Shown: positions 1 to 64,000 of the stretch, in pieces
Position numbering within the stretch: position 1 is the stretch's first letter
How the letters are laid out: each line of letters begins with the position of its first letter
DNA from: Gluconobacter kondonii
GTDB lineage: Bacteria; Pseudomonadota; Alphaproteobacteria; Acetobacterales; Acetobacteraceae
Assembly: GCF_002723995.1 (NCBI RefSeq)
Contig: NZ_BEWP01000001.1
Span: forward strand, 372,001-436,000
Length of the DNA: 64,000 bases
Direction: 5' to 3'
Made by a program: the position numbers and the translations under genes
Notes under the pieces: generated by a model
Databases searched by the model: none
Told to the model about the DNA's origin: nothing
The model's input: the letters and a program-made list of their open reading frames with translations, nothing else

Positions 1-317
1 GGCAGCGCGGCGGCAGACGCTTTCGTCGGCGCATCCAGTTCCAGACTGCGGCGGATGGAATTGTCGCCGTCGATCGCTTTCGTCACGCGGTCGCGCAGGT
101 TGAAACTTTTCAGATCCCGGAACTGGTCACGCGCCTCGGACAGATCGGCCTCACGGACCATCTCATCCACATGGGACTGGAACTCCGAGGCCATGCGCCG
201 CATCGCCTTCAGCCCGTTGGACAGGGTGCGGATGGCAACCGGCAGGTCCTTCGGGCGGATGAACACCATCGCCACCACCACGAACAGCGCGATTTCCGAG
301 AAACTGAAGTCAAACAT
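1..317 (-). CDS. tatB: Sec-independent protein translocase TatB (partial, cut by window edge)
   Basis: TatB is a membrane component of the twin-arginine translocase and works with TatC in recognising folded substrates carrying RR signal peptides. The visible N-terminus starts MFDFSFSEIALFVVVAMVFI, a short membrane helix with the family's conserved Glu at residue 8. It is followed by RPKDLP, as in TatB, and an amphipathic charged stretch. About 105 residues are visible and the C-terminus lies beyond base 1. The start is the ATG at 317, 9 nt after the scpB stop, so it is probably co-transcribed with scpAB. No tatA lies between scpB and tatB, although many alphaproteobacteria have one there. At least two proteins in this window (glpQ, amidase) carry Tat-like signals. 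Confidence 0.92.
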   Translation of the reverse strand, partial: MFDFSFSEIALFVVVAMVFIRPKDLPVAIRTLSNGLKAMRRMASEFQSHVDEMVREADLSEARDQFRDLKSFNLRDRVTKAIDGDNSIRRSLELDAPTKASAAAL

Positions 318-326
318 GCGACATTC

Positions 327-926
327 CTAGCCTGTCTGCTCCGTTCCGCCTACGGCAGAACCGTCGGCGGCATCGTCTTCCGCTTCCGTGGAGGCCCGAT
401 CCAGCAGGAAATCTTCCCTCCGCGGCAGAGCGGCGAGATCCGGGAGGGCAAAGCTTTCTAGAAAATGGGCCGTAGTGCCCCACAGAACAGGGCGACCGGG
501 CACCTCCTTACGGCCTTTCGGTGCGATCAGGCTGTCTTCCAGCAGGGCGTCAAGAATGGCCTGTCCGAGCGAAACGCCTCGAATAGCTTCGATTTCTGCG
601 CGAGTGCAGGGTTGGTGATAGGCCACGATCGCCAGCGTTTCCATTGCCCCCCGGCTCAGGCGGCGCGGCTTTTCCACGACTTTTGTCAGAGCCGAAGCAT
701 ATTCGGGGCGGGTGCGGAACTGCCAGCCACCCGCGACCAGCACCATTTCGATGGCATGATCGGCATAGAGTGCGCGGACGGCTTCAATCGCTTCCTCCGT
801 TGCGATGGCAACGGACTGGGCTTTGAGAAGCTCTGCGAGTGCAGACGGTTTGACGGGTTCTGGGCTGGCGAAAACTAGTGCCTCCACAAGGTGGCAGGCC
901 CGATCGAGCATTTCGGAGGCGGTCAT
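327..926 (-). CDS. scpB: Segregation and condensation protein B
   Basis: ScpB is the winged-helix kleisin-associated subunit of the SMC-ScpA-ScpB condensin, which acts in chromosome organisation and segregation. The 199-residue product has the family core: a helical N-terminus (SEMLDRACHLVEALVFASPEP), a winged-helix stretch around AGGWQFRTRPEYA, and the signature METLAIVAYHQPCTRAEIEAIRG around residues 95-118. An open frame extends upstream, but I chose the ATG at 926 because it overlaps the scpA stop by four bases (ATGA), which indicates translational coupling. The acidic, low-complexity C-terminal tail is typical and not informative. Confidence 0.93.
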   Translation of the reverse strand: MTASEMLDRACHLVEALVFASPEPVKPSALAELLKAQSVAIATEEAIEAVRALYADHAIEMVLVAGGWQFRTRPEYASALTKVVEKPRRLSRGAMETLAIVAYHQPCTRAEIEAIRGVSLGQAILDALLEDSLIAPKGRKEVPGRPVLWGTTAHFLESFALPDLAALPRREDFLLDRASTEAEDDAADGSAVGGTEQTG

Positions 927-1681
927 GATGCGGGGCGCCATTCGATGATACCGAAAGCCTCGGGCTGACGCAGTTCCAACGCCCCGCCCTTCGCCATTTC
1001 CAGCCCTGCGAGCAGCGTCCCGGCCAAAGCTGCGTTGCGTCCATAAGGCCCCTCCTCTCCATCCAGTTCGTTCGGGTCGGGCAAAAGGGAGGTCAGGGTG
1101 TGCCAGCCGACCACGCTGTCGGTTCCGAGAAGGCGTTTGAAGCGGGAGAGCGCGTCCTGCACGCTCCAGTAGCGGCGGGCACGGGGAGCATAGACCGTCC
1201 GGCGGCCTGTTCTGCGCCGGGCGGACAGATAGGCCGTAATGAGCGCGGGCATCTCCACACGCAGGCCCGAGCGGTCGATTTCGGTATGGTCCTCGCCCTG
1301 CCCGCGCCGGAATACGTCCAGACCCAGACGAGGCTGTGCGGCCAGCCACTGGGCGGCGGCACGCATCCGTTCAAGTTCGATCAGGCGTTCCTGAAGAAGC
1401 TCAATCGCATCTTCAGCATCCGGGTCTTCATTTTCGGCGGGAAGCAGCAGTTTGGATTTCAGCCATGCGAGCCATGCCGCCATGACGAGCCAGTCGGCCG
1501 CCAGTTCCAGCCGCAGGCTCCGCGCTTCCGCACGAGCCTTGTCCACAACGGCCAGATACTGCTCCACCAGTTGCAGGATGGAGATTTTCGCCAGATCCAC
1601 CTTCTGTTTGCGGGCAAGATCGAGGAGCAGGTCCAGCGGCCCCTCGAACCCGTCAAGCGTCAGATGCAGTGTCTCGCTCAA
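923..1681 (-). CDS. scpA: Segregation and condensation protein A (kleisin)
   Basis: ScpA is the kleisin that bridges the SMC heads and binds ScpB. The product has 252 residues, about the usual size. The N-terminal signature (FEGPLDLLLDLARKQKVDLAKI, residues 12-33) is the SMC-neck-binding region, followed by the conserved helical part with YLAVVDKARAEARSLRLELAADWLVMAAWLAWLKSKLLLP. The C-terminal winged-helix part binds the SMC cap. It ends in a 4-base overlap with scpB, and its start lies 10 nt after the stop of the SPOR-domain gene, so the whole block is probably one transcript. Confidence 0.94.
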   Translation of the reverse strand: MSETLHLTLDGFEGPLDLLLDLARKQKVDLAKISILQLVEQYLAVVDKARAEARSLRLELAADWLVMAAWLAWLKSKLLLPAENEDPDAEDAIELLQERLIELERMRAAAQWLAAQPRLGLDVFRRGQGEDHTEIDRSGLRVEMPALITAYLSARRRTGRRTVYAPRARRYWSVQDALSRFKRLLGTDSVVGWHTLTSLLPDPNELDGEEGPYGRNAALAGTLLAGLEMAKGGALELRQPEAFGIIEWRPAS

Positions 1682-1691
1682 ACGCCAGCGC

Positions 1692-2834
1692 TCAGAACTG
1701 GGCTGGCGTACAGGCGACGGACTGCGCGTGCAGCTTCACACAATAGGCCCGCGCGGCTTTCAGATCCGCAAATCCGCCGATCCGCAGACGCACGAACGTA
1801 TGGTCGCCACGCGTGGTCTTCTCAAACAGCGGCGTATGCCCGGCGAGCAGGGCCGGAGCCTGATGGCGCAGACTGTCCCACTCCTTGCGGGCTGCGGCCT
1901 CACTGTCGAGCGCGCCGAGCTGCACTTCATGCGAACCGGCCGGGGCATCCGCCTTGGAGACCGTTTTTTCGGGAGTAGCGGCCTTTGGTGGCGCGACGCT
2001 CTCGGGTTCCGGCACAGGAGCGGGAAGCGGCTTTTCCACGGGGCGGGCCGCGTGATGGACGGGCGCTTCTTCTTTTTTCAGTGCCTCTTTTTGAGCTTCA
2101 GCCGGGGCATTGGCAGCAGCGCCCGTCGGGGCAGCAGGCTGAATTTGTGGCTTTTCCGCTGCCGTCGCAGGCGGTACCGCGGGCTGAGGCTGTTCGGGGG
2201 CGGCAGATGCGGTTGCGTCAGGACTGTTCGCAGGAGCGGTCGGAGCCGGAGCATTTCCCGGAGTTGCGGGAGGTACGGCTGTGTCCGACGTTGCGTCCGT
2301 CTTTGCAGGGTCCTGCGTTGGCGCGCCCGGAGGCACGCCGTACTGACGGGCCAGCGCCTTCGTATCGGGCTGCTCGGGGCCGGGCGCGAGATGTGCTTCG
2401 CCATTGCCAGTCATGTCGGTTTCCCCGCCATCACCGCTCATGATCTGCATGCCACCCGGATCGGCGGGACGGTCCTTCACGGGGCCGGGAGGCGGGCCGA
2501 TAATGGGAATGCCGCCGTGATGGGTTCCCATGAGAGACCAGCCACCGACCGCCAACATCAGCACGACGCCGATACCCACCGCGCCGCCGACCAGCTTGCG
2601 CGTTGCGGGATCATTACCTAGCAGGGACGTCAGGCGCCCTGCCCCAGCAGCATTCACAGGCGTAGCCGGACGACGGCGCGGAGCGGGTTCGTCGTCGTAA
2701 TCGTTGCTCATACGCTCGCGCTCGAAACGCGGCTGCGGACGCGGGCCCGGTGTCGGACCGGAGGGTTGTTTCGGAGGGCGGCCATAATCGCCGGGGTCGG
2801 CGTTTCCGCGTCCCTGATCGTTTTCCGGGCTCAT
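1692..2834 (-). CDS. SPOR-domain membrane protein
   Basis: The 380-residue protein has a cytoplasmic N-terminus rich in Pro and Arg, one membrane helix (KLVGGAVGIGVVLMLAVGGW, about residues 86-105), a long Pro/Ala-rich periplasmic linker and a C-terminal SPOR domain (from about SHEVQLGALDSEAAARKEW to the end). SPOR domains bind peptidoglycan stripped of stem peptides at division sites, so a role at the septum is likely. The start at 2834 makes a 4-base ATGA overlap with the argS stop. In many alphaproteobacteria a SPOR gene sits between argS and nagZ-scpAB; here it runs straight into scpA. The exact cell-wall role is inferred from the domain only. Confidence 0.85.
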   Translation of the reverse strand: MSPENDQGRGNADPGDYGRPPKQPSGPTPGPRPQPRFERERMSNDYDDEPAPRRRPATPVNAAGAGRLTSLLGNDPATRKLVGGAVGIGVVLMLAVGGWSLMGTHHGGIPIIGPPPGPVKDRPADPGGMQIMSGDGGETDMTGNGEAHLAPGPEQPDTKALARQYGVPPGAPTQDPAKTDATSDTAVPPATPGNAPAPTAPANSPDATASAAPEQPQPAVPPATAAEKPQIQPAAPTGAAANAPAEAQKEALKKEEAPVHHAARPVEKPLPAPVPEPESVAPPKAATPEKTVSKADAPAGSHEVQLGALDSEAAARKEWDSLRHQAPALLAGHTPLFEKTTRGDHTFVRLRIGGFADLKAARAYCVKLHAQSVACTPAQF

Positions 2835-4639
2835 CGCATTTCTTCCACTGGCACGACGCCGAGAATGGTGAGGGCACAACGCAGCGTTCCCGCAATCGCC
2901 GAGACCAGCGCCAGCTTGGCAAGGCTGGTTGCGCGGTCGTTCTCGTGCAGGAAGCGCAGGGTGGTGTCTTCGCGACCCCGGTTCCACAGGGCATGGAAGT
3001 CGGAGGCCAGATCAATGCAATAGGTCGCGATGCGGTGCGGCTCACGGGCCGTAGCTGCGGCTTCGACACTGCGCGGGAAAGCCGCCAGACGACGCAGGAC
3101 GGCCAGTTCGACGTCCGAAGACAGGTTGGACAAATCGGCTTCGCACAATGCTTCCGGCGTCACAGCATCCGCGCCAAACATCGTCTCGGCCGAACGCAGA
3201 ACCGAGCGACAGCGGGCATGGGCATACTGGACGTAGAACACCGGGTTATCGCGTGTCTGGGCGACGACAGCATCCAGATCGAACTCCATCTGCGCGTCGG
3301 CCTTGCGGGTCAGCATCGTGAAGCGCACGGCGTCCTTGCCCACTTCGTCGAGCAGGTCGCGCAGGGTCACGAACGTACCGGCGCGCTTGGACATCTTCAC
3401 CGGTTCGCCGTTTTTCACGACGCGGACGATCTGGCACATCACGACTTCAAAGCCGGTCTTGCCATCCGTCAGGGCCGAAATCGCGGCGCGCATGCGGGAA
3501 ACGTACCCGCCGTGATCGGCGCCGAGGACGTCAATCAGGACGTCAGCATTCTCGGCTTTCTGGGCGTGATAGCCAATATCGTTGGCGAAATAGGTGTTGG
3601 TGCCGTCGGATTTGCGGAGTGCGCGGTCCTGATCGTCGCCAAATTCGGTGGAGCGGAAGAGCGTCTGCGGGCGGGCTTCCCAGTCTTCCGGCATCTTGCC
3701 CTTCGGCGGCTCCAGCACGCCCTCATAGAGCAGGCCCTTGCTGTCGAGCCTGGCGATCGCGGCATCGACACGACCGCTAGCCAACGTCTCGGCTTCACTG
3801 GCGAAGACTTCGTGCGAGATACCGAGGGCTTCCAGATCCTCGCGGATGGCGGCCACCATCTGCGTCAGGGCTTCACGACGCACGGTCTCGAACCACACGG
3901 ACGGATCCGCAGGACCACCTTCGGCATTGGCGAGCGAACGTCCGTGCGTTGAGGCAATGCTTTGGGCGACCGGGATCAGGTACTCGCCCTGATATTGCAG
4001 ACCGTTCGGAGTCAGCGGGCCGAAATCATCTGCGGAAATGTCCGTGCCGATGGCCTGAAGGTAGCGCCAGTATGTGGCCCATGTCAGGGCGACGACCTGC
4101 GTTCCGGCATCGTTGATATAGTATTCGCGCGTCACCGGGCTGCCTGCGGCTTCGAGCAGGTTGGCCAGCGCATCACCCACCACCGCACCACGGCAATGAC
4201 CGACATGCATCGGGCCGGTCGGGTTGGCGGAGACGTATTCCACGTTCACGCGCGTTCCCTGCCCCATCGTGGAGCGGCCGTAGCGGTCGCCCGCCTTGAG
4301 AACGGAGACGGCCACGCCCTGAAGGACTTCGGGCTTGAGCGTCAGGTTCACAAAGCCCGGACCGGCGGCTTCGGCCTTCGCGATCCCCGGCAGCTCGGAG
4401 AGTTTCGCGACCAGTTCGGCAGCAATATCGACGGGTTTGCGGCGCGCGGGCTTGGCGGCCAGCATCGCGGCATTCGTCGCCATATCGCCGTGAGACGGGT
4501 CGCGCGTGGGGGTCAGGTCGACGCGCTGCACCACTTCTTCCGGCAGGCCGGGGACGACCGATCGCAGAGCATCGCACACCTGAACTCGGGTGCGGGCAAA
4601 GAGACAGTCAGTCGTAAGGGTCGTGGTGTCAGCGGCCAT
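2831..4639 (-). CDS. argS: Arginyl-tRNA synthetase
   Basis: This class I synthetase charges tRNA-Arg with arginine in the cytoplasm. The product has 602 residues. It carries the HIGH-type signature HVGH at residues 145-148, following VEYVSANPTGPM, and KMSKR at residues 415-419. The N-terminal Arg-specific additional domain and the C-terminal helical anticodon-binding domain (DALRS type) are both present. I prefer the ATG at 4639, with AGGA about 10 nt upstream, over a TTG at 4669 that has no visible Shine-Dalgarno. The 3' end overlaps the SPOR gene by 4 bases, and dgt lies 43 nt upstream. Confidence 0.97.
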   Translation of the reverse strand: MAADTTTLTTDCLFARTRVQVCDALRSVVPGLPEEVVQRVDLTPTRDPSHGDMATNAAMLAAKPARRKPVDIAAELVAKLSELPGIAKAEAAGPGFVNLTLKPEVLQGVAVSVLKAGDRYGRSTMGQGTRVNVEYVSANPTGPMHVGHCRGAVVGDALANLLEAAGSPVTREYYINDAGTQVVALTWATYWRYLQAIGTDISADDFGPLTPNGLQYQGEYLIPVAQSIASTHGRSLANAEGGPADPSVWFETVRREALTQMVAAIREDLEALGISHEVFASEAETLASGRVDAAIARLDSKGLLYEGVLEPPKGKMPEDWEARPQTLFRSTEFGDDQDRALRKSDGTNTYFANDIGYHAQKAENADVLIDVLGADHGGYVSRMRAAISALTDGKTGFEVVMCQIVRVVKNGEPVKMSKRAGTFVTLRDLLDEVGKDAVRFTMLTRKADAQMEFDLDAVVAQTRDNPVFYVQYAHARCRSVLRSAETMFGADAVTPEALCEADLSNLSSDVELAVLRRLAAFPRSVEAAATAREPHRIATYCIDLASDFHALWNRGREDTTLRFLHENDRATSLAKLALVSAIAGTLRCALTILGVVPVEEMR

Positions 4640-4682
4640 TTCAGCTCGATTCCTGTAACGCGTCTTCAAATCAGAGGCTCTA

Positions 4683-5858
4683 TCAGCCCAGCACGGAGAG
4701 GTCCGTCAACCGTCGATGTTCTTCCATCGCGAAACGATCGGTCATTCCGGCAATATAATCGGCCACCAGACGCCTGCGCTGCACGTCATCGGCGGCTTTC
4801 GCACGGCCCCGCAGCGGATCGGGCAGAAGACCGGGATCTTCGGACAGGATATCGAAAATTTCGCGCACGGCGATCTTGGCTTTCCGCGCCATGCGGTTGA
4901 CGCGCCAGTGCCGGTACATGCGGGCATAGAGGAACTTGCGGATGGCCTTGTTGGCTTCCCGCATTTCCGGACTGAACGCCACGACGGGATATCCGGCATG
5001 GCGAATGTCGTCGGCGGACTGCGGATTGAGCGCTTCGAGGTTGCGGCGCGTCTGGTCCGTGAGGTCCGTGGCGAGCTGGTTGATGACGACGCGGATGGTT
5101 TCATGACGCACGCGCTGCGCCTGATCGGAGGCTTCGCGCCCGATCAGGCGTTCCATCTCGCGCGACCGGCGCAGGGCGTCTCCGACCAACGGCAGGTCTT
5201 CGATGTCCTCGAAGGACAGCAGCCCGGCCCGCAGACCGTCATCAAGGTCGTGGCCGTGATAGGCGATGTCGTCCGACATGGCGGCTACCTGCGCTTCTGC
5301 GGACGCATAGCTTTGCAGATCCAGATGATGTTTCGCGTCGTATTCCGCGAAATAGGGCGTCGGACGTTTGACGGGGCCATTATGCTTGGCCAGTCCCTCC
5401 AGCGCTTCCCATGTCAGGTTCAGGCCATCAAAGGCGTGGTACCGGGCTTCGAGCGCGGTTACGAGCCGCAGGGACTGGGTATTGTGATCGAAACCGCCCC
5501 AGTCCTTCATCGCGAGCGCGAGGGCGTCTTCCCCGGCATGGCCGAACGGCGTGTGACCGAGATCATGGGCAAGCGCCACGGTTTCGGTCAGATCTTCGTT
5601 AAGGTCCAGATTACGGGCGATGGAACGGGCGATCTGCGCGACTTCGAGCGAGTGCGTCAGACGCGTGCGGAAAAAATCGCCTTCGTGATTGATAAAGACC
5701 TGTGTCTTGTATTGCAGGGTGCGAAAGCCTGCGGAATGCAGCACACGGTCACGGTCACGCTGCCAGGGCGAGCGGACCGGGCTTTCCACTTCAGGGTAGA
5801 GTCGGCCTCTGAAATCCGTAGGGGAGCCGGAATCCTGTACCGCGTAGATCGCTACCAT
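4683..5858 (-). CDS. dgt: dGTPase-like HD-domain triphosphohydrolase
   Basis: Dgt-family enzymes hydrolyse dNTPs to deoxynucleosides and triphosphate. The HD metal site is visible: the RLTHSLEVAQIA helix (about residues 66-77) and LAHDLGHTPFGHAGE (about residues 96-110) with the paired His-Asp, then the long helical C-terminal half. About 391 residues fits the deoxyguanosinetriphosphate triphosphohydrolase-like group of alphaproteobacteria rather than the 500-residue E. coli Dgt. The start could be the ATG at 5858 or an adjacent TTG at 5861; AGGA lies upstream of both. It heads the argS-SPOR-scpAB-tatB block and is divergent from erpA. Confidence 0.9.
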   Translation of the reverse strand: MVAIYAVQDSGSPTDFRGRLYPEVESPVRSPWQRDRDRVLHSAGFRTLQYKTQVFINHEGDFFRTRLTHSLEVAQIARSIARNLDLNEDLTETVALAHDLGHTPFGHAGEDALALAMKDWGGFDHNTQSLRLVTALEARYHAFDGLNLTWEALEGLAKHNGPVKRPTPYFAEYDAKHHLDLQSYASAEAQVAAMSDDIAYHGHDLDDGLRAGLLSFEDIEDLPLVGDALRRSREMERLIGREASDQAQRVRHETIRVVINQLATDLTDQTRRNLEALNPQSADDIRHAGYPVVAFSPEMREANKAIRKFLYARMYRHWRVNRMARKAKIAVREIFDILSEDPGLLPDPLRGRAKAADDVQRRRLVADYIAGMTDRFAMEEHRRLTDLSVLG

Positions 5859-6048
5859 CAAGACATGTCCTGCGTGAGCCGTCGGGCCGGGAGAGCGCCG
5901 TTTCGGGCGGCTTACGGGGCCATTCTACGCCAGCATCGTGCCGGTGCAAGCGTGGCCCCTCTGCCCTTCCCCTTTGCTCTGGGGCGCGCTCTGGCCATAT
6001 AATCAGGACCGCAGTTGTCTTTTCAGAAGAGTCCGGGAACCAGAACCC

Positions 6049-6393
6049 ATGTCCGACACCGTGCCTTTCAGCGTTTCCGCCAGTGCGGCCGCTCGCATCA
6101 AGGAGATCATTGCAGCGCAACCCGAACCCGACGGGCTCGCACTGCGCGTTGCGGTGCTGGCCGGAGGCTGCAACGGATTTCAGTATCAGTTCAAACTGGA
6201 GCGCGATCAGGCCGCGGATGATGTCGTCATCGAACGGGACGGCGCGCGCGTGTTCGTGGATACGACCAGCCTCGACCTGCTGGAAAACGCGGAACTGGAA
6301 TTCGTGGACAAGCTGATGGGCGCCCATTTCACGGTCACGAACCCCAATGCGGCCTCGTCCTGTGGCTGTGGCACCAGCTTTTCGCTAGCCTGA
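6049..6393 (+). CDS. erpA: Iron-sulfur cluster insertion protein ErpA (A-type carrier)
   Basis: A-type carriers receive Fe-S clusters from the scaffold and pass them to apo-enzymes. The 114-residue product has the three conserved cysteines: Cys41 in the GGCNGF motif and Cys105/Cys107 in the C-terminal SCGCGTSF motif. The start is the ATG at 6049, which gives the usual length; the frame is open further upstream, but family homology starts just after this ATG. It is divergent from dgt and only 4 nt before xth, an arrangement common in alphaproteobacteria. ErpA and IscA cannot be separated by motif alone; ErpA is favoured by context. Confidence 0.9.
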   Translation: MSDTVPFSVSASAAARIKEIIAAQPEPDGLALRVAVLAGGCNGFQYQFKLERDQAADDVVIERDGARVFVDTTSLDLLENAELEFVDKLMGAHFTVTNPNAASSCGCGTSFSLA

Positions 6394-6397
6394 GTTC

Positions 6398-7174
6398 ATG
6401 AGCAATACGCCGTTTACCTTCGCAAGCTGGAACATCAATTCCATCCGCGCCCGCGCCCATCATGTTCAGGACTGGCTGGAACGCCATCCGGACTGCGATC
6501 TGCTGTGCCTTCAGGAGATCAAATGCGAGGACAGCCAGTTCCCGGCCGCGTTCGCAGAAGCCGGACTGCATGTCGCGACCTCGGGGCAGAAAGCCTATAA
6601 TGGCGTGGCCCTGATCGGGCGTCGGCCCTTTACAGTGACGCACCACACACTTCCGGGCTTCGAGCATCCATCTGCCCGTTATATCGAGGCGGAACTCGAC
6701 GGCATCACGATCGGCAATCTGTATCTGCCCAATGGCAATTCCGGCGGCGAGGACGGTTACGCTACCAAGCTGGCGTTTTTTGATGCTCTTGCGGAGCGCG
6801 CGGGTGTTCTGCTGGAAGCTGAGAAACCGTTTGCGTTCATCGGCGATTTCAATGTCTGCCCGACGGGCGAGGATCTGGCGCCCGGCGCGCTGTCGCAGGA
6901 TGATGCGCTGGTCCGTCCTGAAACCCGTGCGGCGTTCCGCAGGCTGGAATGGATGGGGCTGACGGATGCCCTCCGAGCCCTGCGCCCTGCGGGCCGGCAT
7001 TACACGTTCTGGGATTATCAGGCGGCGGCCTTCCAGCGGAACTCAGGGCTGCGGATCGACCATGCGCTTCTGTCTCCCCGCCTGGCCGAGCGCCTGACAG
7101 CTTTCGTGATCGACCGGGACGAGCGGGCGAAGGAAAAGGCCTCCGATCACGTCCCGGTTCTCGTTACCATCTAA
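6398..7174 (+). CDS. xth: Exodeoxyribonuclease III
   Basis: This is an apurinic/apyrimidinic endonuclease and 3'-5' exonuclease of base excision repair. The 258-residue protein shows the endonuclease/exonuclease/phosphatase fold: FASWNINSIRAR at the N-terminus, the metal-binding Glu in CLQEIKCED (about residue 41), the catalytic region IGDFNVCP (about residues 147-154), and the terminal SDHVPVLV with the catalytic Asp-His. It starts 4 nt after erpA, probably in the same transcript. A GC-rich hairpin follows the stop. Confidence 0.96.
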   Translation: MSNTPFTFASWNINSIRARAHHVQDWLERHPDCDLLCLQEIKCEDSQFPAAFAEAGLHVATSGQKAYNGVALIGRRPFTVTHHTLPGFEHPSARYIEAELDGITIGNLYLPNGNSGGEDGYATKLAFFDALAERAGVLLEAEKPFAFIGDFNVCPTGEDLAPGALSQDDALVRPETRAAFRRLEWMGLTDALRALRPAGRHYTFWDYQAAAFQRNSGLRIDHALLSPRLAERLTAFVIDRDERAKEKASDHVPVLVTI

Positions 7175-7179
7175 AGATG

Positions 7180-7204
7180 CAAGGGGAATGCGTCACTCCC
7201 CTTG
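7180..7204 (+). terminator. Possible hairpin terminator after xth
   Basis: An 8-bp perfect stem (CAAGGGGA / TCCCCTTG, 7180-7187 with 7197-7204) begins 5 nt after the xth stop. It lacks a clear T-run, so the terminator call is weak. It lies between convergent genes. Confidence 0.4.
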
Positions 7205-7211
7205 TACCCCC

Positions 7212-7484
7212 TCATGCATGTCGCAGATTGGGTTTTCTGCTCAGATGGCCCGGCTGCCACTGATACCCGTTACCGCTCCAGCGCCAGTAGCCAGGCACCC
7301 AGTGCAGGTCTCCGCGATGGGGCGGGATCGTCTCCGGCAACGTATGCGGAGGCGGCGGCGGCTGTCGGTATGGGCCGCTGTAGGGCACAAACTGGGCATG
7401 GGCTGTTCCCGACATCGGCGCAATCGCCATCGTACCTGCAAACAGGGCGGAAACAGCCAAGATCCCTGACAGATGTTTCAGCAT
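7212..7484 (-). CDS. Small exported YXWGXW-type protein
   Basis: This 90-residue protein has a clear Sec signal peptide (MLKHLSGILAVSALFAGTMA, cleavage near TAHA-Q). A Pro-rich stretch follows, then a C-terminal aromatic repeat, WVPGYWRWSGNGYQWQPGHL, resembling the YXWGXW repeat found in small exported proteobacterial proteins of unknown function. I chose the ATG at 7484 because GGAGA lies just upstream and it directly precedes the signal peptide; the longer frame adds an unlikely charged N-terminus. It stands alone, convergent with xth. Function unknown. Confidence 0.75.
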   Translation of the reverse strand: MLKHLSGILAVSALFAGTMAIAPMSGTAHAQFVPYSGPYRQPPPPPHTLPETIPPHRGDLHWVPGYWRWSGNGYQWQPGHLSRKPNLRHA

Positions 7485-7824
7485 CAAGCTCTCCTTTCCA
7501 TGACGCCTTGTCACGGAAAGATGATGACGGGAGCGTCTTGGCGCAGCTGAGGCGCATCTGTGGCGGAATCCGGGCAGATCATGATTTTGTGTTGCATGTA
7601 CGATGCCTTTCCCTACGCCTGTAACGGAAAGATACAGAAGTTGATGCGTGATTTAAAAGACACAGAATCATTATGAAATTTATTTTTAGCCCTTGAATTT
7701 GATTATATTATATTGACCGTGCCTTTTAAGGCACATCATTCGATGCTCCGCCACATCTTGCACACCTCCTTCATGCGCCAGTACCGCAGACCCTCGTATC
7801 GCTTTTTTTGTTGAGGGTTTATCG
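7485..7824. other. AT-rich intergenic region with a short inverted repeat
   Basis: About 340 bases without a supported gene lie between the two divergent small exported-protein genes. The part around 7640-7720 is much richer in A and T than its surroundings and probably holds promoters. A perfect 7-bp inverted repeat with a 2-nt spacer (GTGCCTT, TT, AAGGCAC at 7719-7734) could be an operator or a small hairpin. I cannot assign a specific promoter. Confidence 0.5.
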
Positions 7825-8343
7825 ATGGCTGTTGCGCGGCCTCTCTCGCTTGCATCTTTGGGCCCATCCTGCCTTCTGCGGGCCGTCCGCACAGAGTGGC
7901 GACTTGCGGTCTGTATCCTTGGCAGTGTCTGGACTGCCCCGCTTCGCGCCCAGGCCCCCGCCTATTTCATGCCCGCACATCATACCGCACGGACACCTTC
8001 TCTGAACGCCCTCAGAACCCCTGCGCTGCTGAACAGCATGACAGGTCGATCCGCATCAGGCGGATTAAGCTTTGACCAGACAGGAACGTCCCCCGTGGTG
8101 CGACGGGAATGGATGAAGCTGGATCTATCGAACCTCTCGAAGATCGGCCCTCTGGATGTCGAACGCGCGACACAGTCACCGCTGATGGAAGAAAAAGGCG
8201 TGACGACGACTTTCGCCTACCCGTTGAAATCGCTTCCGGGCGTGGACCTGACGGCGAGTTTCTTCGGAGGACATCGCGACACCATTCAGGGTGCCGCAGG
8301 CGGGAGTGCAGCCGTCACAGGGGGCATCCGAGTGCATTGGTAA
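7825..8343 (+). CDS. Hypothetical exported protein
   Basis: I do not recognise this 172-residue protein. The N-terminus has a basic/hydrophobic stretch (about residues 25-43, RLAVCILGSVWTAPLRAQA) that could be a signal peptide ending AQA, although it is preceded by an unusually long leader. The body has no recognisable domain. The last 40 residues (VDLTASFFGG...VTGGIRVHW) alternate hydrophobic residues and end in Trp, which resembles the closing strand of an outer-membrane beta protein; that reading is speculative. A weak GAGGG lies 8 nt upstream of the ATG. The gene ends just before the aspS terminator and is convergent with aspS. Confidence 0.55.
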   Translation: MAVARPLSLASLGPSCLLRAVRTEWRLAVCILGSVWTAPLRAQAPAYFMPAHHTARTPSLNALRTPALLNSMTGRSASGGLSFDQTGTSPVVRREWMKLDLSNLSKIGPLDVERATQSPLMEEKGVTTTFAYPLKSLPGVDLTASFFGGHRDTIQGAAGGSAAVTGGIRVHW

Positions 8344-8364
8344 GTGTACGAACACACATGGCGC

Positions 8365-8400
8365 AAAAAAACCGGCACCTCCCGTTAAGGAGATGCCGGT
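8365..8400 (-). terminator. Rho-independent terminator of aspS
   Basis: On the minus strand, 12-nt arms (8389-8400 and 8371-8382) pair with one mismatch and are followed by seven T residues (A-run 8365-8371 on plus). It starts 30 nt after the aspS stop. Confidence 0.85.
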
Positions 8401-8429
8401 CAGCAGAAGCAGGGAACTCTGTCTCGGGC

Positions 8430-10226
8430 TTATTTGCTGGCAGTCGGTTTGGGCTTCGGCAGGTCGAGTGCCAGATGCAGTTCCTTCAGACGGGCAGGTT
8501 CGACCGGGGCCGGGGCTTCCATCATCAGGTCTTCGCCGCTCTGGTTGAGCGGGAAGAGAATGACTTCGCGAATGTTTGGCTCATCGGCCAGCAGCATCAC
8601 GATACGGTCCACGCCCGGTGCGGCGCCACCATGCGGCGGGGCACCGTAACGGAAGGCGTTCAGCATGCCGCCGAAACGCTCTTCCACGACCTCGGGGCCG
8701 TAGCCTGCGATTTCGAAAGCACGAAGCATGACTTCCGGCAGATGGTTCCGGATCGCGCCCGAGGAGAGTTCCACGCCGTTGCAGACGATATCGTACTGGT
8801 AGGCGTTGATCGTCAGCGGGTCCTGCGTGTTCAGCGCCTCAAGCCCACCCTGCGGCATGGAGAATGGGTTGTGCGAGAAGTCGACCTTCCCGGTTTCCTC
8901 GTTCAGCTCGAACATCGGGAAGTCCACGACCCAGCAGAAACGGAACGCGTTCTTCTCGATCAGGTCCAGTTCTGTGGCAACCTTGGTGCGGACAACGCCG
9001 GAGAACTTGGCAACTTCGTCACCCTTGCCCGCAGCGAAGAACACGGCGTCTCCGGCCTTGAGGCCACAGGCTTCACGGATACTCTCGACACGCTCGGCCT
9101 CAAGGTTCTTGGCAATCGGGCCCTTGCCACCTTCTGCTTCAAAAATGATGTAGCCCAGACCGCCGGCCCCGCTTTCACGCGCCCATGTGTTGAGCTTGTC
9201 GAAGAAGCCGCGCGGACGGTCGCCCGCACCCGGAGCCGGAATGGCGCGGATCTGGCCGCCCGAGGCTGCGATCTTGGCGAACAGACCGAAACCGGAATCG
9301 CGGAACGCCTCCGTGACGTCCTTGATGATCAGCGGGTTGCGCAGATCCGGCTTGTCGGAGCCGTAATCGCGCATGGAATCGGCATACGGAATGCGCGGGA
9401 ATGCGCCGTCCGTGATTTTCCAGCCTTCAGGCGTGAACTCGTTGAACACGCCCGCGAGGACGGGTTCGAGCACCGTGAAGACGTCTTCCTGCGTAACGAA
9501 CGACATCTCGAAATCGAGCTGATAGAACTCGCCGGGGCTGCGGTCCGCGCGTGAGGCTTCGTCGCGAAAGCAGGGTGCAATCTGGAAGTAGCGGTCGAAA
9601 CCGGCAACCATCGCAAGCTGTTTGAACTGCTGCGGCGCCTGCGGCAGAGCGTAGAACTTGCCCGGATGTAGACGGGCGGGGACGAGGAAGTCCCGCGCGC
9701 CTTCGGGGGAAGAAGCTGTCAGGATCGGCGTCTGGAACTCGGTGAAGCCCTGCGCGATCATACGCTGGCGCAAGCTCGTGATGACCTTGCTGCGGAGCAG
9801 GATGTTCTGGTGCATCTTGTCACGGCGCAGGTCGATGTAACGGTATTTCAGGCGCAGTTCTTCGGGGTAGTTCTCGTTGCCCGCGACCTGGAATGGGAGA
9901 ACTTCAGCGCTGGAGCGGACGTCCAGAGCCTCGGCCAGAACTTCGACGTCCCCGGTCGGCAGGTTCGGGTTGCGCTGCGATCCATGACGCACCACGACCT
10001 TGCCGGTCACGGTGATGACGCTCTCGACACGCAGGCGCTCGACCTTTTCCAGCAGGTCCGTGCCCGAAGGAATGACGATCTGCGTGACGCCATAATGGTC
10101 GCGCAGGTCGATGAACAGCAGGCCGCCGTGATCGCGTTTGCTGTGCACCCAGCCGGAAAGGCGGACGGTCTGCCCGGCGTTCTCTTCACGCAGGGCGCTA
10201 CAGTCATGGGTGCGGTATGGATGCAT
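8430..10226 (-). CDS. aspS: Aspartyl-tRNA synthetase
   Basis: This class IIb synthetase charges tRNA-Asp, and in organisms without AsnRS also tRNA-Asn. The 598-residue protein has the N-terminal OB-fold anticodon domain ([23 protein letters not shown]), class II motif 2 around [24 protein letters not shown], the bacterial GAD insertion domain, and motif 3 near the end ([20 protein letters not shown]). The start is the ATG at 10226 (MHPYRTHDC). The frame is open to a TTG 15 nt upstream, but family homology begins at MHPYRTH. It is a single-gene unit with its own terminator. Confidence 0.97.
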
Positions 10227-10319
10227 GGCGGGCCTCTTCAACGTCCTGTGCGGATAAGTGGGCGCAGGAAGCCGGGACGGCCCTCTGATGTCAAGTTTTC
10301 TGCGACCTCAGGGGCGCGT

Positions 10320-11891
10320 TCAGGCCTTTTCCTTCATGAAACCATCAAAATCGACCGCTGCCCGCGCCATGTCTGCTGCATGCCCTGCCCCGGCCAGCGC
10401 AATGGGTTTGCCATCCTTGAGATAGGTCGCGAGGAACCTGAAACCGCGAATATCGCCTTCCAGAGCCACATTGTCGAAGCTCTCGCCCCAGCCCAGAAGC
10501 TCGATTTTCTTACCGAACTGCTGCGTCCAGAACCACGGCATCGGAACGTTCGGGGTATCGTGCCCCATCATCGCAAGAGCCGCGATCCGCCCCTGTACCT
10601 CGGCATGACGCCAGTGTTCGATTCGCCGTGGCGCACCATCATGAAAGACGGCGGATGCATCGCCGGCCGCATAGACGCCGGGATAGGCTCCGACATCATC
10701 GCCCCGCGTTACGCGCATCTGGCCGTTCACAACAATCGCACCGCTTTTGTCCCGCTCCAGCCCCAGAACATAATCCGTGGCCGGGATGACGCCGACGCCG
10801 AGAAGCACAAAAGCGGCGGGCAGACGGGTTCCGTCATCCAGTTCCACGCCCGATGCCTTCTCGCCGTCGCTCTCATCGGCATAGATTTTCGTGACCCGCG
10901 CGTCCGAGACGAACGCCACACCGTTTTCTTCATGAAGCTGGCGCAGACGAATGCCGATTTCACGCCCGAACTGTTTTTCCATCGGGATTTCGTTATCGGA
11001 AACAACCGTCACCCCAACCCCACGCTGGCGCAGGGAGGACGCGGCTTCCAGACCGATGAACCCCGCACCGACGATCGTGACCGCCAGATCGGGGTCGAGA
11101 ATGGCGGCAATCCGCTCGGCGTCCGCTTCGCGGTGCAGCGTATAGACGCCCTTCATGTCCACGCCCGGAATATCCGGCTTTTTAGTCACGGCGCCCGTGG
11201 CGATCAGGACGTGATCGGCTGCCAGTTTTGTCCCGTCCTGCAAGGTTGCGGTGCGGGTCTGCGGGTCGAACTGTGCCACATGGCCGCGGATGCGCGTGAT
11301 GTCGCGCTCTGTATAGAACTCCTCCTCCCGGACCGGAGGCGCATGGGCCTTTTCGGATTCGCTGACGAGAACGGTTTTGCTCAGGGCCGTGCGGTCATAG
11401 GGAAGATCCTTTTCCTCGCTGACCATTGTAATCGTGCCCGCAAAACCTTCCGCCCGAAGCGTCACCGCCGCGCTGACGGCTGCGGCCCCGGCGCCGAGAA
11501 GCAGGACGCTGTCGCCTTCCTGCCGTTTCGCAGGGGCCACACGCTGCATTGGTTTCAGCCCGACCAGAACACGTCCATCGACAATCTGGGCGGGGTAACG
11601 TTGCAGGGGATCGAGGGCCAGCGGTTCGACGAGGCTTCCATCCGTCGCATCAAAAACCGCCTTGTGCCAGGGGCAGACCAGCACGCTGCCTTTTTCCGTC
11701 CGACAGAATGCCCCCTGCTCCAGTGGCGCTTCCTTGTGAGGGCATTTCCCAGCGAAGGCGTGGATTTTCTCGCCGTCGCGAATAAGGACGACCGGCGCTC
11801 CGTCCAGCGAAAACGGAGTGATCCTGCCATCTTCAAGCGCATCGAAAGCGGAAAGATCGCGGAAATCGGCATTCGGGGCGGAGTGGGACAT
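10320..11891 (-). CDS. Rieske [2Fe-2S] / FAD-dependent pyridine nucleotide-disulfide reductase fusion
   Basis: The 523-residue protein joins two domains. The N-terminus (1-105) is a Rieske ferredoxin with the CPH motif at residues 50-52 and the CPWH motif at 73-76, giving the two Cys and two His ligands. From about 125 on it is a class I flavoprotein reductase: FAD-binding GAGAAAVSAA, an NAD(P)H-binding VGAGFIGLEAASSL and a C-terminal GDAS FAD motif. It resembles AIF-like (AIFM3-type) and dioxygenase ferredoxin-reductase proteins. It probably passes electrons from NAD(P)H to its own Rieske centre or an external acceptor; the partner is unknown and no oxygenase is nearby. GGGAGG precedes the ATG at 11891. 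Confidence 0.85.
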   Translation of the reverse strand: MSHSAPNADFRDLSAFDALEDGRITPFSLDGAPVVLIRDGEKIHAFAGKCPHKEAPLEQGAFCRTEKGSVLVCPWHKAVFDATDGSLVEPLALDPLQRYPAQIVDGRVLVGLKPMQRVAPAKRQEGDSVLLLGAGAAAVSAAVTLRAEGFAGTITMVSEEKDLPYDRTALSKTVLVSESEKAHAPPVREEEFYTERDITRIRGHVAQFDPQTRTATLQDGTKLAADHVLIATGAVTKKPDIPGVDMKGVYTLHREADAERIAAILDPDLAVTIVGAGFIGLEAASSLRQRGVGVTVVSDNEIPMEKQFGREIGIRLRQLHEENGVAFVSDARVTKIYADESDGEKASGVELDDGTRLPAAFVLLGVGVIPATDYVLGLERDKSGAIVVNGQMRVTRGDDVGAYPGVYAAGDASAVFHDGAPRRIEHWRHAEVQGRIAALAMMGHDTPNVPMPWFWTQQFGKKIELLGWGESFDNVALEGDIRGFRFLATYLKDGKPIALAGAGHAADMARAAVDFDGFMKEKA

Positions 11892-11968
11892 TGGATGGAG
11901 CCTCCCGGTCGGGTCAGAGGTCAGTCATGAGAGCGAACGCAGCATAAGGCGCCGGGTTGGCAAACATC

Positions 11969-12007
11969 AAAAAACCCGCCCGGACATAATGGTCCGGGCG
12001 GGTTTTT
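11969..12007 (-). terminator. Bidirectional-type terminator downstream of the DUF2076 gene
   Basis: A perfect hairpin (arms of about 15 nt with a short ATAATG loop) is flanked by A-run and T-run. It lies about 40 nt after the stop of the DUF2076 gene and about 80 nt upstream of the Rieske reductase start. Confidence 0.85.
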
Positions 12008-12047
12008 GAAAATGCACTGTCTGACAGAGCCAGTTGACAGGGCCAGA

Positions 12048-12818
12048 TCAGAACATGTCGTCGAATCCGCCGCCGTCACCGCCGCCGAAGTCTCCGCCAC
12101 CGGAATCGCCACCGCCGAAATCGGAGTTGGAGAAATTGCCGGCATCGGTGCCCGAACCGCCGAAGGGATCTGCGCTCGAAGCGTCACTGCCATAATTGTT
12201 GATGATGGTGTCGCCGCCCGTGCCCCAGCCGCCAGCTGCGTCACCGCCGCCGCTGTGATGGTCGGAGAACAGGCCTTCAAGCGCGTTGGCGGCCATCATG
12301 CCGCCAGCGACGCCCGCAGCCGTGGTCAGGGCCGAGCCTAAAAAGCCTGAGCCGCCACGCTGGAACATGCCCGGTTGATAGCCCGGCGGATACCCATACT
12401 GCTGCTGCGGCATGAAGTTCGGCGGCGGTGCGGCCTGTTGTGCGCCCCAGCCCGGCGGGGGGGCGGATTGCTGCGGACGATTGCCGCCACCGAAGAAACC
12501 ACCAAAGAGCCCACCCGGCTTGCCGCCGCCGGACTGCTGCGCCTGTGCGAGTTGCTGCTGAGTCTGCTGGAGCTGAAATTCGAGCTGGCGAATGCGGTTC
12601 TGCGCCTGCGCAAGCGCTGCTTCCTGCACCACGGCCATCTGGGTGACGCGGTAGCGGGCTTCCGGGTACTGCTGGAAGTTCTCGGCGATGAAGCGGTCCG
12701 CTTCGGGGTCGACGGGCGGCAGAGGGGCGGCCGGTGGCTGGCCGGGTCCCGTGACCTGCGGCCCTCCCCCGACACGGGCGACGAAACGGGCGATCAGATC
12801 GCGTTCTTCGTTGTTCAT
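12048..12818 (-). CDS. DUF2076-family protein
   Basis: The 256-residue protein begins [16 protein letters not shown], matching the short N-terminal motif of the DUF2076 family. A predicted amphipathic helical stretch follows ([20 protein letters not shown] and onward, Gln-rich, likely coiled coil), then a Gly/Pro/Gln-rich low-complexity middle, a hydrophobic glycine-zipper-like patch ([19 protein letters not shown]) and a Gly/Asp-rich tail ending GGGFDDMF. Three in-frame ATGs lie at 12827, 12824 and 12818; AGGA spacing favours 12818. The function of the family is unknown; association with the periplasm or membrane is only a guess. Confidence 0.75.
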
Positions 12819-12972
12819 CGTCATCATCCTTCCAGATGAAGAAATTGCTGAGCCTCCATCATATGATGCAGCCACGGCCACTCTACAAGATCAACCGCAG
12901 AAGGCTCCCTTCCGGTTCCGGGCCTGTGCCTGTAAGGTGGCGCCCGATTTCTGCCAACCGGAGCCTATCGAA

Positions 12973-13848
12973 TTGTCTGCGACCCGGCCGCTCTGTTTTC
13001 AGGACCTGATCCTGCGCCTTCATCAATTCTGGTCCGAGAAAGGCTGCGCCATTCTGCAGCCCTACGATACCGAACTCGGAGCGGGCACGCTCTCCCCTCA
13101 CACCACGCTTCGCGCGCTCGGTCCCAAGCCGTGGGCTGCGGCCTATGTGCAGCCCTGCCGCCGTCCGTCGGATGGTCGTTATGGCGAGAACCCGAACCGT
13201 CTTCAGCACTATTATCAGTATCAGGTGCTACTCAAGCCGACGCCGGAAGACAGCCAGCAGCTTCTGCTCGACAGCTATCGCGCCATCGGGATCGACCCCG
13301 AACTGCACGATATCCGATTCGTCGAGGATGACTGGGAAAACCCGACCATCGGCGCTTGGGGACTGGGCTGGGAAGTCTGGTGTGACGGGATGGAAGTCTC
13401 GCAGTTCACGTATTTCCAACAGGTTGGCGGCATTCCGACCGTCATGCCGTCAACGGAGCTGACCTACGGGCTTGAGCGTCTGGCGATGTATGTCCAGGGC
13501 GTCGAGAACGTCTATGACCTCGACTTCAACGGCCGTGGCCTGACTTATGGCGACGTGTTCCTGCGTGCTGAGCAGGATTATTCGCGCCATAATTTCGAGC
13601 TTGCCGACACGCAGATGCTGCTGACTCATTTCAACGATGCCGAACGCGAGTCCATGCGTCTGTCCGAGGCTGGCGTGGCCCAGCCCGCTTACGACCAGTG
13701 TCTCAAGGCGTCGCATCTGTTCAATCTTCTGGATGCACGCGGCGTGATTTCCGTGTCCGAGCGCGCCTCCTATATCGGGCGCGTCCGTGCGCTTGCCAAA
13801 GCCGCCTGCGACGCCTGGCTCGCCGGTGAGGAGACGTCCCATGGCTGA
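12973..13848 (+). CDS. glyQ: Glycyl-tRNA synthetase alpha subunit (TTG start)
   Basis: GlyQ forms the alpha2beta2 bacterial GlyRS with GlyS and carries the class II aminoacylation core. The 291-residue product contains [19 protein letters not shown] near the N-terminus and the conserved [21 protein letters not shown]-type core (about residues 135-155). No ATG lies near the start of homology. I propose the TTG at 12973, with GGAG at 12960-12963, 9 nt upstream; this gives [11 protein letters not shown], matching family starts. The 3' end overlaps glyS by 8 bases, which suggests coupled translation to keep subunits equal. Confidence 0.93.
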
Positions 13849-15895
13849 ACTCTTTCTCGAACTGTTCAGCGAGGAAATCCCCTCCGGCATGCAGGCCCGC
13901 GCGGCGGAAGATCTGGGATCGCTGCTGACCAAGGCGCTTGATGGCCTGAATCCGCGCGATCTGCGGACGTTCTTCGGGGCCCGACGCATCGCGGCGGTTC
14001 TAAACATCGATGCCGAAATTCCGGCGCGCAGCGTGTCCGAACGCGGGCCGCGCGAGGGGGCTCCGGAAAAGGCGCTGGAAGGTTTCACCCGCAAGCATGG
14101 CGTCACACCAGCGGATCTGACGCTGGAAAACGGCTTCTGGGTTCTGAACAAGTCCCTTGATCCAGTGAGCGCGGAAAGCCGCGTTTCCGAAGCCGTGCCG
14201 GATCTGCTGTGGAAGTTTCCTTGGCCCAAATCCATGCGCTGGGGTGCGGGATCGAACTTCACATGGGTGCGTCCACTGCGCCGGATTGCGTGCCTGCTGG
14301 ACGGGCATGTCGTGCCGTTCCCCCTCGCCCGCGACGGGGATGACGCGCATGGGCTGAAGGCGTCCAACCTCTCCGAAGGCCATCGCTTCCTTGCACCCGG
14401 CGCGTTCGAAATCCTGTCCGCCTCGCAGTGGCAGGACGAGCTTGAGACGCGCTCGGTCATCGTGGACATGGACAGCCGCCGCGACATGGTCCGCACCGGC
14501 GTGGCGCGCCTGGCGGAGCAGCATGGCATTACGGTTGTGCAGGATGACGGGCTGGTCGATGAAGTCTGCGGGCTGGTCGAATATCCGGTCCCGCTTCTGG
14601 GCAAGATCGACGCGGCGTTCATGGATCTGCCTGCCGAAGTGATGCAGGTCTCCATGCGGATCAACCAGCGCTATTTCGCGCTGCGCAATCCGGATGGGAA
14701 AGCCGCGCCGTATTTCGCGTTCATCGGCAATCTGCCGTTCAAAGACGGCGGCAAGCTGACTACGGCGGGGAATGAGCGCGTGCTCCGCGCCCGTTTTGCC
14801 GATGCGCGGCATTTCTGGGACCTGGACCGCAAGACAAAGCTGGCTGACCGGGTTCCGGCGCTGACGGTGGTGACGTTCCATGCCAAGCTGGGCACGCAGG
14901 CCGAGCGCGCGGAGCGGATCTCGAAGCTGGCGGGCACCGTGGCGCAGGCCATGGGGCTGGACGGCGTACAAATTGCGCAAGCTGAGGGCGCGGGTCTGCT
15001 GGCCAAGGCGGATCTGACGACCGGGATGGTTGGTGAGTTTCCGGAACTTCAGGGCGTCATGGGCGGCTATTATGCAGCGCATGATGGCGAAGACGAGGCC
15101 GTCTCCCGCGCTGTGGCGGAACATTACCTGCCGCGCGGTCAGTCCGACGACACGGCAAAAGCGCCGGTTTCAGTGGCCGTTGCCCTCGCGGACCGGCTGG
15201 ACCTGCTGGCCGGGTTCTTTGCCATTGGCGAACTGCCGAGCGGGTCGGGCGATCCGTATGCGCTGCGTCGTGCGGCGCTGGGCATCATCCGCACGATCCG
15301 TGACAACGGGCTGCGTCTGGACCTGACGGCACTGTTCGCACAGGCCGCCAATGGCCGGACGGGTGACGAACTGGCCAAGCTGCCGGACTTCATGGCGGAG
15401 CGTCTGCGCGTGCAACTTCGCAGCGAAGGCGAACGGCATGACGTTCTTGCTGCAATTCTGACGCACGGACTGGACGGCGATCTCGTCCGGCTTCTGGCCA
15501 GAACCTCAGCACTGTCGGACATGATCCAGACGGAAGACGGGCGCAACCTACTCGCCGCCGCCAAGCGTGCCGCCAATATTCTGCGCATCGAGGATAAAAA
15601 GGACGGCCCGCATACCGGCGCTCCCGATCCTGAACTCTATACGCAGGACGAGGAACGCGCCCTCGCCACAGGTCTGGATCAGGCCGTTCCTGCGATCGAA
15701 ACAGCCCTCAAAGAAGAGCGTTTCACGGATGCAATGCAGGCGATTGCAACCCTGCGCCCGACGCTGGATCACTTCTTCGAGGCCGTGACGGTCAATGCGC
15801 CGGAGCCGGAGGTGCGGGCCAATCGCCTCAAACTGCTGTCCCGCTTCCGCGCTACAACGGCCCTGATTGCCGATTTCGGGCAGATCGAGGGCTGA
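13841..15895 (+). CDS. glyS: Glycyl-tRNA synthetase beta subunit
   Basis: The beta subunit binds tRNA-Gly in the alpha2beta2 enzyme. The 684-residue protein opens with [15 protein letters not shown], as in the family, and carries HD-like and B3/B4-like regions and a C-terminal DALR anticodon-binding part ([20 protein letters not shown]). The start is the ATG at 13841, inside the last codons of glyQ. A strong hairpin follows the stop. Confidence 0.96.
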
Positions 15896-15903
15896 TCTTC
15901 AGA

Positions 15904-15938
15904 GACCGAAGGGCGCGGATGCCCTTCGGTCCCCCTTT
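15904..15938 (+). terminator. Rho-independent terminator of glyQS
   Basis: Perfect 11-bp stem (GACCGAAGGGC at 15904-15914 with GCCCTTCGGTC at 15921-15931), 6-nt loop, followed by a pyrimidine run CCCCTTTCT. It lies 8 nt after the glyS stop. Confidence 0.8.
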
Positions 15939-16018
15939 CTGTCATCCCAATCCATCGCAATCGTTTTGTTCAACATTTAAGGCTGGATGGCGCATTCGAA
16001 TTCTGCCATCGCAGATCC

Positions 16019-17206
16019 TCAGTCTTCGTCGTCTTCCTGACCCGGATCGCGTTCGTTCCGATGCACCCAGGCGGACATGAGCAGGCCAAAGCCAAACATC
16101 ATCGTCAGCATGGCCGAGCCGCCGTAGGAAATCAGCGGCAGCGGTACACCGCCGACCGGAATCGCGCCCATAACCATCGACAGGTTTACGGCGCAGTACA
16201 GGAAAAAATCCATCGCAATGCCCAGACCCAGCAGCCGCCCGAACTGATTGCGGCTGCGGATCGCAATGAGCATTCCGCCCATGACGAGCGTTCCGAGCAG
16301 CGCAATGACGGCGATCCCGCCGACGAAGCCCCATTCCTCCCCGATCATGGTGAAGATGAAGTCCGTCTGTTTTTCCGGCAGGAAATTCAGCTGTCCCTGA
16401 CTGCCATGCAGATATCCCTCACCCCACATGCCACCCGAGCCGAGGGCGATCTTGGACTGGATGATGTTATAACCCGCGCCGAGCGGATCATGTTCGGGGT
16501 GCAGAAAGGTGTCGATCCGGGCCTTCTGGTAGTCATGCAGATGGCTGTAGATCAGCTTTCCCATGAACGGCAGCGGCGCCACGAGCAGCAGGATCTGCCA
16601 CAACCTCATTCCCGCCGCGAAGAACATCGTCGCCCCGATGACGCCGATGATGGTGGCCGTGCCGAGATTGGGTTCCTTGAGCACCAGCAGAACCGGCAGC
16701 AATGTCAGGAGCGCAGGCGGGATCAGGCGCAGCGGATTGCCCATCCGCTCGTTGCCAATCCGATGAAACCACGTCGCCAGCATCAGGACGAGGCCGATCT
16801 TGGCGAATTCGGAAGGCTGGAACTGCATGCCCGCCAGATTGATCCAGCGTTCCGCTCCCTTCCCCACATGCCCCATCCGCAACACAAGGGCGAGGAGCGT
16901 GACCGAGAGCAGATAGACCGGAACCGCCGCCATCCGTAGGATACGCGGGCTGACGAGCGAGACCGCAATCATCATGACAAGGCCGAAGCCGAACCGCACC
17001 ATCTGCGGCCCGGCGAACGGCTTGGCCGAGCCTCCGCCCGCAGAATAGAGGGCAATATAGCCTACCCCCGCCAGCACACAGACCAGCAGGACATACAACC
17101 AGTTGACCTGAAGCAGGCGCGCCATGGGCCTGAAATCAGGCTCGGCACGCAGCAGGCGGCGGTCGGATTTGAGAAAGCCAAACGTGTTCAGGCCGTTGCG
17201 TTTCAT
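16019..17206 (-). CDS. rodA: Rod-shape-determining protein RodA (SEDS glycosyltransferase)
   Basis: RodA polymerises glycan strands for cell elongation together with its cognate class B PBP2. The 395-residue product is a polytopic membrane protein with about ten helices. It carries SEDS signatures such as GAERWINLAGMQFQPSEFAKI (about residues 115-135), the DFIFTMIGEEWGF stretch (about 283-295) and GVPLPLISYGGSAMLTMM near the C-terminus. Its ATG overlaps the mrdA stop by four bases (ATGA at 17206-17203). It is last in the mreBCD-mrdA-rodA order. Confidence 0.96.
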   Translation of the reverse strand: MKRNGLNTFGFLKSDRRLLRAEPDFRPMARLLQVNWLYVLLVCVLAGVGYIALYSAGGGSAKPFAGPQMVRFGFGLVMMIAVSLVSPRILRMAAVPVYLLSVTLLALVLRMGHVGKGAERWINLAGMQFQPSEFAKIGLVLMLATWFHRIGNERMGNPLRLIPPALLTLLPVLLVLKEPNLGTATIIGVIGATMFFAAGMRLWQILLLVAPLPFMGKLIYSHLHDYQKARIDTFLHPEHDPLGAGYNIIQSKIALGSGGMWGEGYLHGSQGQLNFLPEKQTDFIFTMIGEEWGFVGGIAVIALLGTLVMGGMLIAIRSRNQFGRLLGLGIAMDFFLYCAVNLSMVMGAIPVGGVPLPLISYGGSAMLTMMFGFGLLMSAWVHRNERDPGQEDDED

Positions 17207-19209
17207 TGCGTCGCTCCCCGCTCCGGCTGATCGTCTGCAACGGGGCTTTCCGTGGGAGCAGAAGCGCTGGCTTCGGCGGGTGCGGACGGCGTTTGTGCCT
17301 CCGCAGGCGGTGGTGGTGGAGCAGCAGGTCGGACATCGCTGGCCGGGTCGCGCAGCAGGGTATCGGTCATGATAAGCTTGGCAAGCGGAGCCGCTTCGTC
17401 CGCGCCTGCATTGCCATGTTCCACGATCACCGCGACAGCATATTTCGGGTTATCGTAAGGCGCGAAACAAATAAACAGCGCATGGGGACGATATTCCCAC
17501 GGCAGGTTCATGGAATTGAAGTGCCCAGATTCTCGCAATGCTCGTGATACATGTCGAACCTGCGCCGAGCCTGTCTTACCGGCCATCTGGATACCCGGCA
17601 GATCCAGCCGTGCTTTAGGGGCACTGCCATGCGGTTCATTGACAACCGCAAACATCCCGCCACGCACGACATCCAGAAATTCCGCTGGAAGATCGACCTT
17701 TGGCACCGTCTCGTCCGAGGCCATGGCGGAAAGCTGGTCGTTGGTCGCCCGCAGCAGATGCGGCTGAACATTGCGGCCCGAAGCGATGCGGGAGGTATAG
17801 GTCGCAAGCTCGAGCGGCGTGACCTGTACAAACCCCTGTCCGATGCCCGCATTGACCGTATCGCCGCCATTCCAGTGAAAGCCATGCTTCTGCCGCCATT
17901 CCGGAGTCGGGATCACACCGGAACGGACATGAGGCAATTCAATGTCTGGCCTGACGCCCAGACCCATCGTGTTGCCAACCGCCTTGATCGGGTCCATGCC
18001 ACAACGACGTGCCACTTCGTAGAAATAGACGTCGCAGGAGAATTTCAGACCCTCGCGCATGTTGATCATGCCGTGGCCCCAGCGGTTCCAGCAATGGAAG
18101 CGCACGCCACCCAGATCGTAATATCCGGGGCAGTTGAAACGGTCCTGTGCCGTAACGGAACCGGATTTGAGGGCTGCGAGCGCCACGGCAGGCTTGAAGG
18201 TGGAGCCGGGCGGATAAAGACCAGACACGGCCTTGTCCACAAGCGGCGTGCGCGGGTCGCTTGCCCATTCGTTCCACTGCGCGTGACTCACGCCTGAATC
18301 GAACAGGGACGGATCGAAAGACGGGGTGCTGACCATCGCCATCACTTCGCCGTTGCGACAATCCATGACGACCGCACTCGCCACACGGTCTTCGAGACGA
18401 TCAAGCACCTGCTGTTGCAGGACGGAATCCAGCGTCAGGCGCACGTCCTGGCCCTGTTGCCCTTCCACGCGGTCGATCTCGCCAATGACACGGCCGACCG
18501 CGTTGACTTCCATCTCCACGGAGCCTGGCTCACCACGCAGGGAGGCTTCCTGCGTCTGCTCGATCCCGGCGCGACCGACGCGCATTCCCGGCAGGGAGAG
18601 CGTTGTGTCCTTCGCTACGTCTTCTTCGTTCGGGGGCGCGACATAGCCCACGATATGGGCGGTCAGATCCCTGAACGGATAAAGCCGCGTCGAGCCCACA
18701 TCGACCAGCACACCCGGCAGAGAGGGCGCGTTGAGTTCGATCCGGGCCATATCGTCCCAGGACAGGAATTCATGCAGCGTGACAGGGACGTATTTATGGA
18801 CGTGCCGCAGATCGCGCTCGATGCGCGCGCGATCATGCTCATCCAGAGGCACGATCTGGGAAAAACGCTCGATAACGGCCGGGATGTCCGTCGTCTCTTC
18901 CGGCATCAAAAGCGCGCGCCAGCTGACCTTGTTGTCTGCAAGAGCCACACCGAAACGGTCATGGACCGTGCCGCGCGCAGGCGCGAGAAGGCGTTTGCTG
19001 GTCCGGTTGCGTTCGGCAAGCTGGCGCAGATGCCCGCCATCCACGACCTGAAGATTATACAGCCGCCGCCCGAGCACACCCAGAACCCCGGCCTGCACAG
19101 CCATGACCAGCAGAGCGCGGCGCGTGAAAACGCCGCGCCCCGAACGCACAGGCTCAGCCTGACGTTTCTGGCGTATCCGCGAGCGGAAAGGAGTGTTTCG
19201 GGAAAACAT
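17203..19209 (-). CDS. mrdA: Penicillin-binding protein 2, elongasome transpeptidase
   Basis: This class B PBP cross-links peptidoglycan during rod elongation. The 668-residue product has an N-terminal membrane anchor (about residues 29-48), a dimerisation/pedestal domain starting around RGTVHDRFG, and a transpeptidase domain with S336-T-F-K339, SCD at 391-393 and a KTGSAQ motif near 545. The C-terminal 50 residues are Pro/Ala-rich and dispensable-looking. It overlaps rodA by 4 bases and starts about 60 nt after the mreD stop. Confidence 0.96.
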   Translation of the reverse strand: MFSRNTPFRSRIRQKRQAEPVRSGRGVFTRRALLVMAVQAGVLGVLGRRLYNLQVVDGGHLRQLAERNRTSKRLLAPARGTVHDRFGVALADNKVSWRALLMPEETTDIPAVIERFSQIVPLDEHDRARIERDLRHVHKYVPVTLHEFLSWDDMARIELNAPSLPGVLVDVGSTRLYPFRDLTAHIVGYVAPPNEEDVAKDTTLSLPGMRVGRAGIEQTQEASLRGEPGSVEMEVNAVGRVIGEIDRVEGQQGQDVRLTLDSVLQQQVLDRLEDRVASAVVMDCRNGEVMAMVSTPSFDPSLFDSGVSHAQWNEWASDPRTPLVDKAVSGLYPPGSTFKPAVALAALKSGSVTAQDRFNCPGYYDLGGVRFHCWNRWGHGMINMREGLKFSCDVYFYEVARRCGMDPIKAVGNTMGLGVRPDIELPHVRSGVIPTPEWRQKHGFHWNGGDTVNAGIGQGFVQVTPLELATYTSRIASGRNVQPHLLRATNDQLSAMASDETVPKVDLPAEFLDVVRGGMFAVVNEPHGSAPKARLDLPGIQMAGKTGSAQVRHVSRALRESGHFNSMNLPWEYRPHALFICFAPYDNPKYAVAVIVEHGNAGADEAAPLAKLIMTDTLLRDPASDVRPAAPPPPPAEAQTPSAPAEASASAPTESPVADDQPERGATQ

Positions 19210-19272
19210 CAGGGCAGGATTTCAGATCCGGAAAAGAAAACAGCCTTCGACGCGGCACGCAGAAGGACGCTG

Positions 19273-19839
19273 TCAGGCCTGATCGGGATTGGCAAATGTG
19301 CGGCGTCCCCAGACGAACAGCGCGGTCAGGCTGGGATAGATACCGATTGTCAGCGCCGCCTGAAAGAGGCCAGGTGCGGGAGAGAGCAGTGCCACGGCGT
19401 GCAGGCACACCAGCGCCCATTGAAAAAAGGAGGCTATTATAGCGAAAATGCTGAAAATCAGCCACCCCATGAGAAATCCCAGACGCGACAGGCCATAGCG
19501 CCAGTGATGCGCCACGCCGTAAATCACCAGAAGCGACAGCAGCACTGTTCCCGGCGGCCCGAAGCTGAAAATCTCCACCACCAGTCCACACAGGAAGACT
19601 GCCAGCGCCGGCATTGAGCGGGGACGGCTATGGGCCCAGAACCAGACCGTACACATCGCAATTCCGAACTGAAGCTGCGCCTGTCCGGGGATTCCGAACG
19701 GCGCGGACAGCAGAATGGCAGAAAACATGATGAACAGAGACGGCATCGCCGCACGGATGGACATGTCGAGCGCGCGGCGGAAAGTCTGTTTGGGTTCGAC
19801 TGCGGAATGCAGATGGGGGGTCGAGTTCTCGGCAACCAT
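19273..19839 (-). CDS. mreD: Rod-shape-determining protein MreD
   Basis: This 188-residue integral membrane protein has about five or six hydrophobic helices and lies exactly where MreD sits in the mreBCD-mrdA-rodA order. MreD sequences are poorly conserved; the call rests on topology, size and position. The ATG at 19839 is 4 nt after the mreC stop. It would couple MreC and the cytoplasmic MreB filament to the periplasmic synthases. Confidence 0.85.
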   Translation of the reverse strand: MVAENSTPHLHSAVEPKQTFRRALDMSIRAAMPSLFIMFSAILLSAPFGIPGQAQLQFGIAMCTVWFWAHSRPRSMPALAVFLCGLVVEIFSFGPPGTVLLSLLVIYGVAHHWRYGLSRLGFLMGWLIFSIFAIIASFFQWALVCLHAVALLSPAPGLFQAALTIGIYPSLTALFVWGRRTFANPDQA

Positions 19840-19843
19840 GCGC

Positions 19844-20773
19844 TTATTGCCCTCCCCGTCCCGGCATATCCGGCAGGTTGGGCAGCCATGAAAATGGCAA
19901 CGGTCCGGTAAGCGGATTCTGCGGCAGTTTCTTTACCCGCACGCGGCCCGGCGCATCCGGCGCCTGCGAATCGTCATCGCCATAATCAAACACGCGCACG
20001 ATATCGAGGCGGTCCAGATCCGCATCCGGCACCACAACCGGGCGGTTCGGTGCGCTGTAATGCACCGTGCCGACCGGCAGCCCGGCGGGCATCGTGCTCT
20101 GGCCCCGCGTCTCGACGCGCTCGCCTTCAACGGGGTGATGATCCTGCGGATAGAAAATCAGGCGCGGCGCGGCGGTATCGTCACCGGCCATGATCGCATC
20201 CCCATGCGAGGAGGCCAGCGTGACGGGAATACGACTGGCATCGTCATTGATCATCAGAACACGGACCGTATGGGGCCCGACTTCCGTCACACGGCCCAGC
20301 AATCCGGCGGCATCCAGCGCAACGTCTCCGATCCGGACCTGATGACCACTGCCGACATCCAGCAGAACCGCACGCGAATAGGGACCGCCATCATCGCGGG
20401 TGACCCGCCCCGTCACGTACTGGGGAACTGTCTGCGGGATCCAGTGCAGGCTGTTTTTCAGACGACCATTTTCCGCCGCCAGCGCGACCGCGACATCGTA
20501 CCAGTGTCGTAGGGCGCGGTTTTCGTCCCGAAGACGAGAGTTTTCTTTGGCCAGATCCGTCGCGCCGCGCAGATCCGTCAGCCAGACCATCGCACGTTCC
20601 TGCGGCCAGACCAGCCCGTGATAGGCCGGGGCCATGAAATCCGTCGCCATCAGTCGCACGCCGTCAACGGCCGGACGTCGGACCAGCCCCAGAAGGACAA
20701 GCCCGACCGCCAGCAGGATCAGGAGAGGCAGGATGGCCTTTGCAAGCACCTGCCGGGCATGGATGGACAGCAT
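19844..20773 (-). CDS. mreC: Rod-shape-determining protein MreC
   Basis: MreC is a bitopic elongasome scaffold. The 309-residue protein has an N-terminal membrane helix (LAKAILPLLILLAVGLVLLG, residues 10-29), then a coiled coil (LRGATDLAKENSRLRDENRALRHW, about 68-91), and the double beta-barrel core starting around TGRVTRDDGGPYSRAVLLDVG. The C-terminal tail is Pro-rich. It lies 17 nt after the mreB stop and 4 nt before mreD. Confidence 0.95.
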   Translation of the reverse strand: MLSIHARQVLAKAILPLLILLAVGLVLLGLVRRPAVDGVRLMATDFMAPAYHGLVWPQERAMVWLTDLRGATDLAKENSRLRDENRALRHWYDVAVALAAENGRLKNSLHWIPQTVPQYVTGRVTRDDGGPYSRAVLLDVGSGHQVRIGDVALDAAGLLGRVTEVGPHTVRVLMINDDASRIPVTLASSHGDAIMAGDDTAAPRLIFYPQDHHPVEGERVETRGQSTMPAGLPVGTVHYSAPNRPVVVPDADLDRLDIVRVFDYGDDDSQAPDAPGRVRVKKLPQNPLTGPLPFSWLPNLPDMPGRGGQ

Positions 20774-20790
20774 CCGGCGTCAGCCAGTCC

Positions 20791-22152
<1,362 letters not shown>

Positions 22153-22407
22153 ATGAAGACCCTCGCAAAACCCCGTTTTCTGGCAGCTTTGGCCCTTTGC
22201 GGCGTTGCTCTTACGGGATGTGGCGATCCCTATAACAGCGGCTCCCGTGCCGGGTCCGGCGCCCTGATCGGCGCAGGTGGTGGTGCGGCAATCGGCGCTC
22301 TGGCGGGTGGTGGCCGTGGTGCGCTCATCGGTGCGCTGGCTGGCGGCGGCACGGGGGCCGCAGTTGGGGCCGCGACAACGCCCAACCGCCCGCGCAACGG
22401 ATATTGA
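22153..22407 (+). CDS. Small glycine-zipper lipoprotein (first of two paralogues)
   Basis: An 84-residue protein with a lipoprotein signal peptide: the basic start MKTLAKPR, a hydrophobic core and the lipobox LTGC with the lipidated Cys at about residue 23. The mature part is almost entirely a glycine-zipper repeat (GALIGAGGGAAIGALAGGG), predicted to insert in or span a membrane, and ends TTPNRPRNGY. AGGA lies about 9 nt upstream of the ATG. A closely similar gene follows within 50 nt. It resembles the SlyB/Rickettsia 17-kDa glycine-zipper class in general style, but a function cannot be named. Confidence 0.8.
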   Translation: MKTLAKPRFLAALALCGVALTGCGDPYNSGSRAGSGALIGAGGGAAIGALAGGGRGALIGALAGGGTGAAVGAATTPNRPRNGY

Positions 22408-22454
22408 GCTATAAGCAACGCTCACTCCGTGAGAGACGATCAAGGATTCGGACT

Positions 22455-22955
22455 ATGAGGACCGCTTTTTCCCATACTGGCCTGCGCTACACGGCGCTGG
22501 TCGGAGCATTTGCCACGATCATGGCTCTGGGTGGATGTGAGGGGAACTACAACCCTGGCTCCCGCGCACTGGGAGGCGGCCTTTTAGGCGGCGGAACAGG
22601 TGCGGCGATCGGCGCGCTGGCTGGCGGCGGTCGCGGCGCGGCGATCGGCGCTCTGGCAGGCGGTGTTCTGGGTGCCGGTGCAGGTGCGATCACCACACCC
22701 AACCGCCCCAGTTCCCAAAGCGGCTATGGCCAGCAACAGGGCTATTACAACAATCAGCAGGGCGCTTACCCGCAACAGCAGGGTCAGTACATGCAGCCGC
22801 AGTATCAGTGCCCGCCAAACACGAACTGCCAGCAGCCGCAATATCCTAATGGATATCCGAACAATACCTACCCGCCCAATAGCGGATATTCCCAGCAGGG
22901 TGGCTACCAGCAGCAACCCACATCCCAGAGCTATCCGGGCAATTACGGCTACTAA
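22455..22955 (+). CDS. Glycine-zipper lipoprotein with Gln/Tyr/Pro-rich tail (second paralogue)
   Basis: A 166-residue protein whose first 80 residues parallel the preceding gene: signal peptide, lipobox LGGC, N-Y-N-P-G-S-R-A after the Cys, a glycine zipper (GAAIGALAGGGRGAAIGAL), then TTPNRP. It adds a C-terminal 85-residue low-complexity tail rich in Gln, Tyr, Pro and Asn with a CPPNTNC pair of cysteines. The start is the ATG at 22455 with AAGGA at 22442-22446; an open frame upstream overlaps the first gene and is not needed. Probably co-transcribed with, and duplicated from, the first gene. Envelope function inferred only. Confidence 0.8.
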   Translation: MRTAFSHTGLRYTALVGAFATIMALGGCEGNYNPGSRALGGGLLGGGTGAAIGALAGGGRGAAIGALAGGVLGAGAGAITTPNRPSSQSGYGQQQGYYNNQQGAYPQQQGQYMQPQYQCPPNTNCQQPQYPNGYPNNTYPPNSGYSQQGGYQQQPTSQSYPGNYGY

Positions 22956-22980
22956 GCCGTAACTCCTCGCCCCATCGGCC

Positions 22981-23748
22981 TTAGATCATTCTCAGGCCGA
23001 TAATGGCCAGAAGGATGCCCAGAAACCATCTCTGTGCATCCTCTGGCAGCCGTCCTGCCAGAAGCGTTCCCAGCAGAATGCCGGGAATGGACCCCATCAG
23101 CAGTTCCACGAGCACAACGGAATCGACCGCGCCCTGAAGCCAGTGTCCGCCACCGGCCAAAAGCGCCAGCGGGACGGCATGTGCGATGTCCGTCGCCACA
23201 AGTTCGCGCGTACTGACACGTGGATAAAGCACCGTCAGCGCGGCCATGCCGATTGCCCCTGCCCCGACGGATGACAGCGTGACCAGCGTTCCGAGAACGA
23301 CACCCAGAACGATCGTCAGCACATCAACCGTCTGCGGACGCAGCGTACCGGCATTGGCAGACCATTTCTGAAGCCACGGCTTGAACAGAATGGCAGGCAC
23401 CGTCAGCAGGAGTGCTACGCCCAGCACTTCGGTGATGAGTTTCGAGATGAACGGGCTCGGACCGTAGTGACGCAGGAAGATAAGACACAGCAGACCGGCC
23501 GGAAGACTTCCCGCCATCTGAAGAAGAACGATCCTCCATCGTACAACACCGTGATGGCGATTGAGCGCCGTCCCGAAGATCTTGGTGATGGCCGCATAAA
23601 GCAGATCGGTGCCGACCGCCGATTGCGGTTTGACGCCGAAAAGCAGGATCAGCAGAGGGGTCATCAGGGACCCACCACCCACGCCGGTCATTCCAACCAG
23701 AAAGCCTACCAGCAGTCCTGAAAGCGTATAGAGCCATGAATGCGGCAT
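22981..23748 (-). CDS. TSUP (TauE/SafE) family membrane permease
   Basis: The 255-residue protein has about eight predicted membrane helices and the two-repeat pattern of the TauE/SafE family. An early LVGFLVGMTGVGGGSLMTPLL matches the signature of the first repeat, and the second-half equivalent is VLGTLVTLSSVGAGAIGMAAL. Family members move sulfite, sulfonates, sulfoacetate or similar anions; the substrate here is unknown. AAGGAA lies 6 nt before the ATG at 23748. A perfect AT-rich inverted repeat in the upstream region may be an operator. It stands alone between the lipoprotein pair and leuA. Confidence 0.85.
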   Translation of the reverse strand: MPHSWLYTLSGLLVGFLVGMTGVGGGSLMTPLLILLFGVKPQSAVGTDLLYAAITKIFGTALNRHHGVVRWRIVLLQMAGSLPAGLLCLIFLRHYGPSPFISKLITEVLGVALLLTVPAILFKPWLQKWSANAGTLRPQTVDVLTIVLGVVLGTLVTLSSVGAGAIGMAALTVLYPRVSTRELVATDIAHAVPLALLAGGGHWLQGAVDSVVLVELLMGSIPGILLGTLLAGRLPEDAQRWFLGILLAIIGLRMI

Positions 23749-23816
23749 GAGGGTTCCTTGTCCGGCCAGATAAGAAAACCATACCGATCGTGTTATATTT
23801 GTCCACTGCTTATATA

Positions 23817-23833
23817 AACTATATTATATAGTT
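23817..23833. promoter_or_regulatory. Perfect AT-rich inverted repeat upstream of the TSUP permease gene
   Basis: AACTATAT and ATATAGTT (23817-23824 and 23826-23833) are exact reverse complements around a single central base. The element lies in a strongly AT-rich stretch about 70-85 nt upstream of the TSUP start codon, beside the leuA terminator. It has the look of an operator for an ArsR- or other winged-helix-type dimer; the regulator is unknown and no such gene is next to it. Confidence 0.45.
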
Positions 23834-23849
23834 GATACGTGTAACAGAC

Positions 23850-23885
23850 AAAAAAACGGGCATGCAGAGATCCTCTGCATGCCCG
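23850..23885 (-). terminator. Rho-independent terminator of leuA
   Basis: Perfect 13-bp stem (23857-23869 with 23873-23885) with a 3-nt loop, followed on the minus strand by a run of T (A-run at 23850-23856). It begins about 30 nt after the leuA stop. Confidence 0.9.
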
Positions 23886-23914
23886 GTGACTGAAGCCGAA
23901 CCGTTTCGGTTGGA

Positions 23915-25486
<1,572 letters not shown>

Positions 25487-25506
25487 GATTGTGATCGTCT
25501 CGTCTG

Positions 25507-25581
25507 GTTCAGGGTGGCTTTCGGTCTGTTATCCCCTGAACGCAACGGAGCGCTGTCCGCCTAGGATAAGGCGTTCAGGGG
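25507..25581 (-). promoter_or_regulatory. Attenuator-like three-arm leader structure upstream of leuA
   Basis: On the transcript (minus) strand three arms occur in order. Arm A is CCCCTGAACGC (25581-25571), arm B is GCGTTCAGGGG (25543-25533) and arm C is CCCTGAAC (25514-25507). A pairs with B over 11 perfect bases, and B pairs with C over 8, so the two hairpins exclude each other. Arm A contains the stop codon of the putative leader peptide, and arm C ends about 20 nt before the leuA ATG. No T-run follows either hairpin, so control of translation start is at least as likely as termination. Confidence 0.6.
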
Positions 25582-25619
25582 CCGATAAGTCGAAGCGAGA
25601 GGATCGAAAGAAACGTCAT
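25575..25619 (-). CDS. Putative leuA leader peptide (14 residues, Leu/Ile-rich)
   Basis: A short open frame, MTFLSILSLRLIGP, runs from the ATG at 25619 to TGA at 25577-25575. Four of 14 codons are Leu and two are Ile. The last Leu codon sits just before arm A of the pairing structure, and the stop lies within arm A. This is the layout of amino-acid-responsive leader peptides. Against it: no clear Shine-Dalgarno precedes the ATG, and short frames with several Leu codons can arise by chance. Confidence 0.5.
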   Translation of the reverse strand: MTFLSILSLRLIGP

Positions 25620-25695
25620 GGCTGCGTTAAATGACCGATTCTTGCGCCATGCGCAACCCGCATGATCATAAAGTCTCCCCCGCGCACAAAGCGGG

Positions 25696-26523
25696 TCAGC
25701 CCGTCATGACGCCGGAATGCGTTGCGAAATAACGGTCTATGGCGGTTTTCATGGCACTGGCGACCTGTGTGCGATGCACCGCCTGACGCAGGGCGGCCTC
25801 ATCCAACCGGTTGGACATGAACCCCATCTCGACCAGAACCGATGGAATCTCGGAAGATTTCAAAACCACGAACGCCGCATGACGTGACGGATGGGTCAGC
25901 AGTCCGATCCTGTTCCGGAACGAATTAACCACACTGGCCGCCATATGCGCCGACCCCCGCCGCGTTTCTTCCGAGACGAGGCTCGCGAGAATCTGCTGCA
26001 CATCGGGCGACATCCCATGAAAGGCCGGTCCGGCAAAGCGATCGGCACTGTTCTCCGTCCGTGCAAGGGATGCTGTCTGCGCGTCCGACGCCCCGCCTGA
26101 AAGTGTATAGACGCTCGCGCCCCGCACATCCCTGTCATGCAGGGCATCGGCATGCATGGAAATAAAGAGATGCGCCTGATGCCGTTGCGCCAGTTCGACA
26201 CGTCCTTCAAGCGGAATGAACCGGTCTTCGGAACGTGTCATGGCAACACGGTACTGACCCGAAGCCAGAAGCTGGCGGCTCAGTTCGGAAGCTGCGGCTT
26301 CGGCAATATGCTTTTCATAGGTACCGGAAACCCCGATGGCGCCAGGGTCTTTGCCGCCATGTCCGGGGTCTAGCATCACGAGAGGTTTCGGGGGCGGAGC
26401 CCCACGATGCACAGCGGGAGCGTGCAGCTTTGCGTGATCCGGGTGACGTCCGAAGGCTGTCAGAGGCGTCAGCAGAGACACTCCCGAAAGACCGCCGAAA
26501 GCCAATATGCGTCGCGTCAGCAT
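25696..26523 (-). CDS. N-acetylmuramoyl-L-alanine amidase (amidase_3, Tat-type signal)
   Basis: This zinc amidase cleaves between MurNAc and the stem peptide, typically during daughter-cell separation (AmiA/B/C group). The catalytic domain starts around PLVMLDPGHGGKDPGAIG, giving the first zinc-ligand His. ISMHADA gives the third ligand, and LVEMGFMSN the catalytic Glu. The N-terminus LTRRILAFGGLSGVSLLTPL looks like a twin-arginine signal, as in E. coli AmiA/AmiC. I chose the ATG at 26523 so that the signal is N-terminal; the Shine-Dalgarno AAGGG is unusually close, so a start further upstream (ATG at 26565) remains possible. It is divergent from rne. Confidence 0.85.
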   Translation of the reverse strand: MLTRRILAFGGLSGVSLLTPLTAFGRHPDHAKLHAPAVHRGAPPPKPLVMLDPGHGGKDPGAIGVSGTYEKHIAEAAASELSRQLLASGQYRVAMTRSEDRFIPLEGRVELAQRHQAHLFISMHADALHDRDVRGASVYTLSGGASDAQTASLARTENSADRFAGPAFHGMSPDVQQILASLVSEETRRGSAHMAASVVNSFRNRIGLLTHPSRHAAFVVLKSSEIPSVLVEMGFMSNRLDEAALRQAVHRTQVASAMKTAIDRYFATHSGVMTG

Positions 26524-27091
26524 CCCTTGTTTCCCGGTTGCAGCGGTGAATGACGAAACAACCATACAGCACGAAACCCTGTCAGGAACATGGCAGAAGA
26601 CTTCTGCCGACATCGCCGCCCGCAGAAATGAAAAATGCTGCCTCTACCCCGGACTTGCCACAGACAGCAGTTTCGGTCATCCTGCACGACAGGGACCTGT
26701 AAAGCGCGGTCCGACCGGATACGGGCCTTAACCTTTCCCGTTCCGCTCCCGCCTTTTCCTGTCCCCGCCACGACGTCCCGTCGTTTGACAGATGCGCGAC
26801 TAGCCTTCCGCACCCTGTCCTGACCGGATCGAACTGGTGATATGTCACTCCGGTACAGGCCAGACGCCCGTCCGGATCAGGTTTTTCATCCGGCTCCAGA
26901 TTTCTGGACCGGCCGTCTGTTCAGGGGACGAATGTCACTCAACGTGCTCGCAGCCAGCAACCTCAGCGAAACGGGACCCAACATGTCCCGTCGCTGTGCG
27001 TTCGGACTGCGCCGTTCCCCCCACCCCACACAATCTGACGCTCCCCCCGGCCCAGGCAGCCATTGCGGAGCGTCGTGGAGTTCAGTGTTCC
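26524..27091 (+). other. Long upstream/5' leader region of rne
   Basis: About 570 bases separate the divergent amidase and rne. The frame upstream of the rne ATG stays open, but codon content and lack of RNase E homology there argue against coding. GC-rich segments that can pair occur near 26860-26925 (CAGACGCCCGTCCGG against CCGGCCGTCTG). RNase E mRNAs in other bacteria have long structured leaders used in autoregulation, so part of this may be a leader. No other gene is seen. Confidence 0.45.
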
Positions 27092-29941
27092 ATGACCAAG
27101 CGTATGCTCATCGACACCACGCACGCGGAAGAAACGCGTGTTGTGGTCATGGATGGTGACCGCGTCGAAGATTACGACGTCGAGACATCGACCAAGAAGC
27201 AGCTCAAGGGCAATATCTATCTTGCCAAGGTCATTCGCGTAGAGCCGAGCCTTCAGGCCGCTTTCGTCGAATATGGCGGCAACCGCCACGGCTTCCTTGC
27301 CTTCAGCGAAATCCACCCGGACTATTTCCAGATTCCTGTCGCAGATCGCGAAAAGCTCATTGCGCTTCAGGAAGAGGAAATTGCCGAACGCGGTGATGCC
27401 GAAGATGGAGCCGACAACGAAACGGTTTCCGAAGACGCTTCCGAAAGCGAAGACGGTGACAACCACGACCGTCGTGCCCCCGAAACTGTTGGTGGCGAGC
27501 ATGATACGGGCGAGGAAAGCGCATCATCACGTCGCACGGCCCGCTTCCTGCGTAACTACAAGATTCAGGAAGTCATCCGTCGCCGTCAGGTGCTGCTGGT
27601 GCAGGTCGTCAAGGAAGAACGTGGCAACAAGGGCGCGGCCCTGACGACATACATCTCCCTTGCCGGTCGCTATTGTGTCCTGATGCCAAACGCCCTGCGT
27701 GGTGGTGGCGTCTCGCGTAAAATCACATCCGATGCAGACCGCCGCCGTCTGCGCGACGTGATTGCAGAGCTGGACCTGCCGAAGTCCATGGCGATGATCG
27801 TCCGCACGGCTGGTGCCGGACGCCCGGCGCAGGAAGTGACGCGCGACTGCGAATATCTGCTCCAACTCTGGGATGATATCCGCTCCCACGCCCTGTCCTC
27901 GGTCGCGCCGACGCTGGTTTATGAGGAAGCAAGCCTCATCAAGCGCGTGATCCGCGATCTGTTTTCCAAGGACATCGAAGACATCCTCGTGGATGGCGAA
28001 GCGGCTTGGAAGAGCGCGCGTGAGTTCATGCGCCTGCTGATGCCGAGCAACGCCAACAAGGTGAAGCTGTGGCAGAACCGCGGCCAGAGCCTGTTTGCGC
28101 GCTATAATGTCGAACACCATCTGGACGCGATGTTCTCGCCGACCGCTCGCCTGCCTTCGGGCGGCTATCTGGTCATCAACCAGACCGAAGCGCTCGTCGC
28201 CATCGACGTGAACTCCGGCAAGTCCACCTCGCAGCGCAACATCGAGGAAACGGCCCTGCGTACGAACCTCGAAGCCGCCGAGGAAGTGGGCCGCCAGCTG
28301 CGTCTGCGCGATCTGGCTGGTCTGGTCGTGATCGACTTCATCGACATGGAAAGCCGCCGCCACAACGCACAGGTGGAAAAGCGCCTCAAGGAAGCGCTGC
28401 GCTCCGATCGTGCGCGCATTCAGGTCGGGCATATTTCCCATTTCGGTCTGCTGGAGATGTCTCGCCAGCGCCTGCGTCCGTCCATTGCGGAATCCGTCCT
28501 CACACCCTGCCCGCACTGTCAGGGCACCGGCTTCATCCGCGGGACGGAAAGCTCGGCCCTGCACGTGTTGCGCGCCATTGACGAAGAGGGCGCACGCCAG
28601 CGTTCAGCCGAAATCGAAGTTTATATCGGCTCCGAGATCGCGCTTTATATTCTCAACCACAAGCGCTCGTGGCTCGCGGATATCGAACGCCATCATCGCA
28701 TGCACGTCGTCTTCCGCACGGAAGAAAACCTTGCAGCGGCAGATATGCGGATCGAACGTCTGAAAGCCCAGATCCCGGCTCCGGCACAGGCCCGTGCTCC
28801 GGAACGGACGGAACGCACCATCGAGCGTGCGCCAGAAAGCGTGCGCACGATCGAAATCATCGAAGAACAGGCTCCGATCGCCCTGCGGACGGAAACCCCG
28901 GTCGTCGATGCAGAAATCATCGAAGATGTTGTGTCGTCGGAAGGTCACGAAGACAGCAACGATGGCCGTCGCCGCCGTCGCCGTCGCCGTCGTGGCGGTC
29001 GTCGCGAGCATAACGGAGACATCGCAGCGGAGGCACCGCAGGACCATATCGTCCATGCGCCCGAAGAACGTGAGACCCCGGTTGCGGACAGTGCCGACGA
29101 AAACGGCATCATTCCGGGCCGCCGTCGCACCCGCTTCAAGCGCGTCGTCAAGGAGACCGAAGGCTCTGAGGCCCCGCATGCCGAGCCGGTAGCCGAAGCC
29201 CGCGACGTGGCACCCCGGCGTCCTGCTCCCGCAGCGCGTCCTGCCGCACCGGCGCCCGTCGTCCGCAACCCGCGCCGCTGGGAAGAGCGCGAGGAGCGTC
29301 CCGTCCCGCATCGCTATACAGGCCCCACGCCTGCCGATCCGTTCGGCGGCAGCTTCGACATCTTCGACGTGATCGAACAGGCCGAATTTGAAGGGACGAC
29401 ACAGGCCCTTCAGACCGGGATCAGCCTCCCTGCGGATGTTGTGATCGAGCATACTCCGGCTGTCGAAACGGTCGTTGTCGTGGAAGAGCCCGCAGCCGAA
29501 GCTCCAGTAGCGGAAGCGCCGGCCACGGAAGACGCTCCGAAGCCCCGCCGTGGTCGCGGACGTCGCCCGGCCCGTGCCAAGGCGGTGGATGCCGCTCCTG
29601 CCGAGACGGTTGTGGAAGCCCCTGCGGCAGACGTCGCTCCAACTCCGGTGGTTGCGGAAGAACCCGCAGCCGAAGAGGCTCCCAAGCCCCGCCGGACCCG
29701 TGCCCGTCGCGCTCCGAAGGCTATTGCCGCTGAAGAACAGGCTGAGCCCGCTGCGGAAATCGTGGCAGCTCCGGTAGACGTCGCAGCGGAAGAGCCTGCC
29801 AAGCCGAAGCGTGGCCGGCCCCGTCGCACGCCGAAGGCCGCTGCTGTTGAGGCGCCTGCCGAGGATGGAAACATTTTTCAGCCGGTGAATATTGATGAAG
29901 TCGCTCCGGCGAAGCGTCGTGCAGGATGGTGGAAGCGCTGA
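27092..29941 (+). CDS. rne: Ribonuclease E
   Basis: This endoribonuclease drives mRNA decay and rRNA/tRNA maturation and scaffolds the degradosome. The 949-residue protein begins MTKRMLIDTTHAEETRVVVM. An S1 domain (about 35-190) is interrupted by an acidic insert at about 92-145, common in alphaproteobacteria. The RNase H-like/DNase I-like catalytic core follows, with metal-binding Asp in AIDVNSGKS (about 372) and VVIDFIDM (about 415) and the zinc-link CPHC (about 470). The C-terminal half is a disordered scaffold with Arg-rich (RRRRRRRRGGRR type) and Pro/Glu/Ala stretches, and three repeats of a KPRRGRGRR/KPKRGRPRR basic motif. The ATG at 27092 matches the family start. A strong terminator follows. 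Confidence 0.96.
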   Translation: MTKRMLIDTTHAEETRVVVMDGDRVEDYDVETSTKKQLKGNIYLAKVIRVEPSLQAAFVEYGGNRHGFLAFSEIHPDYFQIPVADREKLIALQEEEIAERGDAEDGADNETVSEDASESEDGDNHDRRAPETVGGEHDTGEESASSRRTARFLRNYKIQEVIRRRQVLLVQVVKEERGNKGAALTTYISLAGRYCVLMPNALRGGGVSRKITSDADRRRLRDVIAELDLPKSMAMIVRTAGAGRPAQEVTRDCEYLLQLWDDIRSHALSSVAPTLVYEEASLIKRVIRDLFSKDIEDILVDGEAAWKSAREFMRLLMPSNANKVKLWQNRGQSLFARYNVEHHLDAMFSPTARLPSGGYLVINQTEALVAIDVNSGKSTSQRNIEETALRTNLEAAEEVGRQLRLRDLAGLVVIDFIDMESRRHNAQVEKRLKEALRSDRARIQVGHISHFGLLEMSRQRLRPSIAESVLTPCPHCQGTGFIRGTESSALHVLRAIDEEGARQRSAEIEVYIGSEIALYILNHKRSWLADIERHHRMHVVFRTEENLAAADMRIERLKAQIPAPAQARAPERTERTIERAPESVRTIEIIEEQAPIALRTETPVVDAEIIEDVVSSEGHEDSNDGRRRRRRRRRGGRREHNGDIAAEAPQDHIVHAPEERETPVADSADENGIIPGRRRTRFKRVVKETEGSEAPHAEPVAEARDVAPRRPAPAARPAAPAPVVRNPRRWEEREERPVPHRYTGPTPADPFGGSFDIFDVIEQAEFEGTTQALQTGISLPADVVIEHTPAVETVVVVEEPAAEAPVAEAPATEDAPKPRRGRGRRPARAKAVDAAPAETVVEAPAADVAPTPVVAEEPAAEEAPKPRRTRARRAPKAIAAEEQAEPAAEIVAAPVDVAAEEPAKPKRGRPRRTPKAAAVEAPAEDGNIFQPVNIDEVAPAKRRAGWWKR

Positions 29942-29966
29942 CACGTCAGCACTTTCCACGCCCATG

Positions 29967-30002
29967 AAAAAGGCCGGTCAGGATTTCCTGACCGGCCTTT
30001 TT
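29967..30002. terminator. Bidirectional terminator between rne and the lipoprotein gene
   Basis: Near-perfect hairpin with A5 before and T5 after (GGCCGGTCAGGA / TCCTGACCGGCC arms). It follows rne by about 26 nt and also lies just after the stop of the convergent lipoprotein gene, so it can serve both. Confidence 0.9.
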
Positions 30003-30032
30003 CTTTGATACTGAATGAAGGGGTGACCTGCT

Positions 30033-30392
30033 TCAGCGGCAGACGCTCTGCGCCCCGGTTGCCGCGATGTAAGTGCCGGTCAGCGGCTGGAAACAGGCAT
30101 TGCGCGGACAGGAACTCGTGCTGGCCAGACTTTGCGGATACAGCGCCGCGCCAGCCTGCGCCTGTTCCTGAAGCGCTGATCCGCAGAGCGGCGTGTTCAG
30201 CGGCGCGGAGGGGTCATTGAACAGCTTCTTCTTGCCGTCTTCAGGCGCTTCTTCCACCAGACCCGGCGCAAAATCCTGCGGTGGGATCCGGGCCTGCGTC
30301 GCCGGGGCGGCAGGGCGCGCGGGGGCCGTGGGCTGCTCGGCGCAGGCTGCAAGCAGTGGCAGGGCAACGAGACTCAACCAGAACGAACGCAT
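30033..30392 (-). CDS. Small hypothetical lipoprotein
   Basis: The 119-residue protein has a lipoprotein signal (MRSFWLSLVALPLLAAC; lipobox LAAC with Cys at residue 17), then a Pro/Ala-rich linker and a C-terminal half with four further Cys (PLCGSA, SSCPRNACF and the penultimate VCR). These suggest disulfides in the periplasm. GGAG lies 6 nt upstream of the ATG. It lies 36 nt after xseA on the same strand and may share its transcript. No family recognised. Confidence 0.75.
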   Translation of the reverse strand: MRSFWLSLVALPLLAACAEQPTAPARPAAPATQARIPPQDFAPGLVEEAPEDGKKKLFNDPSAPLNTPLCGSALQEQAQAGAALYPQSLASTSSCPRNACFQPLTGTYIAATGAQSVCR

Positions 30393-30428
30393 GCAGACTC
30401 CGGATCGCAGATCAGATGGATGAAAAAA

Positions 30429-31982
30429 TCAAAGCCCAAGATCGCCCTGCGGCGACAGGCTGTCCAGTCTTGCGCCACGATCTCCATCCACGAAAGACAG
30501 AACGACGCGATCGGCAACAGGTCGGGCTTCCGCACTCGTAACAGGCTGTCCGTTCATATCCTGCACGAGCACATAGCCGCGACTGAGAATGGCGCGGGGC
30601 GAGACGGCTTCCAGATGGCTACCCACCCCCTGAAGGCGGGCTTGTTGAAGCCGGATGGCGCTTCTGAGAACGTCCGGCGACAGGCGCTGACGTTCGGTGC
30701 GCAAATGGAAGGTCTGGAGCGACCGCTGCCATGAGGCGTCCAGACCGCCGGACACCATCTGCAAGGCGGCACGCCGACGTTCGATCAGTAACTCGGGGTT
30801 CGGCAGATGGGTAGTGGGGGCGTTCAGGCGAGCTCGGGCACGGCTGACGAGAAGTTCTGGCGCGGGCAGACGCAGGGCCTGCAAACGCGCTTGGCTACGT
30901 CCGATCAGAAGCTCCGGCGACGGCAGATGCATGCCCGGCGCATCAAGCCGATGCCGGACGCGCATGACGAAGGACGGCAATGCCAGATCGAGCCGCTGGC
31001 CGCGATCCTCCAGACGCATTCGAGCGGAATCCAGCAACCCAGGCAGGTCGGGCAGACGGGCGGCGGCCTGATCCAACCGCGCTCGGGCCGTCTGGATGAT
31101 GCGGGTCAGCGCACCTGTCAGACGCGCATTCCGGTGCGCCATGTCCGCGACCATTTCCGAGCGCAGCGGCACGGCCATCTCGGCGGCGGCGGTCGGTGTC
31201 GGCGCGCGACGATCCGAAACAAGGTCAATCAGTGTCGTGTCGGTTTCATGCCCGACTGCGGAAATGATAGGAACGGGACAGACCGCAACGGCGCGAAGGA
31301 CGCGCTCGTCGTTGAACGCCATCAGGTCTTCAAGAGAGCCACCGCCGCGCGCAACGATCAGCACATCCGGAGTGCGCGGACGGCGGACGGACATGCCCTC
31401 GATGGCGGCGGCAATCTGAGCCGCTGCGCCTTCGCCCTGTACCGGAACCGGCCAGAGCAGAACATCGCGTGGAAAGCGGCGGCTGATCGTCGTGATGATA
31501 TCGTGCAACACCGCACCGGAGCGCGATGTAACGACGCCTACGAGAGACGGCAGGAACGGTATGGCCTTCTTGCGCTCGGGGTCGAACAGTCCTTCTTCGA
31601 GCAGTTTGCGGCGCAGGCGCTCGATATTGGCGAGAAGCGCCCCCTCGCCCGCAAACTCCATGCGGTCGATGACGAGCTGATAGCTAGAGCGCTCGCCATA
31701 GGCCGAGACGCGCCCGGTCGCGATGACCTCGTTGCCGTTCTCGGGAGCCATGCCGAGGCGCGAGACACTCCCCCGCCAGATCACACCCGCGATCTTGCCG
31801 CCTTCATCTTTAAGCGACAGGTAGATATGCCCGGACGGATAGCGCTTGAGTTCCGTGATCTCGCCACGTACGCGGACACGTCCGAATCCGCTCTCCAGAG
31901 TGCGTTTGATCGCCCCGGAAATCTCAGAAACCGAATATTGCGGTACATTCCCGCGGATCGACGCGCCATCACTCTCCATCAT
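30429..31982 (-). CDS. xseA: Exodeoxyribonuclease VII large subunit
   Basis: XseA with XseB degrades single-stranded DNA from both ends. The 517-residue protein has an N-terminal OB fold (YSVSEISGAIKRTLE... then VRVRGEITELKRYPSGHIYLSLKDE), a catalytic domain with GVVTSRSGAVLHDI (about 149-162), ARGGGSLEDLMAFNDE (about 211-226) and SAVGHETDTTLIDLVSDRRAPTPTAAAE, then a long helical arm. The arm (about 299-420) is built of about five 19-22-residue repeats of the form R-x-x-x-R-L-x-A...L-P-x-P-E-L-L. The C-terminal swapped barrel element (SRGYVLVQD) is present. It starts with two adjacent ATGs; purD is divergent 66 nt away. xseB is not in the window. Confidence 0.96.
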   Translation of the reverse strand: MMESDGASIRGNVPQYSVSEISGAIKRTLESGFGRVRVRGEITELKRYPSGHIYLSLKDEGGKIAGVIWRGSVSRLGMAPENGNEVIATGRVSAYGERSSYQLVIDRMEFAGEGALLANIERLRRKLLEEGLFDPERKKAIPFLPSLVGVVTSRSGAVLHDIITTISRRFPRDVLLWPVPVQGEGAAAQIAAAIEGMSVRRPRTPDVLIVARGGGSLEDLMAFNDERVLRAVAVCPVPIISAVGHETDTTLIDLVSDRRAPTPTAAAEMAVPLRSEMVADMAHRNARLTGALTRIIQTARARLDQAAARLPDLPGLLDSARMRLEDRGQRLDLALPSFVMRVRHRLDAPGMHLPSPELLIGRSQARLQALRLPAPELLVSRARARLNAPTTHLPNPELLIERRRAALQMVSGGLDASWQRSLQTFHLRTERQRLSPDVLRSAIRLQQARLQGVGSHLEAVSPRAILSRGYVLVQDMNGQPVTSAEARPVADRVVLSFVDGDRGARLDSLSPQGDLGL

Positions 31983-32048
31983 GGCGTCAGTCTATGCTAC
32001 GCACGCCCTCAAACGAAGCCCATGAGTGCAGAATAAAGGATAAGCGGA

Positions 32049-33278
32049 ATGCGCGTTTTGCTGGTCGGTTCCGGAGGGCGCGAACATGCCCTGGCTACAT
32101 GTCTTGCGCGCTCGCCGAGCCTGACCGCTCTTTATGCGGCGCCGGGCAATCCCGGCATGGCGTCCGTTGCAACGCTCGTTCCGCTGAAAGCCGATGACGT
32201 TCCGGGGCTGGTCCGGTTCGCGCAGGAACAGAAGATCGACCTGATTGTCCCCGGCCCGGAAGCACCGCTGGTGGCGGGACTGGCGGATGCCTGTGCCGAA
32301 GCGGGCATTCCCTGTGCTGGCCCGACGAAAGCCGCGGCCCTGCTGGAGGGCAGCAAAGCGTTCACGAAGGACGTGGCCGATGCGGCTGGTATTCCGACCG
32401 CGCGCTGGGAGCGCTTTGAAGACGAGGCTCCGGCCATCGAGTTCGTGCGTCGTCGCGGAGCGCCCATCGTCATCAAGGCGGATGGTCTGGCCGGGGGTAA
32501 GGGCGTCGTCGTAGCACAGAGCGTGGACGAGGCTGAAAACGCCATCCGCACGCTCGGCATGCCTCTCGTGATCGAGGAATGTCTGGTGGGCGAAGAAGTC
32601 TCGCTTTTCGCATTCTGCTCGGACGACAAGGCGGTTCTGATCGGTGCGGCCCGCGATCACAAGCGCCTCGGCGATGGTGATACCGGCCCGAACACGGGCG
32701 GCATGGGGGCGATTTCGCCTCCTCCGGCTTTCGGACGCGAGATGCAGGAAAAGGCGCTCGACATCATGGTGCGCCCGATGCTGGCCGAGATGGTCCGTCG
32801 TGGTACGCCATTCCGGGGAGTGATCTTTGCCGGGTTGATGCTGACGACCGAAGGGCCGAAGCTGATCGAATATAACGTCCGTTTTGGCGACCCCGAAGCA
32901 CAGGCCCTGCTGATCCGCCTGCAATCAGACCTGCTGCCGATCCTTGCCGCATTGGCGCAGGGCAATCTGGAACATGCCGCCGCCGAGTTCTCGGACGAAC
33001 ATTCGATCTCTCTGGTTCTGGCCGCCAACGGCTATCCGGATGCCCCGAAAAAGGGTGGTCGGATCAGCGGAATCGAGCGCGCAGAAGCCGTTCCGGGCGT
33101 TTCGGTTTTCCATGCTGGGACGAAGCTGGCGGATGGCGTTCTGGTTGCGGATGGCGGCCGTGTCCTGACGGTCTGCGCGAAGGCCGAAACCCCGGAAGAC
33201 GCCCGCAAGCTGGCCTATGAAGGGGCATCCGCAATCCAGTGGGACGACAAGATTTTCCGCAACGATATCGGGCTGTAA
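32049..33278 (+). CDS. purD: Phosphoribosylamine-glycine ligase
   Basis: This ATP-grasp enzyme of de novo purine synthesis makes GAR from 5-phosphoribosylamine, glycine and ATP. The 409-residue protein opens MRVLLVGSGGREHALA. It has PGNPGMA near 36-42, the ATP-binding VIKADGLAGGKGVVVA (about 139-154) and the C-terminal ATP-grasp region with NTGGMGA and FNVRFGDPEAQ-like sequence. AAGGA lies 8 nt before the ATG. It is a single gene, divergent from xseA. Confidence 0.97.
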   Translation: MRVLLVGSGGREHALATCLARSPSLTALYAAPGNPGMASVATLVPLKADDVPGLVRFAQEQKIDLIVPGPEAPLVAGLADACAEAGIPCAGPTKAAALLEGSKAFTKDVADAAGIPTARWERFEDEAPAIEFVRRRGAPIVIKADGLAGGKGVVVAQSVDEAENAIRTLGMPLVIEECLVGEEVSLFAFCSDDKAVLIGAARDHKRLGDGDTGPNTGGMGAISPPPAFGREMQEKALDIMVRPMLAEMVRRGTPFRGVIFAGLMLTTEGPKLIEYNVRFGDPEAQALLIRLQSDLLPILAALAQGNLEHAAAEFSDEHSISLVLAANGYPDAPKKGGRISGIERAEAVPGVSVFHAGTKLADGVLVADGGRVLTVCAKAETPEDARKLAYEGASAIQWDDKIFRNDIGL

Positions 33279-33470
33279 CCCATAGACTGTTCCAGAAGAT
33301 CTATTGCGAAACCGACGCCATTTACTCAAAGCTCGCACCTGAAATGGATCAGCAGGCGCTCGGTTCTCGCATTCTCTACGGTCTGCCCCTTCCCTGTCCC
33401 AATATCCTTTTCATCGGCTTCCAGCAGGGCGTCCGCAGGATGCGTTAGAAGGCCTCTGAAAATCGATCCC

Positions 33471-35129
33471 TCACTGCACCCAGACATGCGAAAACAGCAT
33501 GTGGTTCAGGAGGGTCGAATAATAATTCCCCAGCCGTTTTGAAACAAAATCGACCGTTTTCATCTGGATCATCGGAGCACCGGGCATCTGCTGCATGATG
33601 GCATGGCCTGCGTCCTGCCAGATCGGAGCAGCTTTTGACGGGTCTGTCTGGATTTTTGCCTGATCGAACAAAGACTGGATGTGCTGGTCACAGAAGCCGG
33701 TAAAATTCGGGGAGATGGCTGAGTTCGGGTGGTAATTATCGCAGCCGAACAGGTCATCAAGGAAGGTTGAAGCGGAGGGATAGTCCGCGAACCAGTAAGA
33801 CAGCGCGATCTGAACGTGATTGGCGGTATTCTGTTCGTAGGATTCCGCAAGGCCCGCCGTGATAGGACGAAGCTGTGCGTTCAGGCCCACGGCCTGCAGG
33901 GCGTTGCGCAGATAGGTGCCCATCCCGAGTTCCATGGCACGGTTGGGAACAACCAGTGTCACCGAAGCCCCCTCCGCCCCTGCTTCACGAATCAGGCGGC
34001 GTGCGCGTTCCACATCCTGCGGGCAGTCCAGCCCCAGATCCGCGCCGGGAATGCCGTGCGGCACCATCTGGCACAGGGGAACGGAGATCGCGCTACCACC
34101 GAACAGGATCGTCATGGCATGGCGGTTGACAGCCATGCTGACGGCCTGCCGCACCCGCACGTCGGTGAAGGGTTTTTCGTGCGTGTTCATCGCCAGATAA
34201 TACAGACCCAGCAGCGGCTCGATATGGACCTGCGCCGTATATTGCGCGCCGAGTTCGCCCAGACGGTCTCCGGGCTTGGCGTCCAGCATCCAGTCATACC
34301 GGCCCTGCTCGACCGCCGTAACCTGCGCTTCATCCGACAGGCCGAAATCATATTCAATACGATCCACAAATCCGTCCGTCTGGGCCTGCGGATTCCAGAC
34401 GTGGAAATACGGATTGCGCTCCAGAACCATGCCGTGTCCGGGATCGTACTGCGTGATGCGGTACGGCCCGGTTCCAGGAACCGTGGTCCCCCCCATGTCA
34501 TGAGCTGGGGTGGTAGCAGGCACAATCACGGCGTGCGGAAATGCGAGTTTGTAGAGAAATTCGCCGTCGGGTTTTGTCAGATGAAAGACGATCTCGCCCG
34601 TCTCCGGGTGTCCTTCGACGCCGGGAAGCGTGCAGCGGTCAGGCTTGGCCAGACACTCCGCAGCCCCCTCGATACCGCCATAGAAAGATCCAGCAGTCGG
34701 GCCACCGGCACGATAGATCCGGCGGAAAGACGCCACCACGTCTTCGACGCGCACGGGAGACCCATCTGAAAAATGCAGGCCGGAGCGGAGATGCAGCCGC
34801 CATGTCAGGCCATCGGGGCTGATGACCGGCATGGCATCGGCAAGGTCCGGCACCACCTCCAGCCCGGCGGCTCCGCGCGCCAGACGGAACGTCAGGAGCG
34901 GGTCGTACATGTTGACGAACACCTGCATGTACTGCGTGCCGTAATTGATCTGCGGGTCCAGCGTGCCACCCGGACCATCAGCCGTCAGATGCAGTGTGCC
35001 GCCACGATGGGGACTTCCGAGCGTGATGCCGTTCCAGTCCGGCGGGGTCTCGTCCTGTGCACGGGCCTGAAAAGCCCCCAGCCCCAGAAACAGACCAGCC
35101 GCAAGAAGCGTAGCCCCCCGCCGTATCAT
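33471..35129 (-). CDS. ABC transporter substrate-binding protein, family 5 (peptide/nickel type)
   Basis: This 552-residue periplasmic protein has a signal peptide (MIRRGATLLAAGLFLGLGAF, cleavage near ARA-Q) and the SBP_bac_5 signature: GGTLHLTADGPGGTLDPQ near the N-terminus, then the region VYDPLLTF-like YDPLLTF and the family motif around TWRLHLRSGLHFSDGSPVRVEDV (about 128-150). Such proteins bind oligopeptides, dipeptides or similar solutes for Opp/Dpp-type importers. No permease or ATPase gene is next to it. Its ATG directly abuts the stop of the SCO1-like gene, which itself follows polA, so the three may be co-transcribed. Substrate unknown. Confidence 0.85.
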   Translation of the reverse strand: MIRRGATLLAAGLFLGLGAFQARAQDETPPDWNGITLGSPHRGGTLHLTADGPGGTLDPQINYGTQYMQVFVNMYDPLLTFRLARGAAGLEVVPDLADAMPVISPDGLTWRLHLRSGLHFSDGSPVRVEDVVASFRRIYRAGGPTAGSFYGGIEGAAECLAKPDRCTLPGVEGHPETGEIVFHLTKPDGEFLYKLAFPHAVIVPATTPAHDMGGTTVPGTGPYRITQYDPGHGMVLERNPYFHVWNPQAQTDGFVDRIEYDFGLSDEAQVTAVEQGRYDWMLDAKPGDRLGELGAQYTAQVHIEPLLGLYYLAMNTHEKPFTDVRVRQAVSMAVNRHAMTILFGGSAISVPLCQMVPHGIPGADLGLDCPQDVERARRLIREAGAEGASVTLVVPNRAMELGMGTYLRNALQAVGLNAQLRPITAGLAESYEQNTANHVQIALSYWFADYPSASTFLDDLFGCDNYHPNSAISPNFTGFCDQHIQSLFDQAKIQTDPSKAAPIWQDAGHAIMQQMPGAPMIQMKTVDFVSKRLGNYYSTLLNHMLFSHVWVQ

Positions 35130-35738
35130 TCAGCGCTTCGCAAGCTCACGCAGACGCGCGATCAGGGCATCCGCGTTGCCATCTGCCGGGATGGTGCCGG
35201 CATAGCGGGCGTTCGGGTCCATGATGACGATCTGTGGCGCGGGAACGAAATGGTCTCCCTCCTTCTGGAGCGGCGCATGATATTCTTCCGTCATGGCCTT
35301 GATCATGTTCGGAGTGCCGGTGAAAGGCATGACATGGGGCGCGACCGGCAGAACGTATTCCCGAAGCGGATCAGCCTCGTCGAACGGATTGAGGGACACC
35401 GCAAGTGGCGAGACACGGATGCCGTCTTTGCGGAGCGCCACCAGCGCCTGCTCCATGCTCTTTAGGACCGGCTGACACTTATCTTCAGGGCAGTTGGCGT
35501 CGAAGAACCAGACCAGCATCCAAGTATTATGGAAATCGCCTTCGGTGACGGTACTTTCACCCAGCGAGTCCAGACGGAAACTGCCGCCGACCTCATTGCC
35601 GTTGGATTGGACCAGAAGGCCCGGCCCACCATTGGACGCAAAGTGGAAGCCGACATATCCCAGAACGGCCGCCACGGCGAGAACGCCCCAGATGATGCGA
35701 TTGCCGACCCGCTTGCGGCGTTCGTGATTGGTCTGCAT
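35130..35738 (-). CDS. SCO1/SenC-like thioredoxin-fold membrane protein with CX4C motif
   Basis: The 202-residue protein has an N-terminal membrane anchor (about residues 14-30) and a thioredoxin-like domain resembling SCO1/SenC copper chaperones used in cytochrome oxidase CuA assembly. The expected cysteine pair is at C83 and C88 in ANCPEDKCQP, which is CX4C instead of the usual CX3C (CPDVC type). The third copper ligand, His, may be H163 in GDHFVPAPQ. Acetic acid bacteria use ubiquinol oxidases that have no CuA, so the role is unclear: a different copper or thiol role is possible. It starts 13 nt after the polA stop and abuts the solute-binding protein gene. Confidence 0.7.
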   Translation of the reverse strand: MQTNHERRKRVGNRIIWGVLAVAAVLGYVGFHFASNGGPGLLVQSNGNEVGGSFRLDSLGESTVTEGDFHNTWMLVWFFDANCPEDKCQPVLKSMEQALVALRKDGIRVSPLAVSLNPFDEADPLREYVLPVAPHVMPFTGTPNMIKAMTEEYHAPLQKEGDHFVPAPQIVIMDPNARYAGTIPADGNADALIARLRELAKR

Positions 35739-35751
35739 GACCTTCCTGTCT

Positions 35752-38586
35752 TTAATGTGCGTCAGCCCAGCTTGGGCCGATACCGGTTTCTACCTCAAGA
35801 GCCACATCGAGTGTCGCGGCCCCTTCCATTTCCGTACGAACGAATTCCGCCAAGGCCTTTGCGTCCTGCTCTTGGACTTCGAAGAGCAGTTCATCATGCA
35901 CCTGAAGGACCATTTTCGCCTTCAGCCCCGTTTCGGGCAGGCGTCGCGCCAGATGGACCATGGCGCGCTTGATGATGTCCGCAGCCCCGCCCTGAAGCGG
36001 GGCGTTAATAGCCTGACGTTCCGCATACGCACGGCGAGCACCATTCTTCTCGGCAATGCCCGGCACATAGCAGCGACGTCCGAATGGCGTCGTGACATAG
36101 CCGTGCTTTTTCGCCTCTTCCTTGGTCCGCTCCATATAGGCGCGGATGCCGGGATAGCGGGCGAAATAGGCGTCGATATAGGACCGCGCCTCGCCCGGCG
36201 AAATCTGGAGCTGCTGCGCCAGACCGAAGGCCGAAATGCCGTAGATAATGCCGAAATTGATGGCCTTGGCACGACGACGGGTCAGCGGGTCCATGCCTTC
36301 GAGCGGAATACCGAACACTTCGGACGCCGTGCGGGCATGAATGTCCTGCCCCAGACGGAATGCTTCCAGCAGCGGTTCGATCTGTGCCACATGGGCCAGA
36401 AGGCGCAGCTCGATCTGACTGTAATCTGCTGACAGCAGAACACATCCGGGTGCGGCAACGAACGCTTTGCGGATGCGCGCGCCTTCTTCGGTGCGGATGG
36501 GAATATTCTGAAGGTTCGGCTCGTTGGAAGACAGACGGCCCGTCGTGGTGATGGCCATCTGAAAAGACGTGTGAACCCGCTGCGTGTCCTGATCCATCTG
36601 CTGGACCAGCGCATCGGCATAGGTCGATTTCAGCTTGGCCAGTTGGCGCCAGTCCAGAATTTTCCGCGGCAGGTCATGCCCCTGCTCGGCCAACGCCTCC
36701 AGAACGCCGGAATCCGTGCCCCAGCTTCCACTTTTCGTCCGTTTGCCGCCGGGCAGGCCCATTTCATCAAAGAGAATCTCGCCAAGCTGTTTGGGAGAGC
36801 CGACATTGAAGCTCCGCCCCACCTGCTCGTGGATTTCCTGCTCGATGGTGCCCATGCGCTCGGCGAAATCTACGGACATGCGACGCAGTTCGGTGGCGTC
36901 GACCTTGATGCCGACATCTTCCATATCCGTGAGAATCTGGATCAGCGGACGTTCGATTTCTTCATACAGCGCCAGTGCCTGACGGGTCCGTAATTGCGGA
37001 CGCAACACCTGCCACAGACGTAGCGTCACATCCGCGTCTTCGGCGGCGTAATTGGTGGCTGCCTCGATCGCGACCTGCGCGAACGGAATGCGCTTGCGCC
37101 CCGTTCCCGTTACGGAGTCATAAGTGACAGGCGTATGCCCCAGATGCAGTTCGGAAAGTTCGTCCATCCCCTGCCCATGTTCACCAGCGGACTGGGCATA
37201 GGAAATCAACATCGTGTCGTCGATCGGCGTGATCCCAGGAATGCCCGCACCACGAAAGACGGTCAGATCGTATTTCGCGTTCTGGAACACCTTGAGGACG
37301 GACGCATCCTCTAACAGCGGCTTCAGCCGTTCCAGTGCCTCGGTACGGTCCAACTGACGGACGGCCGCTTCCCCGGTCGAATCTTCTTCCAGAAGGTCGC
37401 GGACGGTTTCGTGCAGGAATGGCACATAACAGGCCTTCCCCGGCGCAACTGACAATGACAGCCCGACCATATTGGCCTGACGCGCGTTGAGACTGTCCGT
37501 TTCGGTATCGACGGCCACCACACCTGCGGCCCGCGCATCCGCAATCCAGCGGTCCAGCGCGCCCAGATCCGTGACGGTTTCGTAGGGGCCATAAGGCGCG
37601 TCAGGGATCGTGGCGGCCGCAGCGTCTTCCCGTTCCGCAGCCTTGTCCTCGGGTCGAACGATCTGGCGCGTGAACGGACGCGGCTTTGCGGCCAGACCCA
37701 GCCCCATGCGCTGGATGGTGGAATGGAAACCCATCTCCTCCAGCCAGTCCCGCAGCGTTTCGCGAACCGGCTCGCGGCATCCCAGCTCGCTGATCGGCTG
37801 CGGCATCGGGGCATTGTCGTCCAGCAGCACCAGCTTGCGGGACATGCGCGCGGCCTCGGCATGTTCGATCAGATTGTCGCGCCGCTTGGAGGCCTTCATG
37901 CCGGGAGCTGCCGCGAGGATCTGCTCCAGTGTGCCATATTCGTTGACGAGTTGCGCCGCACCCTTCGGACCAATACCTGGAACGCCGGGCACGTTATCCG
38001 TCGAATCTCCCATCAGCGCCTGCACATCCACGACCTGATCGGGGCGGACGCCGAACTTGGCTTCGACCTCGGCTTCGCGGATCGGCTTCTGCTTCATGGG
38101 GTCCATCAGTTCGACGCCGGGACGCACAAGCTGCATCAGGTCCTTGTCGGACGAGATGATGGTGCAGCACCCGCCTTCCTCCACGACCGCCTTGGCATAG
38201 GCGGCGAGCAGGTCATCCGCCTCCCAGCCCTCAAGCTCGATCGACGGCACATTGAAGGCAGCCGTGGCATCGCGAATCAGACCGAACTGCGGGCGCAGGT
38301 CTTCCGGGGCTTCCGGACGGTGCGCCTTGTACTGCGGATAAATCTCGTTGCGGAACGTCACGCGACCAGCGTCGAAAATCACGGCCAGATGCGTGCCAAC
38401 ATGATCCCGCAGCAGGCGCGTCAGCATGTTCGTAAAGCCATAGACCGCATTGACCGGAACGCCCTGCGGGCTGCTCATCGGCGGCAGGGCGTGGAAGGCG
38501 CGGAAGATGAAACCAGATCCATCGATCAGGACCAGATGGGGCTTTCCCGAATCAGGCTTTTCCAGATCAGGTTTTTCTAACGGCAC
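35752..38586 (-). CDS. polA: DNA polymerase I
   Basis: PolA works in Okazaki fragment maturation and excision repair. The 944-residue protein has all three domains. The 5'-3' exonuclease comes first (VLIDGSGFIFRAFHAL and the helix-hairpin-helix GDSTDNVPGVPGIGPKGA). The 3'-5' exonuclease has an intact ExoI motif, VAVDTETDS, so proofreading is probably retained. The polymerase domain has motif A LSADYSQIELR, motif B RRRAKAINFGIIYG and motif C VLQVHDELLFE. The start is the ATG at 38586; the N-terminus has a short EKPDxEKPDxGKP repeat before the conserved core. SCO1-like and SBP genes follow on the same strand. Confidence 0.98.
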   Translation of the reverse strand: MPLEKPDLEKPDSGKPHLVLIDGSGFIFRAFHALPPMSSPQGVPVNAVYGFTNMLTRLLRDHVGTHLAVIFDAGRVTFRNEIYPQYKAHRPEAPEDLRPQFGLIRDATAAFNVPSIELEGWEADDLLAAYAKAVVEEGGCCTIISSDKDLMQLVRPGVELMDPMKQKPIREAEVEAKFGVRPDQVVDVQALMGDSTDNVPGVPGIGPKGAAQLVNEYGTLEQILAAAPGMKASKRRDNLIEHAEAARMSRKLVLLDDNAPMPQPISELGCREPVRETLRDWLEEMGFHSTIQRMGLGLAAKPRPFTRQIVRPEDKAAEREDAAAATIPDAPYGPYETVTDLGALDRWIADARAAGVVAVDTETDSLNARQANMVGLSLSVAPGKACYVPFLHETVRDLLEEDSTGEAAVRQLDRTEALERLKPLLEDASVLKVFQNAKYDLTVFRGAGIPGITPIDDTMLISYAQSAGEHGQGMDELSELHLGHTPVTYDSVTGTGRKRIPFAQVAIEAATNYAAEDADVTLRLWQVLRPQLRTRQALALYEEIERPLIQILTDMEDVGIKVDATELRRMSVDFAERMGTIEQEIHEQVGRSFNVGSPKQLGEILFDEMGLPGGKRTKSGSWGTDSGVLEALAEQGHDLPRKILDWRQLAKLKSTYADALVQQMDQDTQRVHTSFQMAITTTGRLSSNEPNLQNIPIRTEEGARIRKAFVAAPGCVLLSADYSQIELRLLAHVAQIEPLLEAFRLGQDIHARTASEVFGIPLEGMDPLTRRRAKAINFGIIYGISAFGLAQQLQISPGEARSYIDAYFARYPGIRAYMERTKEEAKKHGYVTTPFGRRCYVPGIAEKNGARRAYAERQAINAPLQGGAADIIKRAMVHLARRLPETGLKAKMVLQVHDELLFEVQEQDAKALAEFVRTEMEGAATLDVALEVETGIGPSWADAH

Positions 38587-38636
38587 GAATGTCTCCCTTC
38601 TCGCCCCGAAGGAGCGGACGTTCTAAAATCTGTGCG

Positions 38637-39662
38637 ATGATAGGCCCATTCCCTTCCGTTTCAAACCGCCTCACACGTCTTTCCTGCGGGCTGTTTGGCC
38701 TACTGGCGTTACAGGCCTGCACAACGCCACCTATGCCGGACCTGCATCCGACGACGCGGGAAACGGCCCTGATCCCCCCGACACTGATGCTCGACATGTC
38801 CGACGGCGCCCGTATTCCGCTGCGCCTCTACCCTGCCACCACATCAGAGCCACGCGGAATTATCCTCGCACTGCATGGATATGGCGACAGCCGGGACGCA
38901 TGGGAATTCGCAGCGCCAACCTTCACATCCGCAGGCTTCGCGCTCGCCGCCCCGGACATCCGCGGCTTCGGACAGACCCCGAACCGTGGCGGATGGAGCA
39001 GTACGGCGAGACTGGTGCAGGACGCCCGCGAACAGGTGCTCTGGCTGCACGCCCGTTATCCACACGTCCCCATTCACGTCATGGGGGAAAGCATGGGGGG
39101 TGCCATCGCCCTGCTGCTGGCGACCACCGACACACCACAGATCAGCAGTACAGTTCTGCTCGCCCCAGCCGCCCTGAATATTGGCCAGCCTTGGGAAACA
39201 CTTCTCGGCGGTATGGATTTTCTTGCCCCACACTGGAAGCTGGACGGCTCGGCAGTGCCGGGTCATCGCGTCGCCAGTGACAATATCCAGGCGCTGCGCC
39301 GGATGTATTTCGATCCCCTCACCTTGCATAGTTCGACGATTCATCCGCTTTACGGTCTGACATTGCTGATGCGAAACGCCTACGAAGCCGCTCCGAAAGC
39401 ACAGACCCCGCTGCTCATCATTTTTGGAGGCCGGGACCAGTTCGTCCTGCCGCCCTTCACAGCACGACTTCTTCGCAGATTGCCGGTTGGCACTCGAATG
39501 GACGAACTGCCGGGCGCGCACCATCTTCTCAGCCGTGATCGCAGAGGCGCTGCACAGGATGCGGTGTCATGGTTGACTGAACCGGACCATTTCCTGCCCT
39601 CAGGCGGTGATATCGCCGCAGCCGCATGGCAGGCCACAGCCCAGACACAAAGTTTTCCATGA
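38637..39662 (+). CDS. Alpha/beta hydrolase lipoprotein (lysophospholipase-like)
   Basis: The 341-residue protein has a signal peptide with lipobox LQAC, so it is probably anchored in the envelope. The alpha/beta hydrolase fold is clear: ILALHGYGDSRDAWEFAAP (oxyanion region), the nucleophile elbow GESMGG, the acid in GGRDQFV and the catalytic His in GAHHLLS. This pattern matches the serine aminopeptidase S33/monoacylglycerol lipase (hydrolase_4) group. The substrate is unknown. The ATG at 38637 places the signal near the N-terminus; an upstream start at 38589 is also open. It is divergent from polA and precedes tRNA-Arg. Confidence 0.8.
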   Translation: MIGPFPSVSNRLTRLSCGLFGLLALQACTTPPMPDLHPTTRETALIPPTLMLDMSDGARIPLRLYPATTSEPRGIILALHGYGDSRDAWEFAAPTFTSAGFALAAPDIRGFGQTPNRGGWSSTARLVQDAREQVLWLHARYPHVPIHVMGESMGGAIALLLATTDTPQISSTVLLAPAALNIGQPWETLLGGMDFLAPHWKLDGSAVPGHRVASDNIQALRRMYFDPLTLHSSTIHPLYGLTLLMRNAYEAAPKAQTPLLIIFGGRDQFVLPPFTARLLRRLPVGTRMDELPGAHHLLSRDRRGAAQDAVSWLTEPDHFLPSGGDIAAAAWQATAQTQSFP

Positions 39663-39748
39663 TCACCACCCGATCACAGGTCTGAACAACAGAACTTTAA
39701 AAAAGAGGGCTGGCAATCTTCCGCCGAAGCAGTTATCTGAACCCACAT

Positions 39749-39825
39749 GGACCTGTAGCTCAGCTGGATAGAGCGTTGCCCTCCGAAGGCAAAGGTCACG
39801 CGTTCGAATCGCGTCAGGTCCACCA
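39749..39825 (+). tRNA. tRNA-Arg (anticodon CCG)
   Basis: A complete 77-base cloverleaf. The acceptor arms GGACCTG and CAGGTCC pair perfectly, the D arm is AGCTCAGCTGGATAGAGC, the anticodon stem TTGCC/GGCAA encloses the loop CTCCGAA with anticodon CCG, and the T arm contains GTTCGAATC. The CCA end is encoded. It reads the Arg codon CGG. An AT-rich glycosyltransferase gene begins about 100 nt downstream on the other strand. Confidence 0.96.
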
Positions 39826-39927
39826 CGCTCCCCAGATTTTGAGGCGTTTAGGGTTTTTGGTTAACCTCAATTCCTGCTGGAAGGGGAGCCAAGACGTTAT
39901 TGCGCGTCCCGGCCCTCAAAGCGACCT

Positions 39928-40935
39928 TCAGATGAAAAACCGCGTTGTTTTCAGATAGTTCAGGAGTTTACGGCGTCGCAGGATAACACGCCAAGGCGTC
40001 AGGATACGGGTCAGGAACCACATTCTGTTCGCATGACGGTCTATTTTGTTCAGACCGGACTGTCCTGATGAATGAAAGTATTCTCCGAGCGAATAGAAAG
40101 CCTCAAGTTGCGGGAACTGTTTTAAAAGTTCAGCATAGGATGCCATGAAACGCCCCTGCCACGGACGCGCTTTTGAAAACCATGGTTTTTCAGCACCTGT
40201 AAAATGAATAATCGACGGCTTAACAATGTTCAGAAGATTATTCTCGGCGAACATGGTGGTAAAATTGTATTTGGGCGACATGGGTAGTCTTCTGCCGACA
40301 CACACAGCGTTCAAAGCACTCTGATCGTGAAACATACAATTTTCAGAATGTTTTACGAAATAATCAAATGCCTCTTTACAGAGATTGATCCACGTTTCCC
40401 GCTTTGCGGCCAGAACACCTGAATTGAAATAATCTGCCTCGTGCAGGATTCCAAGTTTTTTGAGGTATTCGCGTGTTTTTTCTCCGGATTTATCACGCTC
40501 CTTTGCTTTAAGGAATTGTTTATCAATGACACCGAGTATCTTGTCACCCGGTATATCAGCATTCGCCAGATCAAAAATTGACCCAATAACCTGCACATCC
40601 CCATCGATATAAAGGATGTTTTCATATTTGGAATCTATGCAGGATCCAGTAAAAAAACGACCCAGAGCTGAAATGGAAATATGTGTTTTTCTGAACGAAA
40701 GCGTTTCCTGCTCACTTAATACTTTATCAAGATCAAGCCTGATTGTCGTAATGCCGTGGGCTGTGACAAGATCGGTGATCGTCCGAAAATCCGTATCATC
40801 AAGATCTGTCGTGAACAGAAATAGATCCGCAACACTCATCGTATCTTTCTGGCGACTGATCTGGAGCATCGCGAGGATGCTGGGCATCAGAAAATTTCTA
40901 TCCGCAACAAAGATAATTGCAGTTTTTTGGCCCAA
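39928..40935 (-). CDS. Family 8 glycosyltransferase (AT-rich, probably acquired)
   Basis: A GT8 retaining glycosyltransferase, similar in style to LPS glucosyl/galactosyl transferases. The N-terminus IIFVADRNFLMPSILAML matches the GT8 start. The metal-binding DxD motif is D-G-D in YIDGDV at about 111-113, and ADYFNSGVLA is the second conserved motif (NSG). A conserved HFTGAEKPW near the C-terminus completes the pattern. The basic C-terminal tail could attach it to the membrane. Start: TTG at 40935 with GAGAGGA 7 nt upstream, preferred over a GTG at 40956 that has no Shine-Dalgarno. Base composition is clearly more AT-rich than all neighbours, and it sits next to tRNA-Arg, both signs of transfer. 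Confidence 0.8.
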   Translation of the reverse strand: MGQKTAIIFVADRNFLMPSILAMLQISRQKDTMSVADLFLFTTDLDDTDFRTITDLVTAHGITTIRLDLDKVLSEQETLSFRKTHISISALGRFFTGSCIDSKYENILYIDGDVQVIGSIFDLANADIPGDKILGVIDKQFLKAKERDKSGEKTREYLKKLGILHEADYFNSGVLAAKRETWINLCKEAFDYFVKHSENCMFHDQSALNAVCVGRRLPMSPKYNFTTMFAENNLLNIVKPSIIHFTGAEKPWFSKARPWQGRFMASYAELLKQFPQLEAFYSLGEYFHSSGQSGLNKIDRHANRMWFLTRILTPWRVILRRRKLLNYLKTTRFFI

Positions 40936-41126
40936 AACAGGATCCTCTCTCGTCACAACAGCGTCAGAATTTCTATTGAGGATGCCATATTATTTTATAA
41001 CTGTTTAGTTAATATTTTTCCCAACATTGACCTCTGCGACGCTTCTCTAGGCTTTATAGAAATAATATTCAGAACAATGAATTGCAGGCATAGTATTCGT
41101 GGCTGCCCCTCGGACAGCCACTGAGA

Positions 41127-42824
41127 TCAAACCAGACTCATGGTCCGGACATCAATCATTCCGAAATCTGTGATCTTGAGGTGAGGAATGACAGGAAGCG
41201 GCAGAAAGGCCAGTTGTAGAAACGGCTCTTCCAGAACCACGCCCATCTCTTTCGCGGCCTGTCGCAACACGATCAGATCATCACGCACCTGTTCATAAGG
41301 CGCATCGCTCATCAACCCCGCGACGGGGAGACGCAGTTCCGCCAGCACCTGTCCATCACGGACGGCCACGAAACCGCCGCCAGTCTTTTCCAGATGGTTC
41401 ACCGCGCAGGCCATATCGGCATCATTGGTTCCGACAACACAGATATTATGGCTGTCGTGACCGACGGATGAGGCCAGTGCACCGTTTCTGAGACCAAAAC
41501 CGCGGACAAAGCCGCGTCCGATATTGTCGTTATGTCCATGCCGCGCCACGACGCAGACCTTTGCGATATCCTGCTCAGGATCAGGCAGGACGATGCCATC
41601 ATCTTCAGGCAGATCCAGACGCAGGAATTCGGTGATGATCTGTCCCGGAATGATCCCCATCACCGGACGATCTGTGCCGCTACCTTCAATCCGCATATCC
41701 CGAGCGTTCACCGGGTTTGGCAGTTGCACACTCTCCAACCCAACGGGCGCTACGATTTCGCGCTCTGCAAACAGCGCATCGTTCACCAGACGCCCGGCGG
41801 AAATGACATCCGACACCTGACAACGCTCCAGATCGTCGAGCAGAACGATATCCGCGCGCTTGCCGGGCACGATCTGCCCGCGATCTTTCAGACCAAAGGC
41901 GGTGGCGGCCGAGAGCGAAGCCGCGCGGTATGCAGCCAGAGGCTCCACGCCCAGTTCAATCGCCCGGCGGATCAGGAAATCCAGATGGCCTTCATGGGCA
42001 ATTTCGAGCGGATTGCGGTCATCCGTGCAGAATGCAAAGAACGGCGATGTGGCGACGTTCAACAGCGGAACCAGTGCTTCAAGATCCTTGCAGACAGAGC
42101 CTTCGCGGATCAGGACGGCCATGCCTTTCCGCACTTTCTCCAGCGCTTCTTCGGCAGTCGTCGCCTCGTGGTCGGTCGAAATCCCGGCTGACAGATAGCC
42201 ATTGAGGGCCTTGCCGCGCATGAGGGGCGCATGACCGTCAATATGGCCGTCTGCAAAGGCCGCGAGCTTGTCCATGCAGCCCGGATCGCCGTTCAACACG
42301 CCCGGGATATTCATGAATTCGGCCAGGCCGATCACTTTCGGATGGTTTCGATAGGGCAGCAGATCATCGACATTCAGAACTGCTCCTGACGTCTCCATAG
42401 CCGTTGCCGGTACGCAGCTTGAGAGATTGACCCGCAAATCCATGATGGTCCGCTCGGCCGCGGCCAGAAAATAATCGAATGCGGCGCGGCCCAGCACATT
42501 GGCCATTTCGTGCGGGTCGCAGATGGCGGTCGTGACGCCATGCGGCAGGACGCAGCGGTCGAATTCAAACGGCGTGACCAGCGAGGATTCAACATGAAGA
42601 TGGGTGTCGATGAAGCCGGGCACGGCAATCCGGCCCGCGCCGTCGATCGTCCGTATGCCTTCATAATCGCCATAAGTGCCGACGATCCGATCGCCACAGA
42701 TAGCGATGTCGGTGGGAACAAGCTCACCCGTGACTAGATCGAACAGCCGGACATTGCGGATGACCAGATCGGCAGGCTCGCGTCCCTGCCCCTGAGCCAC
42801 CCGACACATGATGGTTTTCTGCAT
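41127..42824 (-). CDS. ade: Adenine deaminase (Ade, amidohydrolase family)
   Basis: This enzyme converts adenine to hypoxanthine and ammonia in purine salvage. The 565-residue protein fits the bacterial Ade family. It has the metal-binding THLHVESS (about 76-83), [35 protein letters not shown] (about 198-221, further metal ligands) and a long C-terminal domain including [16 protein letters not shown]. It lies 57 nt after panC on the same strand and may share its transcript. A 7-bp inverted repeat (GTGGCTG...CAGCCAC) near 41099-41121 follows it but lacks a T-run. Confidence 0.93.
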
Positions 42825-42881
42825 GCCTGAAATCTCCGTCCGTCAGCAATTCATGCTTATACCGCACGAAGGAGGTGGATC

Positions 42882-43709
42882 TCAAAGGAGCATATTGTCG
42901 ATCAGCCGGACCGCTCCTGCCTGCACGGCCAGAAGCGCCAGTGCGTTTTCGGAACAGGGGTCTTCGCGGCGGAACGTATCCGCATTTACGACCGTGGCAT
43001 AGTCGATGTCCGGCAGTCCGGCTTTTATCAGGCTGACCCGTAAGGCGCCCTCTAGAACGTCCGTATTGCGTTCGCCGCTGCGGAACAGCCGCGTGGCTTC
43101 CTGCAAGGCCTGATACAGCGCCGGAGCTTTCTCGCGGTTTTCGGGCGTCAGACGTACATTGCGGCTGGACCGCGCGAGACCATCGTCTTCGCGCGCGATG
43201 TCACAGACCACGATTTCGACCGGGATATCCAGATCCGCCACAAAACGCCGGACGACCGCGCATTGCTGGGCATCTTTCTGTCCGAAATAGGCCCGCTGCG
43301 GCTGGACGATATTGAACAGCTTCGTCACGACCGTCGCCACACCAGAGAAATGTCCGGGACGGGACTGGCCTTCGAGTTCCTCCGCAACGCCGCCGACTTC
43401 AATGCGGGTCGCGAAACCTGACGGGTAGAGGATTTCCGGTGTCGGCAGGAATACGAGATCGGCTCCGGCGTCTTTCAGGAGCGCCAGATCACGGTCCGGA
43501 TCGCGGGGATAGGAGGCATAATCTTCGTTCGGGCCAAACTGCGTCGGGTTCACGAAAATGCTGACGGCCACCACACCGTTTTCGGCTTTTGCCCTGCGGA
43601 CGAGGCTGAGATGGCCTTCATGCAGGAAACCCATCGTCGGAACGAAGCCGAGCGTCCCATAGCCTTTGCGTGCTATACGAAACGCATCAATTGTCTCAAA
43701 AACCTGCAT
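42882..43709 (-). CDS. panC: Pantothenate synthetase
   Basis: PanC joins pantoate and beta-alanine with ATP, the last step of pantothenate synthesis. The 275-residue protein has the class I nucleotidylyl-transferase HIGH-type motif HEGH at residues 30-33 (after FVPTMGFL), FVNPTQFGPNEDYASYPR (about 52-69), and YFGQKDAQQ plus SSRNVRL further on. panB and panD are not in the window. It is divergent from the flavoprotein gene. Confidence 0.97.
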   Translation of the reverse strand: MQVFETIDAFRIARKGYGTLGFVPTMGFLHEGHLSLVRRAKAENGVVAVSIFVNPTQFGPNEDYASYPRDPDRDLALLKDAGADLVFLPTPEILYPSGFATRIEVGGVAEELEGQSRPGHFSGVATVVTKLFNIVQPQRAYFGQKDAQQCAVVRRFVADLDIPVEIVVCDIAREDDGLARSSRNVRLTPENREKAPALYQALQEATRLFRSGERNTDVLEGALRVSLIKAGLPDIDYATVVNADTFRREDPCSENALALLAVQAGAVRLIDNMLL

Positions 43710-43783
43710 CTGTGTTTCCTTTCCGGCCAGAACCAGTCATGCGGAACCTGACAAACCCTGCCGCACATGGCAATCAGACGCTT

Positions 43784-45019
43784 ATGACTGCTGCGTCCCC
43801 TTCCCCGTCCATCGGCCCATCCATTGCCATCATCGGAGCCGGTCCGGCAGGGCTGTTCGCAGCCGAAATCCTGTCTGGGCGAGGATGCAGGGTGCAGATC
43901 TTCGACCGGATGCCGAGCGTGGGGCGAAAGCTGCTCATGGCCGGGCGCAGCGGGCTGAACCTGACGCATTCGGAGCCACTGGACAGGTTTCTGAAGCGTT
44001 ATGGTAACGCGCACGACTGGCTCGAACCCACTATTCGCGCCTTTCCGCCAGAGGCGCTGAGGCAATGGGCGGAAGGCCTCGGGCAGCCCTGTTTTTCCGG
44101 CTCTTCAGGGCGGGTGTTTCCCAAAGCCATGAAAGCCTCGCCGCTTCTGCGGGCATGGCTTGAGCGTCTGGCGCAGCAAGGGGTGACGATCCGGACCCGG
44201 CATCGTTTCGTCGGCTGGGAGGGTTCAGACCCTGTTTTTGATACTCCTGACGGCCAGATTTCGGTTCAGGCCGATGCGACCCTTCTGACACTGGGGGGCG
44301 CAAGCTGGTCCCGTCTGGGATCGGATGGGCACTGGGCAGACCTTCTGCCGAAAGACACCTCGCCTTTCGCCCCCGCAAACTGCGGCTTCGTGCCGGACTG
44401 GCCAGCGGATTTCGCAGCACGGCACGACGGTAGCGTCCTGCATTCCGTCGGCCTGTCTTTTGGCGGACAACAGAGCCGGGGCGACCTGACCATCACCGCC
44501 CGCGGGCTTGAAGGATCGGCGCTTTATGCGCTCTCGGCCGCATTGCGGGACGCGATCCGGCGCGCCGGGCGGGCGGTTCTCACGCTGGACCTGCGCCCGG
44601 CACTTTCGGCCGAGGACGTTCTGAAACGCCTGCTGGCCCAGCGCGAACGCGAAAGCCAGACCAACCGTCTGCGCAAGGCACTCGCACTCGATGCGCCCTC
44701 CCGCGAACTTCTCAGGCTTGCAACCCCGAAAAATGCCACCCCGCTTCAGCTTGCCCGGACCCTCAAAGCCCTTCCCCTGCCGCTGATCGGCATGGACGCG
44801 CTGGATCGCGCCATTTCGACCGCAGGCGGCGTGCGGCAGGACGTGGTAGATACACGCTTCATGCTGATATCCCGCCCCGGTGTGTTTGTGGCCGGAGAAA
44901 TGCTGGACTGGGAAGCGCCGACGGGCGGCTATCTGCTTCAGGGGTGTTTTTCCACCGCTTATGCGGCGGCAAATGGCGTCCTTGGGTGGCTAGAATCGTC
45001 TAGTTCGGCTATCGCCTGA
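43784..45019 (+). CDS. HI0933-like flavoprotein (BaiN/RdsA-type NAD(P)/FAD-dependent oxidoreductase)
   Basis: The protein has an N-terminal dinucleotide-binding motif (IAIIGAGPAGLFAAEIL), then VGRKLLMAGRSGLNLTHSE and SSGRVFPKAMKASPLLRAW, which are typical of the HI0933/YhiN family. A GASWSRLGSDG-like stretch follows and a C-terminal GEMLDWEAPTGGYLLQGCFSTAYAA closes the FAD site. Relatives are FAD-dependent oxidoreductases of uncertain physiological role. The start is uncertain: ATGs at 43739 and 43784 have no good Shine-Dalgarno; 43784 (411 residues) is preferred since homology starts soon after it. The next gene begins 4 nt after its stop. Confidence 0.8.
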   Translation: MTAASPSPSIGPSIAIIGAGPAGLFAAEILSGRGCRVQIFDRMPSVGRKLLMAGRSGLNLTHSEPLDRFLKRYGNAHDWLEPTIRAFPPEALRQWAEGLGQPCFSGSSGRVFPKAMKASPLLRAWLERLAQQGVTIRTRHRFVGWEGSDPVFDTPDGQISVQADATLLTLGGASWSRLGSDGHWADLLPKDTSPFAPANCGFVPDWPADFAARHDGSVLHSVGLSFGGQQSRGDLTITARGLEGSALYALSAALRDAIRRAGRAVLTLDLRPALSAEDVLKRLLAQRERESQTNRLRKALALDAPSRELLRLATPKNATPLQLARTLKALPLPLIGMDALDRAISTAGGVRQDVVDTRFMLISRPGVFVAGEMLDWEAPTGGYLLQGCFSTAYAAANGVLGWLESSSSAIA

Positions 45020-45023
45020 CGCC

Positions 45024-46463
45024 ATGACATCCATCGTTCTCGGACAGGGCCGCGACGGCTCCGACACCTGCATTGATCTGCCGGAACTCCTGGCCACGCG
45101 CCTGCTGGTTCAGGGCAATTCCGGCTCGGGGAAATCGCATCTTCTGCGGCGCCTGCTGGAGCAGACGGCAACCCTCGTCCAGCAGGTGATGATCGATCCG
45201 GAAGGCGATTTCGTCACCCTTGCCGACCATTACGGCCATCTGGTGATCGACGTCGAAGACCAGTCCGAAGCCAGCCTCCGCGCCGCTGGAGAGCGCGTGC
45301 GGGCGCATCGGGCCTCCGTGGTGCTGAACCTTGAGCAGGTCGAAGCCGAAATGCAGCTTCGGGCGGCTGGCGCGTTCCTGAATGGCATGTTCGAAGCTCC
45401 CCGCGCGCACTGGTATCCGGCCCTCGTGGTGGTGGATGAAGCGCAGCTTTTCGCACCCGTGGCCAGCGGCGACACATCGGACGAAGCACGCCGTCTGTCG
45501 CTTGGCGCCATGACGAACCTCATGTGCCGTGGCCGAAAACGCGGTCTGGCGGGCGTGATCGCCACTCAGCGTCTGGCAAAGCTGGCGAAAAACGTTGCGG
45601 CAGAAGCGTCCAACTTCCTGATGGGTCGGACCTTTCTTGATATTGATATGGCGCGAGCAGCCGATCTGCTGGGTATGGAGCGTCGGGCCGCAGAATCCTT
45701 CCGCGATCTGGCGCGCGGTCAGTTCATGGCGCTCGGCCCGGCCCTGAGCCGACGTCCGAAACTCGTGGCCATCGGCCCCGTGACGACCGCAAGCCATGCC
45801 ACTGGTCCGGTTCTCGTGCCGCTTGAGCCGGTTTCAGCCGAAGACCTGCGGGACATCATTCTCGAACCCGTTCATGAGTTCACGCCCCGCGCGCGTCGGG
45901 AAACCCGCCCTCCTCCGCCGGATCTGCTCGCTCAACTCGATGCCTATGGTGCCGAGCGCGAGGCCGAGGAACCCGTCCCCTCAGCCGTGAGCGTCGAGGC
46001 CGATCCCGATCAGTTGTGGTCACTGGTCGCCGAAGTCGTGGCCGGAGAAGGTTCGGACTACAAACCGCTGGCGACCCTTTATCAGGACTTCCAGCTCAGG
46101 GCGCGCATTCAGGGCCTGTCGCGCAATGTGCTGGAATTGGGCTCCTTCAACCGCATGCTGGCCACGATCCGCGCCGGGATGGACCGGGAGCGCTCCGACA
46201 GCGAGGAGTGGAAGCAGGCCCAGACAGTCGCCGCGACCCTTCCGGAAGACGTGCAGGGCGTTTTCCTGCTGCTAGCCCGCACGGCGCTGGATGCGGAGGT
46301 CTGCCCGGACGATGACGCATTGGCCCGCGCCTATGGGACGCATTCTCTGGGTCGTGCGCGCCGTCAGCTCAACTATCTGGAAGAGCGGGAAGTCATCGTT
46401 CTTCAGGATACGCCGCTGGGGCGGCGGGTGGCGATCGTCGGGCTGGGCTGGCAAACGGCCTGA
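45024..46463 (+). CDS. HerA-like P-loop ATPase (DUF87-type)
   Basis: The 479-residue protein has a Walker A motif GNSGSGKS at residues 31-38 and Walker B VVVDEAQL at about 135-142. This is followed by MTNLMCRGRKRGLAGVIATQRLAKL, a sensor-type stretch found in HerA/FtsK-superfamily ATPases. The C-terminal 200 residues are less conserved and end in what looks like a winged-helix region (SFNRMLATIRAG ... ARRQLNYLEEREVIVL). HerA relatives usually move along DNA, often with a nuclease; no NurA-like nuclease is nearby. It lies 4 nt after the flavoprotein gene, so they are probably co-transcribed. Function not established. Confidence 0.75.
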   Translation: MTSIVLGQGRDGSDTCIDLPELLATRLLVQGNSGSGKSHLLRRLLEQTATLVQQVMIDPEGDFVTLADHYGHLVIDVEDQSEASLRAAGERVRAHRASVVLNLEQVEAEMQLRAAGAFLNGMFEAPRAHWYPALVVVDEAQLFAPVASGDTSDEARRLSLGAMTNLMCRGRKRGLAGVIATQRLAKLAKNVAAEASNFLMGRTFLDIDMARAADLLGMERRAAESFRDLARGQFMALGPALSRRPKLVAIGPVTTASHATGPVLVPLEPVSAEDLRDIILEPVHEFTPRARRETRPPPPDLLAQLDAYGAEREAEEPVPSAVSVEADPDQLWSLVAEVVAGEGSDYKPLATLYQDFQLRARIQGLSRNVLELGSFNRMLATIRAGMDRERSDSEEWKQAQTVAATLPEDVQGVFLLLARTALDAEVCPDDDALARAYGTHSLGRARRQLNYLEEREVIVLQDTPLGRRVAIVGLGWQTA

Positions 46464-46475
46464 TTGTCGGACTGA

Positions 46476-46515
46476 CTGTCATAATTCTGTCATCGCACGT
46501 TCACAAGAGCTTCAC
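46476..46515 (+). promoter_or_regulatory. Tandem PHO box (PhoB binding site) upstream of the TonB receptor gene
   Basis: Two exact CTGTCAT half-sites at 46476-46482 and 46487-46493, separated by AATT, match the classical PHO box. Two more related half-sites follow at the same 11-base period: CGTTCAC at 46498-46504 and GCTTCAC at 46509-46515. Four in-phase half-sites correspond to two adjacent PHO boxes. They end about 68 nt before the receptor ATG, so a promoter -10 would fall near 46525-46540. Confidence 0.85.
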
Positions 46516-46583
46516 ACGCAGTTCTTTACGGAAAGATTAGGGTCCGCCGCGTCCGAACCCTTCTTGCTCCGGAAAGATCTTAG

Positions 46584-48992
46584 ATGCCGCGCAACCTGCT
46601 GCGTTCCCGCCTACTCCTGACCGTTTTCTGCTCGCCATTTGCGCTGGCTGCCGCGCTTCCGCACTCTGCCAGTGCCGCTGCGACCGAAACCAAAAAGACC
46701 GCACCAGCCAAACATGCCGCGAAAAGCAGCGCCAAGCACAAGGCCAAGGTGGATGCCGTCGCTGGTGGTACGGAACAGCTCGTCATCACGGCACGCCGTA
46801 CGCGGTCCGAACAGGGGCTGAGCCATGTGCAGATCCAGCGCATTCTTCCGGGCATCAACCCGGTCAAGGCGCTTGAGATGCTGCCGGGCGTCGTGTTCAA
46901 CAATGCCGACCCCTGGGGCAACAACGAGCAGAACTCCTCGCTCTACGTTCACGGCTTCAACCAGAACCAGCTTGGCTACACGCTCGACGGCATCCCCCTC
47001 GGCGATCAGGCTTACGGCAACTATAACGGCCTCTCCCCGCAGCGCGCGGTCATCAGCGAGAATGTCGGATCGGCCTCTGTCTCGTCCGGTGCGGGTGCAC
47101 TCGGCACGGCGTCGACGTCCAATCTCGGCGGTACGCTCCAGTTCACAACGCAGGACCCGCTCAACAAGCGCGGCGCGCAGATCGAACAGGTTTTCGGAAG
47201 CTGGTCCACGTTCCGCACCTTCGCCCGCCTCGATACGGGTGAGTTCGGCAACGGCAACTCGGCTTATGTCTCTTTCGTCCGTCAGGATGCGCGCGCCTGG
47301 GATTTTGCCGGTCATCAGGGCGGCTATCAGGTCAATGCGAAGTTCGTTCACAACAGCGAACATGACCATTTCTCGACATTCTTCGACTGGTCCCAGAAGG
47401 TCGAACCCAACGAAGACAGCATTACACTGCCACAGGGATACGGCATCTATGTTCGGCCGTTCACCTATCCAAATTTCAACTACGCCAAATCCTATATCAA
47501 TTCAGCAACCTACAAAAATGCAGGCCTGAACTACCGCAACTATTACTCCGCGGCCCAGCGAGAGGACTTCCTCGCCTATTCGAAATGGACACATGATTTC
47601 AGTGAAAACCTGCACTGGGACAACAGCATCTATTATCACCATGATCTGGGTGAAGGTGTCGTCGCCGGTCCGATCTCGGCAGCCGGTCTACCGACACTTT
47701 TTGCCGCCTATTATCCGGGGCAGGACCTGAACAGCGTCTTCGGCGGCTCAGGCTATGCAACGCGGACAACCGAATACTGGGACAATCGCGGTGGTCTGAT
47801 GTCCACGCTGCGTTACCATCTCGGCAAGCACTCGATCGAACTTGGCGGCTGGTATGAGCGCAACAACAACACGCAGGCCCGTCGCTGGTATCCGCTGAAC
47901 GCCAACAACCCGACCACGCCTTACGAGCGCCAGCAGAACGCCCTGATCGACCAGTACACCAACAATTTCTATACCAACACGTTCGTGACGCATCTGCAGG
48001 ACAACTGGCAGATCTCGAAGAACTTCTCGCTGATGGCGGGCTTCAAGTCCGAACTGGTCTATACCAACGGTACGCTCCCCGTAGCTGCAAAACCGGGCTC
48101 CCTCTCCCCGTCCTATGCCGTGACGGCACCGGGTGGCGAGATCGACTCTGCCAAGCCGTTCCTGCCCGCTTTCGGCGCAGTGTGGGACATCACGAAGCAT
48201 GAGCAGTGGTTCGCCAACATCCAGGAGAACATGCGCTCCTTCCAGGATGCGGGCTATGGCAATGCTACCCCGTGGGGCGCGACCAGCCAGGCCGCTTTCG
48301 AAGAATTCAAGAAAAACGGCAAGCCGGAAACGTCATGGACCTACGAGGCCGGTCTGCGTGAGCACCGCCAGATCCATCTTGGTCCGCTGACGGCGATTGA
48401 AGGTCAGGTCGAATACTATCACGTTCACTTCTCGAACCGCCTTCTGGCCGTGGCAACCACGCAGACCCTGTCGTCCATCATTGGTTCGGCAACCACGCTT
48501 GCCAACGTGGGTTCGGTCACAACGGATGGTATGGATTTCTCCTTCACCACCCATTTCGGTCCGCATTTCTCGCTCTACAACGCGCTGTCCTACAACAAGT
48601 CTACCTATAACGATAACTACAGCACGGGTTCGAGCATCATCCACACCGCTGGAAAGAACGTTGTGGGCATGCCGGACTGGTCGGAAAAGTTCGTCTTCAC
48701 AACCAACTGGGGCAATGCCTACGGCCAGTTCACTGGCGACGTGATCGGCAAGCGCTATGCGACCTATACCAACGATATGTGGGCCGCACCCTACGCCCAG
48801 TTCAACCTGAATGCGGGTTATACGTTCCACAACATCCCGCATCTGGCATCGCTGAAGGTTCAGGGCAACATTACCAACCTGACAAACACAAAGGGATGGT
48901 CCACGATCAACGCGACCCAGACCGCGGGTCAGTTCTCCGCCTATCCCATCGCGCCGCGCATGTTCTTCCTGAGCCTGAGCGCCTCCCTGTAA
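46584..48992 (+). CDS. TonB-dependent outer membrane receptor (PHO-box controlled)
   Basis: The 802-residue protein has a signal peptide (MPRNLLRSRLLLTVFCSPFALA, cleavage near SASA-A), a Lys/Ala-rich spacer, a TonB-box-like stretch (EQLVITARR), a plug domain (ALEMLPGVVFNN...LYVHGFNQNQLGYTLDGIPLGD) and a 22-strand barrel to the C-terminus, which ends FFLSLSASL. The substrate cannot be read from the sequence. The PHO box upstream and the glycerophosphodiesterase 13 nt downstream suggest uptake of a phosphate-containing compound or release product. GGAAAG lies before the ATG. Confidence 0.9.
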   Translation: MPRNLLRSRLLLTVFCSPFALAAALPHSASAAATETKKTAPAKHAAKSSAKHKAKVDAVAGGTEQLVITARRTRSEQGLSHVQIQRILPGINPVKALEMLPGVVFNNADPWGNNEQNSSLYVHGFNQNQLGYTLDGIPLGDQAYGNYNGLSPQRAVISENVGSASVSSGAGALGTASTSNLGGTLQFTTQDPLNKRGAQIEQVFGSWSTFRTFARLDTGEFGNGNSAYVSFVRQDARAWDFAGHQGGYQVNAKFVHNSEHDHFSTFFDWSQKVEPNEDSITLPQGYGIYVRPFTYPNFNYAKSYINSATYKNAGLNYRNYYSAAQREDFLAYSKWTHDFSENLHWDNSIYYHHDLGEGVVAGPISAAGLPTLFAAYYPGQDLNSVFGGSGYATRTTEYWDNRGGLMSTLRYHLGKHSIELGGWYERNNNTQARRWYPLNANNPTTPYERQQNALIDQYTNNFYTNTFVTHLQDNWQISKNFSLMAGFKSELVYTNGTLPVAAKPGSLSPSYAVTAPGGEIDSAKPFLPAFGAVWDITKHEQWFANIQENMRSFQDAGYGNATPWGATSQAAFEEFKKNGKPETSWTYEAGLREHRQIHLGPLTAIEGQVEYYHVHFSNRLLAVATTQTLSSIIGSATTLANVGSVTTDGMDFSFTTHFGPHFSLYNALSYNKSTYNDNYSTGSSIIHTAGKNVVGMPDWSEKFVFTTNWGNAYGQFTGDVIGKRYATYTNDMWAAPYAQFNLNAGYTFHNIPHLASLKVQGNITNLTNTKGWSTINATQTAGQFSAYPIAPRMFFLSLSASL

Positions 48993-49005
48993 GGAACACT
49001 GCCTT

Positions 49006-50112
49006 ATGCTGACACGTCGCCAGAGCCTCGGCCTGCTCGCGGCAGGGCTTCCCGCTCTGCACCTGCGGGCGAAAGCCGCGCCCTCACTGGCGCCGAAGCC
49101 GCTCGTGTTCGCCCATCGCGGGGCTTCGGCCCTGCGCCCCGAACACACACTGGCCTCCTATGCCCGCGCCATGATGGATGGCGCGGATTTCATCGAGCCA
49201 GATCTTGTCATGACGCGCGACGGCCATCTGGTCGTCCGCCATGAAAGCAATATTGTCGGGACGACGGATGTTTCGGAACGCCCGGAATTCGCCTCCCGCC
49301 ACCGATCCCTCAAGATCGACGGACGGATTGAGACCGGCTGGTTCACCACGGACTTTACACTCGCCGAACTCAAGACCCTCCGCGCCCGTGAACGCCTCTC
49401 CACGATCCGCGTCCACAACACACGCTATGACGATCACTTCGAAATTCCGACCTTCGAGGAAGTCATCGAGCAGGTCGCGGCCCAGTCGGCGGCGACGGGC
49501 AAGGTTTTCGGTCTGGTGCCGGAAATCAAGCATTCCACATATTTCAATAGCCTCGGCCTGAATCCCGAGGCCGCGTTTCTTCAAACCATCGCCGCCCACA
49601 ACTACACCCGACAGGCCCCGTTGGAACTCCAGTCCTTCGAAACCGGCAACCTCGGGCGCATTCGCGCTGATGTCTTGTCCATCAATCCGCAGGCACGGCT
49701 GATGCTGCTGATGGGTGAGCGTAAGGACGTACCGCCGGACCTTCTGGCAGCAGGCCAGACGACGACCTTTGGTGACCTTATGACGCCGGAAGGTCTGAAA
49801 GACATCCGCCGCTATGCCGACGTGATCGGCCCGTCCAATACGGACCTGATCCCGCGTGATAGCAACGGTGCCTGGCTGGAACCCTCCAGCCTCGTAACTG
49901 ATGCCCATCGGGCCGGACTGCTGGTTCATTCCTATACGGCGCGACCAGAAAACCATTTTCTTCCGGCACAGCTTCGCAACAACGCAGGCGACGCCGCGCG
50001 CAATCCCGACGGTATGGTCGCGGAACTCCGCCGTTATCTGGATATGGGGATCGACGGCTTCTTCACCGACGACCCCGCTCTGGGCCGCATTGCAGTGGAT
50101 GGCAGGAGCTGA
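49006..50112 (+). CDS. glpQ: Glycerophosphodiester phosphodiesterase, periplasmic
   Basis: GlpQ hydrolyses glycerophosphodiesters to glycerol-3-phosphate and an alcohol. The 368-residue protein has a Tat-like signal (MLTRRQSLGLLAAGLPAL). Its GDPD motif FAHRGASALRPEHT has the catalytic His and metal ligands at about 36-48; EPDLVMTRDGHLVVRHE follows with the second catalytic His. VPEIKH (about 169-174) and GIDGFFTDDP near the C-terminus complete the barrel. It starts 13 nt after the receptor gene, under the same PHO box, so it likely works in phosphate scavenging from phospholipid head groups. A terminator follows. Confidence 0.93.
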   Translation: MLTRRQSLGLLAAGLPALHLRAKAAPSLAPKPLVFAHRGASALRPEHTLASYARAMMDGADFIEPDLVMTRDGHLVVRHESNIVGTTDVSERPEFASRHRSLKIDGRIETGWFTTDFTLAELKTLRARERLSTIRVHNTRYDDHFEIPTFEEVIEQVAAQSAATGKVFGLVPEIKHSTYFNSLGLNPEAAFLQTIAAHNYTRQAPLELQSFETGNLGRIRADVLSINPQARLMLLMGERKDVPPDLLAAGQTTTFGDLMTPEGLKDIRRYADVIGPSNTDLIPRDSNGAWLEPSSLVTDAHRAGLLVHSYTARPENHFLPAQLRNNAGDAARNPDGMVAELRRYLDMGIDGFFTDDPALGRIAVDGRS

Positions 50113-50130
50113 GACCTGCTGGTTTTCCAC

Positions 50131-50169
50131 AAAAAAGGAGGTTCACCCGCAAGGGGAACCTCCTTTTTT
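50131..50169. terminator. Bidirectional terminator after glpQ
   Basis: Hairpin with arms GGAGGTTC and GAACCTCC flanked by A6 and T6-7. It separates glpQ from the convergent PfpI-family gene and can stop both. Confidence 0.9.
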
Positions 50170-50188
50170 GTGAGCGTCGGGATCGCTC

Positions 50189-50716
50189 TCAAGAGAGTTT
50201 GAAATGCTTCAGCATGGCTTTGTTGAAGGCCGGAATATCTGCCGGGCAGCGCGAGAAGACGTAAGGCCCGTCCACCACGACATCACTGTCCACCCAGGTT
50301 GCCCCCGCATTTTCCAGATCCGTACGAATGGCCGGACAAGACGTGACGGTGCGGCCCTTGAGTTCGTTCACTTCAATCAGCGTCTGAACGCCATGACAGA
50401 TGGCTGCGATGGGCTTGTTCGCCTTCACGAAAGCTCTGACGAAAGCCACCACATCCTTGTTCATGCGTAAGGCATCCGGGGATGCCAGACCGCCCGGAAG
50501 CAGAAGAGCATCGTAATCATTCGGATTTGCACCGACGATCGCCAGATCTGCCCGGATATTGTGAGAGGGATAGATATCCTTGTTCACGGCCTGGAATTCC
50601 CCGGCCCTGAGGGAAATAATCGTAACGGTCGCACCGGCTTTTTCCAATGCGGCGCGCGGTGCGGTCAATTCGATTTCTTCGAGGCCATCGGTGGCCAGCG
50701 CAGCGACTCTTACCAT
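50189..50716 (-). CDS. DJ-1/PfpI family protein (type 1 glutamine amidotransferase fold)
   Basis: The 175-residue protein has the nucleophile elbow AICHGVQ with the reactive Cys at about 108, the acid Glu in GLEEIELTAPR (about 13-23) and DALLLPGG before it, as in PfpI/YhbO/DJ-1 proteins. Members act as glyoxalases, deglycases or chaperone-like stress proteins. It lies 57 nt after the aldehyde dehydrogenase gene on the same strand, which fits a joint role in removing reactive carbonyls; this is inference. Confidence 0.88.
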   Translation of the reverse strand: MVRVAALATDGLEEIELTAPRAALEKAGATVTIISLRAGEFQAVNKDIYPSHNIRADLAIVGANPNDYDALLLPGGLASPDALRMNKDVVAFVRAFVKANKPIAAICHGVQTLIEVNELKGRTVTSCPAIRTDLENAGATWVDSDVVVDGPYVFSRCPADIPAFNKAMLKHFKLS

Positions 50717-50773
50717 GATGTTGATCCCTTCAGAAAAAAACGAGCGGCCATCATCAGGCCGCGCGCCAACCCG

Positions 50774-52216
50774 TTACGCGTTCAGGTAGATTGTTTTGGT
50801 TTGAACATAGGCCTCCATACCATGCTGCCCGTCCTCACCTCCAAGGCCACTTTCCTTGTAGCCATGATGGAAGCCCTGCGGTGCCTCGCCACCAGGACGG
50901 TTCACATAAATCTCACCAAATTCAAGGTCGCGGGTCATACGCAGGATACGGCCCAGATCATTGGTGAAAAGATAGGCTGACAGGCCGTAGCGGCAGTCAT
51001 TGGCCCAAGCGATAGCCTGATCGAAGTCCTTCACGCGGATCAACGACATGACCGGACCGAACACCTCATTATGAACGACATCCATATCCTGCGTGACATC
51101 TGTCAGCAGCGTCGGGGCATAGAAATACCCTTGGTCATACACGCCGCCCGTCAGACGTTTGCCGCCGATCGCCAGACGCGCACCCTGTCGAACCGCGTGT
51201 TCGACGATTGCATGAACCTTGTTGAGTTCATTCTCACTGACCTTGGGGCCAAGATCCGTAGTGGGATCCGTCGGCAAACCGACCCTCAGCGCCTCGATTT
51301 TTTCGCGGATTTTATGGACGAATTTGTCATAAACGGCCTCATGAATATAGGTCCGCTCATTGGAGGTGCAGACCTGACCCGCATTACCAAAACGCGCAGC
51401 TACTGCAGCGTCGGCAGCCTTCTCCAGATCAGCGTCTTCCATGACCATGAACGGAGCCTTGCCACCAAGCTCCAGCCGGACTTCCTTCAGGGTCTCGGAC
51501 GCCGCCGCCATGATCTTCTTGCCTGCGGGGGTTGAGCCCGTCATCGTAATCAGCCTGATGTCCTTATGCGCCACCAGCGGCACACCGACATCCTTGCCAT
51601 CCCCCGTCACGACGTTGATGACACCGTGAGGAATTTTGGCCTCCACGACGAGTTTCGCCAGATGCAGACAGGTCAGCGGCGTCAACTCGTGCGGCTTGAG
51701 AACAATGGTGTTTCCCGCGGCAACAGCCGGGCCAATCTTCCGGGCACACAACGCCAGCGGAAAGTTCCAGGCCGTAATGGCTCCAATGACGCCCAGCGGC
51801 ACGCGGTCGATCAGAATTTTCTCATTCGGCGTGCTGCCCGGAATAATTTCACCCTGAAGGCGCAACACGTTTTCTGCAGCAAACCGCAGGAGGCCAACAG
51901 CGAAATCCACCTCGATACGAGCTTCTTTCAGCGGTTTACCCATTTCGGCTGTGATGAGAGCGGCCAGTTTTTCCTTGTCCCGCCTCACCAGATCCTTCAG
52001 CGCATGAATGTAGTCAGCGCGTTCAGTGGCCGTGCGGCGGCTCCAGCCGGGAAAAGCAGCTTTCGCAGCCGAGACCGCAGCCTCGACATCTGCCTGCCCA
52101 CCCTTGGCGACTTCGCCAATAACCGCTTTCGTGGCTGGATTTTCAACCGTAATCCATTCACCACCCTTCGGTGCGACCCAGCTACCATTAATAAAGAGAG
52201 TGCTTTTCTCAGTCAT
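50774..52216 (-). CDS. NAD(P)-dependent aldehyde dehydrogenase, AldA (lactaldehyde/glycolaldehyde) type
   Basis: The 480-residue protein is a full-length ALDH. It has the NAD-binding AITAWNFPLAL (about 146-156), GNTIVLKP, general base Glu249 in LELGGK and nucleophile Cys283 in GQVCTSNERTY. The C-terminal pattern FGEIYVNR...QGFHHGYKESGLGGEDGQHGMEAYVQT closely follows E. coli AldA, which oxidises lactaldehyde and glycolaldehyde. The specific aldehyde here is unknown. Start ATG at 52216 with AGGAAA at good spacing; a longer frame to 52258 is not needed. A LysR gene lies upstream on the same strand, a plausible regulator. Confidence 0.9.
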   Translation of the reverse strand: MTEKSTLFINGSWVAPKGGEWITVENPATKAVIGEVAKGGQADVEAAVSAAKAAFPGWSRRTATERADYIHALKDLVRRDKEKLAALITAEMGKPLKEARIEVDFAVGLLRFAAENVLRLQGEIIPGSTPNEKILIDRVPLGVIGAITAWNFPLALCARKIGPAVAAGNTIVLKPHELTPLTCLHLAKLVVEAKIPHGVINVVTGDGKDVGVPLVAHKDIRLITMTGSTPAGKKIMAAASETLKEVRLELGGKAPFMVMEDADLEKAADAAVAARFGNAGQVCTSNERTYIHEAVYDKFVHKIREKIEALRVGLPTDPTTDLGPKVSENELNKVHAIVEHAVRQGARLAIGGKRLTGGVYDQGYFYAPTLLTDVTQDMDVVHNEVFGPVMSLIRVKDFDQAIAWANDCRYGLSAYLFTNDLGRILRMTRDLEFGEIYVNRPGGEAPQGFHHGYKESGLGGEDGQHGMEAYVQTKTIYLNA

Positions 52217-52353
52217 GGAGTTTCCTGCATTCCTGTGTGACGACTTGCGTCCTGTCATGAAACAGACGCATCAGCACGACAGCAGTTCATTCGATGACTG
52301 AATGGTGGCGACATTCTTTCATAATCAAAAGCGATGATCTGTGACTCTTCAGT

Positions 52354-53226
52354 TCATTTTTCGTCAGCATCCACATTCGCAAAGGCATGATCCAGAAATC
52401 TCCGCCCCAGAGCGTTCAATCCCGGATCACGCCAGATGAAATAGACGTCACTTCCCTTGAGATCTTCAGGATATGTAAACGTGATCCCTTCATCACAACG
52501 ACTTTGCATCTGTAAAATGATACTGTGCGGAACGCAGGAGATTCCCAACCCCGCCTGAACACAGGCCAGAATCACATCATAGGATTCGACTGTATGGATG
52601 ATCGCGTTCGACACTCCGTGCCGCTCAAGCCAGGTCTCAAAATATCTTCGATAAAAACAATCGGTGTTAAACAGGAAAACATGCTGCCCATCCCGCGCAC
52701 CATCCTGTCCGGCAGGCATGGCGAGCGCCAGTCTCTCATGGAAAGCAAAACGGCTTTCCATCAGGGGGTGCACAATCGGGCCATCCGTCAATGCAAGATC
52801 GATCTCCCCATCCACCAGCATCCGTTCCAGCGTATAGGACGGACGAAGGAACATCTTCAGTTCCACACCCGGACAGACCTTTAGAAATTCCGGAACAATC
52901 TGCGGCAGATACGCTTCGAGGGCCACATCCAGCGCCCCAATATTCAGAATCCCGCGCGGACTGCCCTCCGAAAACAGGTCCGTCAGGGAATGCGCTCCAG
53001 AGACGACCGGGAGTGCCTGCCGATAAAACAGGCGACCCTCCGGTGTCAGAATCAAACGGTTTTTTTCACGTAGAAACAAATCCTGCCCGACTAGAAGCTC
53101 CAGTTCCCTGAGGCGCGCCGTGACGTTGGACGCCACACAGTTCAACCGTCGCGACGCCGCGACGACCGTTCCCTCCTCCACCACGGCACAGAACATTTCA
53201 AGCTGGGCAAGGCGGAGCGGATTCAT
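52354..53226 (-). CDS. LysR-family transcriptional regulator
   Basis: The 290-residue protein has the N-terminal winged helix-turn-helix (LAQLEMFCAVVEEGTVVAASRRLNCVASNVTARLRELE, with the LysR pattern) and a C-terminal effector-binding domain starting around GILNIGALDVALEAYL. It sits 137 nt upstream of the aldehyde dehydrogenase in the same direction rather than divergent from it. Its start codon lies immediately after a hairpin-plus-T-run that may end the preceding transcript, and no Shine-Dalgarno is visible, so the start or mode of initiation is uncertain. Confidence 0.9.
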   Translation of the reverse strand: MNPLRLAQLEMFCAVVEEGTVVAASRRLNCVASNVTARLRELELLVGQDLFLREKNRLILTPEGRLFYRQALPVVSGAHSLTDLFSEGSPRGILNIGALDVALEAYLPQIVPEFLKVCPGVELKMFLRPSYTLERMLVDGEIDLALTDGPIVHPLMESRFAFHERLALAMPAGQDGARDGQHVFLFNTDCFYRRYFETWLERHGVSNAIIHTVESYDVILACVQAGLGISCVPHSIILQMQSRCDEGITFTYPEDLKGSDVYFIWRDPGLNALGRRFLDHAFANVDADEK

Positions 53227-53227
53227 T

Positions 53228-53253
53228 GAAAAAATACCCTCGTCGGGCGAGGT
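53228..53253 (-). terminator. Possible terminator after the DUF188 gene, abutting the LysR start
   Basis: On the minus strand a 5-bp stem CCTCG/CGAGG (53248-53252 with 53238-53242) is followed by TATTTTTT, ending only 2 nt before the LysR ATG at 53226. The stem is short, so confidence is modest. Confidence 0.45.
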
Positions 53254-53280
53254 GTTTCCCTTAAGAAGATATCCCCAGAA

Positions 53281-53808
53281 TCAGGGAACATCTCCGGGGA
53301 AGGCCCTGTGGATTGTTTCTGAAGAACTGGGGAGCGATTGCGCCAGAGCAGCTTTCCTGCGGAGTCGCACGATGAGTGTATCGAGCGCTGATAAAAACCG
53401 GCTCCGGTCATTTTTGCTGAAAGACGGATTATAGGTCGTCACCGTCCCCGTCTCACGCAGACCCTGCATCAGATCCCGCATCGCCGAGACCATACCGACG
53501 GAGCGCTCGTCGATTTCCTCGCCGTTTGGTCGCAGAACCGAACCTTTCTTGGCAAGACACCGCACGGCCAGCGGAATATCGCTGGTAATGACGATGTCGG
53601 ACGCCGTCACCTGCTCCGCAATCCAGTCATCCGCCACGTCCGGCCCTTCAGGCACCACAACGCGTTCGATGAGCGCAGACTGTGGGACGTTCATCCAGCT
53701 ATTAGCGACAATGATCGTTTTCAGGCCATAGCGCGCCCCAACCCGATAGATCTCGTCCTTCACCGGACATGCATCGGCATCAACCAGAAGCCGGGTCGTA
53801 TTCGACAC
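53281..53808 (-). CDS. DUF188 (YaiI/YqxD) family protein
   Basis: A 175-residue member of the YaiI/YqxD family, which has a PIN-like nuclease fold. The N-terminal LLVDADACPVKDEIYRV, VVPEGPDVADDWIAE and SDIVITSDIPLAVRCLAKKG motifs are present, with their conserved Asp residues. Nuclease activity has been suggested for the family but not settled. It lies 3 nt after gntK, at the end of the pentose-phosphate gene block. Confidence 0.9.
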   Translation of the reverse strand: MSNTTRLLVDADACPVKDEIYRVGARYGLKTIIVANSWMNVPQSALIERVVVPEGPDVADDWIAEQVTASDIVITSDIPLAVRCLAKKGSVLRPNGEEIDERSVGMVSAMRDLMQGLRETGTVTTYNPSFSKNDRSRFLSALDTLIVRLRRKAALAQSLPSSSETIHRAFPGDVP

Positions 53809-53811
53809 GGA

Positions 53812-54354
53812 TCAGCCCTCCGTCTGGAAATGACGGATCAATTCCTCCAGCACCACGTCGGGGTGCTTTTCGCCGGAAACACGGATTACAGGCTCGTCGT
53901 CACCCGGCACTTCAAGCGTCGCGAGCTGGCTTGGTAGCAGGCTGGCAGGCATGAAGTGTCCTTCCCGCCGCTCCAGCCGCGCCGCAAGCTCAGTGCCGGA
54001 CGTATCGATATGAACGAACTCGATCGGCAACCCGTTGGCGCGAAGCTGTTCACGATAGGCACGTTTGAGCGCGGAACACGTCAGAACCGCACCATGGCCA
54101 GCCTCGACCTGTGCCCGCAGCCAGTCATGGCACAGCGCAAGCCAAGGCGCACGATCCACATCGGTCAGCGGCTGGCCGGTGCTCATTTTCTCGACATTCG
54201 CAGGCGGATGCAGGGCATCGCCTTCCTGAAAATGCCAGCCAAGCCGCGTCGCCAGTCCGGTTGCAATGGTTGTCTTGCCCGTCCCCGAAACGCCCATGAC
54301 CACAAGAAAACGAGGCTCCAGACTCATCTTCACCTGTGCTGCCGAAGCCGTCAT
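53812..54354 (-). CDS. gntK: Gluconokinase
   Basis: GntK phosphorylates gluconate to 6-phosphogluconate, feeding the pentose-phosphate and Entner-Doudoroff routes. The 180-residue protein has the P-loop GVSGTGKT at residues 21-28, then EGDALHPPANVEKMSTGQPLTDVDRAPWL, which is diagnostic of gluconokinases, and CSALKRAYRE. Its ATG at 54354 overlaps the rpiA stop by four bases. In Gluconobacter, gluconate is made in quantity in the periplasm, so this enzyme links periplasmic oxidation to cytoplasmic metabolism. Confidence 0.95.
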   Translation of the reverse strand: MTASAAQVKMSLEPRFLVVMGVSGTGKTTIATGLATRLGWHFQEGDALHPPANVEKMSTGQPLTDVDRAPWLALCHDWLRAQVEAGHGAVLTCSALKRAYREQLRANGLPIEFVHIDTSGTELAARLERREGHFMPASLLPSQLATLEVPGDDEPVIRVSGEKHPDVVLEELIRHFQTEG

Positions 54355-55046
54355 GGTTCCCACCGCTCCACGCCTTCTGTCGTGGCGACCAGAACATCCG
54401 AGGCCATGTTGAGGAACATGCCATGTTCCACCACACCGACGATCCGGTCGATTTTCCCTACCAGATCTTCGGGGTTTTCGATCGGCCCGAAATGGCAGTC
54501 CAGAATCATGTTGCCGGTATCCGTTACGAACAGCGATCCGGCGCGGTCCGTTCTCGGCTTCACACCACGCGCGCCACAGGCCGCAAGGCGCTCAGCCGTG
54601 CATTCCCAGCCGAAGGAAATGACTTCAACAGGCACAGGTGCGCGTTCGCCCAACAGATCGACAGGCTTGGTGCCGTCCACGATCACCACGAAACGCTTTG
54701 CGGCCTGCGCCACGATTTTCTCGCGAAGGAGCGCGCCGCCCAGACCTTTGATGAGGTTAAGCGAACCGCGCTGGACCTCGTCTGCGCCATCAATCGCAAT
54801 GTCGATCCGGCGATGCGCGCTGAAATCCGTCAGGGGAATTCCAGCCTTGATCGCCTTGTCCTCACTGTCATCGGAGGTCGGAATGCCGAAAATTTCCAGC
54901 CCTTCCGCAACACGCTCGCCCAGACGTTCAATCATATAAGCGGCCGTGCTACCCGTTCCGAGCCCCACGACCATGCCGCTCTTGACCATATCAGCGGCTT
55001 CACGCGCCGCGGTGCGCTTGTGAACGTTCATGTCCCTGCCGCTCAT
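54351..55046 (-). CDS. rpiA: Ribose-5-phosphate isomerase A
   Basis: RpiA interconverts ribulose-5-phosphate and ribose-5-phosphate. The 231-residue protein has the conserved GLGTGSTAAYMIERLGE (about 30-46), IAIDGADEV (about 86-94) with catalytic Asp, and KGLGGALLREKIVA (about 103-116) with catalytic Glu and Lys. The ATG at 55046 overlaps the pgl stop by four bases, and its own stop overlaps gntK by four, so the three are probably translationally coupled. Confidence 0.97.
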   Translation of the reverse strand: MSGRDMNVHKRTAAREAADMVKSGMVVGLGTGSTAAYMIERLGERVAEGLEIFGIPTSDDSEDKAIKAGIPLTDFSAHRRIDIAIDGADEVQRGSLNLIKGLGGALLREKIVAQAAKRFVVIVDGTKPVDLLGERAPVPVEVISFGWECTAERLAACGARGVKPRTDRAGSLFVTDTGNMILDCHFGPIENPEDLVGKIDRIVGVVEHGMFLNMASDVLVATTEGVERWEP

Positions 55047-55783
55047 GCGTCTTCTCCGACCGCAGCGCGATCTGCAAGAATGACGATCCGGCCTTCGCTC
55101 GTCACGCGGGCGGATGGGATGGAGCTGTCGCCTTCGACCAGACGCTCCAACATTTCGATTTTGGATGCGCCCGTCACGAGAAACACGACCAGTGCGCTGG
55201 ACTGAATGGCGGGATAGGTCAGCGTGATGCGTTCATATGGTGCGGTAGACGGCGCGGCCGTTCCGACCCAAGCCTTGCGTTCCTTCAGAACGGGCTGTCC
55301 CGGAAACAGCGAGGCCGTATGACCGTCCGTGCCGAGGCCCAGCATGACCAGATCGAACAGCGGACGCTTCGGATCAAGTTCCGTAGCGCCATAAGAGGTC
55401 TGGAGGGTTTTTTCGTAAGCCTGTGCATCCGCCTCCACCGTGTCACCGGTCGGAATGGCATGGACGTTCTGCGCGGGCACCGGGACATGCGACAGCAGGA
55501 CGGACTGACCGACAGTATGGTTACTGTCCGCATGGCCTTCGGGCACATGGCGCTCGTCGCCGTAGAAAATCTCGACCCGCTCCCACGGGACCAGCTTTGC
55601 CCGTGATGGTGTTGCGAGGATCTCGAACAGGCGCTTGGGCGTGGAGCCTCCGGAAAGTGCTACCCGGAACAGGCCGTCCGTCTTGGCGAGAACACCTTCG
55701 ATGAAGAGGTCGGCCATCCGCAATGCAACGGCTTCCGAATCAGGGAGGGTTTCCAGAGTGGCGGTGCGAATATCGGTCGTCAT
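55043..55783 (-). CDS. pgl: 6-phosphogluconolactonase
   Basis: This enzyme hydrolyses 6-phosphogluconolactone to 6-phosphogluconate. The 246-residue protein is of the glucosamine-6-phosphate-isomerase-like (DevB) type, with LSGGSTPKRLFEILA (about 45-59), FYGDERHVPEGHADSN (about 74-89) and LGLGTDGHTASLFPG (about 149-163). It overlaps the HAD phosphatase gene by 4 bases at its start and rpiA by 4 at its end. zwf, which would make its substrate, is not in the window. Confidence 0.96.
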   Translation of the reverse strand: MTTDIRTATLETLPDSEAVALRMADLFIEGVLAKTDGLFRVALSGGSTPKRLFEILATPSRAKLVPWERVEIFYGDERHVPEGHADSNHTVGQSVLLSHVPVPAQNVHAIPTGDTVEADAQAYEKTLQTSYGATELDPKRPLFDLVMLGLGTDGHTASLFPGQPVLKERKAWVGTAAPSTAPYERITLTYPAIQSSALVVFLVTGASKIEMLERLVEGDSSIPSARVTSEGRIVILADRAAVGEDA

Positions 55784-56640
55784 GAATGGGGAACCCTCGG
55801 CAGAATGTAGCGCTCGACAGCCTTGGCCCAGCCATCGCGCTCGTTGGTGTCCGTGAAAACCTGAGCGGCGGCTTTCACGTCCTCTTCGGCCTGTCCCATG
55901 GCAATTCCCAATCCTGCGACCGAAAACATCGGCAGGTCGTTATGGGCATCGCCAAGGCAGGCCACCTCATGCGGCGCAATGCCGTGGGCAAGCGCCAGTT
56001 CGCGGATCGCCTCGCCCTTGTTGGCAAGGGCCGGCGTCACGTCGAGAAGAATGTCGGAAGAGCGGCGCACGCTCGCTTCTCCCTGAAGCAGAGCAGCAAG
56101 TTCGGTCTCAATGTCCTGAAGCAGGCCGGTATTACTACTCACGCCCATGACCTTGCCGATGCCCTCGAATTCCTCGCGCAGATCGGGAACCTGATGGGGC
56201 GTCAGACCGGTAATGCCATGTTCGTGCTGAACGAACGGCGTATGCGGATCCTGCACCATCCAGTAGGACTGCCGCAGGAACCATGTTTCGATCTCATGCA
56301 ACTGCAACATATCATGGACAATAGACAGGACATTCGGCGTAAGAACGCGGCTGACACTCGTGGTGCCGTCAGGGCGGAAAATGATACCGCCATTAAAACC
56401 GGCATTCTGCCCTGTCAGACCCAGCTGCTCGATATAACGAACCATAGCGGCGGGTGGCCGCGCACTGGCGAGGCACAGCGGAATCCCCCGCTCCTGAAGT
56501 ATTTTCGCCATCGCCAGCGTGGACGGCGCAATGGTCTTGTCTGGCGTCAGGAGCGTGCCATCCATGTCGGACACAACCATCCGGATGGTCTTTGGCAACG
56601 GTGGCAGATCCGCGTGGATGGCGTCGAGGTCAACGGACAT
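55780..56640 (-). CDS. HAD-superfamily phosphatase, Cof type, in the pentose-phosphate operon
   Basis: The 286-residue protein shows all HAD motifs: DMDGTLL (motif I, nucleophile Asp), ASARP (motif II), a Lys in NKGEAIREL (motif III) and GDAHNDLPMF (motif IV), with a type IIB cap between. Cof-type enzymes dephosphorylate sugar phosphates and related small molecules. I chose the ATG at 56640 with AGGGG 6 nt upstream; the frame remains open to 56733 without homology. It ends in a 4-base overlap with pgl and follows gnd by 108 nt. Position suggests a substrate within or derived from the pentose-phosphate pathway. Confidence 0.88.
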   Translation of the reverse strand: MSVDLDAIHADLPPLPKTIRMVVSDMDGTLLTPDKTIAPSTLAMAKILQERGIPLCLASARPPAAMVRYIEQLGLTGQNAGFNGGIIFRPDGTTSVSRVLTPNVLSIVHDMLQLHEIETWFLRQSYWMVQDPHTPFVQHEHGITGLTPHQVPDLREEFEGIGKVMGVSSNTGLLQDIETELAALLQGEASVRRSSDILLDVTPALANKGEAIRELALAHGIAPHEVACLGDAHNDLPMFSVAGLGIAMGQAEEDVKAAAQVFTDTNERDGWAKAVERYILPRVPHS

Positions 56641-56748
56641 AAAAGCCCCTGTAAAAACCCCCGTCAGAGTCTTTGCGGGGGCTGGCTGGTCAGCAATGGC
56701 AAAACCATACCCTGCCAGCCAGTCATTGCCCATGAGGGGCGGTAGTCT

Positions 56749-57747
56749 TTATTTCTTCTCGACGTGTCCGCCGAAACCGAAACGCTGCGCCGAGAGCACT
56801 TTCTCGGCAAAGTTGTTGCCGGACCGCGAACGGAAGCGCGTGAACAGCGCGGCCGTCATGACCGGAGCCGGAACGTCTTCCTCAATAGCGGCCTCGATCG
56901 TCCAGCGACCTTCACCAGAGTCCGCGACTTCGCCGGAGAACTCATTGAGGGTTTCCGAACGGGTCAGGGCCTCAGCCGTCAGATCGAGCAGCCAAGACGA
57001 CACGACACTACCGCGACGCCATACTTCGGCAATATCGCCCATATTGAGTTCGAACCGGTCTTTTTCCGCAAGAACGGGGGAGTTCTTGCTTTTCATGATG
57101 TCGAAGCCTTCAGCAAAAGCCTGCATCATGCCGTATTCGATGCCGTTATGGACCATCTTCACAAAATGCCCCGAACCGGCAGGCCCACAGTGCAGATAGC
57201 CCTGCTCGGCCCGCGGATCATGGCCCTTCTCGCCACGGCCCGGCGTGCGCGGCACGTCCCCGATGCCCGGTGCCAGCGCGCTGAGGATCGGATCAATATA
57301 TTCGGCGGTCTCTTTCGTGCCGCCGAACATCATGCAGTAGCCGCGTTCCAGACCCCAGACACCGCCTGAGGTGCCGACATCCACATAGGAGATGCCCTTT
57401 TCGGCCAGTTCGGCCGAACGACGGACGTCGTCCTTATAGTAAGTGTTGCCACCGTCGATGATGACATCCCCACGCCCCAGAAGGCCGCCGAGTTCCTGAA
57501 CACAGGCTTCGGTGATGGCACCTGCCGGAAGCATGACCCACACCACGCGGTGTTCGTCACCTTCGAGCAGCTTCGCCATTTCAGCCACAGAACTGGCGGG
57601 GGTCGCACGCCCCGCTTCACAGCGTCCGACGACCGAAGCCGTCACTTCCGGCGTGCGGTCGTGCACGACGACATCATGTCCGTGGCGCGTCAGACGGACG
57701 GCAATATTGCCGCCCATCCGTCCCAGTCCGATGATTCCGATCCGCAT
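56749..57747 (-). CDS. gnd: 6-phosphogluconate dehydrogenase, short (GndA/YqeC-like) form
   Basis: This enzyme oxidatively decarboxylates 6-phosphogluconate to ribulose-5-phosphate. At 332 residues it is the short form, not the about 470-residue enteric Gnd. It has the Rossmann motif GLGRMG (7-12), [37 protein letters not shown] (substrate binding) and [13 protein letters not shown] (catalytic Lys and Asn). Short forms often prefer NAD+ over NADP+; the residues after the Rossmann motif (VVVHDRT) include an acidic residue, which fits NAD+ use, but this is inference. It starts 3 nt after the tal-pgi stop. Confidence 0.94.
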
Positions 57748-57750
57748 AAC

Positions 57751-60624
57751 TTATGCTCCTGCCAGTGCTTCGTGGATTGCTGTTTCCAGAGCTTTCAGCC
57801 CGTCTTCCAGCGGTCCATCGATATGAACGCGAAGGGCGCGACGGCCACGAGCCGCGAGCACTTCGAAATCGCCTCGTGCCTGCGCCGCCTTGACGACGCT
57901 GAAGCTGAAACCATGACCCGGAACCGGCACATCCGCCGCATCCGTCGCCGTGACCTGAAGGAACACGCCGCTGTCGGGTCCGCCCTTGTAGGCCTGGCCG
58001 GTCGAATGCAGGAACCGGGGGCCGAATTCGGCGGCTGTCGCCACTTTCAGCGTATCCCGCAGTTCCATACGAACGGACTGTGCCCAGTCCCGCGTCTGCT
58101 GATCGCGGCGGATATAGGCGAGCAGACCGACATAGTCGCCCGGCTTCACACGATCAAAAAGCGTCTTGAGAATGGAGACTGCATCGTTTTTGCTGCCAGC
58201 AGCTTCCGTGTTCTTCGCATCCGCATAGAAGGACAGCGGGCCATCCTTGGCGAATGGCGTTTCCGGCGGAAGCGAGCCCGTTTCAGCATAAGCCGAGGTC
58301 AGCTTGCGCGTTTCGAGCTTGCTGAACTCCACATCGGGCTGATCGAACGGATCAATCCCGAGAACCGCACCGGCTACAGCCGTCGCGAATTCGAACAAGA
58401 AGAATGCCTGTCCGATCTGGGAAGCATCGGCCAGACGGATGGTGACGACCGGCGCACCAGCGGCCCGCAAAGCGCCAAGGCGGCTGTCGGGAACGTCGTC
58501 GCCCAGCAGAAGGTCCACGAAAATGCGGTCCGTCCCATAGACATCCGGCGCGCCGAGTTCTTCCTCGTCGATGGGGATGAGGCCGAGGCCCTTCTTGCCG
58601 GTGCTTTCGGCAATGAGCTGTTCCAGCCATGCGCCCAGCGACGCAATGCCGTCAGAGGCGAGGATCGTCACCTTGTCACGGCCGAAGCAGTGCGCGGCAT
58701 GACCGAGGATCAAGCCCAGAACCGCACCCGGATTGGCAGCCGGAGGCGCGCTTCCGTCACAGGATTCCACCATCAGGCGCGTGACCGTCAGCAGCTTGCG
58801 GACGTCAATGCCGCTTGCCGCCGCCGGGACGAGACCGAAGTTGGACAGGACGGAGTACCGGCCACCGATTTTCGGATCGCCGTAGAACACGCGCCAGAAA
58901 CCGTTTTCCTCGGCCACTTTCTGCATGTGCGAGCCCGGATCGGTGATGGCGATGAAGCTGTCACCCGGCTTCTTGCCCAGAGCCTGACCAGCCACCTGCC
59001 AGAAATGCGCGAACAGGATGTTCGGCTCCAGCGTTCCGCCAGATTTGCTGGCCACGATGAACAGTGTGTTCTTCGGGTCGATGGCTTTCTCGAACGCCGT
59101 GACCTGCTGCGGGTCCGTACTGTCGAGAACATGCAGCTTCGGCCAGCCTTCGCGCTGTCCGAACGTCTCGGCCAGAACCTCAGGACCGAGGCTCGAACCA
59201 CCCATGCCCAGAAGCAGGATATCCTTGAAGCCGCGACTACGGACGTCGCGTGCCAGAACTTCCAGTTCCTCGACGTTCCACAGGCGATCCTGCACGATCG
59301 TCAGCCAGTTCAGCCAGTCGGCTTCCGGGCCGTTCGTCCAGACCGACGGATCTTTCTGCCAGATCCGGCGCAGACCGCCGCTCAGGCTCCAATCCTTTTC
59401 CGCACCGGCGACATCGTCGCGCAGTTCCGGCGGCAGGTCGGCGCTGACACGCAGCAGACGCTTGCCGATGACGGCCTCGCGCTTGGTTGCCACAGCCGTC
59501 AGCAGAGTGTCGAACGATACGCTGAATGCTGCACAGCCTTCCTTGACGAGCTTCGTGGTCACGCCATCCAGATCCAACCCAAGACGCTCGGCCTCAGACA
59601 GAACATGCCGCGCCTGTTCGACATTCTCGGTCAGACTGGCACGCGCCTTGCCGTGATCGCGGAACGCATCGAACGTTGCAGGCGGAATGGTGTTGACCGT
59701 CTCGGGGCCGATCAGCTCTTCGACATACAGGACGTCGGAATAAGCCTTGTCCTTGGTGCCAGTGCTGGCCCAGAGCAGACGCTGCGGGTTGGCACCCTTT
59801 TCGGCCAGAGCCTTCCAGCGAGGGCTGTTACGGACTTCGAGATAGTACTGATAGGCCAGCTTGGCGTTGGCGATTGCAACCTTGCCGCGAATGGCCTTCA
59901 GAGCCTCGGCCTCCGCATCGCCAGCCGCAATACGACGGTCAATTTCCCCGTCGATCTTGGCATCGATACGGCTGACAAAGAACGACGCCACACTGGCAAG
60001 ACGCGAGATGTCTTCGCCACGGGCCGCGCGATCTTCAAGACCGGCAATATAGGCTTCCAGCACCGCCTTGTAGGCATCGAGCGAGAACAGCAGCGTCACA
60101 TTGACATTGATGCCGTCCGCAATGGCGTCACGAATGGCGCCCGTGCCTTCAGACGTCCCGGGGATCTTGATCATCAGGTTTTCACGCCCGACAGCCTTCC
60201 ACAGGCGGCGGGCTTCCGTGATCGTCCCATGTGTGTCGAACGCCAGATAGGGCGAGACTTCGAGACTGACATAGCCATCCAGTCCCTTGGTCTTTTCGAA
60301 CACCGGATACAGAACGGCGCAGGCGGACCGGATGTCGTCAATGGCGAGATGTTCGTACAGATCGCCGGGGGGCAGGCCTTCGTCTTCCAGCAGCTTGCGG
60401 ATCTGCGGATCGTATTCGGTGCCGTGTCCGATGGCCTTCTCGAAGATGGCCGGGTTGGACGTGACGCCCCGCAGGCCGTCTTCGTCCACCAGCTTGCGGA
60501 GACTTCCGTCTTCCGTGAAGCTGCGCTGGATGAAATCCAGCCAGGGGGACTGGCCGTATTTCTCAAGGTCACACAAGGCGTTGCTGACGGTGTTCAGACC
60601 GGTATTGGAGATTGTGTCTGCCAC
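57751..60624 (-). CDS. Bifunctional transaldolase / glucose-6-phosphate isomerase (fusion, GTG start)
   Basis: The 957-residue protein joins two enzymes. Residues about 1-370 are a transaldolase, with GVTSNPAIFEKAI near 53-65, a Schiff-base Lys in NLMIKIPGT (about 150-158) and WASTGTKD further on. From about 400 to the end is a phosphoglucose isomerase, with LLGMGGSSLGPEVLAETF, VASKSGGTLEPN and SDGIASLGAWLEQL. The first interconverts C3/C4/C6/C7 sugar phosphates, the second glucose- and fructose-6-phosphate. The start is GTG at 60624 with GGGAGA 6 nt upstream, 12 nt after the tkt stop. Such fusions are known in acetic acid bacteria and some others. Confidence 0.95.
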   Translation of the reverse strand: MADTISNTGLNTVSNALCDLEKYGQSPWLDFIQRSFTEDGSLRKLVDEDGLRGVTSNPAIFEKAIGHGTEYDPQIRKLLEDEGLPPGDLYEHLAIDDIRSACAVLYPVFEKTKGLDGYVSLEVSPYLAFDTHGTITEARRLWKAVGRENLMIKIPGTSEGTGAIRDAIADGINVNVTLLFSLDAYKAVLEAYIAGLEDRAARGEDISRLASVASFFVSRIDAKIDGEIDRRIAAGDAEAEALKAIRGKVAIANAKLAYQYYLEVRNSPRWKALAEKGANPQRLLWASTGTKDKAYSDVLYVEELIGPETVNTIPPATFDAFRDHGKARASLTENVEQARHVLSEAERLGLDLDGVTTKLVKEGCAAFSVSFDTLLTAVATKREAVIGKRLLRVSADLPPELRDDVAGAEKDWSLSGGLRRIWQKDPSVWTNGPEADWLNWLTIVQDRLWNVEELEVLARDVRSRGFKDILLLGMGGSSLGPEVLAETFGQREGWPKLHVLDSTDPQQVTAFEKAIDPKNTLFIVASKSGGTLEPNILFAHFWQVAGQALGKKPGDSFIAITDPGSHMQKVAEENGFWRVFYGDPKIGGRYSVLSNFGLVPAAASGIDVRKLLTVTRLMVESCDGSAPPAANPGAVLGLILGHAAHCFGRDKVTILASDGIASLGAWLEQLIAESTGKKGLGLIPIDEEELGAPDVYGTDRIFVDLLLGDDVPDSRLGALRAAGAPVVTIRLADASQIGQAFFLFEFATAVAGAVLGIDPFDQPDVEFSKLETRKLTSAYAETGSLPPETPFAKDGPLSFYADAKNTEAAGSKNDAVSILKTLFDRVKPGDYVGLLAYIRRDQQTRDWAQSVRMELRDTLKVATAAEFGPRFLHSTGQAYKGGPDSGVFLQVTATDAADVPVPGHGFSFSVVKAAQARGDFEVLAARGRRALRVHIDGPLEDGLKALETAIHEALAGA

Positions 60625-60636
60625 AGGATCTCTCCC

Positions 60637-62694
60637 TTACTTGCCGCGCAGGGCCTGACGCTTCGCTGCGTCAAGAACCGCTTCAGGCGTGAAACCGAAT
60701 TTCGTGAGAAGTGCGGAGGCCGGAGCCGACGCACCGAACGTGTTCATCGCGATGATCGCACCGCCGATGCCGACATACCGATCCCAGCCGAACGCTGCAG
60801 CCTGTTCGACTGCAACGCGGCCGATGACGTCCGGCGGCAGGACGGAATCGCGGTATTCCTGGCTCTGCTCTTCGAAGAGATCGAAGCTCGGCATGGAGAC
60901 AACGCGGGCCTTGATGCCCTCTTCCGTCAGCTTCTCGTAAGCCGTCACCACGAGGCTGACTTCCGAACCCGAAGCGATCAGGATCACGTCGGGCTTGCCG
61001 TCACAGCTCGCCAGAACATAAGCACCCTTCGCAAGACCGGCGGCGGACGCATATTTCGTGCGGTCGATCGTCGGCAGGTTCTGACGACTCAGAGCGAGCA
61101 CGGCAGGCTTGTGCGTCATCGGGATCAGCGTCCGCCACGCTTCGGACACTTCGTTCGCGTCGGACGGGCGGATCGTCATGATGCCCGGCGTTGCGCGAAG
61201 CTGTGCGAGCTGCTCGATCGGCTGATGCGTCGGCCCGTCTTCACCCACGCCGATGGAGTCATGCGTGAAGATATACAGAACCGGCAGTTCCATGATGGCC
61301 GACAGACGGATCGGCGCCTTCATGTAATCGGAGAAGATCAGGAAGCCCGAACCGTAGGAGCGAATGCCCGACAGCGCGATACCGTTGCAGATGGAGCCCA
61401 TCGCATGTTCGCGCACACCGAAATGCAGGTTCCGGCCACCATAGGTGCCGTTCCATTTTTCCGGCTGGAAGGAGCCGCCGCCCTTGATGTCCGTCTTGGT
61501 GGAGGGCGTCAGGTCAGCAGAGCCGCCGATCATCCAGGGAAGGTTCTTCGCAACCGCGTTCAGCACCTGACCCGAGCTGGCACGCGAAGCAACGCCCTTC
61601 GCATCCGCTTCAAAGGTCGGGATGTCCTTGTCCCAGCCTTCCGGCAGACGGTGCTCGATAATGCAGTCAATTTCAGCCGCGAGTTCCGGATGGGCTTCGC
61701 GATAGGCCGAGAACAGCTCGCGCCATTCTGCATTGGCTTCTGCGCCACGCTTGCCGAGGCCTTCGGCGAAATGCTCCTTCACACCGTCCGGGACATAGAA
61801 GTCCGGAGCGCCTTCCGGCCAGCCATAAGCAGCCTTCGCACCCTTGATTTCTTCCGCACCCAGCGGCTCGCCATGTGCCGAAGCCGTACCAGCCTTCTTG
61901 GGCGCGCCATAACCGATGACCGTCTTGAGCACGATCATGCTCGGACGATCCGTCACTGCACGCGCAGCTTTGAGGGCTGCGAGAATGGCCTCGACATCGT
62001 TGCCGTCCGGCAGCGTCTGGACATGCCAGCCATAGGCTTCAAAACGCTTGCCCACATTTTCCGTGAAGGCCAGATCCGTCGACCCTTCGATGGAGATCTG
62101 ATTGGAATCATAGATCCAGGTCAGGTTCCCAAGTGCGAGATGGCCAGCGGTGGACGCGGCTTCCGAAGCCACACCTTCCATCATGTCGCCATCACCACAG
62201 AACACCGTGACGTGATAGTCGAACAGTTTGAAGCCCGGGCGATCATAGCGCGCGGACATCCATTTCTGCGCGATCGCCATACCGACGGAATTGCCGCAAC
62301 CCTGTCCGAGCGGACCGGTCGTGGTTTCTACACCAGCGGTAAAGCGGTATTCCGGATGACCCGGCGTCTTGGAGTTCAGCTGACGGAACTGCGAGAGATC
62401 CTCGACAGTGAGGGACGGCGCATCAACGACCTTGCCATCCTGAATATCCTTCACGCCTGTGAGGAACAGGGTGGAGTACAGCAGCATCGACGCGTGACCG
62501 ACCGAAAGCACGAAACGGTCACGGGCAGGCCAGCACGGATCGGCCGGATCGTATTTCAGATCATGCTGCCAGACCGCATACATCGCGGGGGCGAGGGCCA
62601 TGGCCGTGCCGGGATGGCCGGAATTGGCGCGCTCGACACCTTCCATCGAAAGAGTGCGGATCGTATTGATGGTGAGCTGAGGAAGCGTACTCAT
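60637..62694 (-). CDS. tkt: Transketolase
   Basis: This thiamine-diphosphate enzyme moves two-carbon units between sugar phosphates. The 685-residue protein opens INTIRTLSMEGVERANSGHPG. It has GPLGQGCGNSVGMAIAQKWM, the ThDP motif GDGDMMEGVASEAASTAGHL (about 158-177), the pyrimidine domain EHAMGSICNGIALSG (about 414-428, with the catalytic Glu), and HDSIGVGEDGPTHQPIEQL. The ATG at 62694 fits the family start; an upstream open frame has no homology. It is first in the tkt, tal-pgi, gnd, HAD, pgl, rpiA, gntK series and divergent from the MBL-fold gene. Confidence 0.97.
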   Translation of the reverse strand: MSTLPQLTINTIRTLSMEGVERANSGHPGTAMALAPAMYAVWQHDLKYDPADPCWPARDRFVLSVGHASMLLYSTLFLTGVKDIQDGKVVDAPSLTVEDLSQFRQLNSKTPGHPEYRFTAGVETTTGPLGQGCGNSVGMAIAQKWMSARYDRPGFKLFDYHVTVFCGDGDMMEGVASEAASTAGHLALGNLTWIYDSNQISIEGSTDLAFTENVGKRFEAYGWHVQTLPDGNDVEAILAALKAARAVTDRPSMIVLKTVIGYGAPKKAGTASAHGEPLGAEEIKGAKAAYGWPEGAPDFYVPDGVKEHFAEGLGKRGAEANAEWRELFSAYREAHPELAAEIDCIIEHRLPEGWDKDIPTFEADAKGVASRASSGQVLNAVAKNLPWMIGGSADLTPSTKTDIKGGGSFQPEKWNGTYGGRNLHFGVREHAMGSICNGIALSGIRSYGSGFLIFSDYMKAPIRLSAIMELPVLYIFTHDSIGVGEDGPTHQPIEQLAQLRATPGIMTIRPSDANEVSEAWRTLIPMTHKPAVLALSRQNLPTIDRTKYASAAGLAKGAYVLASCDGKPDVILIASGSEVSLVVTAYEKLTEEGIKARVVSMPSFDLFEEQSQEYRDSVLPPDVIGRVAVEQAAAFGWDRYVGIGGAIIAMNTFGASAPASALLTKFGFTPEAVLDAAKRQALRGK

Positions 62695-62816
62695 CGGAAT
62701 GGGATCTCCGGCTTGTGACTGACAGGAAGAAACGCAACGATATCTTCCATACCTTCTGCTGCCACGGCATGACGCGAAGTCGCGACAGACGCAATGGCTG
62801 ATCGGTAAACCATATT

Positions 62817-63836
62817 GTGAAACACGCTCTTGTGCTTGAAGACAACCTGCCACACTTCGACGGTCGTCATTACCGAAACCCCGAAGAATGGCGCCCGGAC
62901 GAGGCGCGAACGGCCCGCAGTCCCTCGCAGCGGATCGGGAACATCTTCCGCTGGCAGATGGGCCTCAGGCCACGCTGGCCGGATGCCCTTCCCCCGCAGA
63001 AAACCTACGATCAGGTCGCGCCTGCTCCGGGGGAATGCTGTGTCACGTTTGTCGGTCATGCGACCGTTCTGCTCCAGTTTGGCCGTGCAGGACGCGCGCC
63101 TCTGCGGATCATCACAGATCCGGTCTTTTCCGAACGCTGCTCCCCCTTCCGCAGTTTCGGTCCCCGCCGCGTCTGCCCGTCCGGCATCGCGCTGGATGCT
63201 CTTCCCCGCATCGACATCATCCTCGTCTCGCACTGCCATTACGACCACATGGACCTTCCGAGCCTGCGGGCGCTGGCCAAACGTGACGATCCGCTCTGCA
63301 TTTCCCTCCCGGGCAACCGTCGCCACCTGAAAAAGGCCGCTCTTCCGCGCATCGTCGAACTGGACTGGTGGGACGGCACGACCGATGACGGCGCTCACAT
63401 CACAGCCACGCCTGCGCTGCACGGAAGCGCACGCACGCCGTTCGATTCCAACCGCGCGCTCTGGGGTGGCTTCACGATCGAAGCAGATGGCCACACGGTC
63501 TTTTTCGCGGGCGACACGGCCTGGGGCAAACATTTCGACGCGATCCACCGTCGCTGGCCGGATATCGACCTCGCCATCCTGCCCATCGGGGCCTACGAGC
63601 CGCGCAACCTGATGCGCCGCGTTCACATGTCCCCCGAAGAGGCGCTCATGGCTTTCGATACGCTCAAAGCGAAACGGGGCCTGCCGATCCATTTCGGCAC
63701 GTTCCAACTCACCGACGAGGCCATTCTGGAACCACCCACCCGTCTGGAGTTCGCCTGCCGACCCGCTGGCCGTCCTTTCCGGGCGCTGGAAAACGGTGAA
63801 AGCCTCACCCTTCCGCCAGCTGACACAAAAAGCTAA
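62817..63836 (+). CDS. MBL-fold metal-dependent hydrolase (NAPE-PLD/UlaG-like)
   Basis: The 339-residue protein is a metallo-beta-lactamase-fold hydrolase. VTFVGHATVLLQF precedes the metal motif SHCHYDHMD (HxHxDH, about 139-147), and further ligands occur in ALHGS, FAGDTAWG and GLPIHFGTF. The N-terminus HFDGRHYRNPEEW and the WWDG region are typical of the NAPE-hydrolysing phospholipase D-like bacterial group (RomA-type). The substrate is unknown. The start appears to be GTG at 62817, which lacks a Shine-Dalgarno. It is divergent from tkt. Confidence 0.85.
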   Translation: MKHALVLEDNLPHFDGRHYRNPEEWRPDEARTARSPSQRIGNIFRWQMGLRPRWPDALPPQKTYDQVAPAPGECCVTFVGHATVLLQFGRAGRAPLRIITDPVFSERCSPFRSFGPRRVCPSGIALDALPRIDIILVSHCHYDHMDLPSLRALAKRDDPLCISLPGNRRHLKKAALPRIVELDWWDGTTDDGAHITATPALHGSARTPFDSNRALWGGFTIEADGHTVFFAGDTAWGKHFDAIHRRWPDIDLAILPIGAYEPRNLMRRVHMSPEEALMAFDTLKAKRGLPIHFGTFQLTDEAILEPPTRLEFACRPAGRPFRALENGESLTLPPADTKS

Positions 63837-63901
63837 ACTGCCCTCCGACATCCCTTCCCCGGATTTTCTGTCATCGGGGACACCGCCATGTGGAAACCGT
63901 C

Positions 63902-64000
63902 ATGAACGCCCAGAACGTCACTTTCACGTCAGACCAGATCACCGCCCTGTTCATCGACGCGGCCCGTGAAGGCGATACCGACCTCCTGACCCAGTTTCTG
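63902..64000 (+). CDS. Ankyrin-repeat-like protein (partial, cut by window edge)
   Basis: Only the first 33 codons are present, from the ATG at 63902. The reading LFIDAAREGDTDLLTQFL resembles the start of an ankyrin repeat (DAAREGD...LL). It lies about 65 nt after the MBL-fold gene and may be co-transcribed. With so little sequence the assignment is tentative. Confidence 0.5.
   Translation, partial: MNAQNVTFTSDQITALFIDAAREGDTDLLTQFL

Follow-up and report, generated by a model that had tools for sequence, protein, structure and literature searches.

The stretch of DNA analysed here, hereafter the window, comprises 64,000 nucleotides of a Gluconobacter kondonii contig (NZ_BEWP01000001.1, positions 372,001 to 436,000). 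Its minus strand carries an open reading frame for a 2-isopropylmalate synthase of 523 aa (leuA, leuA_bact type; 23915..25486), whose ATG lies at 25486. The protein scored over the NCBIfam cut-offs of TIGR00973 leuA_bact (656.9 bits vs 598.7) and NF002087 (837 vs 729); it is of the TIGR00973 type, with a score far under the TIGR00970 cut-off. Upstream of leuA and on the same strand lies a leader frame of 14 codons, ATGACGTTTCTTTCGATCCTCTCGCTTCGACTTATCGGCCCCTGA (25619-25575), which encodes the peptide MTFLSILSLRLIGP and contains two Ile and four Leu codons: CTT at 25610-25608, CTC at 25601-25599, CTT at 25595-25593 and CTT at 25589-25587. The Leu-Arg-Leu codons belong to the conserved core CTTCGACTTA (25586-25595), and relative to this core the Leu codons are found at -21, -12, -6 and 0. 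The stop codon of the leader (25577-25575) falls inside arm A, CCCCTGAACGC (25571..25581), which is complementary at 11 of 11 positions to arm B, GCGTTCAGGGG (25533..25543), its partner in an inner hairpin. Arm C, CCCTGAAC (25507..25514), is an alternative partner of B with 8 of 8 complementary positions; 20 nt separate its end from the leuA ATG. These features of the leader and the arms, together with the lack of a T-run at either hairpin, had been described in the initial annotation, and all of them were confirmed at their positions when the window sequence was re-checked. When the whole window was compared with Rfam 15, the only match at gathering score was a tRNA gene on the plus strand (39749-39822), with nothing at the leader; the 2201 bases around leuA, scanned at E values up to 10, likewise gave nothing at gathering score. 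Elsewhere in the window, the frames 22153-22407 and 22404-22955 contain similar glycine-rich stretches (GALIGAGGGAAIGALAGGGRGALIGAL... in the first) and are possibly a tandem duplication.

The proposal that a Leu-rich leader peptide precedes leuA was borne out by comparison, as the frame is kept in relatives. In a set of 132 representatives, chosen so that the leader window was <80% and the start window <70% identical (ungapped) to those of earlier ones, the Leu fraction in the eight codons preceding CTN CGA CTT was 0.366 in the leader frame vs 0.046 and 0.030 in the other frames; CTN CGA CTT itself is fixed by the search pattern and was excluded from this value. When the fixed codons were also counted, the fractions were 0.482 vs 0.131 and 0.019, and CTT (341) and CTC (177) were the commonest Leu codons of the leader. 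The subset fetched through the LeuA protein (n = 41) gave 0.390 vs 0.061 and 0.034. The leader frame ended +12, +18 or +21 nt from the core in 89, 39 and 4 of the 132 representatives, respectively, a distribution partly biased toward +12 to +21 by the CCCT[GA] inside the search pattern. Judged from these sequence comparisons, the leader is a genuine coding frame and its Leu enrichment is specific to that frame. At four loci (L056, L059, L060 and L063) another Leu codon was seen in place of the core Arg codon CGA, which speaks for the Leu content and not for a fixed peptide. We also considered a proline-stop arrest peptide, as many of the peptides end with R-L-x-x-P-stop and the C-terminus looks conserved, but this is disfavoured by the 39 leaders of the P-W-A type with a stop at +18 and the 4 with a stop at +21.

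A promoter pattern TTG-(16 to 18)-TANNNT closely preceded the leader ATG in 57 of the 172 records with an in-frame ATG, compared to 5.4 expected from shuffles. When several ATGs qualified, the one nearest to 7 nt was chosen, in data and shuffles alike. The -10 element ended 6-9 nt before the leader-frame ATG in 48 of the 57 promoter-bearing records, and with ordinary promoter spacing this places the transcript start no more than a few bases from the ATG. Thus, on the comparison of sequences, the transcript probably begins at the leader ATG, i.e., the leader is leaderless. Within 25400-25800 of the window no consensus promoter-like site was detected and only the -35 half is recognisable. This putative -35, TTGCGC (25651..25656, minus strand), is assigned by its position and by the enrichment of the pattern in relatives, and spacing would put a degenerate -10, TCATTTA (25628..25634), 8-9 nt before the leader ATG. 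Going by this spacing, the window's own transcript may be leaderless as well. The degenerate -10 is in keeping with the weak conservation of -10 motifs in G. oxydans described in excerpts of PMC5756330.

To describe the distribution of the leader, LeuA was searched for in 100 relatives and matched at E ≤ 0.001 in 90, weakly so in many cases, and upstream DNA of 70 leuA loci was fetched through the LeuA protein matches. In 63 of these 70 loci a script detected the core upstream of leuA, either as CTTA-N5-CCCT[GA] or in a looser form, core variants were noticed by eye in L031 and L061, and neither script nor eye revealed a core at the other five (L057, L064, L065, L066 and L070). The L070 locus (G038:C1:198400-199300), from a member of the family with a LeuA of only 46% identity, has by eye a different, classical-looking attenuator with a frame of many Leu codons, a hairpin and a T-run (AACCCGCATTTTCAATGCGGGTTTTTT). 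At the level of whole genomes, CTTCGACTTANNNGCCCCTG with ≤2 mismatches occurred in 125 of the 385 genomes of the class, some of these by chance according to reversed-pattern controls. Of 200 Acetobacteraceae genomes, 167 contained the pattern CTNCGACTTANNNGCCCCTGRNC with ≤1 mismatch; among 398 genomes drawn from the phylum there were 11 with this pattern, all belonging to the window's class. Exact copies of CTNCGACTTANNNGCCCCTGRNC were found in at least 119 stretches of a named genome collection. The 80 matches listed included Gluconobacter, Gluconacetobacter, Komagataeibacter, Acetobacter, Asaia, Roseomonas and relatives, as well as Thalassospira, Caulobacter, Azospirillaceae, Geminicoccaceae, Novosphingobium, a Rhizobium bin and unclassified Proteobacteria bins, and none of these 80 bore a title from another class.

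At five loci (L078, L079, L111, L159 and L217, of which L079 and L111 show identical sequence) the leader core precedes a different type of LeuA, marked by a V/TDLRDGNQ motif. Three of them were scanned: L111 and L217 exceeded the TIGR00970 leuA_yeast cut-off, and L159, with an open frame of only 264 aa, matched TIGR00970 below the cut-off. In the comparison of the leader/start duplex with shuffles, L159 was the only one of four tested loci of this type in which pairing surpassed the shuffles (P = 0.002; L078, 0.326; L111, 0.364; L217, 0.500). The occurrence of the same core before two LeuA families suggests, as far as sequence can tell, that lineages exchanged the enzyme but retained the regulator. 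Four further loci with an exact match (L118, L188, L205 and L213) are without leuA and end 41-80 nt past the core start.

The reading of the leader as two hairpins omitted the most important partner, namely the Shine-Dalgarno region of leuA, with which the Leu codons can form a stem. In the window, the 5' strand of this stem (P1), GATCCTCTCG in the Leu-codon stretch (25596..25605, minus strand), has 9 of its 10 bases complementary to those of the leuA ribosome-binding region CGAGACGATC (25493..25502, minus strand), which lies at -16 to -7 before the leuA ATG. In other lineages the leuA start region also finds a partner in the conserved core itself. Both the minimum-energy and the centroid structures predicted for the window RNA contained P1 and, nested within it, A:B. 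The stability of the window fold was only moderate when compared with shuffles (z -1.96, with 10 of 200 as good), and P1 of the window taken alone was not significant (shuffle P = 0.083). In single-genome shuffle tests P1 fell below 0.05 in 6 of 14 cases (L015, L020, L021, L027, L029 and L113) and stayed above it in the window, L022, L023, L024, L026, L028, L030 and L127. The stem was preserved through natural change: GATC/GATC became GGTC/GACC in L021, the strands of L022 are TTTTCGATC/GATCGAAAA, TCGTCT/AGACGA of L023 is CCGTCT/AGACGG in L026, and L027, L029 and L113 have other sequences again. Folds of 12 further hand-picked genomes likewise contained stems joining the leader to the leuA start region; in L140, L149, L180 and L201, for instance, the stem was long and included the core.

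We also examined a MAFFT alignment in which 16 sequences of the genus were combined with 3 from other genera of the family (19 in total). P1 was paired in 78-79% of its cells, a value partly lowered by misregister of MAFFT in some rows. P1 and A:B together were paired in 90.7% of cells vs 35-46% when slid, much of this coming from the nearly invariant A:B. Column shuffles did not set the co-variation of P1 in the genus alignment apart from chance: its score was reached by 162 of 500 shuffles, the number of double-change pairs by 213, the further pair types by 496 and the cells paired by 23 of 500. Since the genus is uniform and the MAFFT rows are shifted in register, this alignment is uninformative on compensatory change in P1.

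The relationship between the two strands was tested across the 132 representatives by pairing every leader window (-40 to +10) with the leuA start window (-50 to +3) of the same representative and with those of all the others. The cognate duplexes averaged -27.19 and the non-cognate ones -24.52 kcal/mol (z -8.29, 0 of 20000 permutations). The controls gave z -1.70 (937 of 20000) for the start window reversed, -0.49 for the start window complemented, -0.58 for the 50 nt of DNA upstream of the leader and -0.02 for leuA codons 2-18. The reversed controls carry a small negative bias, with z values down to -1.88, and those with the leader reversed gave -1.41, -1.88, -1.60 and -0.03. With shorter windows, the effect was retained when permutation was restricted to GC bins (z -6.69) and also in subsets: the LeuA-protein-fetched loci (N = 41, z -5.15), the pattern-fetched loci (N = 80, z -6.26), the leaders with a stop at +12 (N = 89, z -6.95) and those ending in P-W-A (N = 39, z -2.59, 103 of 20000). 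The representatives are phylogenetically non-independent and the permutation figures are not exact probabilities. When 18-nt windows were scanned in two dimensions, the signal peaked (to -5.2) at leader starts -40 to -8 combined with leuA starts -42 to -10, and the slope of this patch is that of an antiparallel helix between the Leu codons and the Shine-Dalgarno region. Elsewhere the scan reached about -2.8, save for -3.9 and -3.2 in one corner, which probably reflects A:B. On this comparative evidence, the Leu codons and the leuA start region have evolved in concert across genomes.

The consequence of P1 for a translating ribosome was modelled by masking a 31-nt footprint codon by codon and folding the remaining RNA at equilibrium, both the footprint and the equilibrium being assumptions. 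The leuA Shine-Dalgarno region (-18 to -5) was predicted to open most with the A site 24 to 6 nt before the core, where the ribosome stands on the Leu codons, by a mean of +0.059 to +0.094, with opening in 42-56 and closing in 6-10 of the 132 genomes. The peak (+0.094; 56 up, 6 down) was at -18. Farther upstream the effect was slight (+0.014 at -39), at +12, the commonest position of the stop, it was smaller than on the Leu codons (+0.037), and a control stretch inside leuA opened by up to +0.044 with the ribosome upstream and was near zero with the ribosome on the Leu codons. In the window, the unpaired probability of the Shine-Dalgarno region was 0.30 in the free RNA, 0.44-0.50 with the A site at -27 to -6, 0.39 at 0, 0.45 at +6, which is past the Leu codons, and 0.33 at the stop. 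The predicted changes are modest, and even at the best positions they were below -0.1 in 6-10 of the 132 genomes.

We consider it fairly likely that this leader is a leucine attenuator acting at the level of translation, its control codons themselves forming the anti-Shine-Dalgarno strand. The frame, its Leu enrichment, A:B, the co-evolution and the promoter spacing come from comparison, whereas the fold and the ribosome-position effect are computed. From these we infer that leuA responds to leucine, in which direction it does so, and what arm C contributes; the direction would probably follow from the modelled geometry. With enough charged Leu-tRNA, a ribosome would pass the Leu codons fast, terminate in arm A and depart, and the vacated Leu-codon stretch could then pair with the leuA ribosome-binding region, leaving little translation of leuA; the hairpin A:B inside the loop of P1 would draw the two strands together. 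Upon leucine shortage, a ribosome stalled on a Leu codon would sit on the 5' strand of P1, which would leave the leuA start free. In some Acetobacteraceae, arm C may allow B to re-pair while the terminating ribosome covers A. Thus, if the model holds, leucine stalling probably frees leuA, and a leader read through to its end lets P1 re-form.

In the initial annotation, the switch had been placed in the two hairpins: a stalled or terminating ribosome would select between A:B and B:C. In such a switch B:C, formed beside the leuA start, would repress leuA. The genus-mates examined have retained the leader frame together with arms A and B; in the 132 representatives, A:B paired at a mean of 9.43 positions vs 7.96 in shuffles (11-nt window starting one base into A), and two inner A:B positions alternate between A-T, G-T and G-C. 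In the genus alignment A:B was invariant except for one position with G-U. Arm C proved the weakest element. In addition to being exact in the window, as are A and B, an uninterrupted complement of B of ≥6 nt within 45 nt was present in 27 of 132 representatives (20%), compared to 6.1% in shuffles, and arm C follows the lineage change of TTCAGG/CCTGAA to CTCAGG/CCTGAG. However, at this length it was not found in the other 105 representatives, and in the genus alignment B:C was paired in 78.3% of cells with zero double changes. In those 27, the gap between the end of arm C and the leuA ATG ranges from 17 to 101 nt (20 nt or less in only 4), and in the minimum-energy fold of the window arm C is not paired with B, three of its bases lying in a local hairpin of 3 bp. 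A choice between A:B and B:C as the general main switch is therefore rejected and considered quite unlikely to be how leuA is controlled, although it may operate as a lineage-specific feature.

Control at the initiation of translation, as had been suggested, is more likely than termination of transcription, as the leader is conserved in relatives and no terminator was found. An intrinsic terminator was looked for and discarded: no terminator-like site was present in 25400-25800, and a T-tract after B (≥5 T in 8) occurred in 7 of 132 representatives. Attenuation of transcription might nevertheless do without one, e.g., if Rho, given access by an untranslated or exposed leader RNA, ended transcription unless a ribosome stalled. 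The Leu-rich leader and the conserved A:B would suit such a mechanism, and excerpts of a G. oxydans RNA-seq study (PMC5756330), whose authors propose transcription termination at some riboswitches, indicate that the absence of an intrinsic terminator is no bar. It is unlikely all the same, given that T-tracts are few and that it leaves the co-evolution of the Leu codons with the leuA ribosome-binding region unexplained. Rho termination and a translational switch could also act jointly, because untranslated leuA mRNA would be exposed to Rho. Alternatively, P1 could be a static stem that sets a low and constant translation of leuA or serves a protein or a small RNA, with the leader peptide not acting as a sensor. 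Published excerpts on the actinobacterial element discussed below give this some footing, as its authors considered a binding protein and mutations in Streptomyces did not fit classical attenuation (PMC1262725). Yet a static stem needs no Leu-rich, frame-specific leader with a stop 12 to 21 nt from the core, and we regard this explanation as highly improbable.

The translational attenuator favoured here shares parts of its design with several known systems. The attenuator of the enteric leu operon (the Leu leader of Rfam) has a leader peptide with Leu codons upstream of leuA, two mutually exclusive hairpins and an intrinsic terminator. A leader with Leu codons and two exclusive hairpins are common to both, but here the terminator is absent and no Rfam match reached the threshold. 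In translational attenuators of the erm type, a ribosome stalled on the leader frees a sequestered downstream ribosome-binding site, and the stalling depends on a drug; in the present case, the stall codons would be Leu codons, which directly form the anti-Shine-Dalgarno strand. In the alphaproteobacterium Sinorhizobium meliloti, excerpts of PMC10117765 describe trpL, a leaderless leader peptide of 14 aa that acts as a transcription attenuator for tryptophan. The position of a leader peptide at the 5' end of a transcript for amino-acid biosynthesis is similar, whereas the leuA leader is without a terminator and its target would be the leuA ribosome-binding site.

Going by its published description in excerpts, the closest known design is the LEU element of Actinobacteria (Seliverstov et al. 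2005, PMC1262725), itself a prediction for which the authors favoured a binding protein. As described there, it likewise lies upstream of leuA, has a frame with a run of Leu codons and a base stem between this run and the leuA Shine-Dalgarno, and shows no obvious terminator. The same excerpts report alternative inner structures on the one base stem; here, B:C is possible in 27 of 132 representatives, with no double change. The two differ in that the LEU element belongs to Actinobacteria and has a conserved interior pseudoknot (PMC1262725, in the excerpts), while the present leader is alphaproteobacterial, with a fixed core CTNCGACTTA and the nested hairpin A:B; the fold programs used cannot show pseudoknots. 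The LEU authors lean toward a binding protein (PMC1262725, excerpts), and we favour the ribosome. A comparable leuA leader was not found in excerpts of studies on S. meliloti (PMC10117765), G. oxydans (PMC5756330), Magnetospirillum (PMC9549626), alphaproteobacterial RNA motifs (PMC1273637) and leader-peptide reinitiation (PMC4833913). More generally, within the open-access literature, which does not include Vitreschak et al. 2004, no published alphaproteobacterial leucine attenuator of such a type was found.

We tentatively suggest, with slightly less than even confidence, that the leader is an ancient and widespread leaderless leucine switch of Alphaproteobacteria, with the sensing codons themselves serving as the masking strand. 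It would stand before two LeuA families (of the TIGR00973 and TIGR00970 types), as if kept through the exchange of the enzyme, and would be a homologue or a convergent twin of the LEU element, whose mechanism it would explain. If true, this would be a very simple amino-acid attenuator: the codons being read lock the next gene, with no terminator and no separate antiterminator, and the sensor and the actuator are the same few nucleotides. The design makes the mode of action of the actinobacterial LEU element directly testable, and the core pattern is an easy aid for annotating leuA starts and the small leader frame in alphaproteobacterial genomes.
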